From contig JAUWJK010000001.1 of the NCBI GenBank assembly GCA_030607735.1, positions 1 to 62,049 of the forward strand: a DNA stretch of 62,049 nucleotides, written 5' to 3'. Each line of letters begins with the position of its first letter. Within the stretch, counting starts at the first letter, position 1. The translations under genes were made by a program, and so were the position numbers. The DNA is from Candidatus Bathyarchaeota archaeon. GTDB taxonomy: Archaea > Thermoproteota > Bathyarchaeia > Bathyarchaeales > Bathycorpusculaceae. The notes under the pieces were generated by a model, which worked only from the letters and a program-made list of their open reading frames with translations, did no database searches and was not told the DNA's origin. Below, piece by piece: positions 1-62,049 of this stretch.

Positions 1-2412
1 ACGAATTTGGAACCAAAGGATCTTAAAAAAATTCCCAGATTGATGAATCATCAAGGTTTTGATCATTTTGAAACTGTGGTGAAGTTTGATCCTTTATTGG
101 ATAAAAATATTAAAGTAACAAAAATTGTGACTAATGACCCTTTAGCGATCGGTGGTAGCCAGCAAAGGAGCATAAGAGATATAATTCCAGAAGATTTCCC
201 AAAAGTTGCAAATGGCTATATTGAACCTGAAGAAATTAAAGTTTGGGAGTCAAAAATCAGATATTATCAGTCTTATATTCATGATAGAAATCTTTTTCCC
301 GGAATGATATACGAGGTAAAAAAGGGCAATCTCATCTCAGTTACTCTTGAAGAGACTGAGAAAGTTCTAAAAAAAATTAAGGAAAAATTTCGAGATGCCC
401 CACTTGAAGAATTAGAGTATATTGAAAGATGGGCAAAGTTACTGGAGTACCCCGGACCTCAATTTAGAAGAGCAGCAATAGATATTGAGGTTCAATCATC
501 AGTATCAACCCGAATTCCTGATCCTCGCAAAGCGGCAGATCCCATTATCTGTGTTTCTGTTTATGGTTCAGATAATCAAAAAAAAGTTTTCATTTTAAAA
601 CGACAAGGTATGGTTCTGGGAATAGAAAAACTATCAGAAGATGTAGAAATAAAATATTTTGATTCTGAAAAAAATCTTCTTATTTCATTTTTTGAAGTAT
701 TATGGGATTACCCTTTTATTTTGACATATAATGGTGACGATTTTGATCTTCGTTTTTTAGCAAATCGCGCTATCAATCTGGGTATAAAAAGAAATGAGAT
801 TCCAATAGAAGTAAGGCAACGAGTTTGTCTTCTAAAGTATGGAGTTCATATTGATTTGTACAGGTTCTTTTTTAACAGATCGATAAAAATCTACGCATTT
901 AAAAATCGGTACACAAATGTCTCTCTTAACGATGTTGGTAGTGCATTGATAGGGATGGAAAAAATTCAGATAGAAAAAACATTTAGTGAATTGACATATT
1001 CTGAACTTGCCAAATATTGCCTTAGAGATTCTGAGATTACTTTTAAGTTGACTAATTTTGAAGAAGAGCTGACAATGAAACTAATTCTAGTTTTAACTAG
1101 ATTAAGTGGAATGTCTATAGAGGATGTAAGTCGACAGGGAGTATCACGTTGGATAAGAAATTTTATGCACAGAGAACACAGAAGAAGAAACATATTGATT
1201 CCTAATTACGAAGATATTCTCTCTAAAAAAGGAGAAACAACTACAACCGCAGTAATAAAAGGAAAAAAATACAAAGGGGCAATAGTTGTTGAACCTGTTC
1301 CTGGAGTGCATTTTAATGTTGCAGTGTTGGATTTCCCCAGTTTGTATCCATCGATAATAAAAGTATGGAATTTAGGATATCAATCTGTACGTTGTCCTCA
1401 TTTTGAATGTCAAACAAACGTAATACCTAACACATCACATTGGGTGTGTACAAAAAAACGGGGTTTAGAAAGTTTATTGATAGGTTCGCTTAGAGACATG
1501 AGAGTTAGATGGTATAAAGCAAGAGCTAATGATAAAACATTATCAGCAGATCTTAGAAATTGGTATAGTGTTGCTCAAGGAGCATTAAAAGTAATTTTAA
1601 ATGCTAGCTATGGCGTTTTTGGATCAGATAGTTTTGATCTTTATTGTCCACCTGTTGCGGAAGCAACTGCAGCAATTGGCAGACATTCCATAACTCAAAT
1701 TCAAAACAAAGCAAAACAGCTAGAGATACAAGTTCTTTATGGAGATACCGATAGTCTCTTTTTAAAAAATCCTAGAAAAGAGCAAATTACGGAACTGACT
1801 CATTGGACTGAAAAAGAGTTAAAAATGGGTATTGAAGTCGAAAAAGTCTACAGGTATGCTGTTTTTAGTTCTCGAAAAAAGAATTATCTCGGCATTTTAA
1901 AAGATGGAACTGCAGATGTTAAAGGTTTAACAGGAAAAAAAAGACATACCCCCTCAATAATAAAAAACGCTTTTAATAAAATGAAAATAAGACTTGCTAA
2001 AGTTCAGAATCCAACAGAATTTGAAGAAGCTAAAAAAGATATTGAGAAAATTGTCCATGATCAGTATATAAGAATAAAAAAAAGAAAGTGGGAAAACATT
2101 AACGAGCTTGCTTTCCGAGTAGTTTTGGGAGAAGATCTACAGCATTATACAAAAACTACACCACAACACGTCAAAGCAGCTAGAATCCTTCAAGAAAAAG
2201 GAGTTGAGATAAAAGCAGGTGATGTAATCAGTTTTGTCAAGGTAATACGTGAACCTCGTGTCAAACCTGTTGAAGTGACAACACGGAACGATGTTGATGT
2301 CGATAAATATGTAGCTCATTTACAATCCACTTTTGACCAAATATTAGATGCCTTGGGTTTGAGTTTTGATGAGATTATAGGTTTAACAAAACTTGAAAGA
2401 TTCTTTTCATGA
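1..2412 (+). CDS. polB: Family B DNA polymerase, 5' end cut by window edge
   Basis: DNA-dependent DNA polymerase with 3'-5' proofreading, acting in chromosomal replication or repair. The frame is open to the first base. A TTG at 7 could be taken as a start, but archaeal family B enzymes usually carry about 100 more residues of N-terminal domain ahead of the part seen here, so I regard the gene as truncated by the window. Counting from that TTG (801 residues), Exo I (AIDIEV, about 157), Exo II (YNGDDFDLRF), Exo III (YCLRDSEITF), polymerase motif A (DFPSLYPSII), motif B (KVILNASYGVFG), the KKNYLG block and motif C (YGDTDS) all occur in order. Both active sites look intact and there is no intein. 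It converges on the glycosylation pair downstream. Confidence 0.95.
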   Translation, partial: TNLEPKDLKKIPRLMNHQGFDHFETVVKFDPLLDKNIKVTKIVTNDPLAIGGSQQRSIRDIIPEDFPKVANGYIEPEEIKVWESKIRYYQSYIHDRNLFPGMIYEVKKGNLISVTLEETEKVLKKIKEKFRDAPLEELEYIERWAKLLEYPGPQFRRAAIDIEVQSSVSTRIPDPRKAADPIICVSVYGSDNQKKVFILKRQGMVLGIEKLSEDVEIKYFDSEKNLLISFFEVLWDYPFILTYNGDDFDLRFLANRAINLGIKRNEIPIEVRQRVCLLKYGVHIDLYRFFFNRSIKIYAFKNRYTNVSLNDVGSALIGMEKIQIEKTFSELTYSELAKYCLRDSEITFKLTNFEEELTMKLILVLTRLSGMSIEDVSRQGVSRWIRNFMHREHRRRNILIPNYEDILSKKGETTTTAVIKGKKYKGAIVVEPVPGVHFNVAVLDFPSLYPSIIKVWNLGYQSVRCPHFECQTNVIPNTSHWVCTKKRGLESLLIGSLRDMRVRWYKARANDKTLSADLRNWYSVAQGALKVILNASYGVFGSDSFDLYCPPVAEATAAIGRHSITQIQNKAKQLEIQVLYGDTDSLFLKNPRKEQITELTHWTEKELKMGIEVEKVYRYAVFSSRKKNYLGILKDGTADVKGLTGKKRHTPSIIKNAFNKMKIRLAKVQNPTEFEEAKKDIEKIVHDQYIRIKKRKWENINELAFRVVLGEDLQHYTKTTPQHVKAARILQEKGVEIKAGDVISFVKVIREPRVKPVEVTTRNDVDVDKYVAHLQSTFDQILDALGLSFDEIIGLTKLERFFS

Positions 2413-2590
2413 TCAAATTACGATAATAGAGGTATCAAAATAACAATACTTCAAATAAGGTTGAAAAATAATTAACAGCAAAAAGAGATGAATCCGATTT
2501 CAGAGATTATGAGTTAATTATGCTAAATCAAGGTATATTGAACAAGTTTGTAATAAATTTCTATTAATTGCACTTAATTTCAAAGGAAAA

Positions 2591-3475
2591 TCACAGCATT
2601 TCTAAAAAAGCCGCCATCACGGTAAAAATAACTATGATTAAGGAAATAATAACAACAACTTGACGTTCAGTCAAAAATCGACGATAAGTTATAAGTGTAA
2701 CTAAACTACGTCTGTGTTTTGAATACAAAGTTTTTCCATCAAAGGTAACATTAGCTCTTTTTTTAAGCAGAAAAATTGTCAATAGAATTAAAACAGAATT
2801 AAAAACATAAGGCAAAATTGAAATTATTAATGATAGTTTTAAATCGGTAACGATAGCAAATGAAGCTATAGTCATACCTATAGCAAAAGAGCCAGTATTG
2901 CCAACAAATATTTTACCTCGAAAATTGAAAAATGCCAGAACTAACCATATTATTATTGGACCTATCATTAGAAGATATGATGAGGACAAAATCATTAATC
3001 CAATTAAAACAATTGCAGGACAAATTGTCTCTAGACCGTTTAGACCACCTAACTGATTCACAGTATTGGTGACAATCATAACTATTATGGGTATAATAAG
3101 AAAATAATAGGCTTCGTTAAACTGTATAAGTCCTATTAGAGGCAAAGCAATAGAAGTTCTTAATCCACTTTCTGTTGCAAAATAGATTAAAGGCAAAGCG
3201 GCAATCAAAGGCATAAAAGCCTTAATTCTCCACTTGAGATCAATCCAATCATCTAATAACCCCATAAAACCACCAAATAATATACAAACTGCAAGAGTTA
3301 GAGGGGCCGAAACATTATTCGAAGAGTCAACTATACCCATAAAATAAACAGAAAAAAGGTAAACAGTGGTAAAAAGAACATAAATCACTCCAAAACCATT
3401 TGGAATAAGTGGTTTACCTACTTTATGCTGATCAGGTACTTTTGGAAACAAAGTTTTTTTCCTCTCAACGATCAA
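2591..3475 (-). CDS. GT4-family polyprenyl-phosphate sugar-1-phosphate transferase (MraY/WecA/Alg7 type)
   Basis: Integral membrane enzyme of 294 residues that by family moves a sugar-1-phosphate (usually GlcNAc-1-P) from a UDP-sugar to a lipid phosphate, the first step of building a lipid-linked glycan. Visible family motifs are the aspartate pair in GLLDDWIDLKWRIK (about 79), the NQLGGLNGLE block (about 140) and FVGNTGSFAIG (about 191). I count nine or ten hydrophobic segments. Start is a TTG whose bases overlap the TGA of the upstream aglB (4-base overlap), so the two are translationally coupled. Together they suggest the first and last steps of dolichol-linked N-glycosylation. The sugar used cannot be read from sequence. 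Confidence 0.85.
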   Translation of the reverse strand: MIVERKKTLFPKVPDQHKVGKPLIPNGFGVIYVLFTTVYLFSVYFMGIVDSSNNVSAPLTLAVCILFGGFMGLLDDWIDLKWRIKAFMPLIAALPLIYFATESGLRTSIALPLIGLIQFNEAYYFLIIPIIVMIVTNTVNQLGGLNGLETICPAIVLIGLMILSSSYLLMIGPIIIWLVLAFFNFRGKIFVGNTGSFAIGMTIASFAIVTDLKLSLIISILPYVFNSVLILLTIFLLKKRANVTFDGKTLYSKHRRSLVTLITYRRFLTERQVVVIISLIIVIFTVMAAFLEML

Positions 3476-5742
3476 GATGGTGAATTGTAGTAACTCTCAT
3501 AGTCAATCTCATAAAGAGCTACTAAAGGAATAACACCACCATACTCAAAGGGGGATATTTCTGAACCAGAGATAAAAACTGGTTTGAAATAGGAGGGTTC
3601 TACAGCAACTTCATCTGGATAAACAGAAGCTGCTATTGCAGCAGGTGATTCTGTGTAGAGTTGTTTTGCCCAACTCATTAACTTATATATTGTCGAATCT
3701 CGACCAACAGTATTCCAATCCCAAGTACCTGTTTGAGTGTTAAGCTGACCAAAATCATTTTCGTCATACCACATCTTATTTTCATTGATCCAACCATCTT
3801 GAATAATTCTCTCACGAGCTGCCCCAGAAATGCTTGCCATCCAACTCCATTTGCCTTCATCACCCCAAGCTCCTGGACCTGCAACAAAACTGGTCTCTGA
3901 TGCTTGACTTATGAAAACTGTATGGAAAACTAAGATATATTTAGCATCATATTGAGCTAATATTGGTATTGACTCGTTTTCGGGGGCCATAAAAATAAAA
4001 CCTATATTCTCTATTTTTGTCGCGTTAACTGTAGCGTTATCAGCTAATGTTGTCACATTTCCAGGGATTCCCAACCAATAACCGTAATCCCACCAGGCAC
4101 AAACAACATCAGTTGACTGAAGGTTATTGCTTGTATAATTTAGCATATCCAACCATTCGTTTACTGGTTCATTAGGAGCTATTGGAAGACTACCAGAACT
4201 AAGTGTAATAGGCGAATAAGCTTGTTGGAGCGCTCTAGGGATCCCACCATTTTGAGGAGTAAAAGCTAAACTTAAAACCAAGAGAATAAAAAGTAAGGCG
4301 ATTGCAGCACCTCCATATTCTTTACTTACACGTTGTAAACGACGTTTTGATTTTCCAACCGTTATTGATGTTTCTTTCATTAAAGCAAAGAAGGGATTTA
4401 ACAATCCCAGGATTCCTTTTGCAGCCAAAATAGCAAACGCTGGCGCAAATAACACAAGTAAACGGACCATAGAAGAAGCAAAATAAAGAGAAGTACATCC
4501 AAAAATCAAAAGAAAGACATTTCGATTTGTCGGATTTCTCATTGTGAAAAATACACCCGTTAAAAAGAATAATATGCTCAAACCAAGTTCATAATAAAGA
4601 TAACCCCAAGATGAGATTCTATGTTCTGCTACAGACTCGATTAGAGGATTAGCTGAACGAACAGAGGGATCCAAGACACTTATGAACTTTCCAGCTATAC
4701 TTCCCATATAACCCAGCTGCCACATAATTATTACGGTTCCAACGGTTGCTGATACTGCTACTATAGTTAAGTAAATCTTTGTTTTTGAGGAGATATTATG
4801 CCGTAGAAGTTCTGCTAAACATAGTAAAACGAACAAGCCTGCAACAGGCAAAATAGCGAATGAAACGAGATAATTCAAAGAGATATAGGGCCATTGAGTT
4901 GCAATAAAAAGAGCTAAGCCAAAAGTTATGCTATAAGAAATTAGAAGTCTTTGACTATATCTTTTTAGCAGAATTAGTACGAAAACGAAAAGCACCGTTA
5001 AGTTTACCATAAAATAAGCGGCACCCCAACCTAAAATGAAGTAGGCTAATGCGCCAGCAGCTCCTAAGGAATATAACATTGATGAAGATAATGATCTTTT
5101 CAAATCAATAGATCTCAAAAACATGAAAATAAACAATAATAATCCGATAATGCCAGGAAGTTCACTATCAAAAAACCCTAAAGAACTTCTCTGGAGAAAA
5201 GACGGAGAGAGAGCAAGAAAAAGTGCAGAGAATAGACCAACAGCTTTTCCGCCCATATCTTTACCTACAAAATAGAGAACTAAACATGCAAAAGTTCCCA
5301 ATATTGCAGGTAAAATTGCGCAAAAAGACATCAAATCAATATCTACTCCAAAGAACGATACTACATTATAGAGTATGGCTCCAGTCAGTGGTAATGAAGG
5401 TAAAGAACGAGACATATCTAATCCTTCGGGATACCAAAGTTGTTCATTTGTCCAACCCGGTTCAGGATAATAAGGTGAAAGTAAACCATGTTCCACCATT
5501 TGATTTGTTAGACTGAATTGATAATAAGGATCAAATTCATTTAAGCGCAAAGTGCCTGATGGAATTTCCCATCTCATAGGTAAAATACGCACACTAAAAG
5601 ATACTATAAGAATTAAAATCAAAGCTGAATAACAAATTACTGATGCGCGACTCATATTTCGCATTTGTCCTAAAGATTTAAAGCCATTGATTATTTTTTC
5701 GTTTGACAGTATCCTTTCCTCCAACATGCACAGTATCAGCAC
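3472..5742 (-). CDS. aglB: AglB/STT3 oligosaccharyltransferase
   Basis: Transfers a lipid-linked oligosaccharide to asparagine in N-X-S/T sequons on the outer face of the membrane. The 756-residue protein has about 13 membrane segments followed by a soluble domain. The first catalytic acidic motif is in NEFDPYYQFS near residue 68 and the STT3 signature WWDYG is at 550-554. The length is on the short side for archaeal AglB. The start is uncertain: GTG at 5742, ATG at 5727 and TTG at 5724 are all in frame. A GGAGG stretch lies just after these at about 5718-5722. Coupled by a 4-base overlap to the GT4 phosphotransferase gene. Confidence 0.92.
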   Translation of the reverse strand: MLILCMLEERILSNEKIINGFKSLGQMRNMSRASVICYSALILILIVSFSVRILPMRWEIPSGTLRLNEFDPYYQFSLTNQMVEHGLLSPYYPEPGWTNEQLWYPEGLDMSRSLPSLPLTGAILYNVVSFFGVDIDLMSFCAILPAILGTFACLVLYFVGKDMGGKAVGLFSALFLALSPSFLQRSSLGFFDSELPGIIGLLLFIFMFLRSIDLKRSLSSSMLYSLGAAGALAYFILGWGAAYFMVNLTVLFVFVLILLKRYSQRLLISYSITFGLALFIATQWPYISLNYLVSFAILPVAGLFVLLCLAELLRHNISSKTKIYLTIVAVSATVGTVIIMWQLGYMGSIAGKFISVLDPSVRSANPLIESVAEHRISSWGYLYYELGLSILFFLTGVFFTMRNPTNRNVFLLIFGCTSLYFASSMVRLLVLFAPAFAILAAKGILGLLNPFFALMKETSITVGKSKRRLQRVSKEYGGAAIALLFILLVLSLAFTPQNGGIPRALQQAYSPITLSSGSLPIAPNEPVNEWLDMLNYTSNNLQSTDVVCAWWDYGYWLGIPGNVTTLADNATVNATKIENIGFIFMAPENESIPILAQYDAKYILVFHTVFISQASETSFVAGPGAWGDEGKWSWMASISGAARERIIQDGWINENKMWYDENDFGQLNTQTGTWDWNTVGRDSTIYKLMSWAKQLYTESPAAIAASVYPDEVAVEPSYFKPVFISGSEISPFEYGGVIPLVALYEIDYESYYNSPS

Positions 5743-5839
5743 TTAAATTAGATCTTCTATTTGCTTTTTGTGATTAATAATTGTTTAGATAATATCCACA
5801 CGATTAAAAATAAGGGAAAACAACTAACACTTATTTTTC

Positions 5840-6004
5840 TTATTTAAAAGGTCTAATTTCAACATCAATAGGCAATAAAGAAAGTTTTTTTCCACAATTA
5901 GGACATTTACCATCGTGTTGTTGAATAATTTCATCTGGAGGCTTAAGATCTCCACCGTGATATAAAACATGACGACATTTGTGACAAATAACACATTGTG
6001 GCAT
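5840..6004 (-). CDS. Small zinc-ribbon protein (54 aa)
   Basis: A 54-residue reading frame starting MPQCVICHKCRHVLYHGG and containing CVICHKC near the N-terminus and CPNCGKK near residue 36, the spacing of a two-knuckle zinc ribbon. Similar tiny zinc-ribbon proteins with a GGDLKPPDEI-like segment between the knuckles are, as I recall them, conserved in archaea. ATG start at 6004, stop TAA at 5840. It sits alone between aglB and the antiporter. Function unknown; a zinc-binding accessory of transcription or translation is a guess. The conserved cysteine pattern is the reason for accepting such a short gene. Confidence 0.7.
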   Translation of the reverse strand: MPQCVICHKCRHVLYHGGDLKPPDEIIQQHDGKCPNCGKKLSLLPIDVEIRPFK

Positions 6005-6097
6005 CAGGTACACTTCAATGGAAGTAACAAACGCCAGCTATTTAATGGTTGTTAACTTTCTATTCTGAGGAAAATATTGCTAAGAAAACATTCTAGA

Positions 6098-7303
6098 TTA
6101 ATTGTATTCATAACGCGAGGGTTTGGTACGTTTCTTGAGAAATACAACTCCAATGGTTGTTACTAATATTGAAGATAAAATTACTATAAAAGAGATTTCC
6201 GGAAAAAGTTCAGAATTGGGAATTCCCATCGTAAGTGGAAGTGAAGCTAAAACAGCTGCAGCTAGACCACGAGGAAACATTATTGTCATTAAAGATTCGA
6301 CAGAATGAAGATTAGATTTCAAAGTCGTGATTTTAATTATTAAGAATCGGATTCCAAGAAAAGCAAAAGTTAGTAACAGTCCAAATAGAACTAAAGCAAA
6401 AGATGAAAAAGCAAATAGAAGTCCTGTAAATACGAAAAAGAAAGAACGAATTAAGAAACTAATTTGACAATGAAAATCACGCACGTGATCATCAACAGAA
6501 ACAGTAGTTCTAAACTTAAACAATTTTGCTATTGCACCATTATTTCCAATTATTAAACCTAAAAACAAAGCTGAAATCGCACCACTACCACCTAAAAGAG
6601 TGGCTACAACATAAGTTAAAAATAACACAGCTAATGTCAACATATACGCATTAGGTTTCCCTTTCAGTTTTTCCAGAGCAAATAACCACAATACACCAAA
6701 ACCTAAACCTACTAGAATACCCACACTAAAAGCTAGTCCTACAGAACTGAGAGCAGCTCCTAGACTAATTTCTCCTGAAAGAATAATATTTATCACAGCA
6801 AATGTCCCAACAGTGCATAAAACATCAGTTAATATGGATTCAAGACTGAGCAAAGTCTCAACTTCTTCATTAACACCAAGTTTTCTGGTTAAAGCAATAA
6901 CAATTAATGAACTACCACCGCCAACTATACTTCCCAACAACAAACCATTAAGAAGTCTCCAACCTAGAAACACCTTGCAAAAAGCAGCAGTAATTAAAAC
7001 ATTTAAAGTCCAACCCATTAATGCCATTACTAGAGCTCGAGGACTATTTTTTACAGCTTCTTTTATTTTCATATTTAGACCCCCATCAAAAAGGATAATA
7101 ATAAGGGCTAAAGCGGAAAAATAAGGAGTAATTGCTAATAATTCTTCTTGAGCAAAGAAATTAAAAATTGGACCCATAACTACACCTACCAAAAGAAGCA
7201 AAAGAGGATCAGGAATACTAGTTCTTTTAAAAAATTCCTCCCCTAGAAAACCTAGAATAATTATAACTGCAGCAACTAAAAATGCAATTATAACTACATC
7301 CAA
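6098..7303 (-). CDS. Cation/proton antiporter, CPA1 (NhaP-like)
   Basis: 401-residue membrane protein with 11-13 hydrophobic segments covering the whole length and no cytoplasmic TrkA-type tail. The PDPLLLLLVGVVMGP and FDGGLNMKIKEA segments and the later FPRGLAAAVLA segment are typical of Na+(K+)/H+ exchangers of the CPA1 group. In the ion-binding helix the usual Asn-Asp pair is replaced by Thr-Asp (ESILTDVLC, about 156-164). It probably exchanges Na+ or K+ for H+ to control pH or salt. Single gene, divergent from topA across 186 bases. ATG start at 7303. Confidence 0.85.
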   Translation of the reverse strand: MDVVIIAFLVAAVIIILGFLGEEFFKRTSIPDPLLLLLVGVVMGPIFNFFAQEELLAITPYFSALALIIILFDGGLNMKIKEAVKNSPRALVMALMGWTLNVLITAAFCKVFLGWRLLNGLLLGSIVGGGSSLIVIALTRKLGVNEEVETLLSLESILTDVLCTVGTFAVINIILSGEISLGAALSSVGLAFSVGILVGLGFGVLWLFALEKLKGKPNAYMLTLAVLFLTYVVATLLGGSGAISALFLGLIIGNNGAIAKLFKFRTTVSVDDHVRDFHCQISFLIRSFFFVFTGLLFAFSSFALVLFGLLLTFAFLGIRFLIIKITTLKSNLHSVESLMTIMFPRGLAAAVLASLPLTMGIPNSELFPEISFIVILSSILVTTIGVVFLKKRTKPSRYEYN

Positions 7304-7489
7304 ACTTTTTTCATCCCCAAGATATATTGGTTGATATAGTTCGCCCCTACAATAGTTAAGAGTTGTTATTGATTTTTAAATACAGATAAAAACTAAAAAG
7401 ATTTGCTAAAAAATCAAGATTGCAATCAGAAATTGTATTTAGTCGTTGAGTAAACCTTTTTGAGTTAGTGATAGTTTTCCATTGATCAA

Positions 7490-9598
7490 GTGCGGACAAC
7501 AATTTTGCAAAATGTCACATTAATAATAACTGAAAAACCAGAGGCAGCCAAAAGAATAGCATTAGCTCTAGACTTTGATGGAGCCCCTAAAAATAAAACA
7601 GAAAAGGGAATCACGTACTACTTAATAAAAAGAGAAGTCCCAATAATTGTTGTTCCAGCTCTAGGACATTTATATACCGTTACAAATCAAAAAAAAGAAA
7701 AATACAATTATCCAGTTTTCAATTTTAATTGGGCCCCCAGAGATATAGTTGAACGTAAAACTTACCGAATTAGATATTGTATAGACATTATTTCAAAATT
7801 ATCAAAAAAAGCAGAAATATTCATAGACGCATGCGATTACGATATTGAAGGAAGCATAATTGGATATACAATTCTAAAATATGCATGCAAAAATAAAGAA
7901 GAAATAGCGCATCGAATGAAATATTCAACTTTAGCAAAAGAGGAAATAATAAGAGCATATAATGAAGTATCGCCACACCTGGATTTTTCCATTATCGAAG
8001 CAGGATTAACTAGACATGAAGTAGATTGGCTATACGGGATCAACTTATCTAGAGCATTGACAATAATAGCAAAAAAGCATAGCAATCATTATACAACATT
8101 GAGTACTGGGAGAGTACAAGGGCCAACCCTAAATTTTCTAGAAACACGAGAAATAAATAGAAAAATATTTGTTCCAACTCCTTATTGGCAAATAAAAGCA
8201 AAAGTCAAAATTGGTAAAGCATTATTTGAAGCAGAATATAAAAAAGGAATAATCAAAAAAAACCGTGTCCTAAAGAATATAATTACAAATTGTGCAGGTA
8301 AAAATTGCGTAATTGAAAGAATAGAGAAGGCAAAGCGTCATTTAACCTCTCCATTTCCATTTTATTTAGGATCTTTACAAAGGGAAGCCTATAAACTCTT
8401 TAAAATAACACCAGCACAAACTGCTAAAATTGCTCAACGCTTGTATCTTGAAGCGTTAATTTCATATCCCAGAACTAGTAGCCAAAAGCTTCCAGTTTCA
8501 ATAGGCTACAGGACAATAATCAAAAAACTGCAAAAAAATCCGGAATACGAGAAGTTAACAGCAGAACTTCTTTCGAAACGATTTTTGAAACCAAATGAGG
8601 GCCCAAAAAATGATTCCGCTCATCCAGCTATTTTCCCTACAGGTAATACGACAGATAGAAGTCTAAAAATTACAGAAAAAAAAACATTGGATCTCATAAT
8701 CAAAAGGTTTTTGGCAGTTTTCAGTGACGATGCAATTATACAAGAAACAGCCATAAGCATTAGCATAAATAATAATTTATTTGCAATAAAGGGTACTAGA
8801 ACCGCAGAGAAAGGTTGGACGCGATTCTATCAACCATATTTCAAGTTCAAAAATAATGTTTTACCAACAGTAATCAACAATCAAAAAGTTAGGCTTATCA
8901 AATTAATTCCAGAAAAAAAATTCACGCGACCTCCTTTTAGATTTAATCCCAGTAGTCTACTAAAAAAAATGGAAAAAGAGAATATAGGCACAAAAGCAAC
9001 CCGTTCTGGAATTGTTCAAACTTTGGAAAAGCGGAAATATATTTGTGGTGAAAAGATTATTGTTTCAGAACTGGGTTTTGAAGTAAGTGAAATTCTCAGA
9101 GAATACTGTCCATCTATAGTTTCAATTGATTTAACTCGTAAACTAGAAGAGAGAATGGAAAAAATTAAGGAAGGAAAAGAAAAAAGGGAGAAAGTAATAA
9201 AGGACACAATCGAACTTTTAATGAAAACAACAAAAATTCTAAAAACTAAAGAAAAAATAATTGGCGCTCGTTTGAATAATGCTGTGAAAAAAACGCTAAA
9301 TAACAGAATAGAGGTGGGATATTGCTCTTCTTGCAAAAATGGAAAACTTGTAATTTTGAGATCAAAAAAAACTGGAAAACGTTTTGTTGGTTGTACAAAC
9401 TATTTTGAAGGAGTATGTAAAACAGCTTATCCACTTCCACAGAAAGGAGTGATAAAACCAAATGTTCAATCCTGTAAAAGCTGTGGGTGCCCAACTATAA
9501 AAGTTAGTATTAGAGGAAAAAGAATCTGGAATTTATGTTTAGACCCAAAATGTTCATCAAAATTTAAAGGAAAAAAAAATGAAATGCAAATTGTGTAA
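7490..9598 (+). CDS. topA: DNA topoisomerase I, type IA, archaeal
   Basis: Relaxes negative supercoils by transient single-strand cleavage through a 5'-phosphotyrosyl link. The 702-residue protein has an N-terminal TOPRIM domain with catalytic acidic residues in FIDACDYDIEGS (about 111-122) and the active-site tyrosine at about 326 in SYPRTSS. The C-terminus carries two four-cysteine zinc modules (CSSCKNGK ... CTNYFEGVC, and CKSCGCP ... CLDPKC). It has no helicase half, so it is not reverse gyrase. Start taken as GTG at 7490; TTG at 7502 would also keep the TOPRIM domain. Its last 20 bases overlap the next small gene. Confidence 0.95.
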   Translation: MRTTILQNVTLIITEKPEAAKRIALALDFDGAPKNKTEKGITYYLIKREVPIIVVPALGHLYTVTNQKKEKYNYPVFNFNWAPRDIVERKTYRIRYCIDIISKLSKKAEIFIDACDYDIEGSIIGYTILKYACKNKEEIAHRMKYSTLAKEEIIRAYNEVSPHLDFSIIEAGLTRHEVDWLYGINLSRALTIIAKKHSNHYTTLSTGRVQGPTLNFLETREINRKIFVPTPYWQIKAKVKIGKALFEAEYKKGIIKKNRVLKNIITNCAGKNCVIERIEKAKRHLTSPFPFYLGSLQREAYKLFKITPAQTAKIAQRLYLEALISYPRTSSQKLPVSIGYRTIIKKLQKNPEYEKLTAELLSKRFLKPNEGPKNDSAHPAIFPTGNTTDRSLKITEKKTLDLIIKRFLAVFSDDAIIQETAISISINNNLFAIKGTRTAEKGWTRFYQPYFKFKNNVLPTVINNQKVRLIKLIPEKKFTRPPFRFNPSSLLKKMEKENIGTKATRSGIVQTLEKRKYICGEKIIVSELGFEVSEILREYCPSIVSIDLTRKLEERMEKIKEGKEKREKVIKDTIELLMKTTKILKTKEKIIGARLNNAVKKTLNNRIEVGYCSSCKNGKLVILRSKKTGKRFVGCTNYFEGVCKTAYPLPQKGVIKPNVQSCKSCGCPTIKVSIRGKRIWNLCLDPKCSSKFKGKKNEMQIV

Positions 9599-9797
9599 AA
9601 GGGAAAAAACTGAAAAAGAATTATGTTTATTTCACAAACGTGCTTATGAGAAAATAGTGGAAGTCTATGCGGAGTGGGTAGACGCGTTAAATATTAATTG
9701 GGAAGATTATTTAAGTGAGATTGAGAAAAATTCATTAACAGGTAAATGGGCTAAAGAGGTAATAGAGTTCGTAAAAGAGTCGCGAGTTAACTTATAA
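9579..9797 (+). CDS. Small zinc-finger-like protein downstream of topA
   Basis: 72 residues beginning MKCKLCKREKTEKELCLFH, a CxxC followed by a CxxxH-like pair that could hold one zinc ion, then an acidic helical tail. Function unknown. The ATG lies inside the end of topA (20-base overlap, different frame), and the stop overlaps the ATG of the next gene by one base, so topA, this gene and the membrane protein after it are almost certainly one transcript. An AAAGG sequence lies about 8 bases before the ATG. Overlapping on both sides supports it being a real gene. Confidence 0.7.
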   Translation: MKCKLCKREKTEKELCLFHKRAYEKIVEVYAEWVDALNINWEDYLSEIEKNSLTGKWAKEVIEFVKESRVNL

Positions 9798-10210
9798 TGT
9801 CACACAAAGTTAAAAGACAGAAGTCTTCTATGGCATCACCATTTGAACGATGGGTAAATAAAATTTCTAATATTAGACTTACAGCGTCTTCCATCACTAT
9901 AATAGTAATTTCTTACGCAATTTTTCTTTTTGGTGGAGGTTTGTTTACCATTATTGTACCAATTTTTCCACCATATATCAATAATAATTTCTTATTTATC
10001 TACCCTGAACTTGCATCTCAATTCATTTCAGACACTCTAATTTCAGTTACATTATACGTTATGGGCTTTGTAGGATTATTGGCTTTATATCAAAGCACAA
10101 AATATGCTTACAAACCTAGGCAAGCTTATATGACGGCAATAGCTGGAGTTGCTCTCTTACTACTAGCATATATAGGCTTAGAAATTATTCTTGCAATAAA
10201 GATCTCCTAA
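9797..10210 (+). CDS. Conserved-looking membrane protein, unknown function
   Basis: 137 residues with a basic N-terminus (MSHKVKRQKSS) and three clear hydrophobic segments at about 29-57, 75-98 and 114-135. I recognise no family. The charged N-terminus and three helices suggest an inner-membrane protein with a cytoplasmic N-terminus. The ATG shares one base with the stop of the zinc-finger gene upstream (TAATG), implying translational coupling in the topA operon. It converges on carS with about 10 bases between the stops. Confidence 0.65.
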   Translation: MSHKVKRQKSSMASPFERWVNKISNIRLTASSITIIVISYAIFLFGGGLFTIIVPIFPPYINNNFLFIYPELASQFISDTLISVTLYVMGFVGLLALYQSTKYAYKPRQAYMTAIAGVALLLLAYIGLEIILAIKIS

Positions 10211-10220
10211 TAAAAGAAGT

Positions 10221-10715
10221 TTACCAAGGATGTTTTTTCAGACCTAATTTATAGGCTATAAGATTAGTTAAGAGATGAATAGGAGGCGTTATTAAGATAA
10301 CAACCACTGCTAGCTCCCAGTATATTATCGATAGAGGAATTGAAAAAAATAATGCGCCAATTACGAAATCAATTTGGTCAACTACTGGAAGAAGATGTCC
10401 AGGTGAAATTCCTAGTCGTCTTTTAATAAATGCACCTGTTAAATCACCCAACAGAGCACCTAAGGGTGGAAGCAAAACAAAAAGGAGAGGGAAATCGAAT
10501 AAAAATAATTCTACAAATCCAACCAATATTCCAATAGTTAATCCAAAAAAGAAACCTCTAAAAGTTTTGTTGGATCCAAAAACTCTTTTCCCATCATAAA
10601 AATTCTTTCCAAAATCCATTGTTAATCCACCTCCGGCAAGAACAGGAGTTGCATTAGCACAATAAGCTGGAAATATGAATAATAATGCTTCAAATAGTAG
10701 TGTAGTAATTACCAT
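10221..10715 (-). CDS. carS: CDP-archaeol synthase
   Basis: Activates unsaturated archaetidic acid (DGGGP) with CTP to CDP-archaeol, the branch-point intermediate for archaeal phospholipid head groups. The 164-residue length is that of the family. Diagnostic segments are NATPVLAGGG (about 21-30), the GKRVFGSNKTFRGF block (about 42) and the GDLTGAFIKRRLGI block, and four or five membrane helices are visible. ATG start at 10715. It lies 14 bases downstream of radB on the same strand and probably shares its transcript. A geranylgeranyl transferase of the preceding pathway step is encoded at 32.8-33.6 kb. Confidence 0.93.
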   Translation of the reverse strand: MVITTLLFEALLFIFPAYCANATPVLAGGGLTMDFGKNFYDGKRVFGSNKTFRGFFFGLTIGILVGFVELFLFDFPLLFVLLPPLGALLGDLTGAFIKRRLGISPGHLLPVVDQIDFVIGALFFSIPLSIIYWELAVVVILITPPIHLLTNLIAYKLGLKKHPW

Positions 10716-10729
10716 TTAATCGACCGCCT

Positions 10730-11440
10730 TTAAGGGAATATACAATTATGTATTCCGGTTCCATTTATTCTTAAGGTACAATAGGCTTCTCTCAAATTAG
10801 TTGGAGTTTTTTCGAATTCAGCTTTAATTAGTTGAGGATCCAAAGTTGGTTTCATTGAAATTATTGTTTCTGCCCAAAAATTTAAAACTCTGGTAGCCAC
10901 TGGTTCTACGCTATTATATGAGTCCCCAAAAACACTTCGGACCTGACTGATTAGTATTATTGGTAATTTTTGAGTTTTGGTGTTTTGTGCTAAAATAGCC
11001 AGTTGCCGGTTTAATTCTCGATTCAAGTTGAAAGTCTTTTTAGTAGATACTCCAATCTCTGCTCGATAGAGAGATGTAAAAGTGTCAATCACCACTAAAC
11101 CAAAGTTTTTAGCTGTGTATTCAGAGAGATTATCTATAACAATCGCCTGCTCTTTAAAGTCAATTGGTTTCATTAGAAGAATAAAATCAGCAATCTTATC
11201 AAAATTTTCAGATGCTATCTGGGATAATCTGGAAGATGCGAAGGTACCATCACAATCTATGTACAAAGTTTTGTGATTTTCCATTGCGCAATTTATAGCA
11301 CATTGCATTGCAAGAGTGGTTTTTCCAGTTTCTGGTTCACCATAAATTAACGTAATATTTCCTGAAGAGATACCTCCGCCTAAATAGTTGTCTAAACACT
11401 CGCAACCCGTTTGTATCTGTTGTATCACGTTAATTCTCAT
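10730..11440 (-). CDS. radB: RadB-type RecA-family ATPase
   Basis: 236-residue RecA-fold ATPase lacking the N-terminal DNA-binding domain of RadA. Walker A is GEPETGKTT (34-42), Walker B is in LVVIDTFTS, and the IILISQVRSVFGD segment resembles the DNA-binding L2 region. RadB is regarded as an accessory (recombinase mediator-like) protein of homologous recombination in archaea. The start LDNYLGGGISSGNITLIYG matches the family N-terminus. First gene of a two-gene unit with carS. A KaiC-like or other RecA paralogue cannot be fully excluded, but the length and the GGGI...GNITLIYG segment favour RadB. Confidence 0.85.
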   Translation of the reverse strand: MRINVIQQIQTGCECLDNYLGGGISSGNITLIYGEPETGKTTLAMQCAINCAMENHKTLYIDCDGTFASSRLSQIASENFDKIADFILLMKPIDFKEQAIVIDNLSEYTAKNFGLVVIDTFTSLYRAEIGVSTKKTFNLNRELNRQLAILAQNTKTQKLPIILISQVRSVFGDSYNSVEPVATRVLNFWAETIISMKPTLDPQLIKAEFEKTPTNLREAYCTLRINGTGIHNCIFP

Positions 11441-11544
11441 CCAGAAGTATGAATCACGAGACTAATAATCTGTTTCATAAGGATAATAATAAATATGTAA
11501 AATGTACGAGAACCCATAACTGATAAAGCATCTTAATTGAAATA

Positions 11545-13503
11545 TTATTTTTTTTCCGAGTTATCCTTAAAAAAATTCTCTATTTCCTTAGATAGAACAT
11601 TATCTTCATTGGGAATAAGTTTCAATCCTTCACTCATCCAAGAGGGAAGAAAAGCACGACAATAGTATGTTGCAAAGCGATGATCCATGAATATTATTGC
11701 ACCTTTATCGTTAAGAGTTCTAATTGGTCTACCAGCAGACTGAGAAGCTTTTTTCATTGCAGGTAGAAGATAGCCATATTCTTGACCCCGGCCAGGAAAA
11801 CATTTTTCATAATATGAAATTTGAGCTTTAATTCTAGGTTTTGGCTCAGCGTAAGGTACTCCTACAACTATCACCGAATTCATTTGATCTCCTGGAAAAT
11901 CAACACCTTCAGAGGTTCTACCACCTTGGACGCCCAGAAAGACTGCGCCACCATTATTACTACGAGCTTTAAAGTCAGCTACCAATTTTTCGTTTGTCTT
12001 GGAACTCATTCCACGATATTCAGAAAAAAGTGGTTTGTCCAAAGCGCTCTCTAGGCCTTCATCGATTAAAGCAGAAAGAACTCTAAATGAAGCAACAAAA
12101 ATTCCGGTATTCGCAGGAGTATTCTCGACCACTTCGAGTATTCTGTTAATCATTGTTTCATACATTATTGGAGTTCTTTTTTGCATGGCAGTTGATAGAC
12201 CAAGACAAACTAGTGAGAGAACATTTTCTTTTGGAAAAGGAGATGGAACAACAGATTGTACCGTATTTTCAGGAAGTTTCGTTATGAGAGCATAAGCTTG
12301 AAGGGGTTGGAGAGTGCCAGACATTATCACATTAGAATATGTTTCCGAAAAGACAGGTGAAGTAATCTTGGAGGGATCTAAAGCAATTATCTCTAACTTT
12401 GCGGTTCGGATTTTTTCCCGAGTTAAATACGTACTGATCGTATTAATAAAAGACTCATCGCCCATAGTATTTAACCAGTTAATTAGAAATTCGCTCATGC
12501 CATGGATATAAGATCGGGGATTTTTTCCGTCAGAAAGCAATACACGTTTTATTTTGCTACCAACTTCATGAAGTTCATTAAAAAAGGCAACAGGATTTGC
12601 AATATTACCATGTTTTTGAAGCATTTCAAGGAGAATTCGAGGTTGAATTACTTGTTCGCCTTTAATATTAACTGCAAATTCTTCAATTTCATTTCTAAGA
12701 AAATTAGCAAAAAAAGCAATATCATTATTTCCAAATTTTTTCGCTTCTAGTTCAGCTTGTTTTAAAACAAAAAGTGATAAACTTCTACTTGAAATATTTA
12801 TCGCAGTTTCTGGCAAATTATGAGCTTCATCAACAATTAAAATTATTTTCTTCAACTGAGATTCAAGACTTTTGAGAAATGCTGTACGAATAACTGGATC
12901 AAAAACATAAAGATAACTTAGCGCTATAACTCTGACATCAGATAAGGATGATTTAACAAGTTCGTAAGAACATATACTTTTTTTTCTACATACGTATTGT
13001 ATTTCAGAAGATTTATAGGGCCTCATGGAAATCTGTTGTTGTAGCTGAAGATAATCATATTTTTCTTGTGTTGGATTTCGGTGATATGGACATCTACCTT
13101 TTGTTTTCAGTAACTCACAAATTTCCATATGAGACTTTGAGTCGTTAGTGTTTTTTGAAGCAAAAGTATTTAGACACATATTGCTTCGTCCTCGAATAGA
13201 AACACCTGAAACTTTTTGTTTCTTAAATATCGCTCTTAATTCTTCTATCACTCGATCATGTTGCCTGTGAGTACGGGCTACATATAATATTTTGAGGTCA
13301 TTTTCAATAGCGATTGGGAGACAAGCAGAAAGAGCCGAAATGGTTTTTCCCAATCCATTACTTCCTTCTATGAGGACAGATTGGCGAGATTGTACAGAGT
13401 TAAAAACGGTTTTTATGAAATTATCTTGGTTCGGCCGTATTGCTCTATAAGGAAAAAAATCCAGTACCTTTTCAGGCATTATCGAAGTCGTTGTCTGGTC
13501 CAT
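11545..13503 (-). CDS. XPD/Rad3-type iron-sulfur DNA helicase
   Basis: Superfamily 2 5'-3' DNA helicase of 652 residues. Walker A EGSNGLGKT at 46-54 and a DEAH box (VDEAHNLPE) at about 224-232 make up helicase domain 1. Cysteines at about 110, 129, 138 and 178 (RSNMC, EIC, GRCPY, SICSY) are spaced as the four ligands of the XPD/FancJ [4Fe-4S] cluster. Domain 2 ends with GGRTSEGVDFPG and SAGRPIR, the motifs V and VI of this group. Probable roles are nucleotide excision repair or resolving DNA structures. ATG start at 13503 preceded by AAGGTGG. A DinG-type assignment is possible, since both groups share these motifs. Confidence 0.88.
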   Translation of the reverse strand: MDQTTTSIMPEKVLDFFPYRAIRPNQDNFIKTVFNSVQSRQSVLIEGSNGLGKTISALSACLPIAIENDLKILYVARTHRQHDRVIEELRAIFKKQKVSGVSIRGRSNMCLNTFASKNTNDSKSHMEICELLKTKGRCPYHRNPTQEKYDYLQLQQQISMRPYKSSEIQYVCRKKSICSYELVKSSLSDVRVIALSYLYVFDPVIRTAFLKSLESQLKKIILIVDEAHNLPETAINISSRSLSLFVLKQAELEAKKFGNNDIAFFANFLRNEIEEFAVNIKGEQVIQPRILLEMLQKHGNIANPVAFFNELHEVGSKIKRVLLSDGKNPRSYIHGMSEFLINWLNTMGDESFINTISTYLTREKIRTAKLEIIALDPSKITSPVFSETYSNVIMSGTLQPLQAYALITKLPENTVQSVVPSPFPKENVLSLVCLGLSTAMQKRTPIMYETMINRILEVVENTPANTGIFVASFRVLSALIDEGLESALDKPLFSEYRGMSSKTNEKLVADFKARSNNGGAVFLGVQGGRTSEGVDFPGDQMNSVIVVGVPYAEPKPRIKAQISYYEKCFPGRGQEYGYLLPAMKKASQSAGRPIRTLNDKGAIIFMDHRFATYYCRAFLPSWMSEGLKLIPNEDNVLSKEIENFFKDNSEKK

Positions 13504-13548
13504 TACGCCACCTTGTTCTTGAAAATAATAAATACTGAAAGACTAACA

Positions 13549-13559
13549 TGCTATAAATA
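13549..13559 (+). promoter_or_regulatory. TATA box of the PAC4-like gene
   Basis: The sequence TGCTATAAATA stands about 25 bases before the ATG at 13578. With the usual archaeal TATA-to-start distance of about 25 bases, transcription would begin at or next to the start codon, giving a leaderless or nearly leaderless mRNA. It lies in the 74-base space shared with the divergent helicase gene. Confidence 0.5.
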
Positions 13560-13577
13560 GACAATGGGGAATACCAG

Positions 13578-13949
13578 ATGGACCGCGCCAAAGTAATTAA
13601 AGAAGAAATTGTTGAACAGGATACGCGTTTTCTCGCAGTCTATGTTGAAGCAAAAAATTCATGTTTGGTAATGTTAAGCGAAAAAGAGGATAAAATGGGA
13701 ACATTAGCTTTAGCAGTTCCCAATCCCAAGGGTTTAGTAGGTCCAGTAACTTCTCAAACCCTGCTTGGAGAAAGAAATGCTATCTCAGCGAGAATGTTAG
13801 CAGAATATATTGCATCTAAAAAAGGGAAAATCACCATGGTTTCAGTTTACTTGGAAAGACTAAATGAAATACATGCACAAAAGATCTTTATGGATTTGAT
13901 AGAAAAAGTATTCATTAAAGAACATCAAAAAGAATCAATTAAAACATAA
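13578..13949 (+). CDS. Proteasome assembly chaperone 4-like protein
   Basis: 123-residue alpha/beta protein with no membrane or signal segment. The central part (GTLALAVPNPKG, VTSQTLLGERN, ARMLAEYIASKKGK, MVSVYLER) lines up by eye with human PSMG4/PAC4 (LAVAM, PVSTSLLGDT, AQRLARKTNKQVFVSYNL), including the TSxxLLG segment and the following amphipathic helix. PAC3/PAC4 family proteins chaperone assembly of proteasome alpha rings. I infer a comparable role in an archaeon, but there are no proteasome genes in this window to support it. ATG at 13578 follows a TATA box closely. Family assignment is from memory of the motif pattern, not a search. Confidence 0.6.
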   Translation: MDRAKVIKEEIVEQDTRFLAVYVEAKNSCLVMLSEKEDKMGTLALAVPNPKGLVGPVTSQTLLGERNAISARMLAEYIASKKGKITMVSVYLERLNEIHAQKIFMDLIEKVFIKEHQKESIKT

Positions 13950-14207
13950 AAATTTTTTCATTATTTTATCGTTGTTACATAATCGTTACTTAGTTAGTGA
14001 TACAGGATAATAATCATAATCTCCATTCAAAGGAAGATTGTTTAAAGAAAGAAAAATTACTAAGAGACTTATGAAACATACTAAATATCAAGTCAAAACT
14101 TTAATTGAATAAAACCACTAAAAAGGACGATCAATTTGCTAATGAGAAAAATAATAATTTTCCATTTTTTAAATATCCAAAAATACAAAGAAATAGAGGC
14201 TATCTAA

Positions 14208-15266
14208 ATGAAAAAAACCCTTTTAATAAAAATAGATTCGAATGAACCTGACTTGAGTAAAATAAAAGTTGCAGCAAATATAATAAAAAAGGGAGGATTA
14301 GTAGCCTTTCCCACAGAGACAGTATATGGTTTGGGTGCTGATGTATTGAATGTAAAAGCTATTTTGTCTCTTTTTAAAGCAAAAAACAGACCATTAGATA
14401 ATCCGCCAATTATTCATGTTGAAAACTTGGATCAGGTCAAAAATCTAACAAAAGAAATACCAATCAAAGCTAAACTATTAATTAAAAAATTTTGGCCTGG
14501 ACCATTAACTATAGTTTTTCAGCGATCAGAAAACATCCCTATAGAATCAACAGCTGGATTAAATACAATTGCTGTAAGGATGCCTCAACATAAAATAGCA
14601 TTAGCACTTATTAAAAAAAGTAAGTGTTCAATAGCAGCTCCTAGTGCTAATATATCTGGAAAACCAAGTCCAACTTTGGCTAAACATGTTTTTGATGATC
14701 TTAATGGCAAAATTGATATAATTTTAGATGGGGGACCAACTTGTATTGGTGTAGAATCAACAGTTGTAAACGTTACTGTTGATCCACCAGAAGTTCTCCG
14801 TCCAGGAGGAATTTCAATTGAGGATTTAAAAAAAACAATTGGTGATATCAAGATTCATCCAGTTGTATTAACTGATAAACAATTAGCCATAGAAAAAATT
14901 CGGTCACCAGGAATGAAGCATAAACATTACGCTCCTAAAGCTAAAGTAATTCTTGTTGAAGGAGCTATTTCGTCAATTGTCAAAAAGGTTGCGGAAATAG
15001 CAGAACAATACATGCTTAAAGAGTTAAAAGTGGGTATTCTTGCAACTCAAGAAACAGTTGAGTATTATAATGCTGATATTGTGAAGTCTTTGGGGAGTCG
15101 TTTTAACCTCAAAGCTATTGCTCATAACTTGTTTAGTTTATTACGCGAATTTGATGATGAAAATATCGAAATAATAGTTGCTGAAGGAGTACCAAGTGAA
15201 GGGGTCGGCGTAGCTGTTATGAATAGATTGAGAAAAGCAGCTGCATACAATATAGTTAAAACCTAG
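14208..15266 (+). CDS. sua5: L-threonylcarbamoyladenylate synthase (Sua5)
   Basis: Makes threonylcarbamoyl-AMP from threonine, bicarbonate and ATP, the first step of the t6A37 modification of ANN-decoding tRNAs. Residues 1-210 form the YrdC domain: GGLVAFPTETVYGLGADV near 28, KAKNRPLDNPPIIHV with the nucleotide-binding Lys/Arg, and CSIAAPSANISGKPSPT. Residues from about 230 form the smaller Sua5 domain, starting at SPGMKHKHYAPKA, so this is the two-domain Sua5 form and not the short TsaC form. At 352 residues the length is normal. AGAGG about 8 bases before the ATG serves as ribosome binding site. The partner Kae1/KEOPS genes are not in the window. Confidence 0.95.
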   Translation: MKKTLLIKIDSNEPDLSKIKVAANIIKKGGLVAFPTETVYGLGADVLNVKAILSLFKAKNRPLDNPPIIHVENLDQVKNLTKEIPIKAKLLIKKFWPGPLTIVFQRSENIPIESTAGLNTIAVRMPQHKIALALIKKSKCSIAAPSANISGKPSPTLAKHVFDDLNGKIDIILDGGPTCIGVESTVVNVTVDPPEVLRPGGISIEDLKKTIGDIKIHPVVLTDKQLAIEKIRSPGMKHKHYAPKAKVILVEGAISSIVKKVAEIAEQYMLKELKVGILATQETVEYYNADIVKSLGSRFNLKAIAHNLFSLLREFDDENIEIIVAEGVPSEGVGVAVMNRLRKAAAYNIVKT

Positions 15267-15274
15267 AGCATTAG

Positions 15275-15288
15275 GAAAAACTTATATC
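15275..15288 (+). promoter_or_regulatory. BRE/TATA of the thermosome gene
   Basis: A purine-rich GGAAAAA (BRE-like) runs directly into CTTATAT at 15281-15287. An expected start of transcription about 25 bases downstream (about 15310) leaves a leader of about 40 bases before the ATG at 15349. No clear heat-shock operator is visible by eye. Confidence 0.5.
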
Positions 15289-15348
15289 GAAAGGGATATT
15301 TGTTCGTTGTGAATTTAACAATTTTAAAAAAATAATGAGTGATAAAAT

Positions 15349-17073
<1,725 letters not shown>

Positions 17074-17082
17074 TAAAAGTCC

Positions 17083-17108
17083 AAAGGAATTTTTTTTTCC
17101 TTTTTTAT
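17083..17108 (+). terminator. U-tract terminator after the thermosome gene
   Basis: Two T runs (eight or nine Ts, then six Ts) begin about 15 bases after the thermosome stop. Archaeal termination relies largely on such T tracts, so this is the likely end of the thermosome transcript. Confidence 0.5.
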
Positions 17109-17208
17109 TTGGTTTAGATCAAGCATGTATCTTAACCAACATAATAAAATCGTTTTTTTTCCTAACGATAGTAAAATAAAATTTTAATTGTTTATCATTT
17201 AAAAGTGC

Positions 17209-17219
17209 AAATCTTATAT
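17209..17219 (+). promoter_or_regulatory. TATA box of thyA
   Basis: AAATCTTATAT lies about 65 bases ahead of the ATG at 17283, with the expected transcription start near 17240. A Shine-Dalgarno-like GGGAG is found about 10 bases before the ATG. Confidence 0.4.
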
Positions 17220-17282
17220 CTTTGATAAGTCCAGAAATAGTCTTGGCGTTCAAAGAAAGTAGTTCTTAGGGAGATAAAGATT

Positions 17283-17963
17283 ATGAAACATATTAAAATC
17301 ACTGCGTTTGACTGCCCAGATGCGTGGTTTCAAGCACTAAATAACATCTGGAATAAAGGAGATTCATTTCAAGTAGGGTACGGTTCAGAAATAACTGAAA
17401 CAAAAAAACTTAATTTGTCAATAGAGATTAAACATCCAGAAAATAGACCTTTGGTTAGTGACAAAGCTCCTTGCGATATGAAATATGTTCAATGGTACGC
17501 TTTGGCATATTTATGGTGCGGTGAAAAACAAGATGAAACTTACACTTATGGAAGCAGGATTAGGGAACCGGTTGATCAAGTTGAAGAAGCAATAAAGAGA
17601 TACATAGAAGAGAAATGTGATAGACAGGTAACATTAGCTGTCAGGTTACCAGAAGATATAAAGAAACGACTTAAATCGGAAAGACATGAACCTCCTTGTT
17701 TGAGCATAATTGACACTGAAATACTTGATGACGAAATGCATTTGACTTGTTACTTCAGATCATGGGATGCATATGCTGGATTACCTGCTAATATTGCAGG
17801 ACTTCAAGTATTCAATGAAGCTTTTGTATCAGAAATCAATACGAGAGGAAATATGTCCCTAAAAACTGGAAAATTAGTCTTCCATTCAAAAAATTGCCAC
17901 ATATACAATAGGCAAAATAAATTAGTAGAAGAATTACTTCGCCCGGAAAAAACAAAGAAATAG
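17283..17963 (+). CDS. thyA: Thymidylate synthase, short archaeal ThyA type
   Basis: Methylates dUMP to dTMP. The 226-residue protein is the compact form described in methanogens (about 220 residues), not the 264-residue bacterial form. The catalytic cysteine is C139 in EPPCLS, followed by the phosphate and base-binding segments FRSWDAY (about 158-164) and PANIAGLQVFNEAF (about 168-181), and the C-terminal HSKNCHIYN (about 201-209). The carbon donor is uncertain: a methanopterin derivative has been proposed for methanogen enzymes. It converges on a dCMP deaminase gene that would supply dUMP. GGGAG ribosome binding site before the ATG. Confidence 0.85.
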   Translation: MKHIKITAFDCPDAWFQALNNIWNKGDSFQVGYGSEITETKKLNLSIEIKHPENRPLVSDKAPCDMKYVQWYALAYLWCGEKQDETYTYGSRIREPVDQVEEAIKRYIEEKCDRQVTLAVRLPEDIKKRLKSERHEPPCLSIIDTEILDDEMHLTCYFRSWDAYAGLPANIAGLQVFNEAFVSEINTRGNMSLKTGKLVFHSKNCHIYNRQNKLVEELLRPEKTKK

Positions 17964-18003
17964 CTAAAACAAAGAAATTAAAAATAATTACTGCTTTTGA
18001 ACA

Positions 18004-18489
18004 TTATTGACAACTGTATTTCTCAACTTTATCATTTTTTATATCCAAAGTTACTCCCGCTTGTTGGAATAAATCAATAGTATCCAAATCAGCGTGATAT
18101 CGTTTTTCACATACCACACGTTTGATACCAGCGTTGATTATCATCATTGCACAAGTCCTACAAGGAGTCATTTTGCAAAAAAGTGTTGATCCATTTAGGG
18201 GTATACCAAATCGGGCAGCTTGAAGAATTGCATTTTGTTCAGCATGTAGAGTTCGAACACAATGCTGAGTAGTCTTATCATTAAAGTCAATTACTTTACG
18301 CATATCATGTCCTGCTTCATCACAATGAGAAAGCCCCGCAGGAGCTCCAACATAACCTGTTGTCATTATTCGTTTATCTTTGACAATCACACAACCACAT
18401 CTTCCCCGATCACAAGTAGCACGTTTTGAAACAGCTTCACAAAGATCAAGAAAATACCTATCCCAATCTGGTCGACACATAACGCTCAT
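18004..18489 (-). CDS. Deoxycytidylate (dCMP) deaminase
   Basis: Zinc enzyme of the cytidine deaminase fold that converts dCMP to dUMP, the substrate of the neighbouring thymidylate synthase. HAE (82-84) provides the zinc ligand and proton shuttle glutamate, and TPCRTC (108-113) the two cysteine ligands. The N-terminal RATCDRGRCGCVIVKDKR and GYVGAPAGLSHC segments are typical of dCMP deaminases (ComEB type) rather than free-base deaminases. Length 161. ATG at 18489. It is convergent with thyA, the stops being about 40 bases apart, so the pair forms a dTMP module on two transcripts. Confidence 0.92.
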   Translation of the reverse strand: MSVMCRPDWDRYFLDLCEAVSKRATCDRGRCGCVIVKDKRIMTTGYVGAPAGLSHCDEAGHDMRKVIDFNDKTTQHCVRTLHAEQNAILQAARFGIPLNGSTLFCKMTPCRTCAMMIINAGIKRVVCEKRYHADLDTIDLFQQAGVTLDIKNDKVEKYSCQ

Positions 18490-18798
18490 CCAATTCCATT
18501 TTGATAAAGTTCTGAAAGTAGTTAATAGAACACATTAATAAGCATAAAGAGAAAAATAACAAAAAATTATGCACAATTATTTTGAAGTCCAAGATATCAT
18601 AACATTTTAAAAAAATAACTAAAAAAAGAGCCAGCATATATTTTGGGAGATGTAGTAGTCTGGGGAATCACATACAAGATACTAAAAAAATTACTAAAAT
18701 AATTAAGATAGAAAATATTAAATAAATAGAGAAAAGCTGAGTGTTCAAGTCATTTTATGATAGATCTTTTATATCTTTAGGACAGTCTTAAACAATAG
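18490..18798. other. Intergenic region with two divergent promoters
   Basis: About 310 bases of very A+T-rich sequence without a convincing gene on either strand. Toward the left, CTTATTAAT on the minus strand (about 18528-18537) could be the TATA element of the dCMP deaminase gene. At the right, TTTTATATC (about 18768-18776, plus strand) lies about 25 bases ahead of the first codons of the DUF2096 gene. I saw no tRNA, no strong hairpin and no repeat in between. Confidence 0.5.
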
Positions 18799-19324
18799 GT
18801 GTTATGCAGCTTGGGAAGCATAGCTGTTTGGAAAGTTTTAGAAGAGATGGTGATAGAACTTCGAAAAAGCCAATCGGTATACCTTCAAAGATTCTTAATG
18901 ATTTAAGATCAGCGAAAATTTTACTAGAGATTTCCAATAAAAAGGAAAGAAATCAAGAAGAAACAGCAATAAAAATTGAACAGTTACTCGAAAACATTGA
19001 AATATACATATTTAACGAGATTCAAGAAAAATTTGAATCAAAAATTGTTAAAGAATGGCTAAGTCGATTAGGAGAAGCCAGATGTAAAAAACTTGAGGTA
19101 AATGAAGAAAATAAATTCATTTTAGGTGTTCCACGTAATCAGAAATGGATTCGTATTAAACCGATTTCAGAATTATCAATATAAATGTTGAAAAAATCGC
19201 TGAAAACGAAAATTTGATTGTGAGTTCACATGAAGATGGAAAAGTAACAATTTATGGAGAAACTGAAAATATACGAGAATTTGTTAGGAAGATAACAGAA
19301 CGGGTTTCAAAAATACAGAAGTAA
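18799..19324 (+). pseudogene. DUF2096-family gene broken by two frameshifts
   Basis: Three segments in successive frames join into one protein of about 175 residues resembling archaeal DUF2096 proteins (function unknown). Segment one, from GTG 18799 or TTG 18811, reads GSIAVWKVLEEMVIELRK. At the five-A run 18864-18868 the reading must step back one base to continue as KPIGIPSKILNDLRSAKILLEI and on to EWLSRLGEARCK and RNQKWIRIKPISELSI. A stop then falls at 19182-19184. Stepping back one base again (about 19181) gives NVEKIAENENLIVSSHEDGK and ends at 19324. Both lesions equal one missing base. It is either a decayed gene or two uncorrected assembly indels. A separate ATG at 18804 opens only the middle segment with an unrelated N-terminus. 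Confidence 0.75.
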
Positions 19325-19497
19325 ATAAGATTATAATATGTGAGCATTTAATTTGAAAAAACAAATTATAATTTTTATCAACAAAAAATACGCTGTCCAT
19401 TGTAGAGCTTATCTATTGAAAAAAGTTAAGAAGAAATAATTCATCAATTTAACTATGAGGCGCTAAAAAAAATAATTATTGAGCAAAAGTATAAAAA

Positions 19498-20799
19498 TTA
19501 TTTTAAATCAAAAAGGTTGGAAGCCATAAAAGGAACAAGCATTTCATGTTGATTAAGGCCACCGTGATGACCAAGAACAGAAAATTTTCTTCCACTTACG
19601 TGTTCAAACCAAATAGTTTCGTTGCCATAGGGTAGAATTAGCAAATTGCCTACTCTTTCAGAAAATGATTGTCCAATGTCTCCGATTCCAAATAAACCTT
19701 GCTTAATTGCTTTACTTGTTTCCATTATTTCTGCTTTTTTTCCAATTTTCTTTTGCAATAAAGTTTGAGTATCTAATAGTTTTCCTTGTTTTAAATGGAG
19801 AAAAACATCTCTGGGGCTGCCGGTAGGCAATATTGGAATGCCTTGGCTGTTAGGTTGAAAGTTTTTTATTAAGTCTTGAAAATGATTCAAATATGTTGTT
19901 TTTTTTGGAATAATATCTAATTCTCCATGATCAGATGTAAGGAGTAATAGTGTTTCTTTTGAGGTCGTATTATTAATTTTGTTTATCAAGTTTTTTTTGA
20001 GAAGTGATGTGATCTGGCATAATTCTGTGGAATATTCTTCACTTGTTGGTCCATATTGATGTGCTATCGTGTCTAAATTGCCTAGGTGTACAAAGAAATA
20101 GGCTGGACCTTTTGTCTGTTCTACTTTTTTTCTTAAATTTATAACTAGATCTGAAGCTTGTAGTGAAGGGATAATTTGACTTCCAGCACATAATTGTTTT
20201 GAACAAGCACTATAGGCATCTCTAATGTACATATGAGAAAAAGTTTGGATACCATTTTCTTTTAATGTTTGATGAATGGTTTTTCCTTTGAATAGAATAT
20301 CTGGGGTAAATCTTTTTTTTATGAAAGAATCTTGATTTTCCAAAGTCATTGGTAGGAATTGTAAAGTGTTAATTATCATATCTGTTTGTTTGATGTAAAG
20401 TAAATATTCAAAAAGTCCATGCTCTTGAGGTGTTAAACCAGTATTTAGAGTTGCTAGTGCGTTAGTTGTTTGTGACGGAAAAATACTAGTTAATGGAAAA
20501 ACAACCCCTTTATTATTAAAAGATCTAAAAAAATCATTTTGAGTTTGGGATTTCGTAAATTGAGTTAATCCAAAACCATCCAAAATAAAAAGGATAACTT
20601 TGTTAACATTTTGTCTTGGAATAATCTCATTAAATCCTTTGATCTTTGACTTTGTACTTTTGAGTTTTATATTAAACAGATTAAGTATTAGAGAAGGTAT
20701 GTTTGATATGCAATATTTTTCATAAAATGGATACAGAAAATTATTTTTTAATTTCTGACTTTGAATAGTTTCTAAAACTTCATCAAACATGGTTATCAA
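19498..20799 (-). CDS. Alkaline phosphatase superfamily (phosphodiesterase/pyrophosphatase-type) enzyme
   Basis: 433-residue soluble metalloenzyme of the type I phosphodiesterase/nucleotide pyrophosphatase group. Metal ligands and nucleophile are visible: ILDGFG (about 52), FPSQTTNALATLNTG with the nucleophilic threonine (about 90-104), HLGNLDTIAHQYG, TSDHGE and the late GHHGG. There is no signal peptide, so it is cytoplasmic. It is the last gene of a same-strand series cobT-cobS-cobY and starts 50 bases beyond cobY. A role in the cobalamin pathway is possible by position only, since cobZ, the known phosphatase of the pathway, is also present. Start TTG 20799 has GGAG five bases ahead; ATG 20790 is an alternative. 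Confidence 0.75.
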   Translation of the reverse strand: MITMFDEVLETIQSQKLKNNFLYPFYEKYCISNIPSLILNLFNIKLKSTKSKIKGFNEIIPRQNVNKVILFILDGFGLTQFTKSQTQNDFFRSFNNKGVVFPLTSIFPSQTTNALATLNTGLTPQEHGLFEYLLYIKQTDMIINTLQFLPMTLENQDSFIKKRFTPDILFKGKTIHQTLKENGIQTFSHMYIRDAYSACSKQLCAGSQIIPSLQASDLVINLRKKVEQTKGPAYFFVHLGNLDTIAHQYGPTSEEYSTELCQITSLLKKNLINKINNTTSKETLLLLTSDHGELDIIPKKTTYLNHFQDLIKNFQPNSQGIPILPTGSPRDVFLHLKQGKLLDTQTLLQKKIGKKAEIMETSKAIKQGLFGIGDIGQSFSERVGNLLILPYGNETIWFEHVSGRKFSVLGHHGGLNQHEMLVPFMASNLFDLK

Positions 20800-20851
20800 C
20801 TGTTCTCCATTGAGGATTGTGTAAAGTTTGAAATCAAAAAGGGAGAAAAAA

Positions 20852-21475
20852 TTAAACCTCTTTTATTAAGGAAGGGGAAAGTAATTTTTGTGCAATTTTT
20901 AAATCATTTTGAGTGTTGATGTTTAGAGCTACTTCTTTTTTATCTAGCAAATAAATTTCTTCTGTTAATTCTGTTTCATTGATTTTCTTTCCATTAATGA
21001 TGTTTATCCCAGCGGGTAATACTTTTTTTTCATCCAAATCAAAGGTATATGCTTCACTTAATTCAAGTTTCTTTCTTGTTTTTAGTGGAACTACAACATT
21101 TAAAGCAGATTTTCCGCAGGTATTGAATTTTTTTACAATTAAGTCAATAATCTTGCCTGAAATTAATGGAATATCAGAACCTATGATTAATACTGTTTGT
21201 AGTTTTAATTTTTTAATAGCATATACCATATCGTAAACGTATTCTTTCCCAGGAGTTTTGATTGTAGAGACTTGCATTTTAGACAATAATTGACTAGTTT
21301 TAGGTGTATTATTGCTTACAGCAACTACGATGGCATCAATGCTTTTAGCTTCCCTAAGTCCTTTGAGTACATATTCGATTAAGGGCTTGCCTGCTAATTC
21401 AATCAGAGGTTTTTCTTCAGAAATATTCAAACGAGAGCCTTTACCGCCCGCCATTACTAATGCAGTTATACCCAT
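20852..21475 (-). CDS. cobY: GTP:adenosylcobinamide-phosphate guanylyltransferase
   Basis: Archaeal, non-homologous replacement of CobU. It activates adenosylcobinamide phosphate with GTP to adenosylcobinamide-GDP for CobS. The 207-residue nucleotidyltransferase fold begins ALVMAGGKGSRL (5-16) with the GGxGxR nucleotide loop, followed by EEKPLIELAGKPLIEYVL, and the metal-site segment is IIGSDIPLISG (about 95-105). Overlaps the end of cobS by 10 bases, giving a coupled cobS-cobY pair. A second, divergent copy is encoded at 35.4-36.1 kb. Confidence 0.9.
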   Translation of the reverse strand: MGITALVMAGGKGSRLNISEEKPLIELAGKPLIEYVLKGLREAKSIDAIVVAVSNNTPKTSQLLSKMQVSTIKTPGKEYVYDMVYAIKKLKLQTVLIIGSDIPLISGKIIDLIVKKFNTCGKSALNVVVPLKTRKKLELSEAYTFDLDEKKVLPAGINIINGKKINETELTEEIYLLDKKEVALNINTQNDLKIAQKLLSPSLIKEV

Positions 21476-22218
21476 CTGACCATCGCCAATAATACAATAA
21501 TTGATGTCATTCGTGATAATTCGTTTGTTGCGCCTAATACATCTCCAGTTATGCCTTTGAAATGTTTATGAGAAAGAAGAACTATGAAGAGACTTGTGAT
21601 TATAGCTGTCAATATTGTTGCGATTCCAACTATTCCTAACAGAGTTAAAGCTATTCCAAAAGAAAGCGCTAAAGCAACTACTAAGCGGATGGCTCCTTTT
21701 TTACCGTGCATTGCTTCAAGGAAAGGAGAATTCATTCCTTTATGAACTGATTTACCTGACCAAGATCCTATCACCATCGAAAGCTTAGCTGAGATCTCAA
21801 CTACAATTACACTTTGGATAATAATATTAGAGGTTAATTCAGAGAAAGAGAGAGCAGTAATTAAAAAAGTCATAATACCTAAAGATAATCCACCTGCACC
21901 AGTCAATTGGTCATGCATTATTTCGATTTTTCTTTCAGGTGACCCATGAGCCATAATACCATCTCCAAAATCCAATAACCCATCGGTATGATGTAATCCT
22001 GTAATAATCAGCAATAGTCCTAACACTAATACACCAACAATAGAACTGGGAAGAAAATAAAACAGAACCCAACCAAAAACACCCGCTAATAAACCAATAA
22101 AGCCACCAATGAGAGGAAAAATAAACATGTTTTTCGCACAATCAGTTAACATATCTTTATCCATACTTAATGGCAGGACTGTTAAAAAAGAAAAAAGATT
22201 TTTTAGCTCTTTAATCAT
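21466..22218 (-). CDS. cobS: Adenosylcobinamide-GDP ribazoletransferase (cobalamin synthase)
   Basis: Integral membrane enzyme joining alpha-ribazole(-phosphate) to adenosylcobinamide-GDP, the last assembly step of B12. About 250 residues with six or seven hydrophobic segments. The metal-binding motif is complete: LHHTDGLLDFGDGIM (about 75-89), then IEIMHDQLTGAGGLSLG, and the C-terminal GDVLGATNELSR. ATG 22218 is chosen because AGGTGA, contained in the end of cobT, lies nine bases upstream; a TTG at 22227 is too close to that site. It stands between cobT and cobY and overlaps cobY. Confidence 0.93.
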   Translation of the reverse strand: MIKELKNLFSFLTVLPLSMDKDMLTDCAKNMFIFPLIGGFIGLLAGVFGWVLFYFLPSSIVGVLVLGLLLIITGLHHTDGLLDFGDGIMAHGSPERKIEIMHDQLTGAGGLSLGIMTFLITALSFSELTSNIIIQSVIVVEISAKLSMVIGSWSGKSVHKGMNSPFLEAMHGKKGAIRLVVALALSFGIALTLLGIVGIATILTAIITSLFIVLLSHKHFKGITGDVLGATNELSRMTSIIVLLAMVRWV

Positions 22219-22227
22219 TTGAAACAA

Positions 22228-23328
22228 TCACCTCTTGGTCATAAGAATTTCATAGTTCTTTTCAATTTCTCGAAGAATCATATTCTTTGTAATTGCACCA
22301 CTTAATTTAGCCATAGCTGCTATTGAAGCACCTCCAGCACCAACACCTTCTTTTACAATACCGGTCTCATATGCTTTCAAACCAGATAATTTTGATAATT
22401 TAAAATCTAAATCAGCAGCTAAAACAGGAACATTACTAATCTGAGCGACTATTCCTCTAATATCAGATGAACTATCTTGTATTATCCACCTAGTGGTTCC
22501 AATAGCTACATTACATAAAATTTCCGGATTTAAAGCGTTAATAACTGCCAAAATAGCTGTCATTTGAGTACCACCAGCCATCAAAACTGGAACCTGAGAA
22601 GCTGCACCAATTACCAACCCTGCAAAAGCAGGCATCATAGGATCACCCATACAAGAGATCGCTTTTATTGGATCATCCTTTAAACTTCCAAATTTTATTC
22701 CTGCGGCTTTTAATCCTAAATTAACTGTATTAGTTTTTAGAAAGTGTGGATTATCAGGCATACTACTACTAACCTTTCCTTCAGCTTTCACACCTATTGC
22801 AGAAAGAACACCTAATGCGGTTGTAGTCCCCCCTGGAATACTTTCTCCTATTATAAGATAATCAGTTGTATTAGCTAATTGTTTTCCTGCGATTATTGAT
22901 CTTTGGAGCACTTCTTTAGTGTTTTCAACAGAATGTCCAGTTCGCATATCTTTTCCTGGAGCACCACCCAAATTCAAAAAAGGAATGTGGGGTTCTATTT
23001 TTAGCCCACTATTAGCGATTAATACAGGTATATTTGCTAGTCTCAAAGCTGACATAGTGATTAGAGCAGGAGTAGGGATTCCAGAAGGTGTTATTGGTAC
23101 ACCATTAATGCATTTACATTTACCTAAAAGCAGAAGTTCAGCATCTGCAGGAGGAGTATAATCCGTAATTTGTGGATTTGATCCTGCTGCTGATATTCCG
23201 GGTATTTTGGCTGTTTCTGTGGTTCCAATGGCACATACAAACAGTGGATGTGCTCCTTCAATTTCTGATAAAAATGCTTCCGCTTTTAATTCATTACTAG
23301 CTATTAAAATATCAAATTTTCTTTTCAA
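22228..23328 (-). CDS. cobT: CobT-type nicotinate-nucleotide phosphoribosyltransferase
   Basis: Predicted to activate the lower-ligand base of B12 to its alpha-ribotide using nicotinate mononucleotide. The 366-residue protein is the archaeal form of CobT (TIGR00303-like group), rich in glycine loops such as GESIPGGTTTALGVLSA and VGAGGASIAAMAKL near the C-terminus. The catalytic-region segments SCMGDPMMPAFAGLV and LMAGGTQMTAILAV resemble those of CobT. Start is TTG at 23328 with no strong ribosome binding site. It is nine bases after the Dph6-like gene and directly before cobS, within the B12 operon. The base activated is not readable from sequence. Confidence 0.88.
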   Translation of the reverse strand: MKRKFDILIASNELKAEAFLSEIEGAHPLFVCAIGTTETAKIPGISAAGSNPQITDYTPPADAELLLLGKCKCINGVPITPSGIPTPALITMSALRLANIPVLIANSGLKIEPHIPFLNLGGAPGKDMRTGHSVENTKEVLQRSIIAGKQLANTTDYLIIGESIPGGTTTALGVLSAIGVKAEGKVSSSMPDNPHFLKTNTVNLGLKAAGIKFGSLKDDPIKAISCMGDPMMPAFAGLVIGAASQVPVLMAGGTQMTAILAVINALNPEILCNVAIGTTRWIIQDSSSDIRGIVAQISNVPVLAADLDFKLSKLSGLKAYETGIVKEGVGAGGASIAAMAKLSGAITKNMILREIEKNYEILMTKR

Positions 23329-23337
23329 GACGTATTT

Positions 23338-24027
23338 TCACTCTTTAGATTTTATGGAATATTGCGTGATTTTTAGTCGACCATACCCGTTTATTGTTGT
23401 TTTTTCACTATCTGTTATTTCTATTCGATTTTTAAATAATGGACCATCTGTTACAAATGAGTGAAATTCACCATGTTCACCACAAGGATCAATTGTTTTG
23501 ATATTAAGCAGATCTTTAAAGAATGTTTGGTTGATCTCTCTTCCTAACCATTCTAAGCCTAGAACCTCATTTTTTACACGAACGATTATTGCTTTAAAAC
23601 CTTCGTTAATGAATTCAGTCAGAATTTGTTTTGTATCAAGATGCCATAAAGGGCGAACTGGAGTTAAACCAACTTCATGACATATTCTATCCAGCCAGCC
23701 TTCTTCATGGAGAGCAACATCAAATACATCACCGGTAACTAATCCTTCTACACCTTTATTTTTAAAGTCTAAAAGTGCCTTTCTAAAATTTTCTTCATAC
23801 ATATCTGGTGATGTTACTTGTTTAATAATGGGAATACCAATAGCATTTGATTGGACATTCAAAAGGTCAGACCCAATCAAGTGAAATTTTGATATTGTGT
23901 CATCAGCCATCATTATTAACAATTTTTTAACATTATAACCTTCTTTGATGGCCTTATAACATGCTAGACAACTATCTTTTCCACCACTCCAAGCTACAGC
24001 CACATTCATATTTTTTTTGTGCTTCAT
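23338..24027 (-). CDS. Dph6-like ATP-pyrophosphatase (diphthine ammonia ligase family)
   Basis: 229-residue PP-loop ATPase with SGGKDSCLACYKA after a short N-terminus and the family segment GLVTGDVFDVALHEEGWLDRIC. The C-terminal DPCGEHGEFHSFV is diagnostic for the Dph6/MJ0570 group. Dph6 amidates diphthine on EF-2, and members are often found near B12 genes in archaea, where the link is unexplained. I place the start at ATG 24027, one base beyond the stop of btuD, because a longer in-frame version from 24105 would overlap btuD by 77 bases and add an N-terminus not expected for the family. ATG 24009 is a further option. Confidence 0.8.
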   Translation of the reverse strand: MKHKKNMNVAVAWSGGKDSCLACYKAIKEGYNVKKLLIMMADDTISKFHLIGSDLLNVQSNAIGIPIIKQVTSPDMYEENFRKALLDFKNKGVEGLVTGDVFDVALHEEGWLDRICHEVGLTPVRPLWHLDTKQILTEFINEGFKAIIVRVKNEVLGLEWLGREINQTFFKDLLNIKTIDPCGEHGEFHSFVTDGPLFKNRIEITDSEKTTINGYGRLKITQYSIKSKE

Positions 24028-24028
24028 T

Positions 24029-25381
24029 TTATTTGGCCTCGTTGTGGAAAATATTTTTATTAGAACGGGTATTTGGTTTGAGATGAGCTTCGTATTTAAT
24101 ATCATTCTTTTGAATTGTTTTCAGTTTTTCATCGGAAACATTAAGTAAAGCTAAAAGTTCATTCTGATCTTTAACAAATTTAGCCCCATTTTTTTTCATA
24201 TCTTCAAACAATTCTTTTGCTTTTCCATTTGTAAAATCCCTTCTTTCAATTGGAAGTTCATCAATAACATAAACTGGAATATTCATGCTCAAAGCTTCTC
24301 GGGCTGTTTTTAAGTTTTGCAAGTTACCATAGCCAAAAGGAACTGATGCTAATACTACCGCACTAGCTTTGCTAATCATGGTTAAATTTTTTCTACGACT
24401 TTTTTCCATTATCGGAGAGAAAGGAGCCTCGGCTATTACTGGAATTTTCAAGATTTTTGCGGTTTCATAATCAGTATCCAAAACATTCAAAACACCTGTT
24501 GTTAAAGGATAACCTTCATCGATAAGAATTTTCATTAACCCAGTTCCGGTTCCAGCCCCTGAAATCAAATGTATTGAACATTTTCTATATTGTGGTGTCT
24601 TTTGTGGAGAAAGAGGAATTATATAAATCGAGTTTGTCACTAAATGTTTCTGAATTATAGCATCAACATTAAAAACACTTTTAATATTTTCACTAGTCAA
24701 AACATTGGATAATGAACCCGCAGAAAATATTTTCCCTTTCTTAAGCAAAATTGCAGAATTGCAATAGCGAGCTGCCAAATTTAAATCATGGAAAACAGCT
24801 AAAATAATAATTTTCCCACCACTGCTAAGATTTTTTACTAGGTCCATTATTTCTAGCTGATTTATTATATCCAAATGGGTAAGTGGTTCATCGAGTAAAA
24901 GAAGTTTAGGTTCTTGTGCAATTGCTCTGGCAATTATCACTCTTTGTTTCTCTCCACCACTAAGTTCATTAATTGGCCGATTAGCAAATTGCCAAGTATT
25001 AGTTAAGAGCATTACTTTTTTTGCAATAGCCATGTCCTTTTTGCTTTCCATCTGGAAACGAGACATATGGGGATTACGTCCCATCAATACGATGTCAAGT
25101 GAATTAAAACTAAAACCAATACTGGTATCTTGTGGAACAACAGCCAATTTCTTAGCGACATCAATACTTTCAAGAGAATAAATATCTTTGTCGTCTAGTA
25201 AAATTGTACCTTTATGTGGCTTTAGAAGTCGACTAATACTCTTTAATAGAGTAGTTTTTCCAGACCCATTTGGCCCCAGTACCCCCACAAAATCTCCTGG
25301 TTTAACGGAAAGATGTAATGAATCTAGAACTTTAACAGAGCCATAACGACATTCTATACCATCTACATTTAGTAATACCAT
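24029..25381 (-). CDS. btuD: BtuD-type ABC transporter ATPase with extra C-terminal domain
   Basis: ATPase subunit for import of cobalamin or a related metal chelate. Residues 1-250 hold Walker A GPNGSGKTTLLKS (about 36), the Q-loop, the signature LSGGEKQRVIIARAIA and Walker B LLLLDEPLTHLD. From about 265 to 435 there is a second domain absent from bacterial BtuD, with LISGAGTGTGLMKILIDEG, ILKIPVIAEAPFSP, VVLASVPFGYGNLQNL and IPVYVIDELPIERRDF, which looks like a Rossmann-type nucleotide-binding fold. Similar extensions are known to me from some archaeal cobalamin importers; their purpose is unknown. The gene is 16 bases behind btuC. Confidence 0.88.
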   Translation of the reverse strand: MVLLNVDGIECRYGSVKVLDSLHLSVKPGDFVGVLGPNGSGKTTLLKSISRLLKPHKGTILLDDKDIYSLESIDVAKKLAVVPQDTSIGFSFNSLDIVLMGRNPHMSRFQMESKKDMAIAKKVMLLTNTWQFANRPINELSGGEKQRVIIARAIAQEPKLLLLDEPLTHLDIINQLEIMDLVKNLSSGGKIIILAVFHDLNLAARYCNSAILLKKGKIFSAGSLSNVLTSENIKSVFNVDAIIQKHLVTNSIYIIPLSPQKTPQYRKCSIHLISGAGTGTGLMKILIDEGYPLTTGVLNVLDTDYETAKILKIPVIAEAPFSPIMEKSRRKNLTMISKASAVVLASVPFGYGNLQNLKTAREALSMNIPVYVIDELPIERRDFTNGKAKELFEDMKKNGAKFVKDQNELLALLNVSDEKLKTIQKNDIKYEAHLKPNTRSNKNIFHNEAK

Positions 25382-25397
25382 ATTTACAATTTACCTC

Positions 25398-26495
25398 TCA
25401 AAGTGCATAGCTATCTTTTTTCTTTTTAAAGAGTAAAATGAAGAAAGGGGCACCTGTAAGCATGGTTATTATGCCTACGGGTAATTCAAGAGTTGATGCG
25501 AAGGGCGTAGCTATTACTCGTGCAGCTGCATCACAAATTACTAAGAAAATTGCGCCTACAAGTATAGAGGCTGGAAAAAGTATACGATGGTCTGGTCCAA
25601 TTACCAATCTAGTTATATGGGGTACCATTAGACCTACAAAACCAACTAATCCGCTTAATGATACTGCTGCGGCAGTAACCAGTGAAGCAAGAATTAAAAG
25701 AACTTTCTTTGATCTTTCAACATTCACACCTAAATTGTGTGCAGTTTCTTCCCCTAAAGCTAACATATTAAGATCTCTGGCATAAAAATATGAAAGGATT
25801 ATGCCGATCAGAATAAAAGGAGTAACTGAAAAAATATCCAACCAAAGGACATTGGAAAAACCGCCAATTAACCAAAAAATAATCGAGGTGAGTTCATCAC
25901 CAGCCACAACTTCTACCAGTGCGACTATAGCATATAAAAAAAAGTTTACCGCTATTCCCGTTAATATTAGAGTTGTTACTGGAACTCTTGAACCTACTCT
26001 TGATATGTTATATACCAAAGCCATTGCCATTAGAGCACCTAAAAATGCTGCAACTTGTACAAGACGAAAACCAAAAAGCGATGTTCCTGCAGCAAATAAA
26101 ATAGAAATCGATGCACCCACAGCTGCACCAGCCGAAACACCTAATAAATAAGAGTCAGCCATAGGATTTTTGAAAACACCCTGATAAACTACGCCTGATC
26201 CTGCCAAGGCAGCACCTACTAAAGCACCCGCAATAATTCTCGGTAAACGTATTTGGAGAATTATGCTGGTATTTTGTGGAGAAAGTAGGGATGAATCTAT
26301 CATAGAGTCTAAAAAAGGAAATTGTTTACTAATTATTGTTAAAATATCGATAAATGATATTTGAGCATATCCTATATTCAAAGAAACTATGATTGTTAAT
26401 AGTAGCAAAAAAACCAATAAGATTAGAATGAGTTTCCATCTTGAAGCACGCCTAAAAAAATTGCTTTCAACTTCAATATTAGTCATCATAATCAC
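25398..26495 (-). CDS. btuC: BtuC/FecCD-type importer permease
   Basis: Membrane subunit of a type II ABC importer, 365 residues with about ten helices. The FecCD signatures are LQIRLPRIIAGALVGAALAGSG (described here by its core RLPRIIAGALVGA, about 90), NPMADSYLLGVSAGAAVGA and the C-terminal GFVGLMVPHITRLVIGPDHR, which contacts the ATPase. Substrate is inferred as a corrinoid from the flanking btuD, btuF and cob genes; iron-siderophore import uses the same family. The gene is 29 bases downstream of btuF. Confidence 0.88.
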   Translation of the reverse strand: MIMMTNIEVESNFFRRASRWKLILILLVFLLLLTIIVSLNIGYAQISFIDILTIISKQFPFLDSMIDSSLLSPQNTSIILQIRLPRIIAGALVGAALAGSGVVYQGVFKNPMADSYLLGVSAGAAVGASISILFAAGTSLFGFRLVQVAAFLGALMAMALVYNISRVGSRVPVTTLILTGIAVNFFLYAIVALVEVVAGDELTSIIFWLIGGFSNVLWLDIFSVTPFILIGIILSYFYARDLNMLALGEETAHNLGVNVERSKKVLLILASLVTAAAVSLSGLVGFVGLMVPHITRLVIGPDHRILFPASILVGAIFLVICDAAARVIATPFASTLELPVGIITMLTGAPFFILLFKKKKDSYAL

Positions 26496-26524
26496 AAAAA
26501 AATATAGGGAGAGAATTAAAAGAG

Positions 26525-27486
26525 TTATGGATGGAATACTTCGGCTAATGTTTCAAGAGTCTCTGCGATCCTAGGACCAGCTCTAGCCAGAAGATCAGAA
26601 TCTATATCATAAATTCTATCATTTTGCAAGGCACTTATTGTCTCCCAACCAGGTCTATCTTTAATGTTATCAAAGCTACCCCAGAAATTCACTCCATGTT
26701 CTTCAGGCACAATCATTATATCAGGATTTCTAGTTATTACTGCTTCAGCGCTTGATAAGAAATATTCCAGATCTTGATCTGCGAAGAGGTTTTCTCCTCC
26801 AGCTACTTCTATTAGTTCATTTTGCCATGATTGGGAACCTGCTGTCCAAAGAGATGTTGGATCATACCAGACTTCATAATACACTGTTGGAATCGAATCT
26901 GCATTTGCCACTGATACTTCTACTGCTGCAATTTTTGTATTTATATCGTTAATAATCGCTGTAGCTTCAGCATTTTTATTTGTTAATATTCCAGCTAATT
27001 CAATATTATCTATAACACCGTCAATTGTTATAGGATCTAATACAACTACTGGGATACCCATGCCTCGTAATGTGGTGATTGTCTCACCAAGGACTCCTCC
27101 TGTTGCTAAAATCAAATCCGGATTAAGAGAGGCTATTACTTCAAGATTTGGATTGTCAAAACTTCCAACACTAGTCATGTTTCCTGCTTGGACCCAAGCT
27201 GAAAAATTGTAAGGATAATTGTCAAAATCAGTAACTCCAACAACTAAGTCACCAGCATCTATAGCATAGATAATTTCAGTAATACTTGGTGCTAGTGAAA
27301 TAAGACTTTCAGGATATGCTTCCAATCCAATTTCAACTCCTGAATCATCTACTACTGTAACAACAAATTCTCCAGAATCTCCAGTTAATTGTGGATAAAA
27401 TGTGTATAAACCTATAGCAGAAATTATTAGAACTGCAGTTATAAATCCGATAAGAACGTATTTTGTGTTTATCTTTAATTCCTCAT
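26525..27486 (-). CDS. btuF: BtuF-type substrate-binding protein; N-terminus split by an apparent one-base deletion
   Basis: Surface-exposed binding protein that delivers a corrinoid (or similar chelate) to BtuCD. The mature part holds LISLAPSITEIIYAIDAGD and LNPDLILATGG, typical of cluster A-II binding proteins. An in-frame TTG at 27325 opens 266 residues, but codons upstream stay open for about 50 more and spell an N-terminal anchor, KYVLIGFITAVLIISAIGLY, with no ATG/GTG/TTG before a stop. ATG 27486 is one base out of frame; adding a base near 27474-27480 gives MR-x-LKINTKYVLIGF, a normal signal/anchor start. The span 962 bases is one short of a multiple of three. No lipobox cysteine is seen, so anchoring is by the helix. 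Confidence 0.8.
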
Positions 27487-27490
27487 TTTA

Positions 27491-27508
27491 TTGGATGGTT
27501 GATCCAAC
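27491..27508. promoter_or_regulatory. Palindrome in the btuF-cobZ divergent spacer, possible operator
   Basis: TTGGATGGTTGATCCAACC contains two nested inverted repeats, TTGGAT/ATCCAA and GGTTG/CAACC. It lies just ahead of the proposed btuF start and about 75 bases before the cobZ start. A dimeric repressor controlling both directions in response to B12 would bind such a site; no regulator gene is in the neighbourhood. Confidence 0.35.
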
Positions 27509-27581
27509 CGAGTTTAATAAAGGTTTTCTTAACAACAAAACGCTTAAGTTGAACATTAAAGTAAATGAGGATCTGATAAAA

Positions 27582-28055
27582 ATGAATAAAAATATCCCTC
27601 CATTAGTTGAATATTTTGAAAAGAAGGGAATCACTTTAAAAGATCTTGTTGATACTGCACTCGAACTTTTTGTACCACATCCAGGTATTGAAACTGAGGC
27701 AAAAGCAGCTAAACTTCTCGAAGAAGAATTTCTTGAAACCATGTCAGACGTTAATGTTTCCACTCTAGAAGTAGCTTGCTTTAGAGCACAAGAAGATGCT
27801 GAAAAGGGGTTAATTCCAGGATTATCACTTGAAAGATTTATGGGACGACCAGGATTAGTGGCTGATGAACTATTAGGACTTACGATAGCAGATTATATTG
27901 CTGGAGCAAGAGGCATTTTTGAATTCACTAGGTTTGATCAATCGAAACCTGGAATACTAAAAAAACTCGGGCCCATCACTAACGATGCTGTAGGTGGTTT
28001 AGTAGCTGGTGTTTCATCAAACATCTATACTAACGCATTCAGAAAAAACAAATAA
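27582..28055 (+). CDS. cobZ: CobZ, alpha-ribazole-5'-phosphate / cobalamin-5'-phosphate phosphatase
   Basis: Removes the 5'-phosphate from the nucleotide-loop intermediate, the archaeal counterpart of bacterial CobC. The 157-residue product has LVDTALELFVPHPGIE (about 20-35), RAQEDAEKGLIPGLS and ADELLGLTIADYIAGARG followed by FDQSKPGILKKLGP, a pattern I recognise from CobZ and the PgpA-related phosphatases. It diverges from btuF, so all late B12 assembly steps except CbiB/CobD are within 8 kb here. The ATG at 27582 has GAGG 11 bases upstream. Longer in-frame starts back to 27402 would run into btuF and add an unrelated stretch, so I prefer the short form. Confidence 0.82.
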   Translation: MNKNIPPLVEYFEKKGITLKDLVDTALELFVPHPGIETEAKAAKLLEEEFLETMSDVNVSTLEVACFRAQEDAEKGLIPGLSLERFMGRPGLVADELLGLTIADYIAGARGIFEFTRFDQSKPGILKKLGPITNDAVGGLVAGVSSNIYTNAFRKNK

Positions 28056-28111
28056 GTTAACCGCCTGACTAAAAAAACCACAGGTTCGATTGTTTAATCT
28101 CTAACTTCCAT

Positions 28112-28756
28112 CTATTCTTTTTGAAAAGCAGAAAATACTCCGTGACAATCACAAGTTGTACCAACAACAAAATGCTGTTCTTTGACCACACGATTGAAAA
28201 AAGTGACAAGTTCACTAACTTTGAGAGCCCCCATTCCTGGAGCCATTTGATAACTCACTAGGAAAATTCCTTTAGGATAAGCAAATCGCATTAATTTGTC
28301 CATTGTGCAAGGTTTGCTTTTCTTTGTTGAGGGACAAAAAGGAGGGGTCCTACATTTATCTATGCAATCCGCGTCTCGATTATAACTCACAATTAAGTTG
28401 CCTCGTCCAGATTTTAGAATTACGGAAGGGGGTAAATCAGATAGAATTGAATTTATTGCTTCAGGCCATGGTTTAAGTTTAAATTTTAGTTTTGCAAGTT
28501 CTGCCGCCACATGAATAGGAGCAGTCGGAAAAAGATAAACTGGATTAAGTTCTTCCATTAACTCTAAAACACTATGCATATTGCCTTGAAAAAAATATTC
28601 TCCTTTTTCTTCAATTTTAAGTGCAGGTTTAAGATTATATTTAGTTACTGCTAGACACTTTGAGTCTTTATCTACAAGCAAAAATCCTTTCTTCTGAGTA
28701 CGATGATATTCTACTGCTTCACATCCATATTTTCCTCCACCTGCAATAATATTCAT
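28112..28756 (-). CDS. Conserved archaeal-type protein with Rossmann-like start and cysteine cluster
   Basis: Unrecognised family. 214 residues from ATG 28756, chosen because AGGTG lies eight bases upstream. The N-terminus MNIIAGGGKYGCEAVEYHR looks like a dinucleotide-binding loop (GGGxxG) followed by FLLVDKDSKCLAV, an acidic strand end. Around residue 135-155 the sequence CIDKCRTPPFCPSTKKSKPC has four cysteines spaced 3, 5 and 8 residues apart, fitting an iron-sulfur or zinc site, and the C-terminus ends GTTCDCHGVF. An NAD(P)-dependent redox or corrinoid-related enzyme is conceivable given the neighbouring cobZ, but nothing shows it directly. Confidence 0.6.
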   Translation of the reverse strand: MNIIAGGGKYGCEAVEYHRTQKKGFLLVDKDSKCLAVTKYNLKPALKIEEKGEYFFQGNMHSVLELMEELNPVYLFPTAPIHVAAELAKLKFKLKPWPEAINSILSDLPPSVILKSGRGNLIVSYNRDADCIDKCRTPPFCPSTKKSKPCTMDKLMRFAYPKGIFLVSYQMAPGMGALKVSELVTFFNRVVKEQHFVVGTTCDCHGVFSAFQKE

Positions 28757-28943
28757 AAAATCAACACCTAAAGTTAAAGACAAAAAGTGGATACTTAATC
28801 TATTTAATAAATACTTATCCCAAATAGAAAAAATAATCAACAAAACACGAAAGCTTCATTACTTTATTCAAATTTGTAGCTCTTTTGTTACACCATAAAA
28901 CTATAATAGTTTAGTCACTTGGTGATTACACAGTTGGAGTGTA

Positions 28944-30101
28944 ATGCCTCAATCGAACCTTTGTGTTGTTACGCATACTTTCTTGCCACATATGGGAGGA
29001 ATCGAAAAAGTTGTTTATGAACAAGGCAAACGATTGCTTCAAAAAGATTTTAATGTTAAAGTATTAACAAGCAAATTAAATAGAGAAAAAAAATATTCAA
29101 TTGAGGGTATCAATGTTCAGTGTTATGATTCATTTAATATCGGTTTCAGATTAGGAATTCCTTATCCAATTCCACGATTTACGAGTTATAAAACTTTTGC
29201 AGAAATGATTCGATCTAATGATTTGATACATGCACATGGTCACCCTTATCTTTCATCTATTCTAGCTGCAAGATTTGCAAAAAAATATTCTAAACCTCTA
29301 GTAATTACACAGCATAATACGTTTATTCAATATCAAGGACTGTGGAATACTTTTGAAAAATTTAATGATCTTACAATCGGAAAAGAGACACTAAAATTAG
29401 CAGATAGAATAATAGTTGTTAGTGATGCGACAAAAAAATATGTAGTTAGCTTAGGTGCTTCCCCAGAGAAGATCACAGTACTTCATAATGGAGTTGATAT
29501 ACATCAATTTAGACCAATAACTGGTCTAAAAGAGGAAATGCGAAAAAAATTAGATATCAATTTAGATGCAAGTGTAGCGCTGACAGTAAGAAGATTAGTT
29601 TACAAGAATGGAATTGATATACTGCTAAAAAGCGCTGAAACAGCAGTGAAAAGAAACTCGAATCTAGTTTTCTTGATCGCAGGTAAAGGCCCAGATTTGT
29701 TAGAAGTTAAAAAAAGAGTGTCTCAATTAGATCTTGAAAAAAACATAAGATTCACTGGTTACATATCAGATGAAGAATTGCCGCGCTACTATAATGTTGC
29801 CGACTTTTTCGTTTTGCCTTCTAAATCAGGAGAAGGTTTACCTTTGGTATCACTTGAAGCCATGGCAAGTGGACTCCCAGTAATAGCAACCGATGTAGGT
29901 GGAATAAAAGAAATCATGGAAAAAAACAGTGGAAAAATTGTCCCGCCTAACAATCCTGATTTACTAAGTGAAGCAATATTAGACTATTCTCACAAAGATT
30001 TAAACTCAACAAAAAAAGTTTTGAGATCAATAATAGAGAAAAAATATAGTTGGGATAATAATGTGCAAAAACTAACAAAAATATACGAAGAGCTTATTTA
30101 A
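28944..30101 (+). CDS. GT4-family glycosyltransferase
   Basis: 385-residue retaining glycosyltransferase of GT-B fold, using a nucleotide sugar. N-terminal domain starts THTFLPHMGGIEKVVYEQ with the glycine-rich acceptor loop. The C-terminal domain has VLHNGVDIHQFRP and the donor-binding EGLPLVSLEAMASGLPVI with the paired glutamates. No signal or membrane segments, so it acts at the cytoplasmic face. GGAGTG lies just before the ATG. It leads a three-gene group with the GT2 gene and DUF1616 gene, likely glycan or glycolipid synthesis. Acceptor unknown. Confidence 0.88.
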   Translation: MPQSNLCVVTHTFLPHMGGIEKVVYEQGKRLLQKDFNVKVLTSKLNREKKYSIEGINVQCYDSFNIGFRLGIPYPIPRFTSYKTFAEMIRSNDLIHAHGHPYLSSILAARFAKKYSKPLVITQHNTFIQYQGLWNTFEKFNDLTIGKETLKLADRIIVVSDATKKYVVSLGASPEKITVLHNGVDIHQFRPITGLKEEMRKKLDINLDASVALTVRRLVYKNGIDILLKSAETAVKRNSNLVFLIAGKGPDLLEVKKRVSQLDLEKNIRFTGYISDEELPRYYNVADFFVLPSKSGEGLPLVSLEAMASGLPVIATDVGGIKEIMEKNSGKIVPPNNPDLLSEAILDYSHKDLNSTKKVLRSIIEKKYSWDNNVQKLTKIYEELI

Positions 30102-30148
30102 GCAACAGCGGTAACTATATAGACTTTCAAGGCTGTGAGCTATAAATA

Positions 30149-30841
30149 ATGACTTCGAAGGTAGAATTGGTTTCAGTTGTTATTCCAACTCTTAATGAAG
30201 CAGGAAATATTCTTGAAGTAATTAATACAGTCGAGAAAGAATTGAGATATCCTTATGAGATAATTATCGTTGATGGTGGATCAACAGATAATACTAGAAA
30301 AATTGTTAAAAACAAAAAATGCAAACTGATTATCGAGACTAAACGTGGATATGGATTAGCCCTTCGCCTAGGAATGAAAACAGCCAAAGGCAACATAATA
30401 GTAATGGTTGATGGCGATGGAACCTATGAATTAAAACACGTCAATATTGTGATAAATAGAATGATAAAGAAAGATGCAGAGCTTTGTTTAGCAACTAGAA
30501 TGTATGATCCAAATAAAGCTATGGGAATGATGAATTTTGTTGGAAATAAAGTTATAACTTTTTGTTTTAACATGCTCTATAAACAAAACCTTAGTGATTC
30601 CCAATCAGGCTATAGAGCAATTTCTAGGATAGCATTTAATAAAATAAAATTTAAAGAAGATGACATGGCTTTTGCAACTGAAATGTTAGTAAAATTCTCT
30701 CAAAAGAAATTCAAGATAGTAGAAATACCTACTATTTATAAAGAAAGAAAATATGGGAAACCAAAATTGAGAAGGTTCAAGTCAGGGATAGAAATATTTA
30801 CCACGATGTTAAAAGGATTTACCGAGAAACATTATGAGTAA
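30149..30841 (+). CDS. GT2 glycosyltransferase, dolichyl-phosphate mannose/glucose synthase type
   Basis: 230 residues with the GT-A fold: VVIPTLNEAGNI (10-21), IIVDGGSTDNT with the first acidic motif, MVDGDGTYE with the DxD metal motif and SDSQSGYRAIS in the acceptor part. It lacks C-terminal membrane helices, so it is the soluble DPM1-like form that charges polyprenyl phosphate with a hexose. Its last 8 bases overlap the DUF1616 gene. A paralogue with the same SDSQSGYR segment is encoded at 40.8-41.5 kb. Confidence 0.88.
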   Translation: MTSKVELVSVVIPTLNEAGNILEVINTVEKELRYPYEIIIVDGGSTDNTRKIVKNKKCKLIIETKRGYGLALRLGMKTAKGNIIVMVDGDGTYELKHVNIVINRMIKKDAELCLATRMYDPNKAMGMMNFVGNKVITFCFNMLYKQNLSDSQSGYRAISRIAFNKIKFKEDDMAFATEMLVKFSQKKFKIVEIPTIYKERKYGKPKLRRFKSGIEIFTTMLKGFTEKHYE

Positions 30842-31349
30842 ATCTAAGTGGATTTTTGATTTTGATGGCAATAAAGGAACAATTGTTCCTGTGGTTCTTG
30901 CAATAATTTTTATTTGCAGTCTCTTGATCGGATATTATTTGTTATCAAATGCTCCACCAGAAGGTTTTTCATCAATATATATTTTAGATGCACAAAAAAA
31001 GACAGAGTCGTATCCTGATTTCTTAATTATTAATGAAAATAACACTTTCAATGTAAATGTTGGAGTAGAAAATCATATGGGTAAAAAACAATCTTATGAA
31101 ATCCAACAAAAAATAACAAAAGATCCGATTTTAATATTCCCTATTAAAGAAAATCCAGAAAAAACCTACACTAGAACCTTAGAATCTCAAGAAACATGGG
31201 AAATATCGGTAACCACTACAATAGATAATCCAGGTAACTATTCATTAGTTTTTGAACTATACTTAAAGGACGATATAGAACTCATCGATGAGAATACAAA
31301 ACCCGTTAATTACGTTCTTTTGAACATAGAAGTGGATGTTAGGAGCTAA
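30834..31349 (+). CDS. DUF1616-domain membrane-anchored protein
   Basis: 171 residues with one membrane helix (about 17-38, VPVVLAIIFICSLLIGYYLL) and an extracellular domain of beta strands. The segment GFSSIYILDAQKKTESYP and the following ENNTFNVNVGVENHMGK match, as I recall it, the DUF1616 pattern found next to archaeal glycosylation genes. NxT/S sequons (ENNT, PGNYS) in the outer domain could themselves be glycosylated. It overlaps the GT2 gene by 8 bases, so the two are co-translated, and converges with a 4-base overlap on the radical SAM gene after it. Confidence 0.75.
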   Translation: MSKSKWIFDFDGNKGTIVPVVLAIIFICSLLIGYYLLSNAPPEGFSSIYILDAQKKTESYPDFLIINENNTFNVNVGVENHMGKKQSYEIQQKITKDPILIFPIKENPEKTYTRTLESQETWEISVTTTIDNPGNYSLVFELYLKDDIELIDENTKPVNYVLLNIEVDVRS

Positions 31350-32821
31350 GATTTATTAACAGTTTTCTTTTTTGAAACATAATCTTTCTCAGTTTCAATT
31401 CGATGAATATTATTGTATGCACAAAATGGGATTAGTTTTAGATCTGGAGTGGCATAATGTACCACACATCTTTCAACTCGATTCACATCAAAAGTATAGC
31501 GATCCATAAATGCCATACTTCCCAGCAAAAAAATTCTCCGGCGTAAGTGCCCTAACGATTCATAAGAGGGAGCGATATGCATCTTCAAAATTGCTTTCAT
31601 CAAAGTAAAAAAACCAATTTCTTTAGTAACTAAAGGCCAATTTAATGAAAGCACAGAAGCAAAAAATAACGACGAAAGAATAGATAGCCTTCCTTTGGAT
31701 TCAACTTTGGTTGCCACTTTCTGAATATTCTGGAAGAATTTTTTAAAGTTTACAAAATGATTTATTGGGATAATTTTCCCATTTTTTGAAACATAAATCC
31801 AATTCACTAGACCACACTGAGGACTACAGGAAAATAGTGGCCAAGGTTTTTTCATGAATTGTCTCATAATTTTTATTGGAGAAACCATTATTGACAATGG
31901 GAAGAAGTCTGTGGCTTTGATTTCGTGGTTGGTTTGGGATTCAACTTCTTCTGCAAAATGCCAATCTCTCCATGATTCTCTTAGAGGATTGCCAGTTGCA
32001 CGACCAGTGAAAGCAATTGGTTGGAAAATTATTCCGCGTATAATATCCGAGTTCTGGGCAGCAAATTTGATTATAGCTCCAATTTCATCATCATTAAATC
32101 CGCGCATTAAGGTGTTAACCAGAATTATTTCTATATCATATTTGCGACAGTTCTTAATCGCTTCATATTTTGTTTGCAGTAGTTTTTGTCCTCTCACCTC
32201 TTCGTAGAATGCATCAGTAAAACTATCAAATTGAAGATATACTATATTCAATCCTTTTTCTTTGAGGTTACGAGCCAAATCTGGTGATTTAGCGAGTTTA
32301 GTTCCGTTGGTTGCCAAGATTGTCATGAACTTAAGTTTGTGTGCGATACCTATGATTTCTGGCATGTCATCTCGCTCTAGAGGTTCTCCTCCAGAAAAAA
32401 GCAGAGCTGGAGGTTTGGGATTGCGAGAATTTAGAAATTTTAAGATTTTTTCTATTTCATTTTTTGAAGGTTCATAACCCACTTCATGTTCTGGAAAGGT
32501 TGAAAAACAAACAGAACATGTCAGGTCACATCGTTTGGTAACATCGATAACACCGATTACTGTCTCTGAAACGTGGTCATCGCAAGAAGTGCAATCATGT
32601 GGACATTTTTCAGAACCTTTAGGAATAGTCGGATCTTGTATTTTTTTGAAAAAATCAAATTGTTCAGAGAAATTAAAAATTTCTGGACTTTGCCAATGAG
32701 TAGCAGAAAAAGATCCATGAGTCTTACAAGTCTTGGTAATTATTATTTTTCCATTCTCATTTTTTAACTCAGCCGGTATTTTTTTGAGACATATTGGACA
32801 TATACTAACTGTCTTAGTCAT
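31346..32821 (-). CDS. Radical SAM enzyme resembling tetraether lipid synthase (Tes)
   Basis: 491 residues. A rubredoxin-like N-terminus (C8xxC11 and C32), a second cluster CPHDCTSC (73-80) and the radical SAM CxxxCxxC at 98-105 (CDLTCSVC) precede SGGEPLERDD, and the C-terminus has CSPQC and CVVHYATPDLKLIPFC. This arrangement matches my recollection of archaeal Tes (the MJ0619 group), which joins two archaeol tails through a C-C bond to make tetraether lipid. The stop codon of the geranylgeranyl transferase overlaps the start (4 bases), linking it to lipid synthesis. Other members of this radical SAM group are uncharacterised, so lipid tail coupling is likely but not certain. Confidence 0.7.
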   Translation of the reverse strand: MTKTVSICPICLKKIPAELKNENGKIIITKTCKTHGSFSATHWQSPEIFNFSEQFDFFKKIQDPTIPKGSEKCPHDCTSCDDHVSETVIGVIDVTKRCDLTCSVCFSTFPEHEVGYEPSKNEIEKILKFLNSRNPKPPALLFSGGEPLERDDMPEIIGIAHKLKFMTILATNGTKLAKSPDLARNLKEKGLNIVYLQFDSFTDAFYEEVRGQKLLQTKYEAIKNCRKYDIEIILVNTLMRGFNDDEIGAIIKFAAQNSDIIRGIIFQPIAFTGRATGNPLRESWRDWHFAEEVESQTNHEIKATDFFPLSIMVSPIKIMRQFMKKPWPLFSCSPQCGLVNWIYVSKNGKIIPINHFVNFKKFFQNIQKVATKVESKGRLSILSSLFFASVLSLNWPLVTKEIGFFTLMKAILKMHIAPSYESLGHLRRRIFLLGSMAFMDRYTFDVNRVERCVVHYATPDLKLIPFCAYNNIHRIETEKDYVSKKKTVNKS

Positions 32822-33648
32822 AGGAGTGCCTCAAGTATTAGTGACAGCAACAATAGAGTCATGGACATTGTAACCATTCGTTCATATTTTTTCACGTTCT
32901 CAACGGTTGAAGAAGAAGTTAAGAGTCGAACTGAAGCATAGAAAAGCAGTAAGCTCCAAAAAGAAATCAGAACCAGATAGGGCACTCCAAAAGGTATTAT
33001 GAAAAAAGGCAAAGGTGCAAATATCGCAGTTAATAATAATAAAATGGATGCGATTCTCACTGAATTTTTAATCCCAATTTCCTTAGGGAGCGTTGGATAA
33101 CCAACTTTTAAATCACCCTCCAAACTCAGTACATCACGTAAAATATTTCCGCTAATTGTTCCAAAACCTATAGGGTAAAGGCTTATTGAAACAAGACTTA
33201 TTGTCTGGAAAATAGTGGCTTCACCATAAATAAATGCGGTACCAACAAGCAAACCAACAAGGATATTAGCAGCAAACCCAGATTTACGTTTCACAAAAGC
33301 TGAATAAACAATAAGCAATATAGAATCAACAAGCAATATTACAAAACTAAGCCAGTTGATTAAAAAAGCTAAACTTAATCCCATTATAAATAATAGTCCT
33401 GAAATAACTATTACACTTTTTAGCGTAAATAATCCAGAAGGTATAGGTCTGTTAGGTTTGATCACAGCATCACTCTCTCTATCAAAATAATCATTAATAG
33501 CGAACCCTGCTGAAGTTATGAATGCCATTGAAAAGAAAATCAGTAAAACAGTCTGAATATTAATTGAATCCTGGGATAATGCAAAAGCAGTAATAAGAGA
33601 AAGCCCTCCTGTCATAAGCCAGTACGGGAGTCTCAGAAGAGAAAACAA
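32818..33648 (-). CDS. ubiA: UbiA-family geranylgeranyl transferase, probable DGGGP synthase
   Basis: 276-residue membrane prenyltransferase with eight or nine helices. The first aspartate motif is INDYFDRESDAVIKPNRP (about 51-68) and the second is RDVLSLEGDLKVGYPTLP (about 164-181). These occur in (S)-2,3-di-O-geranylgeranylglyceryl phosphate synthase, the second ether-bond step of archaeal lipid synthesis, but also in other UbiA enzymes, such as those making quinones. Its partnership with a Tes-like gene favours the lipid role. The start is TTG 33648 with AAAGGA directly before it; the frame upstream runs into the stop of the epimerase 17 bases away. Confidence 0.82.
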   Translation of the reverse strand: MFSLLRLPYWLMTGGLSLITAFALSQDSINIQTVLLIFFSMAFITSAGFAINDYFDRESDAVIKPNRPIPSGLFTLKSVIVISGLLFIMGLSLAFLINWLSFVILLVDSILLIVYSAFVKRKSGFAANILVGLLVGTAFIYGEATIFQTISLVSISLYPIGFGTISGNILRDVLSLEGDLKVGYPTLPKEIGIKNSVRIASILLLLTAIFAPLPFFIIPFGVPYLVLISFWSLLLFYASVRLLTSSSTVENVKKYERMVTMSMTLLLLSLILEALL

Positions 33649-33665
33649 TCCTTTGGTTGGAAATT

Positions 33666-34601
33666 TTATTTACCTAACCTCCGTTCAGAGATCATTTCTT
33701 TTAGAGTATCCTCTAAAGTAATTTTAGGAGTCCAATTCAGTTCTTTCTTTGCTTTGTTTATATTAAACCAAATTGTTTTCACATCACCGTGCCAAGAAGT
33801 GTTAGTGGTTGAAATAGCCGTTTTTCTAGATAAATTCAACAATTTTATAATAAGTTTAGCTAAGTCGATAATCTGGATTGTCTCTCCATAACCAAGATTG
33901 TAAGTTTTACCGATAGCAGTTCTACCCTTAGTAGATAGAATTAAAGCTTCAACTATATCAGAAACGTGAACAAAATCTCTTGATTGTAAACCTGTCCCAA
34001 TTATTTCAAGTTGTTCAGGATTTCTCATGAGTTTATCAAAGAAATCATTAATCACACCATGACACCTAGAACCGTAGACATTCGCAAAACGCATAATAGT
34101 AATATCTAATCCATATTGCTTAGAATACATATCACAATACTCCTCACCCACAACTTTGGAAAGACCATAACAAGAAAAGGGATTAAAACCATAATCTTCA
34201 GAAGTAGGCAATTTTGCAGGATTTCCATAAACTGCAGCAGTTGACGCAAAAACCAAGCGAGCATCATCTTTTCTAGCTTTTTCTAGAACGTTAAGTGTAC
34301 CTCTAGCATTTGTTTCAAAGTCAATTATTGGATTTTCCATCGAATATGGAACTACAACTTGGGCCGCTAGATGGAAGATCAAATCAGTTTTTTCTTGAGA
34401 CCGAAGTTTTTTAAGATCCAATATATCGCCTTTAACAAAGTGTACATTGGGAAGATGTTTTACGTTTTCAACTTTGCCAGATGACAGATTATCATATACT
34501 GTTAATTTTCTTGATGAAGATGAAAGTTTAGCACACAAATGAGACCCTATAAAACCTGCTCCACCAGTCACGAATATTTTCTTTCCATCCAAGTGAGTCA
34601 T
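33666..34601 (-). CDS. NAD-dependent sugar nucleotide epimerase/dehydratase (GalE-like)
   Basis: Extended short-chain dehydrogenase of 311 residues. NAD loop GGAGFIGSH near the N-terminus, FHLAAQ, the catalytic Ser/Thr before Tyr in CYGLSKVVGEE (YxxxK) and RFANVYGSR are visible. It probably interconverts UDP-glucose and UDP-galactose or acts on a related NDP-sugar. ATG 34601 is taken as start because the product then begins MTHLDGKKIFVTG; a longer version from 34628 adds nine residues with no support. It leads an epimerase-UbiA-Tes unit, so it may supply sugar for lipid head groups or for the flanking glycosyltransferases. Confidence 0.88.
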   Translation of the reverse strand: MTHLDGKKIFVTGGAGFIGSHLCAKLSSSSRKLTVYDNLSSGKVENVKHLPNVHFVKGDILDLKKLRSQEKTDLIFHLAAQVVVPYSMENPIIDFETNARGTLNVLEKARKDDARLVFASTAAVYGNPAKLPTSEDYGFNPFSCYGLSKVVGEEYCDMYSKQYGLDITIMRFANVYGSRCHGVINDFFDKLMRNPEQLEIIGTGLQSRDFVHVSDIVEALILSTKGRTAIGKTYNLGYGETIQIIDLAKLIIKLLNLSRKTAISTTNTSWHGDVKTIWFNINKAKKELNWTPKITLEDTLKEMISERRLGK

Positions 34602-34615
34602 AAAATTCACAACAA

Positions 34616-34647
34616 AGCCTATATTCATATTTGGTTCAGTGTAGGCT
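34616..34647. promoter_or_regulatory. Inverted repeat between epimerase and second cobS
   Basis: AGCCTA at 34616-34621 is repeated inverted as TAGGCT at 34642-34647 within the only 48 bases that separate two divergent genes. The short spacer must contain control elements for both, so this pair may be an operator; arms of six bases can also occur by chance. Confidence 0.25.
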
Positions 34648-34649
34648 AT

Positions 34650-35453
34650 ATGTCCAAGTCGAAAACTATAAAAACTTTTAGGGATTTACTGGCTTTCCTC
34701 ACCATTATTCCTGTTGGCACAACAGATGATTTTGTGATAACTTCGGCTGAGGCCATTTTTCTTTTTCCATTAATTGGAGGATTTATAGGTTTATTGGGAG
34801 GACTATATTATCAAATTTGCAGCTTCGTTGTGACAAATATTCTGGATTTAATTAACTCAACTATTTCAATTCCAGTAAATTTCTTAGGTCAATTTTTCCC
34901 AGCAGTTATGACTTTAGCATTTCTTCTCGTACTAACAGGACTTCAACATTTTGATGGATTAGTAGATTTAGGAAATGCAATAGGAGTAAAAAATTTAAAA
35001 GAGAGAAAAATAATGGCGCATGCCTGGGTTGTAACCTATAAAGGGGGATTTTTAGCAATTTTTGTTGAATTATTAGCAGTCCTAGGAATTTTCCTATTGA
35101 ACCCTTCACATGTTTTTGGAGCTATAATCGCTTCAGAAATCGCAGCAAAACTAGCGATGGTCACCATTTCGTGGCTAGGCAAACCTACTCATTCTGGATT
35201 AGGTTCAATATTCCTTGAAACAGCAAAAAGCAAACGCAATATTATTGCTTATTTCTTATCCATTTTGATGATTTACCCATTTTTGGGTTTAATTGGAGTT
35301 TGGGTAGTTTTTATCACTATTCTTTTAGGTGTTTTTATGGAAAGGGTAGCTAAATTTGTTTTTGATGGTGTATCTGGGGATATGATAGGTGCAACAAACG
35401 AAACAGTCAGGGCAGTGATTCTAGTGTTTATAGCAAGTGCGTTGATTTTATGA
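34650..35453 (+). CDS. Second CobS-family membrane transferase, altered metal motif
   Basis: 267 residues homologous to cobalamin synthase: FLFPLIGGFIGLLGGLYYQ, LTGLQHFDGLVDLGNAIG and GDMIGATNETVR line up with CobS at 21.5-22.2 kb. However, the metal-binding block reads QHFDGLVDLGNAIG where the first copy has HHTDGLLDFGDGIM, and the IMHDQLTGAGG segment has become AHAWVVTYKGG, so two conserved acidic residues are gone. It may use another substrate or be weakly active. ATG 34650 is preferred; an in-frame ATG at 34539 would overlap the divergent epimerase. It overlaps the second cobY by 4 bases. Confidence 0.8.
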   Translation: MSKSKTIKTFRDLLAFLTIIPVGTTDDFVITSAEAIFLFPLIGGFIGLLGGLYYQICSFVVTNILDLINSTISIPVNFLGQFFPAVMTLAFLLVLTGLQHFDGLVDLGNAIGVKNLKERKIMAHAWVVTYKGGFLAIFVELLAVLGIFLLNPSHVFGAIIASEIAAKLAMVTISWLGKPTHSGLGSIFLETAKSKRNIIAYFLSILMIYPFLGLIGVWVVFITILLGVFMERVAKFVFDGVSGDMIGATNETVRAVILVFIASALIL

Positions 35454-36070
35454 AAGTTCCTGTTTTAATCTTGGCGGGTGGCAAAGGAAGTAGAATTTGT
35501 TCAAATATTGAAAAACCGCTTTTATTATTTTTAGGTAAACCACTTATCGATAGAGTGGTAGAAGCTGCTAAATCTGCCCGAAATGTTTCCCAAATATACG
35601 TTGTGACAAGTAAAAATACGCCGCAAACAGAAAAAAGATGTTTAAAAAATGGTTGGAGAGTTCTGAAAACTAATGGAGAAGGTTATCACAACGACTTAAA
35701 ACAAGCTATTATAGAAGGTAAATTAAATTCTCCTGTTTTGACTATACCTGCAGATTTACCAGCCTTAACTGGCGAATTCATTGATAAAATAATTACCCTT
35801 TTTGAGGAAAGAGGAAAAAATGCTTTAGCTGTTTTTGTTCCACTTGAAAAGCGCAAAAAATTGGAATTATCTGTTTCATCTAAAGATGAATTTGAAGGAG
35901 TAATGTATGCAGTTTCTGGTGTGAACATTATTAATGGCAAAAAAATTTTGGCTGAAGGGAAAATCGATACTGCCGCCTTAGTAACTGACGAAATTGAAGT
36001 CCTTTTCAATATAAACACCCAAAAAGATTTGAATATAGCTGAAAAAAACCTTAAAAATCATTTTAGTTAG
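35450..36070 (+). CDS. Second CobY-family nucleotidyltransferase
   Basis: 206 residues with the nucleotidyltransferase start VLILAGGKGSRI (5-16), EKPLLLFLGKPLI and the metal-site segment IPADLPALTG (about 99-108). It is clearly a paralogue of CobY at 20.9-21.5 kb; both end in FNINTQKDL/LNINTQNDL followed by IAxK. The pairing and gene order (cobS-like then cobY-like, overlapping 4 bases) repeat that of the first copy. It may activate a phosphorylated corrinoid or another phospho-alcohol as an NDP derivative for the neighbouring CobS-like enzyme. Catalytic residues look intact. Confidence 0.8.
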   Translation: MKVPVLILAGGKGSRICSNIEKPLLLFLGKPLIDRVVEAAKSARNVSQIYVVTSKNTPQTEKRCLKNGWRVLKTNGEGYHNDLKQAIIEGKLNSPVLTIPADLPALTGEFIDKIITLFEERGKNALAVFVPLEKRKKLELSVSSKDEFEGVMYAVSGVNIINGKKILAEGKIDTAALVTDEIEVLFNINTQKDLNIAEKNLKNHFS

Positions 36071-36178
36071 AGATTATTAGCAGTATTTAATTAAAGTAAC
36101 AAATTGTGTTAAAAGGAGAAATCTTTAACACTGTCATAAATTAACTTTAATTCTGAATCAGTTTATTAAAGGTAAGAA

Positions 36179-37600
36179 TTGATGAATCTGCTGAGTTATA
36201 ATAATTTCTGGAACGCTATTATAGGGTTACCTACAACAAAAAAAATGTTAGAAGTATCCTTGAAAAGATGTAGTTCATGTAACAAAACAATACTTGAAAT
36301 AGCCTTAAACGATTATGTGGGAAAATCTGAAAAATGTAATAGTTGCAGAAGCTTTTATTCAAAAATAATTAGATTCTGGATAGAGTTTTTAAGACTAAGT
36401 CTTTCAATAAAAAGAGAAAAAGTTGAAAGGCTCTTGGAAGACCCTTATGCAAAAAGAGCGATAATCACAATAGTAAAGAGTTTTCTTCATTTTGGAATTA
36501 GAAAACCCATTTCAATTTATGCTCCATTTCTAGTTGTATGGGATTTCACCCATAAATGTAACTTAAATTGCCAACATTGTTACTCAAATTCTGGCAAAGC
36601 TTTAGAAGAGGAGCTAAATACAAAAGAAGCTATAGAAGTAGTAAATCAACTAGCTGATTTTGGTGTTACTGCTTTAGCATTTTCTGGTGGTGAACCTCTA
36701 ATTAGAAGTGACTTTTTTGAGGTTGCACAACATGCAGTCAAAAGAGGATTATATGTTTCAGTGGCTACAAATGGAACATTATTAACTAAAGAAAACGTAA
36801 GGAAACTAAAAAAAGCCAGAATAAACTATGTAGAAATTAGCATTGATGGTGCTTCAGCACAGTCTCATGATTCATTTAGAGGAGTATCTGGGGCTTTTGA
36901 TAACGCAATAAAGGGATTGCGTAATTGTGTTCAAGAAGATTTATGCGCTTGTATTGCAACAACTGCAACAAAGAAGAACCTCAAAGAAATACCAGCAATA
37001 ATAGATTTAGCCGAACAAATCGGCGCAGAAAGATTCACCTACTTTAATTTTGTTCCAACTGGAAGAGGAAAAGAGCTCTATGACCAAGATATTTCTCCTG
37101 AAGAGAGAGAGGAACTCATGAGTTATTTACTAAAAAGGATATCAAATGGTTGCAATGTTACAATTCTAACCACTGCTCCTCAATTAGCTCGTTTAGCAAT
37201 TCAATGTCAAGGGGAAGGGAAAGAAATGGCCATGTCCATGGCACACATGCAAACTATTAAGGTTAGTAAAAAAGCAGTTTCATTGGCTGACTTCATAGGA
37301 GGATGTGGCGCTGGAAGACTTTATTGTTCTTTGTCACCAATAGGCGATGTTCACCCATGTGTATTTCTACCGATAAATGTTGGAAATATTAAAGAAAAAA
37401 AATTCCAAGAAATTTGGTTAAATTCTAAGTTTTTCACCTCCTTAAGGGACAGATCAAAACTAAAAGGACCTTGCAGCGTATGTGATTTCAGAGATATCTG
37501 CGGCGGGTGCCGGGCGAGAGCAAATGCTTACCATGGAGATAGTTTCGCTTCAGATCCAGGCTGTATACTAACAAAAAAGAAGGTGATGTATAATTCTTAG
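36179..37600 (+). CDS. Radical SAM/SPASM enzyme, NirJ/AhbC/AhbD-like
   Basis: 473 residues. An N-terminal zinc-finger-like part (C31xxC34, C53xxC56) precedes the radical SAM core with CNLNCQHC (127-134) and SGGEPLIRSDF. The SPASM C-terminus has GGCGAGRLYC, DVHPCVFLP and CSVCDFRDICGGCRARA, which would hold auxiliary iron-sulfur clusters. The end resembles the heme d1 and alternative heme enzymes NirJ, AhbC and AhbD, but no other tetrapyrrole genes of those routes are nearby, and peptide-modifying SPASM enzymes share the plan. It is followed without a gap by the DUF362 gene. Confidence 0.8.
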   Translation: MMNLLSYNNFWNAIIGLPTTKKMLEVSLKRCSSCNKTILEIALNDYVGKSEKCNSCRSFYSKIIRFWIEFLRLSLSIKREKVERLLEDPYAKRAIITIVKSFLHFGIRKPISIYAPFLVVWDFTHKCNLNCQHCYSNSGKALEEELNTKEAIEVVNQLADFGVTALAFSGGEPLIRSDFFEVAQHAVKRGLYVSVATNGTLLTKENVRKLKKARINYVEISIDGASAQSHDSFRGVSGAFDNAIKGLRNCVQEDLCACIATTATKKNLKEIPAIIDLAEQIGAERFTYFNFVPTGRGKELYDQDISPEEREELMSYLLKRISNGCNVTILTTAPQLARLAIQCQGEGKEMAMSMAHMQTIKVSKKAVSLADFIGGCGAGRLYCSLSPIGDVHPCVFLPINVGNIKEKKFQEIWLNSKFFTSLRDRSKLKGPCSVCDFRDICGGCRARANAYHGDSFASDPGCILTKKKVMYNS

Positions 37601-38561
37601 AAACCAACAAGCGACAGTTAAGATACATAGAGCAAAAAAAGATTTAAAAAAAATTCTAAAAGAGGCAGTAAAAGAATCGGGAATTCACAAACAAAATAAG
37701 ATTTTCATAAAACCCAATATTAGCCATCCTGATTTTATTCCTGGGGTAATTACGGATCCGATATTGTTATCTGAATTAGTGGGTTTACTTCGTGATAATA
37801 CAGAAGAGGTTCAAGTAGGAGAATCCAATGGATATAATTATTCTTGTGGATTTGCATTCGAAAAAACTGGATTAAAGAAAGCCGTTAGCAAAGCTGGCGG
37901 AAAAGTTGTTAACCTTTCAGAAGACGAAATAGTTAAGATAAAATTTCCCAATAGTGTAAATAAACCTAAAGAGTTATTTCTCCCTAAAATTGTTGTCGAA
38001 GCTGATGCTATAATTGATTTACCTTTAATGAAAACACATGAATTTACAACATTTAGTGGAGCTATTAAAAATCTTTTTGGGTGCGTGCCAAGTAATAGAC
38101 GAATATATTTACATCCTTTTTTGAATGAAGTTTTCTACAAACTTTTTTCCATTTTGAATCCCAAACTTACAGTTATGGATGCTAGAGTAGGATTGGAGGG
38201 AAATGGACCAACTAAAGGAGATCCAGTAGAGATGAATTTGATTCTAACTAGTAATTCGGCTTTGGCTACAGATATTATTGCTTCAGAGATTATGGGTTTA
38301 AAGATAGAACAGATAGGTCATCTCAAGTACATTGCCAATAAGAAGAATTTGATGAGAGAAAAAATAATAACGCAAGGTTTGGATGTAGGAGAAGTAACTC
38401 GGAAGTTTAAACTTCCAAAAATAGATTTACCGGTTAAAGCGCAGATGCAGATATACAAATACGAATATTTAACAAAAGCATTTTTTTGTTCATTAGATAT
38501 TGTTAAGCTTTTTCAGAAGATAACTTTAGCTTATAGAGGAAAACCAATAGAGGTAAACTAG
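37590..38561 (+). CDS. DUF362-family protein, no canonical start codon
   Basis: The open frame after a stop at 37584-37586 gives 323 residues beginning at ATA 37590: IILRNQQATVKIHRAKKDL, then KIFIKPNISHPDFIPGVITD, which is the expected DUF362 N-terminus. The first ATG/GTG/TTG is TTG 37764, which would cut off about 58 conserved-looking residues. Further motifs are VGESNGYNYSC, DAIIDLPLMKTHEFTTFSGA and KNLFGCVPSNRR. DUF362 function is unknown; some members carry ferredoxin domains, this one does not. The 5' end overlaps the last codons of the SPASM gene, whose ATG at 37586 is one base out of frame, so a missing base or a non-standard start must be assumed. Confidence 0.75.
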   Translation: MILRNQQATVKIHRAKKDLKKILKEAVKESGIHKQNKIFIKPNISHPDFIPGVITDPILLSELVGLLRDNTEEVQVGESNGYNYSCGFAFEKTGLKKAVSKAGGKVVNLSEDEIVKIKFPNSVNKPKELFLPKIVVEADAIIDLPLMKTHEFTTFSGAIKNLFGCVPSNRRIYLHPFLNEVFYKLFSILNPKLTVMDARVGLEGNGPTKGDPVEMNLILTSNSALATDIIASEIMGLKIEQIGHLKYIANKKNLMREKIITQGLDVGEVTRKFKLPKIDLPVKAQMQIYKYEYLTKAFFCSLDIVKLFQKITLAYRGKPIEVN

Positions 38562-39751
38562 TTCAGTGCTTCTTGATAGACTTTAATAACCTTTTTTACA
38601 ATCAAACGCCAATCAAATTTATTTTCAACAGTTTTACGAGCTTGAAAAGCCATTTCAGAAGCTTCAATAGGATGTTCTATTAGATATAAAATCCGATCAG
38701 ATAAGACAGCAGAATTTGCTGGGGGAACCAAAAAACCATTCTTGCCATCATCTATCATCTCAGGAATACCACCGACCTTTGTGGTAACAACTGGTAAACT
38801 ACTTGACAAAGCCTCCAGTACAGCAAAGGGAAGATTTTCATAAAAAGTTGAAAAAGCAAAGATATCTGCTGCTTGATAAAGTTTAGGTAATTTAACATCT
38901 GGAAAATATCCAGTAAATAGTATATTAGAGCGTGCTCCTAATTTTTCAGCATAATTGATTAGTTTTTTCATTTCATTGCTTTGACCTTTTCCAGAAATGA
39001 TTAATTTTACATTCTTGTACTTCTTTGCCACAATTGATACACTTTCAAGAAGCGTAAATAATCCCTTCCTAGCATATAATCTACCCACGGAAAGTATGTT
39101 CACATTTTTATTACCAAAACCTAACTCCTGTTTGACTTGTGTCTTATCTTTGGGAGGCACAAACTTATTGATATCAACGCCATTGTGAATAACCCGAATT
39201 TTATCTTCTCTTACCTTGTAATATTTTAGAAGTTCTTTTCTAGTAAAATCACTAACAGCAATAAGCTTGTTTGATCGTTCCAGTGTTTGTTCCTCAAAAA
39301 AACGGAGAAGACGATTGAAACTTACCATAAATCGCTCATTAGAATTTAATCTGCTATAGGGTTCTCTCCTAATTGATTCTGCTTCACCTTTCCATGTTGA
39401 ATGAACTGTAGTTATCAGAGTTTTTCCAAAATGTTTAGGAACAGCAAAACTAGGAACTAGTGGGAGATTTATGTGTGTGATATCTACAGGAATGTTATCA
39501 TTGATTTGTTTTAATTTCCGAAAAGCAGCGCCTGCAAAAATAAAAGAACGTACAACTGGAGCTTTTAAAGTTTTAAGAAAAAATGCTCTTTGTTGTTTAT
39601 TTATTGTTATGTCTTTGGTTTCATCATAACTTGTAACGACGGAAGTAGAATAACCATTCTTGATTAATTCTCTTGAAAGATAGTAAACATAAGAACCAGT
39701 ACCGCCAGAGAGGGGGAGGTATTCTGGGGAGATAAAACAGACTTCGACCAT
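38558..39751 (-). CDS. GT4-family glycosyltransferase
   Basis: 397 residues of GT-B fold. The N-terminus FISPEYLPLSGGTGSYVYYL carries the acceptor glycine loop, VIHNGVDINKFVPP opens the C-terminal domain, and the donor site is in STFYENLPFAVLEALSSSLPVV. Cytoplasmic, soluble. The ATG shares one base with the stop of the upstream GT2 gene, so the two are coupled. It ends 4 bases inside the convergent DUF362 gene. Likely part of building a lipid-linked or surface glycan. Confidence 0.88.
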   Translation of the reverse strand: MVEVCFISPEYLPLSGGTGSYVYYLSRELIKNGYSTSVVTSYDETKDITINKQQRAFFLKTLKAPVVRSFIFAGAAFRKLKQINDNIPVDITHINLPLVPSFAVPKHFGKTLITTVHSTWKGEAESIRREPYSRLNSNERFMVSFNRLLRFFEEQTLERSNKLIAVSDFTRKELLKYYKVREDKIRVIHNGVDINKFVPPKDKTQVKQELGFGNKNVNILSVGRLYARKGLFTLLESVSIVAKKYKNVKLIISGKGQSNEMKKLINYAEKLGARSNILFTGYFPDVKLPKLYQAADIFAFSTFYENLPFAVLEALSSSLPVVTTKVGGIPEMIDDGKNGFLVPPANSAVLSDRILYLIEHPIEASEMAFQARKTVENKFDWRLIVKKVIKVYQEALN

Positions 39752-40746
39752 TAATTTTCACCGTTTTTACCTAGTAAATATTTAATTGTGCTAATTACTG
39801 CTCCCGTACTCCATGCAATAGCTCTGACAAAATAGAGTATAATGAGCAGTAAAGCTGTTTTGTCTGAAAAGCGCATAGATAGTTTTATTGCGGAAAATAA
39901 GAAGTAAATAAAAAGAGAAAAAATTAAGCCGATGGAAAATAGCCATAATGGCCTTAGGAAATCCAATAATCCTAAAATGAAGAAAAATATTGAAGAAAGT
40001 ATGATAAGAGGTTGAACATTCATGCCTATGTCTGTTATTTCATCTCCTTTTATTAATTCATGATGTTTAAAATAGAGTTTGATGGTATTCTTGCCATACT
40101 GTAATTGTTGTTTAAAATACGCTTTCACATTTGTTCTGTTATAATGATAGCATCTAGCTTTCGGTTCTAAAAGTATCTTATATCCTCTGGCAGATATCCG
40201 AAAACCTAAATCTGTATCATATTGAGATGGCAAGTTTTCATCAAATCCCCCAACTTCTTCGAGAATTCTTTTTTTCAATAAAAGATTCATGGTAGCAATA
40301 CGAGACACAGGTTTTTTTATTCGATCATATCTACTTTTAAGATCGTAACCTATACTTCTCGCCCATAGGTTTTTGGTATTCCAGGTTTCAATATTTCCAC
40401 TAACTCCGGCTACTTGGGAATTAGCCAGATTCACTAATAATTTGTTTAACCACTCTTGTTCTACTTTTGCATCTGAATCGATAAACCCGATAATAGAAGC
40501 GTCAACAATTTTTAATGCATAATTGTAAGCTGCTGGAGCATTAAGAGATTTAGAAATTAAGTTAACTGGAAAAGTTTTTGCTATTTTATTAGTTGTATCT
40601 TTTGAGCAGCCATCGATCACAATTACTTCAATAAGGTCTTTTGGATAATTTAACTCAAAGATTGAATTTAAACAAGCACCTATTGTTTTTTCGTTATTGA
40701 AAGTTGTTACGATAATCGAAACTTTGGGATGTGAAAGGTGGCTCAT
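39751..40746 (-). CDS. GT2-family membrane glycosyltransferase
   Basis: 331 residues. A GT-A catalytic domain (VSIIVTTFNNEKTIGACLNS at the start, IVIDGCSKDTT, FIDSDAKVEQEWL with the DxD motif) is followed by two or three C-terminal membrane helices (about 240-325). The presence of QYDTDLGFRI (ED-like acidic site) fits an inverting processive or polyprenyl-linked transferase. It lies 4 bases downstream of the DPM-type gene and overlaps the GT4 gene by one base, forming a three-gene glycan operon. Confidence 0.85.
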   Translation of the reverse strand: MSHLSHPKVSIIVTTFNNEKTIGACLNSIFELNYPKDLIEVIVIDGCSKDTTNKIAKTFPVNLISKSLNAPAAYNYALKIVDASIIGFIDSDAKVEQEWLNKLLVNLANSQVAGVSGNIETWNTKNLWARSIGYDLKSRYDRIKKPVSRIATMNLLLKKRILEEVGGFDENLPSQYDTDLGFRISARGYKILLEPKARCYHYNRTNVKAYFKQQLQYGKNTIKLYFKHHELIKGDEITDIGMNVQPLIILSSIFFFILGLLDFLRPLWLFSIGLIFSLFIYFLFSAIKLSMRFSDKTALLLIILYFVRAIAWSTGAVISTIKYLLGKNGEN

Positions 40747-40750
40747 ATTC

Positions 40751-41452
40751 TCATCTATCCTGCAGATATGCTAATATTATTGACATCAAAATTTTAAATC
40801 CGTCAACAATAGGATCTAAACTAGACTTCCCATAAGTTCTTTGTTCGAAGCAAATAGGTACTTCTTTGATTTTATACCCCATTTTGGCTGTTTTTACAAG
40901 CATTTCAGATTCAATTTCATACCCACCAGATTTAAGACTCATATTCTGCAATATCTCAGCTTTCATTATTCGATATCCTGATTGTGAATCAGAAACTTTA
41001 CTCTTTACAAGGAAGTGAATTAGATGATTAAAAAGTTGCACTCCTAAAAAATTAAATCTTTTAGTCTTCTTTAATGTTTTCATTAAATATCTAGATCCGA
41101 TTATTAAATCGGCTTTATTCTCCAGTATGGGAGTAAGTAATAGCGGCAGTTCTTCTGGACGATGGGAACCATCAGAGTCTATCGTAGTTACAAGTGTACC
41201 TAAAGATTTAGAAAATCCTACCCTCAAAGCACAACCCTTCCCTACATGTTTTTTTAATGAAAGGACTCTAACTCCTTTATCTAATGAAAGACTTAGCGAT
41301 CTGTCTGTTGAAAAATCATCTACAACAATTATTTCCCATCGAAAATCTTCTTTTTTCAAAACAGATTTTAATCGATCAATTACAGTACTAATTGTTAATT
41401 CTTCGTTAAATACTGGAATAATAACAGAAAGTAAGATTTCATCGTTATCCAT
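40751..41452 (-). CDS. GT2 glycosyltransferase, polyprenyl-phosphate sugar synthase type
   Basis: 233 residues: SVIIPVFNEELTI at the start, IIVVDDFSTDRS, TIDSDGSHRPEELP with the metal-binding DxD and SDSQSGYRIM. It resembles DPM1 and the gene at 30.1-30.8 kb, so the window has two such enzymes, each leading a different glycosyltransferase group. Probably charges dolichyl phosphate with a hexose used outside the membrane. First gene of the minus-strand glycan operon, divergent from the 41.5 kb gene across 87 bases. Confidence 0.87.
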   Translation of the reverse strand: MDNDEILLSVIIPVFNEELTISTVIDRLKSVLKKEDFRWEIIVVDDFSTDRSLSLSLDKGVRVLSLKKHVGKGCALRVGFSKSLGTLVTTIDSDGSHRPEELPLLLTPILENKADLIIGSRYLMKTLKKTKRFNFLGVQLFNHLIHFLVKSKVSDSQSGYRIMKAEILQNMSLKSGGYEIESEMLVKTAKMGYKIKEVPICFEQRTYGKSSLDPIVDGFKILMSIILAYLQDR

Positions 41453-41470
41453 TTTACTAAGATGCTAAAT

Positions 41471-41486
41471 GAAAGAATTTATAAAC
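41471..41486 (+). promoter_or_regulatory. BRE/TATA upstream of the 41540 gene and cobD
   Basis: GAAAGAATTTATAAAC gives a purine-rich BRE followed by TTTATAAA. The predicted transcription start near 41512 leaves a leader of about 28 bases before the ATG at 41540. Confidence 0.5.
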
Positions 41487-41539
41487 TTTGGCTGTGAACT
41501 TTAACAAGCACAAAATCAAATCATAGAACGGAAAAAAAT

Positions 41540-42061
41540 ATGCTTGGAGTAACCAAAACTGATAGAATAATGTGGTTTTCTATGTGGTTTCTGGCATCGG
41601 TTGCCAGTTTTGGAATCGCTTTTTTTCCAATGTTTTATTTGATGATTAAAAGAAGAAACAAGCATATTCAAGGACACCTTGAATGTGTAAAAAAAAATAA
41701 ACTAAATGAAATTAATGAAAAAAGAGAAAGTGTCATTTTAAATCTAATTCCTGAAAGAAACGCAAAAATATGGACACTTTCTTTAATCTTAGTTTTTCCA
41801 GCATATATTATCACTTATCTTTTAACTAAAGATCTAATTGTACATGAGGAACAACAACAGAAGAAATATGCAAAAATATTTCCTGAAAAACAGTTCATAA
41901 CACAGAAAATTTCTTTAAAAAAATATGCATTGTTAACTCTGTTAACACTAGGAATTGGAATAATTTATTGGCTTTATAAAACTGTAAATATGTACAATAC
42001 ACATTTTATGGAACAAGAAAAAAATGAGAAAGAAATAAACAAACTTGGAGAGAAAAAATAG
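41540..42061 (+). CDS. Membrane protein, DUF4234-like, upstream of cobD
   Basis: 173 residues with three hydrophobic segments (about 12-33, 78-95 and 131-146) separated by charged, lysine-rich loops. The segment KKYALLTLLTLGIGIIYWLYK resembles the DUF4234 pattern (a TLGIYxxYWLYK-like helix), a family of unknown function. The stop is directly followed by the cobD ATG with no spacer, so they are one transcript. Whether it helps cobalamin assembly at the membrane, where CbiB and CobS act, is only a suggestion from position. Confidence 0.6.
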   Translation: MLGVTKTDRIMWFSMWFLASVASFGIAFFPMFYLMIKRRNKHIQGHLECVKKNKLNEINEKRESVILNLIPERNAKIWTLSLILVFPAYIITYLLTKDLIVHEEQQQKKYAKIFPEKQFITQKISLKKYALLTLLTLGIGIIYWLYKTVNMYNTHFMEQEKNEKEINKLGEKK

Positions 42062-43177
42062 ATGTCTAATCCATGTAAGAAAAGAAGGTTTGTAAGCCAC
42101 GGTGGAGATGTTTGGGGATTCTCCAGAAAATATGGTATTCCAATTGATAATGTACTTGATTTTAGTGCTCCAATAAACTTTCTTGGCGCATCGCCAAAGG
42201 CTGTTGAAGCTATTAAGAGTGTTGCACAAAAGGTAAAATTTTATCCAGATCCAGATCCCAGAGAATTAAAAAGTGAGATTGCTGAATACGTTGGAGGAAT
42301 AGAACCTAATAACGTAATAATTGGAAACGGTTCAATTGAACCAATTTATATGATAGCTGATTTTTTTGCACCTGATTTTGAAGCAATTATTCCGGTACCA
42401 TCTTTTTCAGAGTATGAAAAAGCTACCCTCAGGGTTCATGGTAGTCCGATTTTCAGTAAATTGCAAGAAGATTTTTCGATGAATATGGAAAGTATAAAGA
42501 AAGCTACTAATGAAAAAACTCGAATTATTTTTATTTGTAATCCCCACAGTCCTTCAGGAAAATTATACAGTAGAGATAATATTTTGGAATTAACAGAGTT
42601 TTGTGATAAGAAGAATATTGTTGTCTGTGTTGATGAGAATTATATGGAATTCACGGAGTTGGGTCCGAAAACAACTGTATCTGGATATGTTGAGAACTAC
42701 AAGAATCTTTTTGTGATTAAGTCTTTATCAAAATTCTTCGGTATGCCTGGAGTAAGATTTGGATTTGGAATAGCGAATAAGAATTTTATTTGCGAACTTC
42801 AAGATGTAAGACAACCTTGGAGTATTAATTTATTAGCTGTTTTTGCTACAAGAGCTGCTCTTAAAGATACTGAATTTATTAGCAAAACAAAGAAGACAAT
42901 TGCAGCAGAGAAAACACACCTAGTTGAATTGCTTAACTCGATAAGCTGTTTCCAAGTTTTCCCTTCAGTAACTAATTTCTTATTAGTAAAAATCATTGAT
43001 AAAAGAATTTCATCCACAATGCTTAGAGAAAAACTGGCAAAAGAGGGAATTTTGATTAGGGATTGCAGCACCTTTGTTGGCCTTGATAATAGTTATTTCA
43101 GAGTAACTGTTAGATCCTTTGATCAGAATAATCTTCTTATAGATAACCTGAGAAAAGAAATCAAAAAGATTATTTAA
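42062..43177 (+). CDS. cobD: CobD, L-threonine-O-3-phosphate decarboxylase (PLP enzyme)
   Basis: Forms (R)-1-amino-2-propanol O-2-phosphate, the linker attached to adenosylcobyric acid by CbiB. The 371-residue fold type I PLP protein begins with SHGGDVWGFSRKYGI and DFSAPINFLGASP, characteristic of CobD and distinct from histidinol-phosphate aminotransferases. The PLP lysine is in SLSKFFGMPGVRFG (about 224), with NPHSPSG earlier and a late FRVTVRSF. Starts directly after the DUF4234-like gene stop. The partner cbiB is 5 kb downstream. HisC is the alternative, but no other histidine gene is here. Confidence 0.88.
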   Translation: MSNPCKKRRFVSHGGDVWGFSRKYGIPIDNVLDFSAPINFLGASPKAVEAIKSVAQKVKFYPDPDPRELKSEIAEYVGGIEPNNVIIGNGSIEPIYMIADFFAPDFEAIIPVPSFSEYEKATLRVHGSPIFSKLQEDFSMNMESIKKATNEKTRIIFICNPHSPSGKLYSRDNILELTEFCDKKNIVVCVDENYMEFTELGPKTTVSGYVENYKNLFVIKSLSKFFGMPGVRFGFGIANKNFICELQDVRQPWSINLLAVFATRAALKDTEFISKTKKTIAAEKTHLVELLNSISCFQVFPSVTNFLLVKIIDKRISSTMLREKLAKEGILIRDCSTFVGLDNSYFRVTVRSFDQNNLLIDNLRKEIKKII

Positions 43178-43256
43178 AATCTAATAAAACACACTTTAAA
43201 GAGAAAAGTTCAATTTTGACTCTTTTTTTGGTTTTTAAAAACAATAGTTATTAATG

Positions 43257-44624
43257 TTAAATTGAACGGGAAAAATATTTAGGGCTCTTTTTTAATACAT
43301 TCCAAATTCCTTCACGTTTCATTTTTTTGAGAATATTTCTAAAAGATAGATTCAATTTTGATTGATATCTCATCTGAAGTTGTTTCATCATATCAAAATC
43401 GAATTCATCTGTCTTAACAAATTTTAAGAAGCCCTGTTGGCGATCAAAGAGACCTTTTTCCATAACTTCATCATAAAGGCTGCTACCAGGATAGGCAATA
43501 TAAATATTAAATTGACACCAATCAGGATTTAATTTCTTAGCAAATTTGTAAGACATTTCTATATCATAAAGAGTTTCGCCCGGAATACCTATCATAAACG
43601 AGCAGGCAGTTTGTATGCCTTCTTTTTCACATAGCTTAAACGCTTGAATATTTTGCTCGATTGTAATTTTTTTGTTGATCTTTTCCAATATTTTAGGTGA
43701 TCCTGATTCTACTCCAAACCAAATTGTTTTGCATCCAGCATTTTTCAATGCCCTAAGAAGATCTTGTGAAATCATATCAGCTCTGGTATCACAGACCCAA
43801 TCAATATCTTTTTTTAATTTTCTGATTTGCTCACATAATGCTATTGTTCTTTTCTTATTAATTGTAAAATTATCTCCTAGAAAATAGATACCTTTGGTTC
43901 CAAAATTGTTTGCCATGTATTCTATTTCAGCTACAACTCTGCGGGGACTAAATGCGCGGCACCCTGATCCCCAGAGTCTTCTAGTTTCACAGAAAGCACA
44001 GTTAAATGGACATCCTCGAACAATATTCATTGTATCAACCGGTTTTACATTTAGAAATGGAATTTCCCGTTCATACGAATCTAATGTCAATAGATGCCTA
44101 GCCAAGAAAGGGATTTCATCCAAATCAGAAATAAATTTCTGTGGATTTTTAGTAATTTCTTGTTTTTTTCTGAAAGCTAGACCAGGAATGTTACCAATAG
44201 ATTTTTCACCCAAATTTTTGGTGATACAATTTGCTAATTCGACCATGGCATGTTCACCTTCACCCATTATAACATAATCGATTTCAGGATGTTTCAACAT
44301 GCTTTCAGGAACATAGGATGGATGCCAACCACCAACAACAATTTTACAGTATGGAAGTACCTCTTTTATGGCCTTGGCCGATTCAACACATACTGGATAT
44401 GAGGCTGAACTGCAAGTGATTCCCACCAATTGTGGATTAAACTTTTTAACTAATTTCTTAAGTTCGTCATTAGTTTTTCTAAATAAGTAATTATCAAGAA
44501 GTTCGACTTTGAACCCAGCTTTTTCAAGCGACCCTGCTACAAATAATAATCCTAAAGGGGGTAGTCGTATAGGTTTACTCCAAGGGGAGTTTTCTGGTGG
44601 GGCAGTAGTCATCAAAAAAATCAA
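43257..44624 (-). CDS. B12-binding radical SAM enzyme
   Basis: 455 residues. Residues 1-140 form a B12-binding-like Rossmann domain (LPPLGLLFVAGSLEKAGF, VGITCSSASYP, VVGGWHPSYVP, VIMGEGEHAMVEL) without the DxHxxG base-off histidine motif. The radical SAM core has CPFNCAFC at 205-212, FLGDNFTINKKRT and FGVESGSPKILEKI. Enzymes of this class methylate unactivated carbon or make ring closures (examples: hopanoid C2 methylase, GDGT ring synthases, BchE). The substrate cannot be deduced. Single gene, ATG at 44624, divergent from the next B12 radical SAM gene. More diverged from the three plus-strand paralogues. Confidence 0.82.
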   Translation of the reverse strand: MIFLMTTAPPENSPWSKPIRLPPLGLLFVAGSLEKAGFKVELLDNYLFRKTNDELKKLVKKFNPQLVGITCSSASYPVCVESAKAIKEVLPYCKIVVGGWHPSYVPESMLKHPEIDYVIMGEGEHAMVELANCITKNLGEKSIGNIPGLAFRKKQEITKNPQKFISDLDEIPFLARHLLTLDSYEREIPFLNVKPVDTMNIVRGCPFNCAFCETRRLWGSGCRAFSPRRVVAEIEYMANNFGTKGIYFLGDNFTINKKRTIALCEQIRKLKKDIDWVCDTRADMISQDLLRALKNAGCKTIWFGVESGSPKILEKINKKITIEQNIQAFKLCEKEGIQTACSFMIGIPGETLYDIEMSYKFAKKLNPDWCQFNIYIAYPGSSLYDEVMEKGLFDRQQGFLKFVKTDEFDFDMMKQLQMRYQSKLNLSFRNILKKMKREGIWNVLKKSPKYFSRSI

Positions 44625-44872
44625 GAAAAAACATCTCCTAAATTTTAAGTTGGGCTAAATTTTCAATGAAATACACCTTTTAATGGGTAATGGTCTTAAA
44701 AACCTTTAGCCAAAAACTTTTACTTACAATAAGGAAAAAAACTTGAACAGTTAAAAGAGGTTTAAAATCTAAAGAATTGAATAATCAACCTCTTTAACCT
44801 TAATTTGTACAAAATATATTAACCACAAGATTTCTTGTAGGTATTCAAATACAACCAGTTCAGGGAAAATTT

Positions 44873-46267
44873 ATGAAGACTCAAATAACTCTTGTTAATC
44901 CTCCATACCCAGTAGGATCGCATAAACATCCACCATTCACACCATTGGGTTTAGGATACTTGGCTTCTGTTTTGGAAAAAAATGGATATGAGATTAAAGT
45001 TATTGATTGTCAGGCATTAGATATTGATTACGCTGTATTTAAAACAGAAATCAGTAAAAACAAGATAAATATTGTGGGTATTACTTCAACTACGTTAACC
45101 TATAAATCGGCTTTAAAAATAGCGGGAATAGCAAAAGAAGTATGGCCTAAATGTATTGTTCTTCTTGGAGGACCTCACGTTACGTTCTGGGATAAAGAAG
45201 CTCTTCAAGAATGCCAAGAATTAGATATTATCGTAAGAAAAGAGGGAGAAAATACATTTCTTGAATTAGTAAAAAAAATTGAAACAGGTAGAGATTATTC
45301 TGATGTTTTAGGAACAACTCTAAGAAAAAAAGAAAAAATAATAAAAAACGTTGATAGACCATACATTGAAAATCTAGATGATCTTCCATTTCCAGCTCAT
45401 CACTTATGGCCTTTAGAACGATTAACAAAACATGGAATTATTATATTTCCCGTAATAACCAGTAGAGGTTGTGTCTATTGGTGTGATTTTTGCACTACAG
45501 TTAGGATGTTTGGACGTCGCTACAGAATGCGTACACCAAAAAATGTAGTTGACGAACTTGAATATCTAAAAAAAAGATTTGGAGCAAACAGATTTACTTT
45601 TTATGATGATGCCTTTACTGTTGATCAGAATAGAGTTTTAGAAATATGCAGAGAGATAAAAAACAGAAAACTAAAAATTGAGTGGGATTGCGAGACACGA
45701 GTCGACATGGTTACTAAAGAATTACTATTAGAGATGAAAAATGCAGGATGTGCATCAGTATGGTTTGGAGTGGAATCAGGATCACAAAAAGTCTTAGATG
45801 CTATGAGAAAAGGAATTTCTCCAACTCAGATAGTTGAGGCATTTAAATGGGCTAAAGAAGCTGGGTTAATAACAGTAGCTGGTGTTGTTCTTGGTTTTCC
45901 AGGTGAAACAAAAGAAACAATTGAAGAGACAACAAAGTTTATTGAAAAACTAAATCCAAACGATGTTGGTTATTATATTGCTACTCCTTACCCGGGAACT
46001 CCATTATATAGCAAGGTTGTAGAAGAAGGTATATTAAAAACTAATGATTTTGACAAATTTGATACAGCCACACCATTATTTGAGATGGGAACAATGACTG
46101 GAGAAGAATTGAGAGAGCTTAGAGAGAGAGCTTTTCAAAGATTCTATCTGCGACCAGCATATTTCTTTAGTATCTTTGGTACAGGAAGATTATGGAGTTT
46201 TGCGATAATTCGGACAATACTTGCACATTTCCGAAGAGCAGTATTAAAAAAGCTAGGAATGAAATAA
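44873..46267 (+). CDS. B12-binding radical SAM enzyme
   Basis: 464 residues. N-terminal VNPPYP and FTPLGLGYLASVLEKNGYEI open the B12-binding domain, which continues with ITSTTLTYKSALKI and LLGGPHVTFWD. The cluster motif is CVYWCDFC at 200-207, then FYDDAFTVDQNRVLEI, FGVESGSQKVLDAM and a late YPGTPLYSKVVEEG. It closely resembles the genes at 50.7 and 56.5 kb, forming a three-member paralogous group. The C-terminus (from about 425) is basic and hydrophobic, perhaps for membrane contact, which would suit a lipid substrate. It has its own 248-base upstream region. Confidence 0.83.
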   Translation: MKTQITLVNPPYPVGSHKHPPFTPLGLGYLASVLEKNGYEIKVIDCQALDIDYAVFKTEISKNKINIVGITSTTLTYKSALKIAGIAKEVWPKCIVLLGGPHVTFWDKEALQECQELDIIVRKEGENTFLELVKKIETGRDYSDVLGTTLRKKEKIIKNVDRPYIENLDDLPFPAHHLWPLERLTKHGIIIFPVITSRGCVYWCDFCTTVRMFGRRYRMRTPKNVVDELEYLKKRFGANRFTFYDDAFTVDQNRVLEICREIKNRKLKIEWDCETRVDMVTKELLLEMKNAGCASVWFGVESGSQKVLDAMRKGISPTQIVEAFKWAKEAGLITVAGVVLGFPGETKETIEETTKFIEKLNPNDVGYYIATPYPGTPLYSKVVEEGILKTNDFDKFDTATPLFEMGTMTGEELRELRERAFQRFYLRPAYFFSIFGTGRLWSFAIIRTILAHFRRAVLKKLGMK

Positions 46268-46293
46268 AAAAAATATTTGTGACTATGAAAGTT

Positions 46294-47742
46294 CTAATTC
46301 TTGCCTAGTAATAATTTCAAAGTTTTAGTTGGATTCATAATAGCACGTATGATCTTATCTCGTGTAAAAATTGGATTTACTGAATTTGCTATTTTACATA
46401 AGGTAATCAGATCTTCAGCTGAAAATTCTGGAGTTTCTATTAGAGGTTCAGCAGTAGCCAACGCATCTTCACAAAAACCAGGCCTAAGATATCCTCCATT
46501 TTTCGCTTGTTGATAAAGTTCTGTTCCATATATTGGACTTGCTATACTAAAAATGAAACTGTCAGCGCCCAACCGTCTTAATTTATAGGCAAAATTTATT
46601 GTTGCTTTAATGTCATCTTTTGTTTCACCAATCAAACCTATTACAAAAAAGCAACCTACTTTGAGACCAATTTTTTTGCATATTCTAACAGCTTTTTCGA
46701 CACTCTTTAGATCAAGATTCTTTTTAATAATAGTGTCTACAATTTTTTGGACACCTGACTCAGGAGCTAAGCGAATTTTTTTGCAACCAGCTTTTTTCAT
46801 TTTTCTTAATAGCAATTCGTCAAGTGTATCTGCTCTAACGCCACTGGGTGTAAACCATTCAACATGAATCCCTTTCTTGATAATTAAATCACAAATGCAT
46901 TCCATGCGATTTCTATCTAGCGTCATATTATCGTCTAGGAAATCGATTTGTTTTATTCCATAAATATTTACTAAATGTTCGATTTCTGCAACAACGTTCT
47001 GAGGACTTCTACCACGCCATTTCCGTCCCCATACAGTATGATGAGTGCAAAATACACAACTAAAAGGACATCCTCTACTGGTTATCATTATAGTCCAGGG
47101 TTTTTTTATAACCCCTCTAAGAGGATTCTCTTTTACAGCAATAGCATACTCATTCATTGGAAGTAAGTGCCTTGCGGGTAATGGAAGAGAGTCTAAATCT
47201 TCAATGATAGGTCTAGCTGGAGTTATCACTACTTTATTATTCTTAATAAATGCTAAACCTTTAATTTTTTCAAGCTTAGAAAAACCCTGTTTTAAGTTAT
47301 TAACTAACTCCAGAATAGTATTCTCAGCTTCACCAATCACTACAAAATCTATTTCTTCATGTTCAAGACAAGCTTTTGGTCTGGCAGAAGGATGTTGACC
47401 GTATAGTATTGTGACGATTTTACTATTGATTTGTTTAATTTTTAAAGAAACCTCAAAAGCGGTTCTAGACCATCCAGAGAAAGGAACTTCTATGATTACT
47501 ACTTCAGGAGACCATATTTTGATCTTTTTTTCTATTTGGCTATTGCTTAAGCCAACCCTATAAGTAGTTTTATTTATTTCTTGCAGATTGCTACGTCCCT
47601 CAGTGGGCGAATCTATTACATAAACTTCATTCGTTTTTTCTAGAACTGCAGCCATATAAGCTAATGGAATAGGAGGAAAAACGCTTGGTTTTCCCCATAC
47701 CTTTGGTTGAATTCTAGGGGGATTAATTAAACAAACTCGCAT
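46294..47742 (-). CDS. B12-binding radical SAM enzyme
   Basis: 482 residues. The N-terminus CLINPPRIQPKVWGKP and FPPIPLAYMAAVLEKTNEV begins a B12-binding domain, with LYGQHPSARPKACLEHEEI and FVVIGEAENTILEL further on. The radical SAM cluster motif is CPFSCVFC at 225-232, followed by FLDDNMTLDRNRMECI and LAPESGVQKIVDTI. Compared with its plus-strand neighbours it has an insertion near residues 45-75. It converges on the gene at 44.9-46.3 kb with 26 bases between stops. Substrate unknown. ATG at 47742 is the start of the VCLINPP segment. Confidence 0.82.
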   Translation of the reverse strand: MRVCLINPPRIQPKVWGKPSVFPPIPLAYMAAVLEKTNEVYVIDSPTEGRSNLQEINKTTYRVGLSNSQIEKKIKIWSPEVVIIEVPFSGWSRTAFEVSLKIKQINSKIVTILYGQHPSARPKACLEHEEIDFVVIGEAENTILELVNNLKQGFSKLEKIKGLAFIKNNKVVITPARPIIEDLDSLPLPARHLLPMNEYAIAVKENPLRGVIKKPWTIMITSRGCPFSCVFCTHHTVWGRKWRGRSPQNVVAEIEHLVNIYGIKQIDFLDDNMTLDRNRMECICDLIIKKGIHVEWFTPSGVRADTLDELLLRKMKKAGCKKIRLAPESGVQKIVDTIIKKNLDLKSVEKAVRICKKIGLKVGCFFVIGLIGETKDDIKATINFAYKLRRLGADSFIFSIASPIYGTELYQQAKNGGYLRPGFCEDALATAEPLIETPEFSAEDLITLCKIANSVNPIFTRDKIIRAIMNPTKTLKLLLGKN

Positions 47743-47882
47743 ATCTGCTACCTATGAGTTTATCCCTAAAAAAGTTGTCACATTTAATCAAATAACAATA
47801 GTTATTATCAAAACATCAAAAAATACATAATATTATTAAAGAAAAAAAATAAGTTAAAATAATAATAAAATAAAAATTACAC

Positions 47883-48872
47883 TTAAAAGGGGAAAAAGAA
47901 TAGTCTAATAAACCAAATTATCGGTAAAATAAATAATATAAATAATAAAATTGTCAAATTTCTGATTTTCAAAGCGATTAATATTTTTTTTGGAGTTAAC
48001 TCCTCGTTTTCATCACCTAAAATGTATTGACCTGGTTTTTCTAATTGAACATTTAATGCTCCCGCCATTGCAGCCATTGGCCATCCATGATTTCTGCTAG
48101 GAGTTTTCGAATAATCTCTAAAAGCGATTTTCCAAGATGCACGATAATTTTCGCCACTTAAAAAAGATGCGAATATTATTAGGAGTGCAGCAAATCTGGT
48201 GGGTATATAATTAACTACTGTATCAAGTTTCGCACTAAACCAACCAATATTTTTATGTTCTTCATCTTTAAAGCCGACCATACCATCCAAAGTATTTATC
48301 GCTTTGAAAATTATTGCGCCTGTAACTCCAAAAAAAGCATAAAATATTATTGGTGAAAGTTTGAAATCAATAAGATTTTCTGCCATTGATTCAATTACAG
48401 AAGATGTTATCTGGGACCCTGTTAGATTTGCAGAGTTTCTACGAGAGAAATGCGCAAATTTTCTTGCAGCTTCTAAATTTGAGGCTTCTATAGACTTAGC
48501 AGCAGCTTTTGCCCAATCAGTCTCAAGTTTAATACAGATTGTAAATTTTAAAAAAATAATTGCAAAAAAAGCATAGAGACCTATATGCAAAAAAGTAAAC
48601 AAGGCACCTAATCCGAAGTAAAAAGGCAATGAAAAAGTAAAGATTACAACTAATCCTAACAAAGCACCATTTAATTTTGCGATTTTTGGATTAGAATTTT
48701 TGAAATATGGCTTAATAAAACCAATGAAATTACCAATAATTACTGCAGGATGTAATTTATAAATCAAACTTTGGGGATTATTTGGTGAGGGATCCCCTAA
48801 AACCAAATCCAATAAAATGGCTAAAAAAAGAATAGAAATTGGGAGGAATATGGAAAGTATTGGGATCATCAT
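47883..48872 (-). CDS. cbiB: Adenosylcobinamide-phosphate synthase
   Basis: Membrane ligase attaching aminopropanol phosphate to adenosylcobyric acid. The 329-residue protein starts with a hydrophobic segment leading to LVLGDPSPNNPQSLIYKLHP, the CbiB signature. ESMAENLIDFKLSPIIFYAFFG and the GMVGFKDEEHKNIGWFSAKLD block (about 193-213) are the catalytic-region motifs, and NHGWPMAAMAGALNV follows. Five or more helices. Start ATG at 48872 or 48869. Its product pairs with CobD, encoded 5 kb upstream on the other strand, so the aminopropanol branch is complete here. Confidence 0.92.
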   Translation of the reverse strand: MMIPILSIFLPISILFLAILLDLVLGDPSPNNPQSLIYKLHPAVIIGNFIGFIKPYFKNSNPKIAKLNGALLGLVVIFTFSLPFYFGLGALFTFLHIGLYAFFAIIFLKFTICIKLETDWAKAAAKSIEASNLEAARKFAHFSRRNSANLTGSQITSSVIESMAENLIDFKLSPIIFYAFFGVTGAIIFKAINTLDGMVGFKDEEHKNIGWFSAKLDTVVNYIPTRFAALLIIFASFLSGENYRASWKIAFRDYSKTPSRNHGWPMAAMAGALNVQLEKPGQYILGDENEELTPKKILIALKIRNLTILLFILFILPIIWFIRLFFFPF

Positions 48873-48991
48873 TAGTTTACTGAAGTTTCAGTCAAAGTAT
48901 ATAATTTATGTGTATCGATTTGAGCTAGATACAAAAAGGATGATGAATACGCCTAAAAATTATTAAAAATAAAAGTGATCAAATACTGTTA

Positions 48992-50560
48992 TTAACCACT
49001 GTAAACAATTTTTCCACCAATTATAGTAGTTGTAACAATAATACCCTCTATCTTATTGGAAGAAATTTTGGTTGGGTCTTCAGAGAGTACAGCTAAGTCA
49101 GCTAATTTGCCTGCTTCAATTGAACCTTTGCAGTTTTCCTCTTTGGTGGAATAAGCTGCATTTATTGTATACATTGTCAAAGCTTCAGTTATGTTTATCG
49201 CTTCTTCAATAAAATACTGTTTATTCACTATGGTCTGAATTCCTAAAAAAGGATTAATTGGTTCCATTGGACAATCAGACCCTCCAAGAAGCAGGATATC
49301 ATTATCAATAAGGGTTCGCAGGGGAAAAAGCCATCGTGCTCTGGTTTGGCCCAAGTTGTCAATAGCGGACCAAGTCTTGAATTCTGAATTTATTACACAT
49401 GGTTGTACTGAAACCATTGTCTTCTGGCGTTTCATTCTTTCTAACAAATTCTTATTAAGTAAAGCTGCTTGTTCTAAACGAATTCTAGTTTCTTGAATTT
49501 TGTTAGTGACTTTTTCAATAGAAATTAAAGCTGCTTCAACAGCTTTATCTCCCATCGCATGAATGATAAGTTGAAATCCAGATTGAAGAATCTCAATAAC
49601 AGAAGAGTTCAAACAATCTTGTGTGTACAATAATTTTCCAGTTGATTTGAATTCATCTCTGTATGGATAAAAAAGAGCTGCAGTTTTATTAGCCAAATAT
49701 CCATCAGCAGAGATTTCAATTGCACCAATTCTTAATGAGTTCTTTTGTAAGTTAAATTGTAAATTGTGTCCAAGTTCTTTTTTCCATATTTCAAACGGAA
49801 TAACAACGTATATTCTTAAAGGTAACAAATTATGACTTAGTTTTTTAATTATTGACAATTCTATAGGGGTCAACACCATCCAATGAATACTTGTTATTCC
49901 AGTTTCAACAATTTTTGAACATGCTAATTTAGTCAATTCCAAAAGATCATCTGGGGCTGGTTCGGGAATAGATTTCCAGATGAAATCCATAGCTTTTCCT
50001 TTAAGAATTCCTGTTGGATCACCTGTAATTGGGTTTTTTCCAATTATTCCTTCTGTAGACAATATAGTTGTCTGACGAGTAATTTTAGCAAATTCTAAAG
50101 CTTTGCTATTAACTAAACAGAATTTTCCACTATGATGATAAAAAACAACTGGATTCTCAGGAGCTACTAGATCAAGATCGAAACGGGTTGGAAATTTTTT
50201 TGGCACAAATAAAGTATCATTCCATCCCCGACCTAAAATCCATTTACTTGGAGAAATTTTCATTATTTTCTTTTTCAAAATGTTTTGTAGGTCCTTAATG
50301 GATTTGCAGTTATTCAGATTGAGCCACAGTAAGAGTCTTCCGAAATCTGTAACGTGAATATGGGTATCGATAAATCCTGGAATAACTGTTTTTCCTTCTA
50401 GTTGGATTACCTTAGTATTATTATCAATTAACAAAATTACTTCTCTAGTTGTTCCAACCTTGATTATTTGCTCACCCTTAATTGCAATAGCTTCAGCTCT
50501 AGGAGTTGAGCGACACATAGTCAGTATATTTCCATTAATTAACGCTAGATCTGCAGACAT
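48992..50560 (-). CDS. Amidohydrolase, YtcJ-like
   Basis: 522-residue cytoplasmic metal-dependent hydrolase (amidohydrolase 3 group). VIPGFIDTHIHVTDFGRL (about 57-74) gives the HxH metal pair, HAMGDKAVEAAL and GGSDCPMEPINPF supply later metal or acid ligands, and the C-terminal SIEAGKLADLAVLSEDP is the family ending. Such enzymes hydrolyse amide bonds of varied compounds and the substrate is not predictable. Single gene, divergent from the B12 radical SAM gene at 50.7 kb. ATG at 50560 preceded by AAAGGT. Confidence 0.85.
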   Translation of the reverse strand: MSADLALINGNILTMCRSTPRAEAIAIKGEQIIKVGTTREVILLIDNNTKVIQLEGKTVIPGFIDTHIHVTDFGRLLLWLNLNNCKSIKDLQNILKKKIMKISPSKWILGRGWNDTLFVPKKFPTRFDLDLVAPENPVVFYHHSGKFCLVNSKALEFAKITRQTTILSTEGIIGKNPITGDPTGILKGKAMDFIWKSIPEPAPDDLLELTKLACSKIVETGITSIHWMVLTPIELSIIKKLSHNLLPLRIYVVIPFEIWKKELGHNLQFNLQKNSLRIGAIEISADGYLANKTAALFYPYRDEFKSTGKLLYTQDCLNSSVIEILQSGFQLIIHAMGDKAVEAALISIEKVTNKIQETRIRLEQAALLNKNLLERMKRQKTMVSVQPCVINSEFKTWSAIDNLGQTRARWLFPLRTLIDNDILLLGGSDCPMEPINPFLGIQTIVNKQYFIEEAINITEALTMYTINAAYSTKEENCKGSIEAGKLADLAVLSEDPTKISSNKIEGIIVTTTIIGGKIVYSG

Positions 50561-50725
50561 CGAAAGGTAACCTTTCAGTTCTATAATTGAGATCAGGTAA
50601 AAATGTTTATTGAATTTTTGGTTATTAACAAAAAAAAATTAAAAATCCATTTCTACAAAACACATAATAATAGATGTAATTACCTTTTTTCAATTGATTA
50701 AAAAGTTAGAGGAACTAACGCTAAG

Positions 50726-52153
50726 ATGCTTATTACACTTATTAACCCTCCATCCCCACGTGGGGCACCATCAGCTCGATTCATACCACTTGGTTTAGGT
50801 TACTTGGTAGCTTATCTTGAAAAGAACCATTTTGAAGTAAATGTTATTGATTACCAAACCAAAGAAATTACAAAGCAAGAATTAGTAACTGAACTTTCTA
50901 GAAACCAACCCAAAATAGTGGGAGTAACAACATCTACTCTAACCTACAAATCTGCAATAGATATTGTAAAAACAGTAAAAGAAACATTACCTAATAGTTA
51001 TACAATTTTAGGGGGACCTCATGTAACAGTTCTAGATGAACAAACCCTAAATGAGTCACCTGAAGTGGATATTATCGTTAGAGGTGAAGGGGAAAATACA
51101 CTTTTAGAAATAGCGGAATATGTAGATAAGCAAAAGATTAAGAAAATCGATAACATTAAAGGAATAACAATTAGAAAACAATCTCGTATAATGAGAACTA
51201 TTGATAAATCTTTTATTAAAGATTTAGATGAATTACCCCATCCAGCTTTTCATCATTTTGATCTCAATAAATATACAATCAGTGGAAAAAAGTATCTTCC
51301 AATTATTACTAGTAGAGGTTGTCCATTTCAATGCACTTTTTGTTTAGCATCAAAAATGTGTGGAACAGGATTTAGGACAAGAAGCCCAGAAAAAGTAGCG
51401 GATGAGTTAGAGTGGCTTAGAGATGTTCATAAAGCTGACATCTTTGCTTTTTATGATGACACCTTCACTTTCGATATGAATAGAGCATACAAAATTTGTG
51501 AGGAGATAAAGAATAGAAATATTGATCTTCCATGGGATTGTAGAACTCGAGTTGATCGAATTAATCCAAGAATATTAGTTAAGATGAGAGAGGCAAACTG
51601 TCAATTGATACATTTTGGTGTTGAATCTGGAAGCCAAAAAATGCTCAATTCGATGAAAAAAGGAACTACTGTAGAGCAAAATGCGAGAGGGATTAAGATG
51701 GCTAAGGAGTCAGGAATAGGGGTGGCAATATCAGTTGTTGTAGGTTATCCTGGTGAGACAAAAGAATTGTTAAAGGAAACTTTTGATTTTATTCGAAAAA
51801 CAGAACCCGACTACGTGTATGTTTGTCAAGCAATCCCTTATCCAGGCACAGAAATGTATAATGAATTAAAAAAGTTAGGGTGGGAAGTATCTAGTGATTG
51901 GGACCGTTATGATGAGCAAACAGCTGTATTTGAAAATCCTCTTTTGTCTCCTCTAGAAATTGATGAAATGAGGGGAAAATTTTATGATGACTTTTTTTCT
52001 CCAACATATTTTCTACGAAAATCTATTAAAAAAGACTTTTATAGCCAAACAATGGCTCATGCGACATTAAATCATTTGTTATGGCGTATTAAGTTTCCAA
52101 AATGGTTTTTTTCCAGTTTCCGAAAATTGGTTCCTAGAAAAGATGAAAGTTAA
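50726..52153 (+). CDS. B12-binding radical SAM enzyme
   Basis: 475 residues. LINPPSPRGAPSARFIPLGL and VTTSTLTYKSAIDIV, LGGPHVTVLD mark the B12-binding part, and the [4Fe-4S] motif is CPFQCTFC at 199-206. FYDDTFTFDMNRAYKI, FGVESGSQKMLNSM and YPGTEMYNELKKLGW follow. It is most like the copy at 56.5-57.9 kb: both continue WDxYDE/WTEYDT, FENPLLSPLEI/FENPNLPSEEL and a YDDFFSPTYFLR/YNNLYSPKYVLR ending. The shared C-terminus implies a common substrate class. Divergent from the amidohydrolase. Confidence 0.83.
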   Translation: MLITLINPPSPRGAPSARFIPLGLGYLVAYLEKNHFEVNVIDYQTKEITKQELVTELSRNQPKIVGVTTSTLTYKSAIDIVKTVKETLPNSYTILGGPHVTVLDEQTLNESPEVDIIVRGEGENTLLEIAEYVDKQKIKKIDNIKGITIRKQSRIMRTIDKSFIKDLDELPHPAFHHFDLNKYTISGKKYLPIITSRGCPFQCTFCLASKMCGTGFRTRSPEKVADELEWLRDVHKADIFAFYDDTFTFDMNRAYKICEEIKNRNIDLPWDCRTRVDRINPRILVKMREANCQLIHFGVESGSQKMLNSMKKGTTVEQNARGIKMAKESGIGVAISVVVGYPGETKELLKETFDFIRKTEPDYVYVCQAIPYPGTEMYNELKKLGWEVSSDWDRYDEQTAVFENPLLSPLEIDEMRGKFYDDFFSPTYFLRKSIKKDFYSQTMAHATLNHLLWRIKFPKWFFSSFRKLVPRKDES

Positions 52154-52191
52154 ATAAACCGAAAAAATTTTATTTACACATGGTAACTGGA

Positions 52192-54981
52192 CTATGGCTT
52201 CTTTTTGTGTTTTAAAAAGATTAAAATGCTTCCTATAGCAGCCACTAATATAATTATCGTGATTATAAAAATGAAAACGGATTCAGAGAACAATTCCAAT
52301 TCGGTTGGAGATTCAATAGATACATCAATTGGATTACTTTTAGCTGAAGTGTAGTAACTTTTTGGGGATTCCCAATTAGCTGTGATTATCCAATCTCCAA
52401 TAATTTCTGGGTTGTAAGTGAAGTTGAAGAATCCGTTTGTCGTTGTTGTTGGTAATATTTCAGTAATAGATCCATCAGGTTTTACAAAAGAGAGAACTAT
52501 AGATTGATTGGGGAAGGCTGGATTTATTTGACCAACTCCTGAAATGGATTCTCCTAAAAATAAAGTAGATGAATCTGTTTCAAGAAAAATAGTACTGGTA
52601 GTTGCAGGATTATCTGCATAACAATAAATGTTCCAATCATTATTTCCCACATAAACTCTTCCTTCATAGATAGTTGCACTCGACCAACTATTAGACCCTG
52701 TAGTAATCATTGAAAGCTGTTCACCGTTTGTTGCGTTGAGTATATGAACAGATCGTTGATCAGTTACTATATACAATTTATTATCAGAGTATGTTGGAGA
52801 AACATAAAGTTCATAGCCCAAATAATTGCTCCAAATAGTATTGCCTGTTTCTGAATCTACACAAACTATCGAAAAATGATCAACTAAAAAGACTCTGCCT
52901 TCGTTATATATTGGGGAACTTAGAATAAACTCTCCAGCATTATCATTTCGATACGTCCATTCTACTTCTCCAGTGGAGGTACTTATTGCATGATATTCTT
53001 TTATGTTTGAGGAAGTAAAGACTTTACCTTCAGCAACTGTTGGAGAAGCATGCAAATCAGTTCCTCCCCAAAACACTTCATTATATGGAATTTCCTTTCG
53101 CCATACTAGATTTCCAGTATTTTTGTCCAGTTTATATAAAGCACCTGAATTTGGCTCTTGAGATAGTACATATAATTCTCCATCAGCAATTGCAGGAGAG
53201 GAAGTGATATAACCATCAGTCTGATAGGTCCAAATAATCTCTCCTTTTTCAGAATCTAAACAATACACATTGGAATCTAGAGAACCAACGTAAACTCTGC
53301 CATCAACAATTATTGGAGAAGATCTTAATACCACAGACGCAGCAAAAGTCACTGGAATAGACCCCCCTGCATAAGTTGACCAAATCAGTTTTCCATCAGA
53401 AGAATTAAGACAATAAATGGTTCCATCATCAGGTCCAATGAATACTTTACCATCAACCACTGCAGGCGAGGATTTGATTCGATCATTTGTTTGGAAAGAC
53501 CAAATAAATTTACCAGTCCTAGCATCTAAACAATAGATGGATTTATCCTGAGAGCCAAAATAGACTTTCCCATTTACTAAACTTGGTGAAGAAATAACTG
53601 CGCCTTTAGTTGTGAAATTCCATAAAAGAGATAAAGTGGTTGGTCCGGATTGACCAGTTGCACTATGAGCGGGATCATTTCTATACATAGGCCAAGATTT
53701 TGTACCAATAGCCCATATTTGGTTTATTGTTTCATATTCTTCGCCGGATTCTGTGTCAACACTTCTTGTTACATCTCCTGGAATAAAATACAGATTCCCA
53801 TATGCAATTGCCACAGATTCTCTTGGAGCAAAAGCCTCAATTGGAAGTTTCCATATAACTTTTCCAGTAAAAGCATCTAAACATACAAATTCTGAATCAC
53901 TTTGTTCGGAAGTATAAGACATTTCTTGACCGGTTGTCGCATAAATTTTACCATCGGCTACAGTAGGATTGCCAGGAAAAACTAATGGTCCAGGTCCTTT
54001 ATACTGCCACACTACTTCACCTGTTTCTGCATTAAGGGCATACAAATGTCCATCTCTATTAAGTTCGTACACCATTCCATATGCAGCAGCTGGACCAATG
54101 CTAAAATAACCTTCTTGAGTATTAGGATCGAAAGTCCATAATATCTCACCGGTCAAAGCATCAAAACAGTATAGAGTATTATCGTGCGTACCTCCTCGGA
54201 AGAATTTTCCTTTATAATAAGAACCAGAAAAAAGCATGGCACTTCTTGTTTCGGTATCCCAAAGAGTTTTTCCAGTTTTTGCATCTAATGCCATTTGATG
54301 AGGTTCAAATGATCCAGGGAAGATTATACCATCACCATAATGTACTCCTGAACCAACTATGCCCCCTCCTGGAACATAGGTTGACCAAACTTCTTCAGGT
54401 GGATTTGATGGATTAGAAAAGTCCCAAGCAACAATATACGAATCCTGTTTGGTGTAGAACATTTTTTCCTGGGGACTATAAACATTGGCAACAAAAAGGG
54501 GATCTCCTGTTGCAGAAAAAACATTGCTAGTCCATAATACTTCCCCAGTTTCTATGTTAAAACTGCTATTTCCAACAACAAGGTGGATTTCGTCGATTTT
54601 ATAGACTGCTGGCCAAGGTCCTGGAGCAGGTACAATTGTATTCCATAATATTTCTCCAGTCTCTCTATCGAGGGCGAAAACATTTGTTTTTGTAGTTACA
54701 AATACTTTGCCATTAAAAGCTACGACATAGCTTTGAATACCAGTTATATTAGTCTTCCATAAAATATCGGGTGCTTCTGGAGCAGGTCCAGGTGAGAAAC
54801 GAGTAAAAGATGAATCTCCCTGAAATTGAGGCCACTCATATTGGAGCAAATTTTGCGTATCCTCAGGCTCAAGGTTTAAAGAAGGACCCGATGTACTATC
54901 ATAAAAGTCAGCAATCAAAAAAGAGAATACTAGCAATATACTCAAGACGATTATAACCAAAAGAAGTTTAGGAATTTTCAT
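52192..54981 (-). CDS. Large surface protein with PQQ-like beta-propeller repeats
   Basis: 929 residues from ATG 54981, chosen because CCAGAGGT lies 8 bases upstream and the product starts with a signal/anchor (MKIPKLLLVIIVLSILLVFS). Many repeats of the form VYFGSQDKSIYCLDARTGK and GxIxW build probably two eight-bladed propellers (about 60-440 and 460-810). There follows an Ig-like region and a C-terminal membrane helix with a KHKKKP basic end, as for an exported protein held in the membrane. The propeller fold is of the PQQ-dehydrogenase/BamB type; whether a quinone cofactor is bound is unclear since the propeller is also used for protein binding. A longer in-frame start at 55077 is unlikely. 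Confidence 0.85.
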   Translation of the reverse strand: MKIPKLLLVIIVLSILLVFSFLIADFYDSTSGPSLNLEPEDTQNLLQYEWPQFQGDSSFTRFSPGPAPEAPDILWKTNITGIQSYVVAFNGKVFVTTKTNVFALDRETGEILWNTIVPAPGPWPAVYKIDEIHLVVGNSSFNIETGEVLWTSNVFSATGDPLFVANVYSPQEKMFYTKQDSYIVAWDFSNPSNPPEEVWSTYVPGGGIVGSGVHYGDGIIFPGSFEPHQMALDAKTGKTLWDTETRSAMLFSGSYYKGKFFRGGTHDNTLYCFDALTGEILWTFDPNTQEGYFSIGPAAAYGMVYELNRDGHLYALNAETGEVVWQYKGPGPLVFPGNPTVADGKIYATTGQEMSYTSEQSDSEFVCLDAFTGKVIWKLPIEAFAPRESVAIAYGNLYFIPGDVTRSVDTESGEEYETINQIWAIGTKSWPMYRNDPAHSATGQSGPTTLSLLWNFTTKGAVISSPSLVNGKVYFGSQDKSIYCLDARTGKFIWSFQTNDRIKSSPAVVDGKVFIGPDDGTIYCLNSSDGKLIWSTYAGGSIPVTFAASVVLRSSPIIVDGRVYVGSLDSNVYCLDSEKGEIIWTYQTDGYITSSPAIADGELYVLSQEPNSGALYKLDKNTGNLVWRKEIPYNEVFWGGTDLHASPTVAEGKVFTSSNIKEYHAISTSTGEVEWTYRNDNAGEFILSSPIYNEGRVFLVDHFSIVCVDSETGNTIWSNYLGYELYVSPTYSDNKLYIVTDQRSVHILNATNGEQLSMITTGSNSWSSATIYEGRVYVGNNDWNIYCYADNPATTSTIFLETDSSTLFLGESISGVGQINPAFPNQSIVLSFVKPDGSITEILPTTTTNGFFNFTYNPEIIGDWIITANWESPKSYYTSAKSNPIDVSIESPTELELFSESVFIFIITIIILVAAIGSILIFLKHKKKP

Positions 54982-55206
54982 TTTTTTACCTCTGGAATGA
55001 TAATCTATAACATCAATTCTTTGATATTCAGATAAAAAAAGATTCAATGCCAACATAAACTTTGTGGAGAGCTCCAAAATTTAAAACAAGTTTTGCTAGT
55101 TTAGTAAATCATTGATTAAAATAAGAAACCGCATAATCCTTTTTAAGATGCGAAAAAATTAAGGTATCAAAAGAATTCACAAAGGCAAAAAAAAGGTGTT
55201 TTTTGT

Positions 55207-56280
55207 TTGACAAAAAAAGGTCCCCTATTAATGACTTCTTGGAGGTCAACTGGCGCTTGTAATGCTAGATGCAAATATTGTAATGTTGATGCAACAGGTA
55301 AATGTGCACCACGAGAGTTGACAACAGAAGAAGCTAAACGTTTAGTTGATGAAATCCACAGTTTTGGCGTAAAATGGTTTGGAATAAAAGGTGGAGAACC
55401 TTTAATGAGAGAAGATATTTTTGAGATTGTTGGTTACGCCAAAAGTCTTGGTCTTAATGTTTGTTTATTAACTAATGGTTGTTTTGTCGATGGAGAAATT
55501 TATGACAAACTTGTCGAAAACCAAGTTTGGACTTCAGTCAGTATTGATGGTCCTGAAGATATAAACGATCAGCTAAGAGGTAAAGGCTCTTACAAAAAAG
55601 CTTTGAAGGCTATTCAAAAATTATCAAAGGGTAAAATTCTAAATGGGTTAGCAGCAGCAATTACAAAAGTTAATTATAAACATTTAGATCATGTTGCAGA
55701 ATTGGCAGAAAAATATAATGCTAATTTTGTTTGGTTTAATCATTTGGTTCCCAGTGGAAGAGCAAAAGAAACAATGGAGTTAACTCCAACTCCAGAACAA
55801 TATGAATGGGTTTTAAATCAGATTTGGGATTTGACCTTAAAATATGAAGGAAAATTTGAGATTCATGTTCATTGCCCTCATTATGCACGAGTTGTAAAGC
55901 AGAGAAACCCTGAAAATTTTGATGAATGGTACAAACATAAATTTCATGGTAAATGCACCTATTTTGCTTTTGGTGGATACATTAGCGTAACTGAAAACGG
56001 AGATTTGATACCATGTTTTTATACAGATTTGACACCTGATGAACCTATGATGTTAGGAAACATCAGGAAGAAAACTCTAAGAAAAGCTTGGGAAGAAGTA
56101 AAAGAGTCAAAGTATTATTCAAGTTTTAGAGATCGGTCTCCATTGAAGGGAAAATGTGGAGTCTGTGAATATAAAGACATTTGTGGTGGGTGTAGAAACA
56201 GGTCGTATGCATATACTGGTGATATTTATGAATCTGATCCTGCATGTGCATACATTCCAAAAAAACTTCGTAAAAAATAA
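55207..56280 (+). CDS. Radical SAM/SPASM enzyme, NirJ/AhbC/AhbD-like
   Basis: 357 residues. The cluster motif CNARCKYC is at 18-25 and KGGEPLMREDIFEI follows. The SPASM end has GKCTYFAFGGYISVTENGD, CFYTDL and CGVCEYKDICGGCRNRS, close to the end of the protein at 36.2-37.6 kb (LKGxCxVCxxxDICGGCR). This pattern is found in heme d1 and alternative heme biosynthesis enzymes as well as in peptide-modifying enzymes. Start TTG 55207; ATG 55231 would remove eight residues and is possible. It is divergent from the propeller protein and precedes a B12 radical SAM gene. Confidence 0.82.
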   Translation: MTKKGPLLMTSWRSTGACNARCKYCNVDATGKCAPRELTTEEAKRLVDEIHSFGVKWFGIKGGEPLMREDIFEIVGYAKSLGLNVCLLTNGCFVDGEIYDKLVENQVWTSVSIDGPEDINDQLRGKGSYKKALKAIQKLSKGKILNGLAAAITKVNYKHLDHVAELAEKYNANFVWFNHLVPSGRAKETMELTPTPEQYEWVLNQIWDLTLKYEGKFEIHVHCPHYARVVKQRNPENFDEWYKHKFHGKCTYFAFGGYISVTENGDLIPCFYTDLTPDEPMMLGNIRKKTLRKAWEEVKESKYYSSFRDRSPLKGKCGVCEYKDICGGCRNRSYAYTGDIYESDPACAYIPKKLRKK

Positions 56281-56495
56281 TTATTCTAGTTCACCTTAAA
56301 ATGAAATAGAAAAAACTAAGTAATGTCTAACATATTCTATTGAAGATTTGAAGAGATTGCAATAAAATAAATTATCATCAGATTCGCTCAATACTTATTA
56401 ATAAGACATATACTAAAAAATACAAAATAATACTTTCAATTCAATTGTTCTCTAGGTTCAATATTGTTGGTTTCTTAGAAAATTGGGGTATAAAA

Positions 56496-57905
56496 ATGCA
56501 AAAGGTTGATAAAAAAAAGATTATACTAGTTAATCCTCCTCTCTTAGAAGACAATTCACATCATCCGCTCTTTCCACCATTAGGATTAACATATCTAGCA
56601 GCTGTACTTGAACAAGATGAACATGAAATAAAGATAGCTGATTGTCCGATCAGTAACCTAGATCATAAGAAGTTATCTGCTGAATTATCTTCGTTTCAAC
56701 CAAATATTATCGGCATAACTTCTATGACACCTACAATAAAATCAGCACTTCTGTCAGCTCGAAAAGCAAAGGAAGTTTGTCCTGATGCAACAGTTATCTT
56801 TGGAGGACCACATGCAACTTTTATGGATCATCAAATTCTTGGAAAAGAAAAAGCAGTAGATATAGTTGTGAAAGGAGAAGGTGAATTAACTCTTAAAGAG
56901 CTAGCACAAAATGAAATGATCTCAAAAAATCTTCAAAAAATTAAAGGAATAACGTTTAGAAAAAATGATCAACTTGTATCAACACCAGAAAGACCATATA
57001 TTCAAAATCTTGACGAGTTACCTCGTCCAGCTTATAAATATGTTCCAATGGATAAATATAGGATTCATGGAAAAATTCATTTACCAATAATGACCAGCAG
57101 AGGATGTCCATTTCAATGTTCATTCTGTGTTGCTTCTGAGATATTTGGCGCAAAATTCAGAGCTAGAAGTAGCAATAGTGTAGTAGATGAATTAGAATGG
57201 TTAAAAAATGAGTACGGCGCTAACGCGATATCTTTCCAAGATGATACTTTAACTTTTGATCGTAAGAGAATACTTGATATTTGTACCAAAATTGAAGAAA
57301 GAAAAATTAATCTTCCGTGGGGATGCCAAACTCGAGTAGATCAGGTCGACAAAGAAGTTTTATCTAAAATGAAAAAAGCAAAGTGTAATCTTGTTTCATT
57401 TGGTATCGAGTCAGGCTGTCAAAAGATATTAGAAGCAGTTAAGAAAAAAATTACAATTCCACAAGCTCAAAAGGCCATTAAATGGGCAAAAGATGAAGGA
57501 TTATTTGTAGCTGTATCCACAATTATGGGGTATCCAGGTGAAACAAAGGAAATGATGCATCAAACCCTTGAACTCATCAGGAGAATTGAACCAGATGATG
57601 CATGGTTATGCATAGCAACACCTTATCCAGGTACTGATCTGCGCAGACTGGTGGAAAAAAATGGTTGGAAAATGTCTAATAATTGGACTGAATATGATAC
57701 GATGCATCCTGTCTTTGAAAATCCAAATCTACCTTCTGAAGAACTAGCAGAAATGCGGAAAACGTTTTATAATAATCTGTATTCTCCAAAATATGTTCTT
57801 CGTCAAATAGTAAAGGGATATGTAAAAGGAAATTACTATAATCAATTAATGGCTAAAACGTCAGTAGGATATTTACTCTGGCGAATAAGATCAAGATTTA
57901 GGTAA
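56496..57905 (+). CDS. B12-binding radical SAM enzyme
   Basis: 469 residues from ATG 56496, chosen because the product then begins MQKVDKKKIILVNPP, level with its paralogues; an upstream TTG at 56445 is in frame. LFPPLGLTYLAAVLEQDEHE and FGGPHATFMDHQIL belong to the B12-binding domain, CPFQCSFC at 204-211 to the radical SAM core, with FQDDTLTFDRKRILDI, FGIESGCQKILEAV and YPGTDLRRLVEKNGW. One substitution to note is Trp-Gly-Cys (INLPWGCQTRVDQV) where its paralogues have Trp-Asp-Cys. Substrate unknown. Confidence 0.83.
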   Translation: MQKVDKKKIILVNPPLLEDNSHHPLFPPLGLTYLAAVLEQDEHEIKIADCPISNLDHKKLSAELSSFQPNIIGITSMTPTIKSALLSARKAKEVCPDATVIFGGPHATFMDHQILGKEKAVDIVVKGEGELTLKELAQNEMISKNLQKIKGITFRKNDQLVSTPERPYIQNLDELPRPAYKYVPMDKYRIHGKIHLPIMTSRGCPFQCSFCVASEIFGAKFRARSSNSVVDELEWLKNEYGANAISFQDDTLTFDRKRILDICTKIEERKINLPWGCQTRVDQVDKEVLSKMKKAKCNLVSFGIESGCQKILEAVKKKITIPQAQKAIKWAKDEGLFVAVSTIMGYPGETKEMMHQTLELIRRIEPDDAWLCIATPYPGTDLRRLVEKNGWKMSNNWTEYDTMHPVFENPNLPSEELAEMRKTFYNNLYSPKYVLRQIVKGYVKGNYYNQLMAKTSVGYLLWRIRSRFR

Positions 57906-58049
57906 ATTGCAATTTTTTTCAATGGGTAAACTTTTGTTAAAAAAAATAAGAGTATATATCGTTCTTTAGATCTTTGGTTTGGAGATTGTATCTTATCAGC
58001 TCAATGAGGGGATTGGGTATACTCTGGAGTTCTTATCGGAAACTTTATT

Positions 58050-59396
58050 ATGTTATCAGACATTTTTCAAAATCGAACTCTGAGGATTTCAAACATGAAG
58101 AAGTCTACTAGCGATGAAAAAGAATCGAAAATTTATGATTTAAGAGAAAATTGGCCACCGTACACTTATAGAGATTATCCAGACATAAAATCAGAAACAT
58201 ATGATGCGTTTATGGAGTTTCTTTCAACAGAGAACAAATCTGATAGAATTTTAGAACTACAACCTTGGATATCTCTTTGTGCATCAAGATGCACTTTTTG
58301 TTATTATCCTACGTCTGCATTTAATCCTGATATTATCGAACCATACCTAAATGCATTAAAAAAAGAGCTTGAAATGTATGCTGAAACTAATTATATAAAA
58401 ACCAGCAAATTCGATGAGATTGTACTCGGAGGAGGAACACCTAGCGTTCTCAGTGCAGATCAAATAATTGATTTAATTTCATTTTGTGAAAAAAGATTTA
58501 ACACGACAGATGAGTATTTTATTAAAGTTACTTGTTCTTCAAAAACGTTAGAAACAAAAAAACTTGAAAAACTAGCTGAGTATGGAGTTTATCAGGTGGA
58601 TATGGGAGCACAAACTTTTGACGATAAACTTCGAAAACAATTGTGTCTGCCTGATTCTGCACAAAACGTTGAACACACAGTAAATATGGCAAGAAAACTT
58701 GGAATGTGTGTGTGCATAGATTTGATGTATAATATTCCAGGTCAAACAATGGATAGTTGGATTGATACCCTCAAAAAAGCTGTTGAATTAGATGCTGAGA
58801 TTGATTGTTATTCGTTGAATGTATATCCAGATACAGTCCTTGGAAAACAACTAAAGTCTGGAGCTATGCCTCCTCAAGGAGATTCTGAATATGAAAAACA
58901 AATGTATCTAAAAGCGTACGAGTTACTAACCGATTCAGGGTATAGAGCAATTGGACATGATCGTTTTTCCCGGGTTGAGTGGCATTTCAAAGAAAACTGT
59001 CTAAACGGATGGCCTTGGGCTGGAATACTAACAACCGGTTTTGGTTGTATAATGGGCTATTTGCAAAAATTTTCATACACAAACGTTGAAGATGTAAACG
59101 AGTATATCGATATAGTTAATTCAGGTAGATTGCCGATTAATCGACTTTCAGAATCTACTCCAGAAGACATGATGCGTAGAACAATGACTCGTCTATATTT
59201 GAGATTACCAGTTGATAAAATAGAGTTCTTTGAAAAATTTGGCAAATACCCAGAAGATGTTTTCCCAAGGGAGCTTGAGACCCTCAAAAATAAAAAATTA
59301 ATCGAAATTGATGAAAAAGAAATTAGAATAACCAAACTTGGAGATCTCTGGAAAGGAAATATCGCTTGGGAATTTGCCCCTAAATCAACAAAATAA
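58050..59396 (+). CDS. HemN-like radical SAM enzyme
   Basis: 448 residues. The [4Fe-4S] motif is CASRCTFC at 77-84 and GGGTPSVLSADQII, with VDMGAQTFDDKLRK and LMYNIPGQTMDSW, is typical of the HemN/HemW group. The C-terminal winged-helix-like part (LKNKKLIEIDEKEIRITKLG) is present, as in coproporphyrinogen dehydrogenases and class C radical SAM methylases. No heme pathway gene is nearby, so coproporphyrinogen oxidation is only one option; HutW-type heme degradation or methyl transfer are others. Two ATG starts, 58050 and 58095, are possible; the second has GAGGAT 6 bases upstream. Confidence 0.82.
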   Translation: MLSDIFQNRTLRISNMKKSTSDEKESKIYDLRENWPPYTYRDYPDIKSETYDAFMEFLSTENKSDRILELQPWISLCASRCTFCYYPTSAFNPDIIEPYLNALKKELEMYAETNYIKTSKFDEIVLGGGTPSVLSADQIIDLISFCEKRFNTTDEYFIKVTCSSKTLETKKLEKLAEYGVYQVDMGAQTFDDKLRKQLCLPDSAQNVEHTVNMARKLGMCVCIDLMYNIPGQTMDSWIDTLKKAVELDAEIDCYSLNVYPDTVLGKQLKSGAMPPQGDSEYEKQMYLKAYELLTDSGYRAIGHDRFSRVEWHFKENCLNGWPWAGILTTGFGCIMGYLQKFSYTNVEDVNEYIDIVNSGRLPINRLSESTPEDMMRRTMTRLYLRLPVDKIEFFEKFGKYPEDVFPRELETLKNKKLIEIDEKEIRITKLGDLWKGNIAWEFAPKSTK

Positions 59397-59487
59397 ATTT
59401 TTTTATTTTTTTTTAGTTAAGATTAGAACTTTTTCTAGTGATAAATCTAACTGTACATATTTGCATTTCTAAAAAAATAAAAAAAGG
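59396..59487. terminator. Bidirectional T-rich terminators between convergent genes
   Basis: After the HemN-like gene the plus strand has ATTTTTTTATTTTTTTTTAG (about 59397-59416). On the minus strand, CCTTTTTTTATTTTTTT (about 59470-59487) follows the membrane protein gene. These T tracts mark the ends of the two convergent transcripts. Confidence 0.45.
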
Positions 59488-59496
59488 TTGGTGGTG

Positions 59497-60165
59497 CTAC
59501 GAATAGCTACCTGGTAGTAATCCATACCACATCATTACTTTAGATATTATTGGTGCTAATACTCCAAGAAGAACATTAGGCAACATAACTAAGTAAAATG
59601 CATAGAATGGATCAGCTTGAGACATCCATGCTCCGAAAGCAATTGTCATGTTAAGAGTAAACTGTAGTACTCCAATAGTTATTCCAGCTGTTAAACCTGC
59701 ACCCAACATTCGTTTGAAATTGAAGGATTTTTCGTTTAGAGCTCCTGCGATATAACCTATGAGTATACCTCCTAGGATATAGTTGCCAATGAAACTTGGG
59801 TCGCGGTATAGATTTTGTGAAGCCCCAAAGAATTCTTGCGAGAAAGCGATATTGTAGCCTGCATAAGCAAGGTAAAACAGGGTTCCCATTATGAATCCTG
59901 TAGCTCCTCCAGCCCACTTATTCCAGATTAAGCCCATGACAAGGGGAATTCCAAACATTACCATCTGAGCCAAGCCGTGAGTAAATATTACAGTGATAAA
60001 GGCCCAGTCCGAAGCACCTTCACCAGTCATCATATCTCCTGCGGGGAACCAGCTGTCAAATGCATCTTTAATTACTGTAGGAAATAGCAATATTATTACA
60101 GCGACAAGAATTGGTACTATGAATCCGTAGATTATCGTTTTTTTACTAAATGGTTGTGTAGACAT
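59497..60165 (-). CDS. Membrane protein of unknown function next to the Rnf-like fusion
   Basis: 222 residues with six hydrophobic segments (about 10-27, 50-75, 84-102, 126-142, 152-172, 187-206). I recognise no family. Features are the aromatic extracytoplasmic loop DAFDSWFPAGDMMTGEGASDW, LIWNKWAGGATGFIMGTLF and a repeated glycine-rich helix pattern. It is 200 bases downstream of the RnfD/FrhB fusion gene on the same strand and could be an extra membrane subunit of that complex, though it is not RnfA, RnfE or RnfG by sequence. ATG at 60165. Confidence 0.6.
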   Translation of the reverse strand: MSTQPFSKKTIIYGFIVPILVAVIILLFPTVIKDAFDSWFPAGDMMTGEGASDWAFITVIFTHGLAQMVMFGIPLVMGLIWNKWAGGATGFIMGTLFYLAYAGYNIAFSQEFFGASQNLYRDPSFIGNYILGGILIGYIAGALNEKSFNFKRMLGAGLTAGITIGVLQFTLNMTIAFGAWMSQADPFYAFYLVMLPNVLLGVLAPIISKVMMWYGLLPGSYS

Positions 60166-60366
60166 TGATCTTTCACCTTTTCTCTAATACAGTTGGGCAT
60201 GTTAATAAGTTTAATGCCAAAAAAAGAAAAGTGAATATAGAAAAAGACAAAAAAGAACCACTAATTGTTAGCTTTCTCGATAAATTATTGAAAAAAAAAG
60301 AAAAGGAGTTTATGGTCTGTTCCAGAGTTCTTTTTCTGGAGATGACTTATTTTAGTATTGGACTAA

Positions 60367-62049
60367 CTATTTATTCGAATTAGCACGTTTTTTCTTTAGA
60401 ACCGATAGTTTTGTAATTTCTTTCTTCTCTACTTTGTCCTTCAACAGATCAAGTTTTTCCAATAGTTTTTCGCCGGCATCAGATCTCACTATTACAGTTG
60501 AGTATCCTTCTTTGCTTCCTACTGATCCAACAGATATATCAGAATATTTTGCAGTGAAGTCAGGGCAACTGAGGCATCCTTTTTCAACAGCTTTGTTCAA
60601 TTCTTTTACGCTTACCGAGTTTTCCTTTCCGTCAACCTGCACAATGTATTTTCCTTTGCTAATCTGAGTTTTCTCTGCACGATCCAAATCAACACCCAAT
60701 AACCTATTTGTTTCTTCTTTGAGTTTCTCATAATCGAAACATTCGAAACAGAACAGTCCTATCATTGTTAATTCTAGATCTGAAAATTCGTTTAACAGCA
60801 TCTGTTGGATTCTCCTTGCGGCTCGAATCTCACAAGCTTGACCAACTACAGCAATTTTTCGCTTTCCTTTAGCTACCAAGTCTCCAATTTTCGACATCAT
60901 ATTCGCTCGCATGTACTTTGTTCCTTTAGCTTTCAATACTTCATCGACATTTTCAGCTATAACCGCTTCAGCCCAATAGCCATCTGTTCGCTGGACCACT
61001 ATTGCGGAATCAAACAAACCTTTTTCCATACCCGAAACGAGCAATGCAGTTGCTACTCCGCCATCTTGGCCGTCAACCGAACTTTTTGCTGAAAACAAGT
61101 CTGTGTAAACACCAATATTTTCGTCTGCTGTACCTTTCAAGAAATATTGTTCTATTTGTCTTGCTTCTTCTTCCGGTATTGGATAATTGAGTGTATAGCT
61201 TTTAAGATCGATTCTTGAGGGGCAAACAAAGTTACAATTCCCACAACCCATACAGTAGTCAGCATTCAGTTTCATCAGCTTTTTCACGTTTTGTTTGTCA
61301 ACTGCTTCTTTGATCAATATGGGGCTTAGTCGATTGACACATACCCTCATACATGCACCGCACCTTATGCAAAGATAGTTTTTAACAGCGGCGAATTGTT
61401 TGGCTTTCGGAAGCTTTGGTTCATTTTTCTCTTTTTTATAATGCATTATTCCAACTTTATCCAACAACGGCGTAGTTAAATTCATTATCACTAAAGCAAG
61501 TATTGAACCTCCAAAGAATCCCATGGACACTTGAATCAGTATGGTCAATAAACCTAGACCTACACCAAAAATCAATTGCCCCAGATATGTCACCGGAGTA
61601 GTAGCTGGGTCTGTAGCCATAAAGAATGCTAAGAATATTGAACTACCAATGAACAAGTGGAATATGACTCTCAGGAGAGGATCAGTATCCCCATAGACAA
61701 ATCCTAATACAAGCGCTAATACTGCAATAGTTACTAGATAAGAAACAGTTATTCTCCATTTAATGTATTTTCGTGCAATAACGAAAAGTGCAATTCCAAC
61801 CGCTATTACTGCTATGCTTGAAACTCCGCCTGCCCATCCGTGCCATTTTTGAACAAGTAATATTTGAACTAGTTCAGATTGAGTGACTGCAGTTGTCAAT
61901 GTACTAGCAGGATCTGCAAAACATGTTTGCATATATTGAGCAAAGCCTTGTAGACCATTACCAAGTATTGGATTAAACCCATACCCGATAGGTCCCGCTA
62001 ATGATGGGACGCCTAACATACCTGTTACTAAATGGTCTTTAGCAAGTAA
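60367..62049 (-). CDS. RnfD/NqrB-like membrane domain fused to dicluster ferredoxin and FrhB-type domain, partial
   Basis: The frame runs into the window edge (an ATG at 62019 is only internal), so the N-terminus is missing. Counting from that ATG: residues 1-190 are membrane helices of the RnfD/NqrB type, with HLFIGSSIFLAFFMATDPAT (120-139). Two [4Fe-4S] motifs follow, with cysteines 217, 220, 223, 227 and 256, 259, 262, 266. From about 300, VDGQDGGVATALLVSGMEKG, KYMRANMMSKIGDL, VGQACEIRA, CLSCPDFTAKYSDISVGSVG form a domain like FrhB, the F420/FAD subunit of F420 hydrogenase and dehydrogenases. Inferred role: membrane electron transfer between F420 (or ferredoxin) and an ion-pumping Rnf-like complex. 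I know of no such single-chain fusion for certain. Confidence 0.8.
   Translation of the reverse strand, partial: LLAKDHLVTGMLGVPSLAGPIGYGFNPILGNGLQGFAQYMQTCFADPASTLTTAVTQSELVQILLVQKWHGWAGGVSSIAVIAVGIALFVIARKYIKWRITVSYLVTIAVLALVLGFVYGDTDPLLRVIFHLFIGSSIFLAFFMATDPATTPVTYLGQLIFGVGLGLLTILIQVSMGFFGGSILALVIMNLTTPLLDKVGIMHYKKEKNEPKLPKAKQFAAVKNYLCIRCGACMRVCVNRLSPILIKEAVDKQNVKKLMKLNADYCMGCGNCNFVCPSRIDLKSYTLNYPIPEEEARQIEQYFLKGTADENIGVYTDLFSAKSSVDGQDGGVATALLVSGMEKGLFDSAIVVQRTDGYWAEAVIAENVDEVLKAKGTKYMRANMMSKIGDLVAKGKRKIAVVGQACEIRAARRIQQMLLNEFSDLELTMIGLFCFECFDYEKLKEETNRLLGVDLDRAEKTQISKGKYIVQVDGKENSVSVKELNKAVEKGCLSCPDFTAKYSDISVGSVGSKEGYSTVIVRSDAGEKLLEKLDLLKDKVEKKEITKLSVLKKKRANSNK

Follow-up and report, generated by a model that had tools for sequence, protein, structure and literature searches.

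In the solved Rnf complex, the two [4Fe-4S] clusters of RnfC link the riboflavin of RnfD with the FMN of RnfC (PMC12174285). The closest known kind of single-protein arrangement is found in a bacterial Nqr/Rnf-like system, in which one chain holds both an NqrB/RnfD membrane domain and an NqrF-type NAD-binding domain (PMC8238504, PMC10979944). These proteins, too, lack the covalent FMN site, and non-covalent flavin binding has been suggested for them (PMC10979944); one-way electron export has been proposed for the system. FrhB-type domains pair with a wide range of partners (PMC9012536); in the FrhB/FpoF/Fsr family and in the F420-reducing CODH and Fwd of Ethanoperedens (8riu, 8rja) they form a plug-in F420 module carrying FAD and [4Fe-4S], which in the FrhB/FpoF/Fsr family often adjoins a small ferredoxin domain. 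Published genomes of Bathyarchaeia encode an Fpo-like complex that lacks FpoF/O, and the redox partner of F420H2 has been called unclear (PMC8407382, PMC7886697). The Bathy-6 archaea of termites were described as having no RnfABCDEG and an unclear F420H2 source (PMC7886697), while RnfB-like matches as well as isolated RnfC and RnfD matches were reported in Bathyarchaeota, the latter two without explanation (PMC9534799).

The stretch of DNA analyzed here, referred to as the window, is a contig of 62,049 nucleotides from a Candidatus Bathyarchaeota archaeon (JAUWJK010000001.1). It ends within a gene that joins an RnfD-type membrane domain, two [4Fe-4S] clusters and an FrhB domain in one polypeptide. 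No report of an RnfD-FrhB fusion was found in a literature search, which missed most subscription journals. Like the bacterial Nqr/Rnf-like proteins, the fusion combines an RnfD-type membrane domain with a cytosolic input domain at the C-terminus of one polypeptide, and the RnfD flavinylation site is lost. Unlike them, it is archaeal, its input is an FrhB domain attached via an RnfC-type dicluster instead of the NAD-binding domain PF00175, which is absent in Pfam scans of the fusions, and its genome holds no NqrC/RnfG partner, FMN_bind domain or ApbE. With the Rnf complex (RnfABCDGE) it shares the RnfD fold and the C-terminal dicluster of RnfC, and some relatives retain a full RnfC beside RnfD, whereas RnfA/E, RnfG, ApbE and the covalent FMN site are missing and FrhB appears to replace the NADH/FMN module of RnfC. 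It uses the same kind of FrhB module with an adjoining ferredoxin domain as the FrhB/FpoF/Fsr family but differs in being fused to an RnfD membrane domain and in lacking a partner of the hydrogenase, sulfite reductase or complex I type.

Architecture of the fusion gene

The gene and its parts are located as follows.

60367..62049, minus strand: 5'-truncated RnfD-[4Fe-4S]2-FrhB fusion gene (560 codons in the window, about 145 more missing past the contig end)
61441..62049, minus strand: C-terminal half of the RnfD/NqrB membrane domain (PF03116, E=1.2e-30; conservation in 45-48 sequences)
61204..61392, minus strand: dicluster [4Fe-4S] domain, homologous to the RnfC C-terminal domain (TIGR01945 rnfC, E=9e-14; CxxCxxCxxxC motifs; tail comparison)
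60415..61152, minus strand: FrhB-type FAD/[4Fe-4S] domain (PF04422 and PF04432), F420-type input module (Pfam, NCBIfam and PDB sequence matches)

Since the window is the entire contig, the open reading frame is open at its 5' end; the contig terminates at 62049, inside the gene, in agreement with the initial annotation. About 5 of the 10 RnfD helices, i.e. only the second half of the domain, lie within the window, and the missing N-terminal part was found nowhere else in the same assembly, an empty search that alone proves little. The initial annotation had read the protein as RnfD, two [4Fe-4S] clusters and FrhB in succession, and had named an RnfD/NqrB match of the N-terminal half and profile searches for Fer4 and FrhB_FdhB_N/C as tests. 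Pfam and NCBIfam profiles confirm all three parts in this order. Above the curated Pfam cut-offs, PF03116 matches residues 57-199 of the window reading frame (E=1.2e-30), Fer4_7 residues 227-279 (E=3.3e-8), PF04422 residues 326-385 (E=3.1e-14) and PF04432 residues 397-543 (E=5.6e-36), the bit scores for FrhB_FdhB_N and _C being 53.3 and 124.1 versus cut-offs of 22 and 23.3. NCBIfam models for rnfD/rsxD/nqrB match the first part and those for F420-reducing hydrogenase beta and FpoF the last. The iron-sulfur part aligns to positions 353-423 of the 435 of the TIGR01945 rnfC model; a full RnfC (RnfC_N, 51K and Fer4) was not detected in the fusion, which has only the Fer4 tail.

The sequence strings quoted previously are all present, with FFMATDPAT at residue 142, GQDGGVATALL at 327 and CPDFTAKYSDISVGSVG at 495. 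The two CxxCxxCxxxC motifs are CIRCGACMRVC (residue 227) and CMGCGNCNFVC (residue 266), and the FrhB part has conserved cysteines at residues 406, 434, 492 and 495. From the roughly ten hydrophobic segments of the RnfD part, the C-terminal domains are predicted to be cytosolic. In an AlphaFold model (42-row alignment, mean pLDDT 71, linkers poorly placed; pLDDT 43 in a single-sequence run) the RnfD part folds like 9eri_D and 7zc6_D and the FrhB part like 8riu_B, 7np8 and 6qgr_B.

Occurrence in other genomes

Among 257 genomes scanned from the class Bathyarchaeia, a group of mostly uncultured archaea, five encode the fusion: the window (truncated), Candidatus Bathyarchaeota CSMAG_1362 (G031; L034/L054), E44_bin4 (G145; L055), SRBZ_4 (G174; L066) and G173. 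The four further genomes encode complete fusions of 706-752 amino acids. The initial annotation had raised the possibility that separate rnfD and frhB genes were joined by an assembly error, and the truncation of the window gene by the contig end could be taken in its favor. Since four other genomes have the whole protein, the fusion is not an assembly error: the same junction recurs with open frames in five independent assemblies, so that the probability of a chimera is practically nil. The 706-residue homologue in CSMAG_1362 has an uninterrupted frame and is 72% identical over residues 25-558, the G174 and G173 fusions sit well inside contigs of 460-530 kb, and Pfam confirmed the PF03116, Fer4 and FrhB domains in L055, L066 and L134. 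RnfD-type PF03116 proteins are encoded in 56 of the 257 genomes, and among 398 genomes sampled from the phylum, RnfD of the present type was found only in the order of the window.

Three architectures in one genomic slot

The commonest gene order around approximately 45 RnfD genes is a divergent radical SAM gene (c0), a form of RnfD, a membrane protein gene (c4) and a convergent radical SAM gene (c5). The RnfD slot is filled in three ways: by RnfD plus an intact separate RnfC gene (Bathycorpusculum and relatives), by RnfD carrying just the C-terminal dicluster of RnfC (most other genomes) or by RnfD with the RnfC-type dicluster and FrhB (five genomes). The separate RnfC scores 401 bits with TIGR01945 versus a cut-off of 246, and its gene overlaps rnfD by 4 nucleotides in 16 of 17 cases. 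Given these three forms in one slot, the NADH-type input module, i.e. the NADH/FMN module of RnfC, appears to have been exchanged for an F420-type one. The proposal that an electron-input module has been attached to an RnfD-type membrane subunit is thus borne out, with relatives holding RnfC separately in the same slot.

In the genomes tested, the overlapping pair of RnfD and canonical RnfC (L082-L097, L100) is not accompanied by RnfA/E or RnfG. It is a candidate two-gene NADH-type conduit, for which no earlier report was found, and is present in termite-gut Bathyarchaeia (cf. PMC7886697).

From the motif YP..EE.....E..FL.G..DE..GVY onward, the fusion aligns with a Fer2-Fer4-FrhB protein (L047) of the same genomes. 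The FrhB parts are about 60% identical, and this protein is a probable sister or source family, differing in that it is soluble, with a NuoG-like N-terminus and no membrane domain. In L047 (4453-8290), it adjoins NuoF-like and NuoE-like genes of the same genome; it is probably a soluble F420/NAD(P)/ferredoxin oxidoreductase and a candidate for bifurcation.

In trees, the FrhB halves of all the fusions group together (support 91/92), whereas monophyly of the RnfD halves is rejected (p-AU 1e-5), so that the FeS-FrhB module must have been lost or transferred repeatedly. The RnfD part of the window is nearest to a relative without FrhB (L059, 83-84% in two segments), and its iron-sulfur part to the fused L054 (82%). 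These conflicting trees speak against a simple linear history from RnfD plus RnfC via RnfD-FeS to the fusion. Either an old fusion suffered many losses of FrhB, or the Fe-S/FrhB end was transferred between genomes, as judged from the trees, in which the outgroup branch is very long and the root too distant to order the forms.

Loss of the remaining Rnf complex and of the covalent FMN site

Searches of 19 genomes with the RnfD type, 12 of them of high quality, detected their controls but neither RnfA/RnfE (PF02508), RnfG/FMN_bind (PF04205) nor ApbE. The initial annotation had looked to rnfA/E/G-like neighbors beyond the window; its contig ends there, and the fusions on continuing contigs (L134, L135) have no rnf genes beside them. 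The RnfD parts score 107-148 bits with PF03116 versus a cut-off of 27.7 and, at 89.5-101.6 bits, do not reach the cut-off of 207 of the RnfD subfamily model TIGR01946. Two bacterial proteins (L112:9475-11877, L103:10222-11883) have PF03116 joined to a C-terminal FMN_bind (RnfG) domain.

The covalent-FMN motif [ST]xATPL is kept in five bacterial RnfD proteins, and the aligned threonine is lost in all six Bathyarchaeia RnfD aligned; an SGAT-type pattern gave only two off-site matches in the Bathyarchaeia RnfD set. The bacterial motif aligns to an extracytoplasmic loop of about 60 residues, lacking this threonine in Bathyarchaeia RnfD, that is flanked by the invariant His157 and His217 and contains the near-invariant Cys190 (L034 numbering; 45-48 sequences). 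The window counterparts of these lineage-specific residues are His 6, Cys 43 and His 70. As a guess from this conservation, the histidines and cysteine around the lost FMN loop might form a new cofactor site.

The FrhB module and F420

The best PDB sequence matches of the FrhB part are the beta subunits of the F420-dependent Fsr and Frh, and its four conserved cysteines align with those of the solved Frh and Fsr. FrhB-type domains serve non-F420 enzymes as well, one of which, HCAR (5dqr), is among the matches, and the FrhB/FpoF equivalog cut-offs of NCBIfam are not reached (186.6 vs 269, 155.4 vs 331.5 and 151.6 vs 475 bits). The F420 ligase CofE is encoded in 16 of 16 host genomes tested, the match in G031, an incomplete genome, being only weak. 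We infer from these matches that the domain is probably specific for F420. Use of ferredoxin or another donor would fit the many partners of FrhB-type domains (PMC9012536) and the missed equivalog cut-offs; it is rather unlikely, given that the closest solved relatives are F420 enzymes and that the hosts encode CofE.

Neighboring genes

The following genes lie near the fusion gene.

59497..60165, minus strand: c4, membrane protein with six helices and without a known family; first gene downstream of the fusion and, from co-occurrence, a candidate partner
58050..59396, plus strand: c5, HutW/HemW/HemN-like radical SAM protein, conserved convergent neighbor (profiles, loci)
56445..57905, plus strand: c2, B12-binding radical SAM protein (BchE/HpnJ-like, below equivalog cut-offs)
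55207..56280, plus strand: SPASM radical SAM protein of the c0 family (AhbD/NirJ-like, below equivalog cut-offs)
52192..55077, minus strand: c6, membrane-anchored PQQ-type beta-propeller, predicted extracytoplasmic (PF13570/PF13360; two strong terminal hydrophobic segments)
50726..52153, plus strand: second B12-binding radical SAM protein (c2)

The c4 family has no convincing match among Pfam or PDB profiles. Across the 257 genomes, c4 and RnfD occur together in 52, RnfD only in 4, c4 only in 10 and neither in 191; because the genomes are related, a p-value for this association should not be read at face value. A WNxWAGG motif is strictly conserved in c4 and its orthologues, and weaker paralogues exist elsewhere in the genomes. 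The c0 and c5 proteins are nearest to AhbD/NirJ and HutW/HemW, respectively, both far below the equivalog cut-offs. Tandem pairs of multi-helix membrane proteins, each of about 770 residues (weak DUF6798), recur by the RnfD locus (L036:2371-7010, L037, L053 and others).

The window also contains a corrinoid island (21466-57905) with two CobS, a CobT-like protein, CbiB, a CobY-like protein, a CobD-like aminotransferase, a BtuCD-type ABC transporter and at least five B12-binding radical SAM genes; the second CobS, the CobT-like protein and the transporter were named by reading the sequence only. The tetraether lipid synthase Tes (31346-32821) scores just above its cut-off.

Proposed function

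The reading that we moderately favor is that a repurposed orphan RnfD, with an F420-type input on the cytosolic side, serves as a membrane electron conduit made of one polypeptide and not as an Rnf ion pump. A conduit is the more probable since the rest of the pump is lost and the protein carries FeS clusters and an F420-type flavin domain instead. The domain order with FrhB in the RnfC slot, seen in five independent cases, and the absence of the other Rnf subunits and ApbE together with the covalent-FMN site are established at the level of sequence; F420 specificity, the direction of electron flow, the retention of riboflavin and the acceptor are inferences. The fusion keeps the cluster bridge of RnfC, with the FAD domain of FrhB at the place of the RnfC FMN domain. 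Hydride from F420H2 would be passed to the FAD of the FrhB domain and electrons would move singly via the FrhB [4Fe-4S] cluster to the pair of [4Fe-4S] clusters in the RnfC-derived tail, then to a non-covalent flavin in the riboflavin site of RnfD and finally to an acceptor at the membrane or on its other side, c4 being the likeliest partner. The path from F420H2 via FeS to the RnfD flavin is the most likely one because of the Fsr/Frh matches, the model folds, the four cysteines and CofE. Against an F420 input, most relatives (RnfD-FeS only) have no FrhB; the donor may therefore differ or act in trans.

The F420- or ferredoxin-linked ion pump put forward in the initial annotation, a variant of Rnf, found no support. 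The RnfD fold is kept in the AlphaFold comparison and RnfD/NqrB itself has been proposed as the Rnf/NQR ion channel (PMC12174285), but neither the redox coupling parts RnfA/E and RnfG nor ApbE turned up in the 19 genomes tested and the covalent FMN site is gone, which makes a pump improbable. Somewhat less doubtful, if still unlikely, is a role as electron donor to adjacent cytosolic or membrane-acting radical-SAM/corrinoid enzymes that modify tetrapyrroles, lipids or cofactors, with RnfD as an anchor that perhaps draws on the membrane potential to bring the electrons to a lower potential. A divergent c0 gene neighbors 27 of approximately 45 loci, c4-c5 come next in 15, and the window holds CobS, CobY-like, CobD-like, CbiB, Tes and several B12 radical SAM genes. 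Bathyarchaeia, however, encode many extracellular PQQ proteins and very numerous radical-SAM enzymes (PMC11697101), so that nearness to such genes is weak evidence, and a conduit spanning the membrane is not needed for cytosolic delivery.

Beyond the favored conduit, it is conceivable, though we hold this only tentatively, that the protein represents a new class of F420H2-dependent transmembrane carrier. The covalent FMN of RnfD would be swapped for a cofactor near the two invariant histidines and the near-invariant cysteine, electrons would be exported or else imported from extracellular quinoproteins, and a single slot would take either an NADH input (RnfC) or an F420 input (FrhB).

Implications for Bathyarchaeia

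The RnfD-FrhB fusion provides a concrete candidate for F420 chemistry at the membrane of these very abundant archaea. The three slot architectures illustrate how a subunit of a redox pump can be pared down and then re-plugged to a different electron carrier. If true, an F420H2-dependent RnfD carrier would be the missing membrane link to the F420 pool of Bathyarchaeia.
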